A stretch of DNA of 10,916 nucleotides from Spirochaetaceae bacterium (lineage in GTDB: Bacteria > Spirochaetota > Spirochaetia > DSM-27196 > PWMO01), in contig PWMO01000075.1 in the NCBI GenBank assembly GCA_003558175.1, forward strand, positions 1 through 10,916, written 5' to 3'. Each line of letters starts with the position of its first letter. Position 1 is the stretch's first letter. Shown here piece by piece: positions 1 to 10,916 of this stretch. Made by a program: the position numbers and the translations under genes. The notes beneath the pieces are model-generated. The model ran no database searches and had not been told where the DNA came from. It worked only from the letters and a program-made list of their open reading frames with translations.

Positions 1-1
1 C

Positions 2-208
2 TATCGGGGCCCGGCCAACTTGCAGGGTGCCACCGATATGGGCTGCCATCCATCATTCCTCCCGGGATATCAGCCGGTTGAGGATCCGGATGTGCTCGAT
101 CAGTTCGCAGCGAACTGGAGCCTGCGCTGGAATGAATCGCAGATCGCTCAGAACGGATTCCGGGTAATCAAGGAACTGCCGACCGTTCCGGGTTATTCGA
201 TCACCGAG
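2..208 (+). CDS. Molybdopterin oxidoreductase fragment (formate dehydrogenase alpha-like), fused in frame to fliD
   Basis: The frame that becomes fliD is open back to the window edge (it begins YRGPANL), and its first ~60 residues do not look like FliD. They carry the pattern RG-x-x-N-x-QGA-x-DMG-x-x-P-x-x-x-PGYQ-x-V, then D-P, F-x-x-x-W, and LP-x-x-PG-x-x-x-TEM. In the molybdopterin oxidoreductase (MopB) family this run is typical of formate dehydrogenase alpha subunits, lying well inside the catalytic subunit before the segment ending GENP. Neither end of that enzyme is present, so this is a fragment. It passes without a stop into the FliD region around 200-225. Family assignment is from memory of the motif. 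Whether the fusion is biological or an assembly or amplification artefact cannot be decided here. Confidence 0.72.
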
Positions 209-2176
209 ATGATCGACGACCTGATGAAGGTCGAGCGCATCCCGGTCACGCGGATGGAAGACCGCGTCGATCGGCTGCAGGATCAGCGGGTCATATGGAA
301 TGACATCAGCCGCGCAACCGGTGAACTGCGAGACAGTGCGCGCGCCCTGTACGGCTTCCAGAGCCCCTTTAACTCCCGAATCGCCAGATCCTCAAATGAG
401 TCCGTGCTTACCGCTGAAGCAACGAGACAGTCGCAGGAGATGGTCAGCAGGATCGAAGTGCGCCAACTGGCAGGGCGCGACCATTTCCTCTCGCGCAGTC
501 TCGCGCTCGATGCCGAAGTACCGGAAGGGCGCTACGGCTTTCGGGTTGGTGATGAAGAGCTCTCTTTTACGTTTCGCGGCGGCAGCCTGCGCGAATTCTC
601 CGAAGCCGTGAACCGCAACGCCGGTGAACTGGTGCGTACCCGCGTTGTTCAGAACACGCGTGACACATCGGTCATAACCTTCGAATCGCAACGAACCGGC
701 GCCGAGCAACGGCTGACCTTCCTGGACGACGCCATCGACTTCGCGCTTGAAAGCGGGGTCATCGAGCCCGGACGCGACGCGCAACGCAACGTCTCAATTG
801 CCGATCGCACCCTTGCGCGCTGGACCCAACCGATTGACCGTGAAGCAGTACGGGTCAGCGATGAAACTCTCATGGTCCGCCCGGGCGGAGAGGTTTCGCT
901 GCCGGTGCGTCCCTCTTTTCCGGTGGACGGCAACATCATGCTCGAGTTTGAGGTGCGGGTGACCGACCGCAGCGCCGCGGCGCTCGAGACACCCCCGCCC
1001 CCGCCCGGACCTCAGGTGCCTGCCGGACCGGGGGTTTCGCTGGATGACATCACCATCGAGGGGGCACCGTCACGGGCCGTCCTGCCCGACGTCGAAGACC
1101 CGGAACCGCCGCAGATTGTGGACGACATGCGGTTTCTGTTCGCGCGCGAGGGAACGACCTCCGTTCCCCTCCCCGAGCTGCGTGACAACGGCGAGTTCAG
1201 CACCGTGCGCCTTCCGCTCTCCGAATTTGTAGACCAGATGGATGCCCTCGACATTCGCAATCGCAACACGCATCGTGATCTGGAGATCCGTAACGTGCGC
1301 GTCTTCGACCCCGATGCACGCGACGAGTTCGAGCCGCTGAACGCGGTGGAGCTGGCCTCCGACAGCGTTATAGCGGTTGACGGCGTAGAGATCGTGCGCG
1401 ACAGCAACACGATCGACGACGTAATCCCTGGAACAACGCTTAATCTGCACCAGGTAAGTCCGCAGCCGGTTTCGCTCAACGTGGAGCCCGACCGGGATTC
1501 GATCAAAGACGGAATCATTAACTTTGTCGGCCACTACAACCAGCTGGTGCGGGATATCAACATCCTCACGCGCGCCAACCCGGCGCTGGTGGACGAGATC
1601 GGCTATTTCAGCGACGAGGAACGCGAACAGGCTCTGGCACGACTCGGCGCACTGCAGGGAGATACCACCCTGAATCAGCTGCGCAGCCGCCTGCAGACGC
1701 TCGTAATGAACCCGTACGAGACCAGGGCCGGAGCAGAATTGAGCCTGATGGCCCAGATCGGTATCTCGACCAACGTATCCGGATTCACTGGCGGCATGGA
1801 CGCCTCCCGCATGCGCGGCTATCTCGAGATAGATGAGGCCAGGCTCGACTCCTCGATCAGGAACAACCTCCAGGCGGTGCGTGACCTGTTCGGCTTCGAC
1901 AGCGACGGCGATTTTGCGGTGGATTCTGGCGTCGCCTACCAGGTTGAACGTAACCTCGGGCCCTACGTGCAGTCCGGCGGCGTATTCGCAATGCGTCGCC
2001 AGGGAATCGACGGCCGCGTCGAGCGCACCGAAGCCGATATCGAGACCTACAATCGAAGACTCGACCGCTATGAGCAGCGCCTGCGCGTTGAGTTCGGCAG
2101 AATGGAAGGGGCGATGCAGATGCTGGAAGACAATCAGCAGGCGCTCGACAACCTGAGTCCGCAGCAGCAACGCTGA
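20..2176 (+). CDS. fliD: Flagellar filament cap protein FliD (HAP2), N-terminus replaced
   Basis: FliD caps the growing flagellar filament and folds incoming flagellin subunits; in spirochaetes this happens in the periplasm. Counting from TTG 20, FliD similarity begins near residue 64 with MIDDLMKVERIP and a heptad-like segment, continues through RDSARALYGFQSPFN, and ends with a typical FliD C-terminal domain (about residues 500-710: GISTNVSGF, YLEIDEARLD, ALRNNL-like and LFGFDSDGD motifs, then a coiled coil). A proline-rich linker lies near residues 324-340, followed by the long insert that makes spirochaete FliD larger than the enteric protein. The usual short N-terminal stretch with an IPG motif is absent; the preceding residues look like formate dehydrogenase. 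TTG 20 has no convincing ribosome binding site and the frame runs off the window, so the true start is unknown. The first internal ATG at 209 also lacks one. The FliD assignment itself is firm. Confidence 0.93.
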   Translation: MQGATDMGCHPSFLPGYQPVEDPDVLDQFAANWSLRWNESQIAQNGFRVIKELPTVPGYSITEMIDDLMKVERIPVTRMEDRVDRLQDQRVIWNDISRATGELRDSARALYGFQSPFNSRIARSSNESVLTAEATRQSQEMVSRIEVRQLAGRDHFLSRSLALDAEVPEGRYGFRVGDEELSFTFRGGSLREFSEAVNRNAGELVRTRVVQNTRDTSVITFESQRTGAEQRLTFLDDAIDFALESGVIEPGRDAQRNVSIADRTLARWTQPIDREAVRVSDETLMVRPGGEVSLPVRPSFPVDGNIMLEFEVRVTDRSAAALETPPPPPGPQVPAGPGVSLDDITIEGAPSRAVLPDVEDPEPPQIVDDMRFLFAREGTTSVPLPELRDNGEFSTVRLPLSEFVDQMDALDIRNRNTHRDLEIRNVRVFDPDARDEFEPLNAVELASDSVIAVDGVEIVRDSNTIDDVIPGTTLNLHQVSPQPVSLNVEPDRDSIKDGIINFVGHYNQLVRDINILTRANPALVDEIGYFSDEEREQALARLGALQGDTTLNQLRSRLQTLVMNPYETRAGAELSLMAQIGISTNVSGFTGGMDASRMRGYLEIDEARLDSSIRNNLQAVRDLFGFDSDGDFAVDSGVAYQVERNLGPYVQSGGVFAMRRQGIDGRVERTEADIETYNRRLDRYEQRLRVEFGRMEGAMQMLEDNQQALDNLSPQQQR

Positions 2177-2363
2177 ACTGCCGCACGTGTCTCGGGGCTG
2201 CTGAATCGCGGCGCTTGATCCGCCGCAGCCGGTGTCTCGTGGCACGTGACTCCGGGCAGCAGCGGGCAGCGCGGCGGCGGCACGAAGTCGCAATGGCATA
2301 GCAGCGCAACGCGCATAACGGATCACATCGAATGCTGAACAGAGTCAGCGGCGAACTTCTCGT

Positions 2364-2401
2364 TTGTCAGACCGGAATATCGGCCGATATAGTAATATAA
2401 T
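2364..2401 (+). promoter_or_regulatory. Sigma-70-type promoter candidate upstream of the 303-aa gene
   Basis: TTGTCA (2364-2369) and TATAGT (2388-2393) are separated by 18 bp, a good housekeeping-type pair. A perfect TATAAT follows at 2396-2401 but has no good -35 at normal spacing. Using TATAGT, transcription would start near 2400, leaving a leader of under 20 nt that still contains the GGGGG ribosome binding site. The AT-rich patch stands out from the GC-rich surroundings. It suggests the genes after fliD can be transcribed separately from fliD. Confidence 0.5.
2377..2390. promoter_or_regulatory. 14-bp perfect palindrome nested in the promoter (possible operator)
   Basis: ATATCGGCCGATAT is a perfect inverted repeat with no spacer. 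It lies between the candidate -35 and -10 elements and overlaps the first bases of TATAGT. A dimeric repressor bound here would block polymerase. No regulator gene in the window is an obvious partner, so an operator role is inferred from position and symmetry only. Confidence 0.4.
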
Positions 2402-2416
2402 AGCGGGGGTAACTCT

Positions 2417-3328
2417 TTGCAGGTATTCATGGATGGGCAGCAGATTGAGGTCACGCTCGAGGACGAGCGCACCGTGGCGCAGGTCGTCGCTGCGATCAAC
2501 TCGTGGGTAGTGGACAACGGTATGGCGATTGCGGCGTTGCGGGTGGATGATCGCGAGCTGCCGTTGGAACAGATTGGTGGCCATGACTCACGCCCGGTGG
2601 ACGAGATTGGCGAGATCCACGTAGAGACGCGACCGCAATGGGAACTCATCCTGTCGCATTTGGAGCTGGTAAGCGGCTTTCTCCAGCAATGGCACGCGAT
2701 GCTCACCAGCCCCACGCCGGATGTCGAATCGAACCTGCGCCTGCTGCTGGAAGAGCACCGAGATCTTGCGCGCCACCTGCAGGAGCATGTCGAGCTTATC
2801 TTCCCCGGTTCAGGCGAGGCTCCACTATCAACCGTTTACACGGTCACCGGTGATCCGCAACAGATGCTGACTCCGCCGGACGGCACCGAACCGCTCGTCC
2901 GTGAGCTCGCTGCGCTGCTGACCCTGTTGCGCCAGCGAATCGACGAGATTCGGCAGCCGTCAAGAGAAGCTGCCGTCAGCTCTGGCCTGATTCATGGCAT
3001 GCTCGATGAGGTTCGCGACGTTTCTATCCTGCTGCAGACCGGCAAAGACAAAGAAGCGATGGCGTGCGTAGTGCGGTTCACCGAAGTGGTGGAGAAGCTG
3101 CTGCGCATTCTGCCGCATCTGGCGCGCACTGACCAGGCATTCCGACAGCGGGTAGAGGATAGCGCTGCCCACGGTGCCCTGACCGAAGAACTGAACGAGC
3201 CACTGCGTGAGCTGCTCGAAGCGTTCCATGCGCAGGATTCCGTATCGATCGGGGATCTGCTGGAATACGAGATTGTCCCCAGAATAGAGAAGCTGCTTGC
3301 GCTGATCCCCGCCGAGACGGATGGGTAG
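2417..3328 (+). CDS. Conserved-looking protein of unknown function downstream of fliD
   Basis: I do not recognise this 303-aa protein by name. TTG 2417 is preceded by GGGGG at 2405-2409 with suitable spacing and gives MQVFMDGQQIEVTLEDERTV; ATG 2429, four codons later, is the alternative. Residues 1 to about 72 alternate short strands and one helix (VFMDGQQIEVTLEDE, then a helix, ALRVDDREL, IGEIHVETRPQ), resembling a ubiquitin-like or beta-grasp fold. The rest is predicted mostly helical, acidic and leucine-rich, with no signal peptide or membrane segment, so it is probably cytoplasmic. It occupies the place after fliD where many bacteria carry fliS or fliT, and precedes a PilZ gene. A chaperone or assembly role is guesswork from position. 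From memory, Treponema has a hypothetical protein in the same position. Confidence 0.85.
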   Translation: MQVFMDGQQIEVTLEDERTVAQVVAAINSWVVDNGMAIAALRVDDRELPLEQIGGHDSRPVDEIGEIHVETRPQWELILSHLELVSGFLQQWHAMLTSPTPDVESNLRLLLEEHRDLARHLQEHVELIFPGSGEAPLSTVYTVTGDPQQMLTPPDGTEPLVRELAALLTLLRQRIDEIRQPSREAAVSSGLIHGMLDEVRDVSILLQTGKDKEAMACVVRFTEVVEKLLRILPHLARTDQAFRQRVEDSAAHGALTEELNEPLRELLEAFHAQDSVSIGDLLEYEIVPRIEKLLALIPAETDG

Positions 3329-3380
3329 CGCGATGAGCAACAACCAGGGTAGCGCGGTGGGAGAATAGCGGAGCATTGCA

Positions 3381-4466
3381 ATGACTATCCTGCAGACCCC
3401 CACATTCTTCACCACACCGGATCCCACTACCAACAGAATTGCGCTCGCCGTCTTTGCAATAATGGTCGCGGCAATTGTGCTCGCCTACGTGGCAGGCGGG
3501 AATCGTGCCGGGGGAGGACGATCCAGGGGGCTCAAACGCACCGCGCGCAGAATGGGGCTCAATCGGGCGCAGGTGAGCATGCTCACCGAGATGGTTCGCA
3601 CCCTTCGAGTCCGGCAACCGATGCGCCTGCTGCAGGAGCCCGACTTTCTCACCGCCGCCGTCCGACGCATGGTACGACGCATCGACGGATCGTCAGGTGA
3701 TCTCGCCGAGCGGGAAAACCGTAAAGCAGTGGTGTTCCAAATCAAGCAACAGGTCTCGCAGGCGCAGTCTGGGGCACGCAGCCTGACCTCCACGCGTCAA
3801 CTGCAGACCGGTCGGCAGGTTCGAATCAGCACCGATGGGAATACGTGGCTCGATTCAACGGTTACTTCGAATACCAAGAGTACGTTCGGCATCAAGGTTC
3901 CGCACGACAGTCACGGTCGCGACGTGCTGTTGGACCGTGGCACAACGGTTTATGTCTCGTTCGCGCTCAGCAGCGACGGTCGCCTTTACCGCCTGAAAAC
4001 CAAAATCGCCGGAATGACGCGCTCGCGCGGCGGTTCTACGCTCCTGTTGTCACACACCGATAGACTGGAGCAGTCCCAGACCCGCCGCTTTCCGCGCCGC
4101 GAGTTTGACCGCCCGGCCCTCTTCTGGCCGATTGAGGTAGTCACCGTTGGAACCGGGCGCAAGGCCAAGAAGCAGGCAATCGTCAACAAGTACCGCCGCA
4201 ATCTCGGCCAGGTGGAAGAGATCTCTGCCGGCGGCTGCAGTATTCGCTCCTCAACCCCGCTGCCCACCGGGTCGTTGTTGAAAATCGAGTTCGAGACCGA
4301 AGACCGCGACCGGCTGGCAGTTTTTGGTAAAGTTCGCAGCGTTGACCGTGCTCCGGGCCGATTCGGAATCATGCATGTGATGTTTACGCGCGTCACCCGG
4401 ACCAACCTGAACCGCATACAGTCGTTCGTCTACGGAGTAGACTCCGATCCCGACTACCGCCGGTAA
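3381..4466 (+). CDS. Membrane-anchored PilZ-domain protein (probable c-di-GMP effector)
   Basis: The ATG at 3381 is preceded by GGAG at 3370-3373 with 7-nt spacing. Residues 20-39 (IALAVFAIMVAAIVLAY) form one hydrophobic membrane anchor, followed by a basic stretch that favours a cytoplasmic remainder. Residues ~40-125 look helical. Residues ~130-232 are strand-rich and resemble the YcgR-like N-terminal partner domain. The PilZ domain follows: RRFPRRE at 235-241 supplies the RxxxR c-di-GMP motif, and EISAGG at 280-285 matches the second motif [D/N]xSxxG except that glutamate replaces the first residue. Such proteins brake or tune flagellar rotation or act in c-di-GMP signalling, which fits the flagellar neighbourhood. 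The PilZ identity is solid; the YcgR-like partner domain is an inference. The 52-bp spacing from the preceding gene suggests co-transcription. Confidence 0.85.
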   Translation: MTILQTPTFFTTPDPTTNRIALAVFAIMVAAIVLAYVAGGNRAGGGRSRGLKRTARRMGLNRAQVSMLTEMVRTLRVRQPMRLLQEPDFLTAAVRRMVRRIDGSSGDLAERENRKAVVFQIKQQVSQAQSGARSLTSTRQLQTGRQVRISTDGNTWLDSTVTSNTKSTFGIKVPHDSHGRDVLLDRGTTVYVSFALSSDGRLYRLKTKIAGMTRSRGGSTLLLSHTDRLEQSQTRRFPRREFDRPALFWPIEVVTVGTGRKAKKQAIVNKYRRNLGQVEEISAGGCSIRSSTPLPTGSLLKIEFETEDRDRLAVFGKVRSVDRAPGRFGIMHVMFTRVTRTNLNRIQSFVYGVDSDPDYRR

Positions 4467-4482
4467 AGAGATATCGACGGTC

Positions 4483-4815
4483 ATGAGAGAAGCCGACGGC
4501 AAGAATGCCGCAACCGACACCGAATATCTATGGGACACCGAGGCAGGCGAAATGAAGGTACTCGAACTTACCGATGTGAACCGTCGCGAGTCAATGATTT
4601 TCTATCGGAGGCAGTATGAGGCCACAGCGGTCTTTCGCCACGCGGGGGCAGACCGGCAGGCGATTCCGGTGACGTTCACCATTGAGCAGACAGCCACGGG
4701 AACCTCCAGGGTCACGGTAGACATTGACGACTCACTTGACTATCCTCTGGTACCGGCGGTGCAAGCGCTGCGCGACTACATCATCAGCATGGACCGGCAA
4801 GGGCTTCTCCCCTGA
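4483..4815 (+). CDS. Small protein of unknown function between PilZ gene and tsaE
   Basis: This 110-aa protein is not one I recognise. It lies 16 bp after the PilZ gene, in the same direction, so it is probably in the same transcript. From ATG 4483 the first 23 residues are polar and low in hydrophobics. ATG 4552 (MKVLELTDVNRRESMIF), preceded by GAGG at 4540-4543, may be the real start and would give 87 residues. The body suggests a compact alpha/beta fold: strands in YEATAVFRHAG, IPVTFTIEQ and RVTVDID, then a helix near the C-terminus (VPAVQALRDYIISM). No signal peptide, membrane segment or catalytic motif is visible. Coding is supported by GC-rich third positions and by its place in the gene row; function is unknown. 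Confidence 0.75.
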   Translation: MREADGKNAATDTEYLWDTEAGEMKVLELTDVNRRESMIFYRRQYEATAVFRHAGADRQAIPVTFTIEQTATGTSRVTVDIDDSLDYPLVPAVQALRDYIISMDRQGLLP

Positions 4816-5000
4816 GACGTCGGAAACAGCCGGAATCACGGTGCACGCTGCAGACTGACTCGCACACCGTTCGACGCGCCGCGCACCGCTCCCCCCGTGC
4901 ACAACGGTTCTTGCGGGGTGACCTGCGCTGCCGGACAAATCGAGCCGTGGCGTGCGGTTCATGCAGACCGCGCGGATACCAGTAAGCGTAATCGACCGAA
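4816..5000. other. GC-rich intergenic stretch before tsaE
   Basis: No gene is visible in these 185 bp. CCCCG (4893-4897) can pair with CGGGG (4914-4918) across a 16-nt loop, and the 6-bp palindrome GTGCAC occurs at 4841-4846 and 4897-4902, but no T-run makes this a convincing terminator. No good -35/-10 pair was found ahead of tsaE. Confidence 0.4.
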
Positions 5001-5444
5001 ATGAGAAAGACCAGCGTAACAACGATCTCTACCGAAGATACCTTTGATCAGGCGCGTCGCCTGGCCGCGCAACTGAAACCCGGTGATGTGGTTGCGCTCT
5101 GCGGCGGCGTTGGTGCCGGCAAGACTGTCTTCGTTAAGGGGCTTGCCGCGGCTCTTGGAATAATGGACCCGATCGCCAGCGCCACCTTCACCATCGTTGA
5201 GGAGTACCCCGGAACGCTGCCACTCATCCACGCCGATCTCTACCGACTGAACAGCGTAGTCGAGGCGGTAGACGTCGGTCTCGAAGAACTCATGAGCACA
5301 ACGGCCGGGATTGTTGTTGTAGAATGGGCCGACAAGGCGCCCGAACTCTTTCCCACCGGGACCGTCTGGGTCTCTATTGCCATTCAGTCCGACGGAAGCC
5401 GCCGCATAACACAATTCCGTACTTGCAACGGAGAGACGCAGTGA
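5001..5444 (+). CDS. tsaE: tRNA t6A37 biosynthesis ATPase TsaE
   Basis: TsaE is the small P-loop ATPase that works with TsaB and TsaD to place threonylcarbamoyl on A37 of tRNAs reading ANN codons. At 147 aa it has normal family length. The Walker A motif GGVGAGKT is at residues 35-42. SATF at 60-63 corresponds to the usual SPTF loop, with alanine for proline. HADLYRL at 77-83 is the conserved HxDxYR motif, and VVVEWAD around 105-111 is the family's E-W strand. An in-frame TAA at 4989 makes ATG 5001 the first usable start, yet the bases before it lack a clear Shine-Dalgarno sequence. Its TGA stop lies within the tsaB start, implying translational coupling. It acts in the cytoplasm and is expected to be essential or nearly so. 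Confidence 0.95.
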   Translation: MRKTSVTTISTEDTFDQARRLAAQLKPGDVVALCGGVGAGKTVFVKGLAAALGIMDPIASATFTIVEEYPGTLPLIHADLYRLNSVVEAVDVGLEELMSTTAGIVVVEWADKAPELFPTGTVWVSIAIQSDGSRRITQFRTCNGETQ

Positions 5445-6232
5445 CCTCGAATACCGCAGTCAGCGCCGTCGCGATCGACACCGCAACCGAGTTGCTCTCA
5501 ATCGCTCTGGTCGGCGGCAAAACCGGAACGCAGCGACGCTTCGTCCATCAGGCGGATGCCGGGCTGCAGCACGGAAGCAACCTTTTGCCGGCCGTGCAGT
5601 GGCTACTTGGTCGAGCCGGCATCACCGCGGCCGAACTCGAGTTGATTGTCTGCTGCGATGGGCCGGGATCGTTCACGGGTCTGCGCATCGGGATGGCTAC
5701 GGCAAAGGGACTCGCCGTTGCCGCGCGAGCACCACTGGTAGTGGTCCCGACGCTCGACGCGCTGGCATGGCCGCACCGTGAGTGGCCGGGAATGATAGTT
5801 GCGGCAATCGACGCACGCAAACAGCGTCTCTACTGTGCACTGTACCGCAAAGAACGAAAGCTGAGCGATGACCTCGATCTATGCCCGAAGCGACTCAATG
5901 ATCTGATCGAGACGACCGCGATGCCGGATGAACCGATTCTCGTTACCGGGCCGGCAGCACCGCAGCTCTGCGACTTTTTCTCCAGCGGTACCGGAGACAA
6001 TTCCGGCGAGTCCTCTGCCGACCGGGCTACCCGCCAACGGGTCGGAGCTCGCGTCCGTTGCGATCCTGCAGCGCGATCGGGCGCCGCCGTTGGCCTGCTG
6101 GAACTGGGGCTGGCTCGCGCGCGCCGCGGGGAGTACGCAGCGGAGAACCACGGCCCGCACTACGTTCGCATCAGCGATGCCGAGATCGGCATCACCGCTC
6201 CTCGGCAGACAGGTCCTCGGCAGACAGGATGA
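5441..6232 (+). CDS. tsaB: tRNA t6A37 biosynthesis protein TsaB
   Basis: TsaB is the catalytically inactive ASKHA-fold paralogue that forms the platform for TsaD in the t6A37 complex. The start is GTG 5441, overlapping the tsaE stop (GTGA) and preceded by GGAGAG at 5430-5435; the frame is open further upstream but that part lies inside tsaE. Family marks are AIDTATELLSIAL at residues 11-23, the histidine in LQHGSNLLP, and GPGSFTGLRIG at 74-84. At 263 aa it is longer than usual. Two oddities account for this: a polar, atypical segment at about residues 184-212, where another frame has more typical codon use, and a C-terminal PRQTG-PRQTG tail made by a 15-bp tandem duplication. The C-terminal HGPHYVRISDAEI matches the family end, so the protein is probably functional. 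Confidence 0.92.
   Translation: MTSNTAVSAVAIDTATELLSIALVGGKTGTQRRFVHQADAGLQHGSNLLPAVQWLLGRAGITAAELELIVCCDGPGSFTGLRIGMATAKGLAVAARAPLVVVPTLDALAWPHREWPGMIVAAIDARKQRLYCALYRKERKLSDDLDLCPKRLNDLIETTAMPDEPILVTGPAAPQLCDFFSSGTGDNSGESSADRATRQRVGARVRCDPAARSGAAVGLLELGLARARRGEYAAENHGPHYVRISDAEIGITAPRQTGPRQTG
6199..6228 (+). repeat. Perfect 15-bp tandem duplication at the 3' end of tsaB
   Basis: TCCTCGGCAGACAGG occurs twice head to tail (6199-6213 and 6214-6228). It is five codons long and in frame, so it adds PRQTG to the TsaB tail without disturbing the stop. Confidence 0.95.
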
Positions 6233-6343
6233 TCCGGCGGCGCGCACAAGATCCAACACGAAGTCAGCGCTGATGCTGCCGCATGGGAACGCACCCGGCA
6301 GTCAGGTGGCCGCGTGTCCGGCACACTGCCCTTGGAAGAAGCG
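6233..6343. other. Convergent intergenic region between tsaB and csrA
   Basis: These 111 bp separate two converging gene groups. CTGCCG (6276-6281) can pair with CGGCAG (6296-6301) over a 14-nt loop, extended by one G-T pair. No run of T follows on either strand, so it is a weak candidate for a bidirectional terminator. Nothing else is visible. Confidence 0.35.
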
Positions 6344-6601
6344 TCAGTCTTTGGAGTTTGCGGTTTCGTCCGCAGCTTGTTTGTCGAAGAGCGCGTCCAG
6401 CTCCGCCGGGATCTCGCTGGCGGCGGCTGCCTGTCGGTTCTCTTCCAGGATCGCCTCGTAGACTTCCCGTCGGTACACCTTCACGTGGCGCGGTGCGCTG
6501 ATTCCAAGCTTGACCTGGTCACCGCGAATATCAATGACCGAGACTTCGATCTCACCGCCGATCACGATGCTCTCGTTGGTCTTGCGCGCCAGAATCAGCA
6601 T
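6344..6601 (-). CDS. csrA: Carbon storage / translational regulator CsrA
   Basis: CsrA is a small dimeric RNA-binding protein that represses translation by binding GGA motifs near ribosome binding sites. In flagellated bacteria with FliW it controls flagellin synthesis. The 85-aa product begins [16 protein letters not shown] and contains the RNA-contacting residues L4, R6, V42 and R44 (VKVYRREVY). Asn55, which in Bacillus matters for FliW binding (from memory), is also present. The C-terminal extension from about residue 60 is longer than in enteric CsrA and fits the FliW-regulated type. The ATG overlaps the fliW stop by 7 bp, and AAGGA at 6609-6613 (minus strand) serves as ribosome binding site. 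It is the last gene of the flgN-csrA group. Confidence 0.97.
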
Positions 6602-7035
6602 TCGCCCTTCCTTGACAATTCAGCCGCTATCGAATGCTTGGTCTGCCAGCGCTGATCAAGCGAGATTGACTGCTTTCCCGTACGCTGCCTGCGGTTGATC
6701 ACCAGCGGGCCCTGCAGGTTCGCAGTCACCTCGCCTTCCGCCGGGATCGTCACGATCGCGAAGACCAGGATATCCTCTTCACCCGGGCCGCCGAGTTCGT
6801 CGACGTCTTCCTGGGGGATATCAAGCACATAGTCGGGCCGAAACAGGTAGGGATTGATCAGTATGAACGCAACTTCACGGTCGCGGGTGCTCTGCAGCCA
6901 GTAAAACGGTGGTTTGTGCGCATCGAGCAGCGCAAACTCGGAGTGCTGCTCGAATCCGTAGAGTCCGGCGGGAAACTGGATCAGCTGTTTCTCGGACAGC
7001 TCAACCGGGCCGTACGCTTTCGTGTCAATTGTCAT
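6595..7035 (-). CDS. fliW: Flagellar assembly factor FliW
   Basis: FliW binds flagellin or CsrA in a partner switch: when flagellin has been exported, free FliW sequesters CsrA and releases flagellin translation. The 146-aa product has normal length and the family signature: [20 protein letters not shown] at residues 19-38, F-x-WLQS at about 44-49, [11 protein letters not shown], then a strand-rich C-terminal half ([18 protein letters not shown]). The ATG lies 2 bp after the flgL stop, and its GAGG ribosome binding site sits immediately before that TAA, so translation is probably coupled. The 3' end overlaps csrA by 7 bp, placing the two partners in tight stoichiometric linkage. Confidence 0.97.
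6606..6614 (-). promoter_or_regulatory. Possible CsrA-binding site over the csrA ribosome binding site
   Basis: On the minus strand the sequence CAAGGAAGG lies 5-13 nt before the csrA ATG and includes its Shine-Dalgarno AAGGA. It matches the core of the known CsrA consensus (ACARGGAUG) at most positions, with the essential GGA present. Autoregulation of csrA by such a site is known in E. coli; here it is an inference from one short match. Confidence 0.35.
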
Positions 7036-7037
7036 CG

Positions 7038-8285
7038 TTACCTCAAGAAGTCCAGCAGTGTCGGCTGAATAACCCTTGCCGCGGTCGCCAGCGCAGCGCG
7101 GTGCGTGTATTCGAGCATTCGCAGGTTGGTTATCGCTTCGGCCATATCGATATCGGTTTCGTTTGAGTTCAGTTTGCCGATCTGGGGTATTTCGAACTCG
7201 GTACGCAGATACGCGTGCTCGAGCCTTGAGTCTTTTGCCCCGAGGCGACCTAGGTTGGACAGCAGATTGTCCAGCGCACTGTCGATGCCCTGTACCGCTC
7301 CACCGCCAACGTCAAAACTGTCTCCGGCATAGAGCGAATCACGCAACGCAATGATCGAGTCAAACAGTGACCCACCAAATACCGTTGCCGTGGGGGCGAT
7401 GTTCCCCGGCGGTGCTACATCGGCATTGACCACAATGCCGAGGTCCTGCAGCACGCTGCTCCCCTCCCCGTCCTGAGCCCAGATCTGGTGCGGCGACGTT
7501 GTCTCCAGCACCAGCGAGTTCTGCACCGGATCGAGACGGGCGCGCACGGCAGCACCGGAATCGTTGATTTTGCTGACGACGGTATGCACGTTGTCGCCCG
7601 CGGTCACTTCGATTGCAACGCCGTCGATGTACATGATTCCGTCCTGCGGCACGGTATAGCCGTCGCTATCGACGGTGGAAAACAGCTGCTGGTTCTCCGC
7701 CCAGAACACCTGGTTGCCGGGAAAATTAAGCTCGATGTAGGAGTTCTCTGCAATCTCGGTGCGCCGTTCGCCGATGTCTCCGACATAATCGACCGAGGTG
7801 ATCACCGCACCGGGAGCTCCCTCGACGTTTCCCTCGATGACTCGAAACGGCAGAGTCTTGCTTTTCTTGCCGGAGAACAGCATCGTCCCGTCGGCGTTGC
7901 GCCCGTTGGCGATCTCAACAAACTCGCGCAGCAACTCGTCTACCTCGTTCGCCATATGACGCATATCATCGCGCGTGAAGGTTCCGGTGGCTCCCTGGAT
8001 CGCGATCTCACGAATACGCTGCAGCATGTCTACGCCCTGTTTCATATACCCTTCCGCTACCCGGTAGTTGTCCTGAGCGTACCGGATGTTTTCCGAAAAG
8101 CGGTTTAACCGCGCGAGGTACGACTGATACCGTGTCGAATGCGCTGCCGCCAGCGGCGCGTCACGCAGGTTCTGGATACGAGACTGCGACGCCATCTGGT
8201 TCTGCACCTGATTCATCATGTGCTCGCGGCGCCGCGTATGATACTGCATGTTGTCATTCGGCAGATTGGTACTGATCCGAAACAT
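7038..8285 (-). CDS. flgL: Flagellar hook-filament junction protein FlgL (HAP3)
   Basis: FlgL joins the FlgK ring to the flagellin filament. The 415-aa protein has the flagellin-like helical ends: an N-terminal region (MFRISTNLPNDNMQYH, then R-x-Q-x-LRDAPLAAAHSTRYQSYL) and a C-terminal region (SNETDIDMAEAITNLRMLEYTHRAALATAARVIQPTLLDFL). The pattern DGTMLFSGKKSKTLPF near residues 132-147 is common in FlgL. The middle domain contains a flagellin-hook IN motif at about 222-245 (NVHTVVSKINDSGAAV). The ATG lies 3 bp after the flgK stop, and AGGAG (8294-8298, minus strand) precedes it with good spacing, overlapping the end of flgK. It is exported by the flagellar type III system, presumably with the FlgN chaperone encoded upstream. 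Confidence 0.96.
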   Translation of the reverse strand: MFRISTNLPNDNMQYHTRRREHMMNQVQNQMASQSRIQNLRDAPLAAAHSTRYQSYLARLNRFSENIRYAQDNYRVAEGYMKQGVDMLQRIREIAIQGATGTFTRDDMRHMANEVDELLREFVEIANGRNADGTMLFSGKKSKTLPFRVIEGNVEGAPGAVITSVDYVGDIGERRTEIAENSYIELNFPGNQVFWAENQQLFSTVDSDGYTVPQDGIMYIDGVAIEVTAGDNVHTVVSKINDSGAAVRARLDPVQNSLVLETTSPHQIWAQDGEGSSVLQDLGIVVNADVAPPGNIAPTATVFGGSLFDSIIALRDSLYAGDSFDVGGGAVQGIDSALDNLLSNLGRLGAKDSRLEHAYLRTEFEIPQIGKLNSNETDIDMAEAITNLRMLEYTHRAALATAARVIQPTLLDFLR

Positions 8286-8288
8286 GGC

Positions 8289-10163
8289 TTACACTCCTAA
8301 CCGGTTGATAATGGTATCCAGCATCCGATCGACATAACTGATGAACCGCGCGGCGGCGTTGTAGCCGTGCTGGAACTTGATCATCTGTGCCAGTTCTTCG
8401 TCGATATTCACCCCGCTGATCGATTCACGTCGATCACGGAGATCCTTCATGATGGACTCCTGGGTTCGCAGCGCGAGCTCCGCCTCCTCCCCCTTCAGTC
8501 CGATCTCGGCCACGGTGTCGGCGAAGTAGTCGTCGAAGGTGGCGATCTGCCCTACCATGACCGGTCGGTTCCGCAGGCCTGCGATCTCAAGTGCCGCATC
8601 GCCGTCCCCAACCACGCCGGGCCCACCGGCTGTACCAAACGCCGCGGCAATGCGCGCCGGTTCGTTGACCAGTGCCGGGTTCATGCTGATCCAGGCCGAA
8701 GGGTTCTGCAGCGGCGCCACCGCGAAGCGCGCGTCGTCGCGCAGCAGGTCCACCGCGTCGGATTGCTGCCAGTTGTAAGCTCCGTCGGCACCCGAAGCAG
8801 CGAGAATACCCGCGTAGCCTACCAGAAACTGCCCTGAGTCCTCGACGTGGCGCAGGACAAAGTCCGGATTCTCGATCTCGCCGGCAGGCGTTCCCTTCAG
8901 CATCATGAAGCCGTTACGGTCGAGTCTGGCCACCACTTCAGCGCCGGAGTTGTTGATTCGCGCGATCAGATCGTTTACGGTATCGGTTGGGAAATAGTCT
9001 ACGTCCATCGTGCCGGTGCGTCCCGCCAGTGTGAGCATGCCGGCCAGCCCGAGCTGTTCCTCTCCCTGCAGTCGGTTGGCACCGCTGAGACGAAACAGGT
9101 AGGTGGAGTCGAAAGCCCCATCACCGGAGCGGTCGTAGTTGCCGAGCGCATTCAGCACTGCCGGATATTCAACGAAGAAATCCAGTCCGGTTTCGGCGGT
9201 CAGTCCGTAGCCGTCGCGGTGGACCTCGTTTACCAGGTCGATGAAGTTGATCGTCATATTATCGAGCTTCTGCACTTCGCGCCGCACGTCACCGTCACGC
9301 AGCTCAAGCACCGAGGCCAGCGATCCGCCGCGGAAATGCGCCACCTCGCCGGAGTGCTCCCAGACCACATTGGAATAGCCGTCGTTCTCAGGAACCGGGA
9401 CCGCGTCGAACGGACGAGCGATGCGTCCCTGCACGATGTGAAACCCGCTGGTATAGATGCTGAACTCATCAGGGTTGCGGTCATCGATTGTGATGTTGAT
9501 GAGAGACGAAAGTCGATTTACCAGCAGGTCGCGGCGATCGTAGAGATCGTTCGACTGGTCTCCGGCGGCTTCACTCTTCACGATCTCGTTGTTCAGTGCG
9601 CTGATCTCGCGGATGATCTCGTTGACCTGCGCCACACCGGCTCGCACCTCGTCGTTCAGCATGGTACGAATGCGGTCCAGGCTGTGATAGCGCAGCTGGA
9701 TCCCTTCCATCAGCGCTTCGCCGCGCTCGACTATCGCCCGACGAGCCGCCATCTGATCCGGAAAGACAGACAGTTCCTGCCAGCCGTCCCAGAAGCGATC
9801 CATCAGGTGTCGGACGGAGTGCTCGGTCGGTTCGTTGTATACCTGCTCCAGCATCATCACGTACTTATCGCGCATCTGCCAGTAGCCTTCCTCGTGTGTC
9901 TGCGCGATGATGCGCCCTTCGAGCAGCCGGTCGCGAATCCGCTCGATTCGTGCCACTTCCACACCCTGGCCGATCTGCCCCGGACGTTCGGCACGGTTTA
10001 ACTGCGGCCGATCGATGGCGTGAAACGCGCGCAATTCCACTCGCTGACGGCTATAACCCTCGGTGGAGGCATTACTCAGGTTGTGCCCAGCGGTATTGAG
10101 TGCAATCTGGTGCGCGAAAAGGCTCCGCTTGCCGATTTCGATACCGGAAAAGGTAGACTGCAT
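8289..10163 (-). CDS. flgK: Flagellar hook-associated protein FlgK (HAP1)
   Basis: FlgK forms the first ring on the hook, below FlgL. The 624-aa protein starts with the classic rod/hook-family N-terminus (STFSGIEIGKRSLFAHQ, then NTAGHNLSNASTEGYSRQRVEL, residues 3-43). It ends with the family C-terminus (SGVNIDEELAQMIKFQHGYNAAARFISYVDRMLDTIINRLG, residues ~582-623). The region ~85-200 is helical (DRFWDGWQELSVFPDQMAARR, EVRAGVAQVNEIIREI) as in other FlgK proteins, and a flagellin-hook IN motif occurs near 390-413 (TVNDLIARINNSGAEVVARLD). The ATG is preceded by GGGGGC with a 4-nt spacer. It is separated from flgN by 109 bp and from flgL by only 3 bp. Confidence 0.97.
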   Translation of the reverse strand: MQSTFSGIEIGKRSLFAHQIALNTAGHNLSNASTEGYSRQRVELRAFHAIDRPQLNRAERPGQIGQGVEVARIERIRDRLLEGRIIAQTHEEGYWQMRDKYVMMLEQVYNEPTEHSVRHLMDRFWDGWQELSVFPDQMAARRAIVERGEALMEGIQLRYHSLDRIRTMLNDEVRAGVAQVNEIIREISALNNEIVKSEAAGDQSNDLYDRRDLLVNRLSSLINITIDDRNPDEFSIYTSGFHIVQGRIARPFDAVPVPENDGYSNVVWEHSGEVAHFRGGSLASVLELRDGDVRREVQKLDNMTINFIDLVNEVHRDGYGLTAETGLDFFVEYPAVLNALGNYDRSGDGAFDSTYLFRLSGANRLQGEEQLGLAGMLTLAGRTGTMDVDYFPTDTVNDLIARINNSGAEVVARLDRNGFMMLKGTPAGEIENPDFVLRHVEDSGQFLVGYAGILAASGADGAYNWQQSDAVDLLRDDARFAVAPLQNPSAWISMNPALVNEPARIAAAFGTAGGPGVVGDGDAALEIAGLRNRPVMVGQIATFDDYFADTVAEIGLKGEEAELALRTQESIMKDLRDRRESISGVNIDEELAQMIKFQHGYNAAARFISYVDRMLDTIINRLGV

Positions 10164-10272
10164 AAAAGCCCCCTATTGCCTCAAGCCTGTTGCCTCAAGC
10201 CTGTTATCACTAACGTATTGCCCCGATTCTGTGACCTCAGGCCTGCTGCTGCGCTTGGCCAATGCCATACGC
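10164..10272. other. flgN-flgK spacer
   Basis: These 109 bp lie between the flgN stop and the flgK start. They hold a perfect tandem duplication next to the flgK ribosome binding site and a partial third copy further upstream. I see no convincing promoter or terminator, so read-through from flgN into flgK is likely. Confidence 0.45.
10176..10203. repeat. Perfect 14-bp tandem duplication in the flgN-flgK spacer
   Basis: TTGCCTCAAGCCTG is present twice head to tail (10176-10189 and 10190-10203). A partial relative, CCTCAGGCCTG, occurs at 10235-10245. On the transcribed minus strand the repeats end about 12 nt before the flgK ATG. Confidence 0.93.
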
Positions 10273-10776
10273 CTAAAGATGACGGTCGACCACGACCGCA
10301 TGTGTCCGCCCGTTACCCGCGTTCCCGTCCCGACCGTAGATGGTACCGCGATGATCCGGCGAACTCTCCTCGAGAAACGATCGCATGGTGGTGGTTCCGG
10401 CGGTCACGTAGGCGTCAATACCGCCGGTGAGACTGCGAATCCGCATCACCGAGACTTTGAGACTGCGATAAAGGGTGCGCAATCGTGTGGCCGACTTTTC
10501 GTCAAGCCGCCCAATCAACTCCGCGAACCCCGCACGTGGTCCGGTCCCGTGAGATCGGCACAGTGCCGAAAACGCGTCGTTGCGCAGCTGTTCAGAGCGC
10601 TCGATGTCCTCCGACAGCCGGTTCATCTCTTCAATTACCACCTGCAACTGATGCCAATCACGGTTCAGCAACTGGTTCTGGAGCTCGCGTTCACGGTCTG
10701 CCAGCAGGTCCAGTAACTGAATCTCCTGCAACATCACCGAGCATAGCGAGTCAATGATCTGCTCTGCGCTTATCAT
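10273..10776 (-). CDS. flgN: FlgN-family flagellar export chaperone
   Basis: FlgN chaperones FlgK and FlgL to the flagellar export gate. The 167-aa protein is almost wholly helical over residues 5-130, with heptad-like leucines (LQEIQLLDLLADRERELQNQLLNRDW, then LQVVIEEMNRLSEDIERSE), as expected for this loosely conserved family. A flexible tail (SSPDHRGTIYGRDGNAGNG) ends in a short hydrophobic strand, VVVDRHL, also seen in spirochaete homologues as I recall them. The ATG follows GAGGA (10783-10787, minus strand) with good spacing. Position directly upstream of flgK supports the call, since sequence motifs alone are weak. It appears to be the first gene of the minus-strand group visible here. 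Confidence 0.85.
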   Translation of the reverse strand: MISAEQIIDSLCSVMLQEIQLLDLLADRERELQNQLLNRDWHQLQVVIEEMNRLSEDIERSEQLRNDAFSALCRSHGTGPRAGFAELIGRLDEKSATRLRTLYRSLKVSVMRIRSLTGGIDAYVTAGTTTMRSFLEESSPDHRGTIYGRDGNAGNGRTHAVVVDRHL

Positions 10777-10916
10777 GGTATGTCCTCATGTCTATCATCG
10801 GCGCAATCCCGCCCGTCATTAATATCTAAACAGTGGTGCCGATTTTGTTGTTGCCACCCAACGACACCGGCCCTCACCCCTGCCCTGCAAGGCCTCACTC
10901 GCTCTCTTCGCTCAAG
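10777..10916. other. Region upstream of flgN to the window edge
   Basis: No supported gene. An AT-rich patch at 10819-10830 (minus strand contains TTTAGATATTAAT) could hold a -10 element, but no matching -35 is seen. ATCGGC at 10797-10802 and GCCGAT at 10838-10843 form a distant inverted repeat of doubtful meaning. One minus-strand frame is open from the edge to a TGA overlapping the flgN ATG, but its codon use is poor. Confidence 0.3.

Follow-up and report, generated by a model that had tools for sequence, protein, structure and literature searches.

The first 201 to 218 bases of the window (the whole stretch of DNA analysed, 10,916 nt, which is the entire contig C165) appear to derive not from the spirochaete but from a different bacterium, one that carries the label Thermomicrobiaceae. 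The junction of formate dehydrogenase (FDH) and FliD sequences at that position is, almost certainly, a chimeric contig end and not a biological fusion. Two kinds of observation carry this conclusion. The sequence changes abruptly, with each side matching a different organism (the FDH locus L053 on one side, same-genus spirochaete contigs on the other), and unjoined versions of both parts exist, namely the FDH ORF of L053 and a fliD start found both on contig C76 of the same bin and in the homologous protein P0005.

The open frame in question occupies nt 2-2176 of the + strand (724 aa) and, as read from the ORF, begins at the window start. With the whole frame as query, residues 1-76 matched the NCBIfam model TIGR01591 (formate dehydrogenase alpha; E 1.6e-9); residues 1-77 alone matched it with an E value of 1.2e-11, at profile positions 321-380 of 672. 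The score of the frame, 43.4 bits against a curated cut-off of 666.25, is that of a fragment and not of a full-length member. Among PDB sequences, E. coli FDH-H was matched by residues 2-60 (E 3.3e-7), while Pfam yielded no FDH domain in residues 1-77, the sole match being weak (E 0.29) and to an unrelated family. The remainder of the frame is FliD, flagellar hook-associated protein 2: residues 64-723 matched NF005188 with an E value of 7.6e-176 and 586.3 bits, above the curated cut-off of 469, and qualify as full length, covering profile positions 12-659 of 661 with the first 11 positions absent. The Pfam domains FliD_N and FliD_C are both present. A preliminary description of this DNA had proposed an FDH-like stretch at the N-terminal end of the fliD frame, and had raised the possibility that residues 1-63 might prove to lack any MopB likeness; the NCBIfam and PDB matches bear out the former and contradict the latter, the FDH similarity being real.

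The source of the FDH piece was sought in species genomes. Ten loci were returned, the best of which, L053 (SLMJ01000266.1, 'Thermomicrobiaceae bacterium isolate CSSed165cm_354'), comes from a MAG and showed 100% identity across the 69 residues used as query. Four loci followed at 78-90% identity, with the labels Thermomicrobiaceae (3) and Sphaerobacteraceae (1); the remaining five were 49-55% identical over part of the query and carry either the label Alphaproteobacteria or those of genera and orders in that class. At the DNA level, L053 is 100% identical to window nt 1-218 and unrelated from nt 219 onward. Its FDH gene is an intact ORF of 801 aa, from which a protein in the collection searched (P0068) differs by one residue. 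The window piece corresponds to the middle of that ORF, from residue 560 on, so that nt 1-218 are an identical internal piece holding only about 72 of the 801 residues. The five genomes behind L053-L057 match the 724-aa frame within residues 1-77 only, and thus none of them has a FliD match. In the NCBI taxonomy, Thermomicrobiaceae are placed in Thermomicrobiota and Spirochaetaceae in Spirochaetota, which are different phyla. No DNA matches to window nt 1-300 were found elsewhere in the window's own bin. That bin does hold an FDH-like stretch (contig C323, nt 421-543, - strand), situated inside an 817-aa open frame; it was ruled out as the donor, since it is only 41% identical to the FDH piece, over residues 2-42.

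It was of interest to determine where one sequence gives way to the other. In blastn searches, the FDH side ends at nt 218 and the fliD side begins at nt 202 or 205. The interval nt 202-218 (+ strand) is a 17-nt word common to both genes, the longest shared, on either strand, by L053 and window nt 202-10916, and the breakpoint lies somewhere inside it. The contig start is thereby divided into a foreign FDH fragment (nt 1-201, + strand), the shared stretch, and spirochaete fliD, from which the native start and roughly the first 17 residues are absent (nt 219-2176, + strand). The handover had been placed at nt 176-226 in the preliminary description; the location is upheld, but the blastn ends and the shared word narrow it to nt 202-218. 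Microhomology at the join, also proposed there, is confirmed by the same word. For a 2.4-kb FDH ORF compared with 10.7 kb, and with equal base frequencies, only about 0.0015 such words are expected by chance, which makes it probable that shared sequence guided the join. The frame remains open across it because T-E-M-I-D is encoded there, in one and the same frame, by both genes. For the fliD codons at nt 202-218 the joined contig is the sole source, with P0005 in agreement at the protein level; C76 ends short of nt 202, and the word that the two genes truly share may therefore have fewer than 17 nt.

To locate the native start of fliD, the spirochaete's own genome was searched with the region upstream of fliD from a relative (G003). 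Bases 2-809 of this query aligned to C76:1-803, and bases 810-992 aligned to C165 from nt 202. The last 50 nt of contig C76 (3,101 nt) are fliD sequence that opens with a TTG start and encodes LSGISIPGISGGGRFN plus two bases; in the alignment to G003, the final base of C76 directly precedes the one aligned with window nt 202. C76 thus carries both the native first residues and the start codon that the window frame lacks relative to NF005188, and is the true upstream neighbour of fliD. Ahead of the fliD start, its sequence looks like a flagellin gene end followed by a FlaG-like gene. The start of the query matched this contig a second time, at C76:1683-1946, which suggests that two flagellin genes lie in tandem.

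An unjoined FliD was also recovered from the protein collection searched. P0005 (496 aa, from a single 5,227-nt contig) has the N-terminus MSGISIPGISGGGRFNT, followed by 479 residues identical to the window FliD, and looks, from this identity, like a product of the same population as the window spirochaete. A native FliD therefore exists for what is apparently the same population. The 17 residues of P0005 ahead of the equivalent position substantiate the earlier claim that the native N-terminus is absent from the window frame.

The spirochaete side of the junction was compared further with members of the same genus. Of the five same-genus genomes, four contain fliD, with 74-82% protein identity and matches beginning at window residue 65; the fifth gave a partial match only (residues 434-721). 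These four genes (L004-L007) have ordinary N-termini at the aligned junction, as do the FliD homologues P0002 and P0003, which are labelled 'Spirochaetaceae bacterium'; it is from the names of such homologues that the window's host is called a spirochaete here. The junction alignment was made without L009 and L010, in neither of which the word search found a match. By blastn, two same-genus contigs matched the window in order from nt 202 (L073) or 205 (L074) to 10803, with unmatched gaps between the matched stretches. The window beyond nt 218 looks, on this evidence, like the coherent sequence of one lineage.

Other instances of the fusion were looked for more widely. Scoring of the 8000 candidates sharing the most words, for proteins 0.55-1.75 times the query length, returned 80 homologues, 12 of which match residues 1-67 and 68 the rest of the frame; none matches both. 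Likewise, a single match covering both parts was found in none of 60 relatives besides the window's own genome, although 53 of them match the frame; in G020 the match begins at residue 47, but a TAG stop lies inside it. When residues 1-77 served as query, matches were obtained in 13 of 61 genomes (own included), and those outside the window's own contig were 32-49% identical and located in open frames of 554-1135 aa. In 53 of the 66 FliD homologues aligned from near the junction, 16-18 residues stand before it; in the remaining 13 the number is 13 (4), 32 (1), 36 (4), 42 (3) or zero (1), and an FDH part precedes the junction in none of the 66. The fusion was thus seen in none of the relatives or other assemblies examined, nor did any relative show the same FliD extension, an outcome that the preliminary description had held open.

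It had likewise left the choice between a genuine fusion and a chimera undecided. The identity of the donor DNA, C76 and P0005 lend strong support to a chimera and none to a fusion. It is very improbable that a real rearrangement, or a transfer between phyla, took place in some spirochaete cells and put a foreign FDH piece before fliD, producing a fusion or a truncated fliD. The frame is indeed open across the join, and the 17-nt shared sequence could also be used by illegitimate recombination. Identity of 100% in DNA with a gene of another phylum would, however, mean that the event took place very recently and in the same sediment; moreover, the FDH piece sits at the very end of a contig, the native fliD start is present in the same bin and in P0005, and the fusion is absent from every homologue and relative examined. 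A more particular version, in which a minority spirochaete strain with a very recent cross-phylum FDH insertion truncating fliD exists beside a majority with native fliD, is extremely improbable. The idea that FliD of this lineage naturally bears an N-terminal extension of 60-67 residues, one that only resembles FDH, has a negligible probability, since no support for it was found and it is already contradicted by the ordinary starts of the same-genus fliD genes, the 16-18 residues found ahead of the junction in most of the 66 FliD homologues aligned there, none of which has an FDH part, and the DNA identity of the piece with an FDH gene.

In the case of a chimeric contig end, then, the FDH piece would have been joined to spirochaete fliD at the 17-nt stretch present in both genes, either in vitro, by template switching or ligation while the library was prepared, or in silico, during assembly. 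In the real cell FliD would be ordinary and start as P0005 does; neither fliD nor the FDH gene looks unusual by itself. As the window is a whole contig, the FDH piece lies at an extreme contig end in a fragmented bin (2,770,935 bases in 550 contigs; 76.58% complete, 2.82% contaminated).

The bin name of L053 matches the CSSed165cm bins of the Cock Soda Lake study (PMC6704655), and the DNA identity suggests that the window's bin comes from that study as well. In that case, the contig would rest on Illumina reads (2 x 150 bp) that MEGAHIT assembled with a k-min of 21, as that study reports; an earlier soda-lake study (PMC6146748) likewise gives MEGAHIT with k-min 21. A plain k-mer merge by the assembler does not account for the join, 17 nt being shorter than this k-min. 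A graph error is therefore no more likely than a chimeric library molecule or read, if the assembly was run as described; a 17-nt join would be explained by a chimeric molecule or by a strain variant that went unseen. As described in the review PMC7299287, inter-genome chimeric contigs of short-read metagenomes resemble the present case in involving more than one genome, a short shared word, a contig end and a fragmented bin. The cases described there differ in arising from k-mers shared by related species or through sequencing errors, whereas here the organisms belong to different phyla and the shared word is of 17 nt.

For purposes of quality control, the first 201-218 bases of C165 should not be counted in this genome, nor should the predicted FDH-FliD protein be entered as a fusion. 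The case also shows how a chimera at a contig end can mimic a protein fusion, the reading frame running through the join without a stop.

The rest of the window was also surveyed. Between fliD and csrA, on the + strand (3381-6229), are a PilZ-domain gene, a TsaE gene and a gene matching the TsaD family, the last of which is, by our reading, TsaB. Two further + strand open frames (2417-3325 and 4483-4812) gave no Pfam match at E 0.001; blastn to the two same-genus contigs covers part of the former and none of the latter. At 6344-10776, on the - strand and hence opposite to fliD, Pfam identifies CsrA, FliW, flagellin-type, FlgK and FlgN genes, the flagellin-type gene being read as FlgL. The order of these genes is kept in two same-genus contigs, and they make up an ordinary flagellar cluster.
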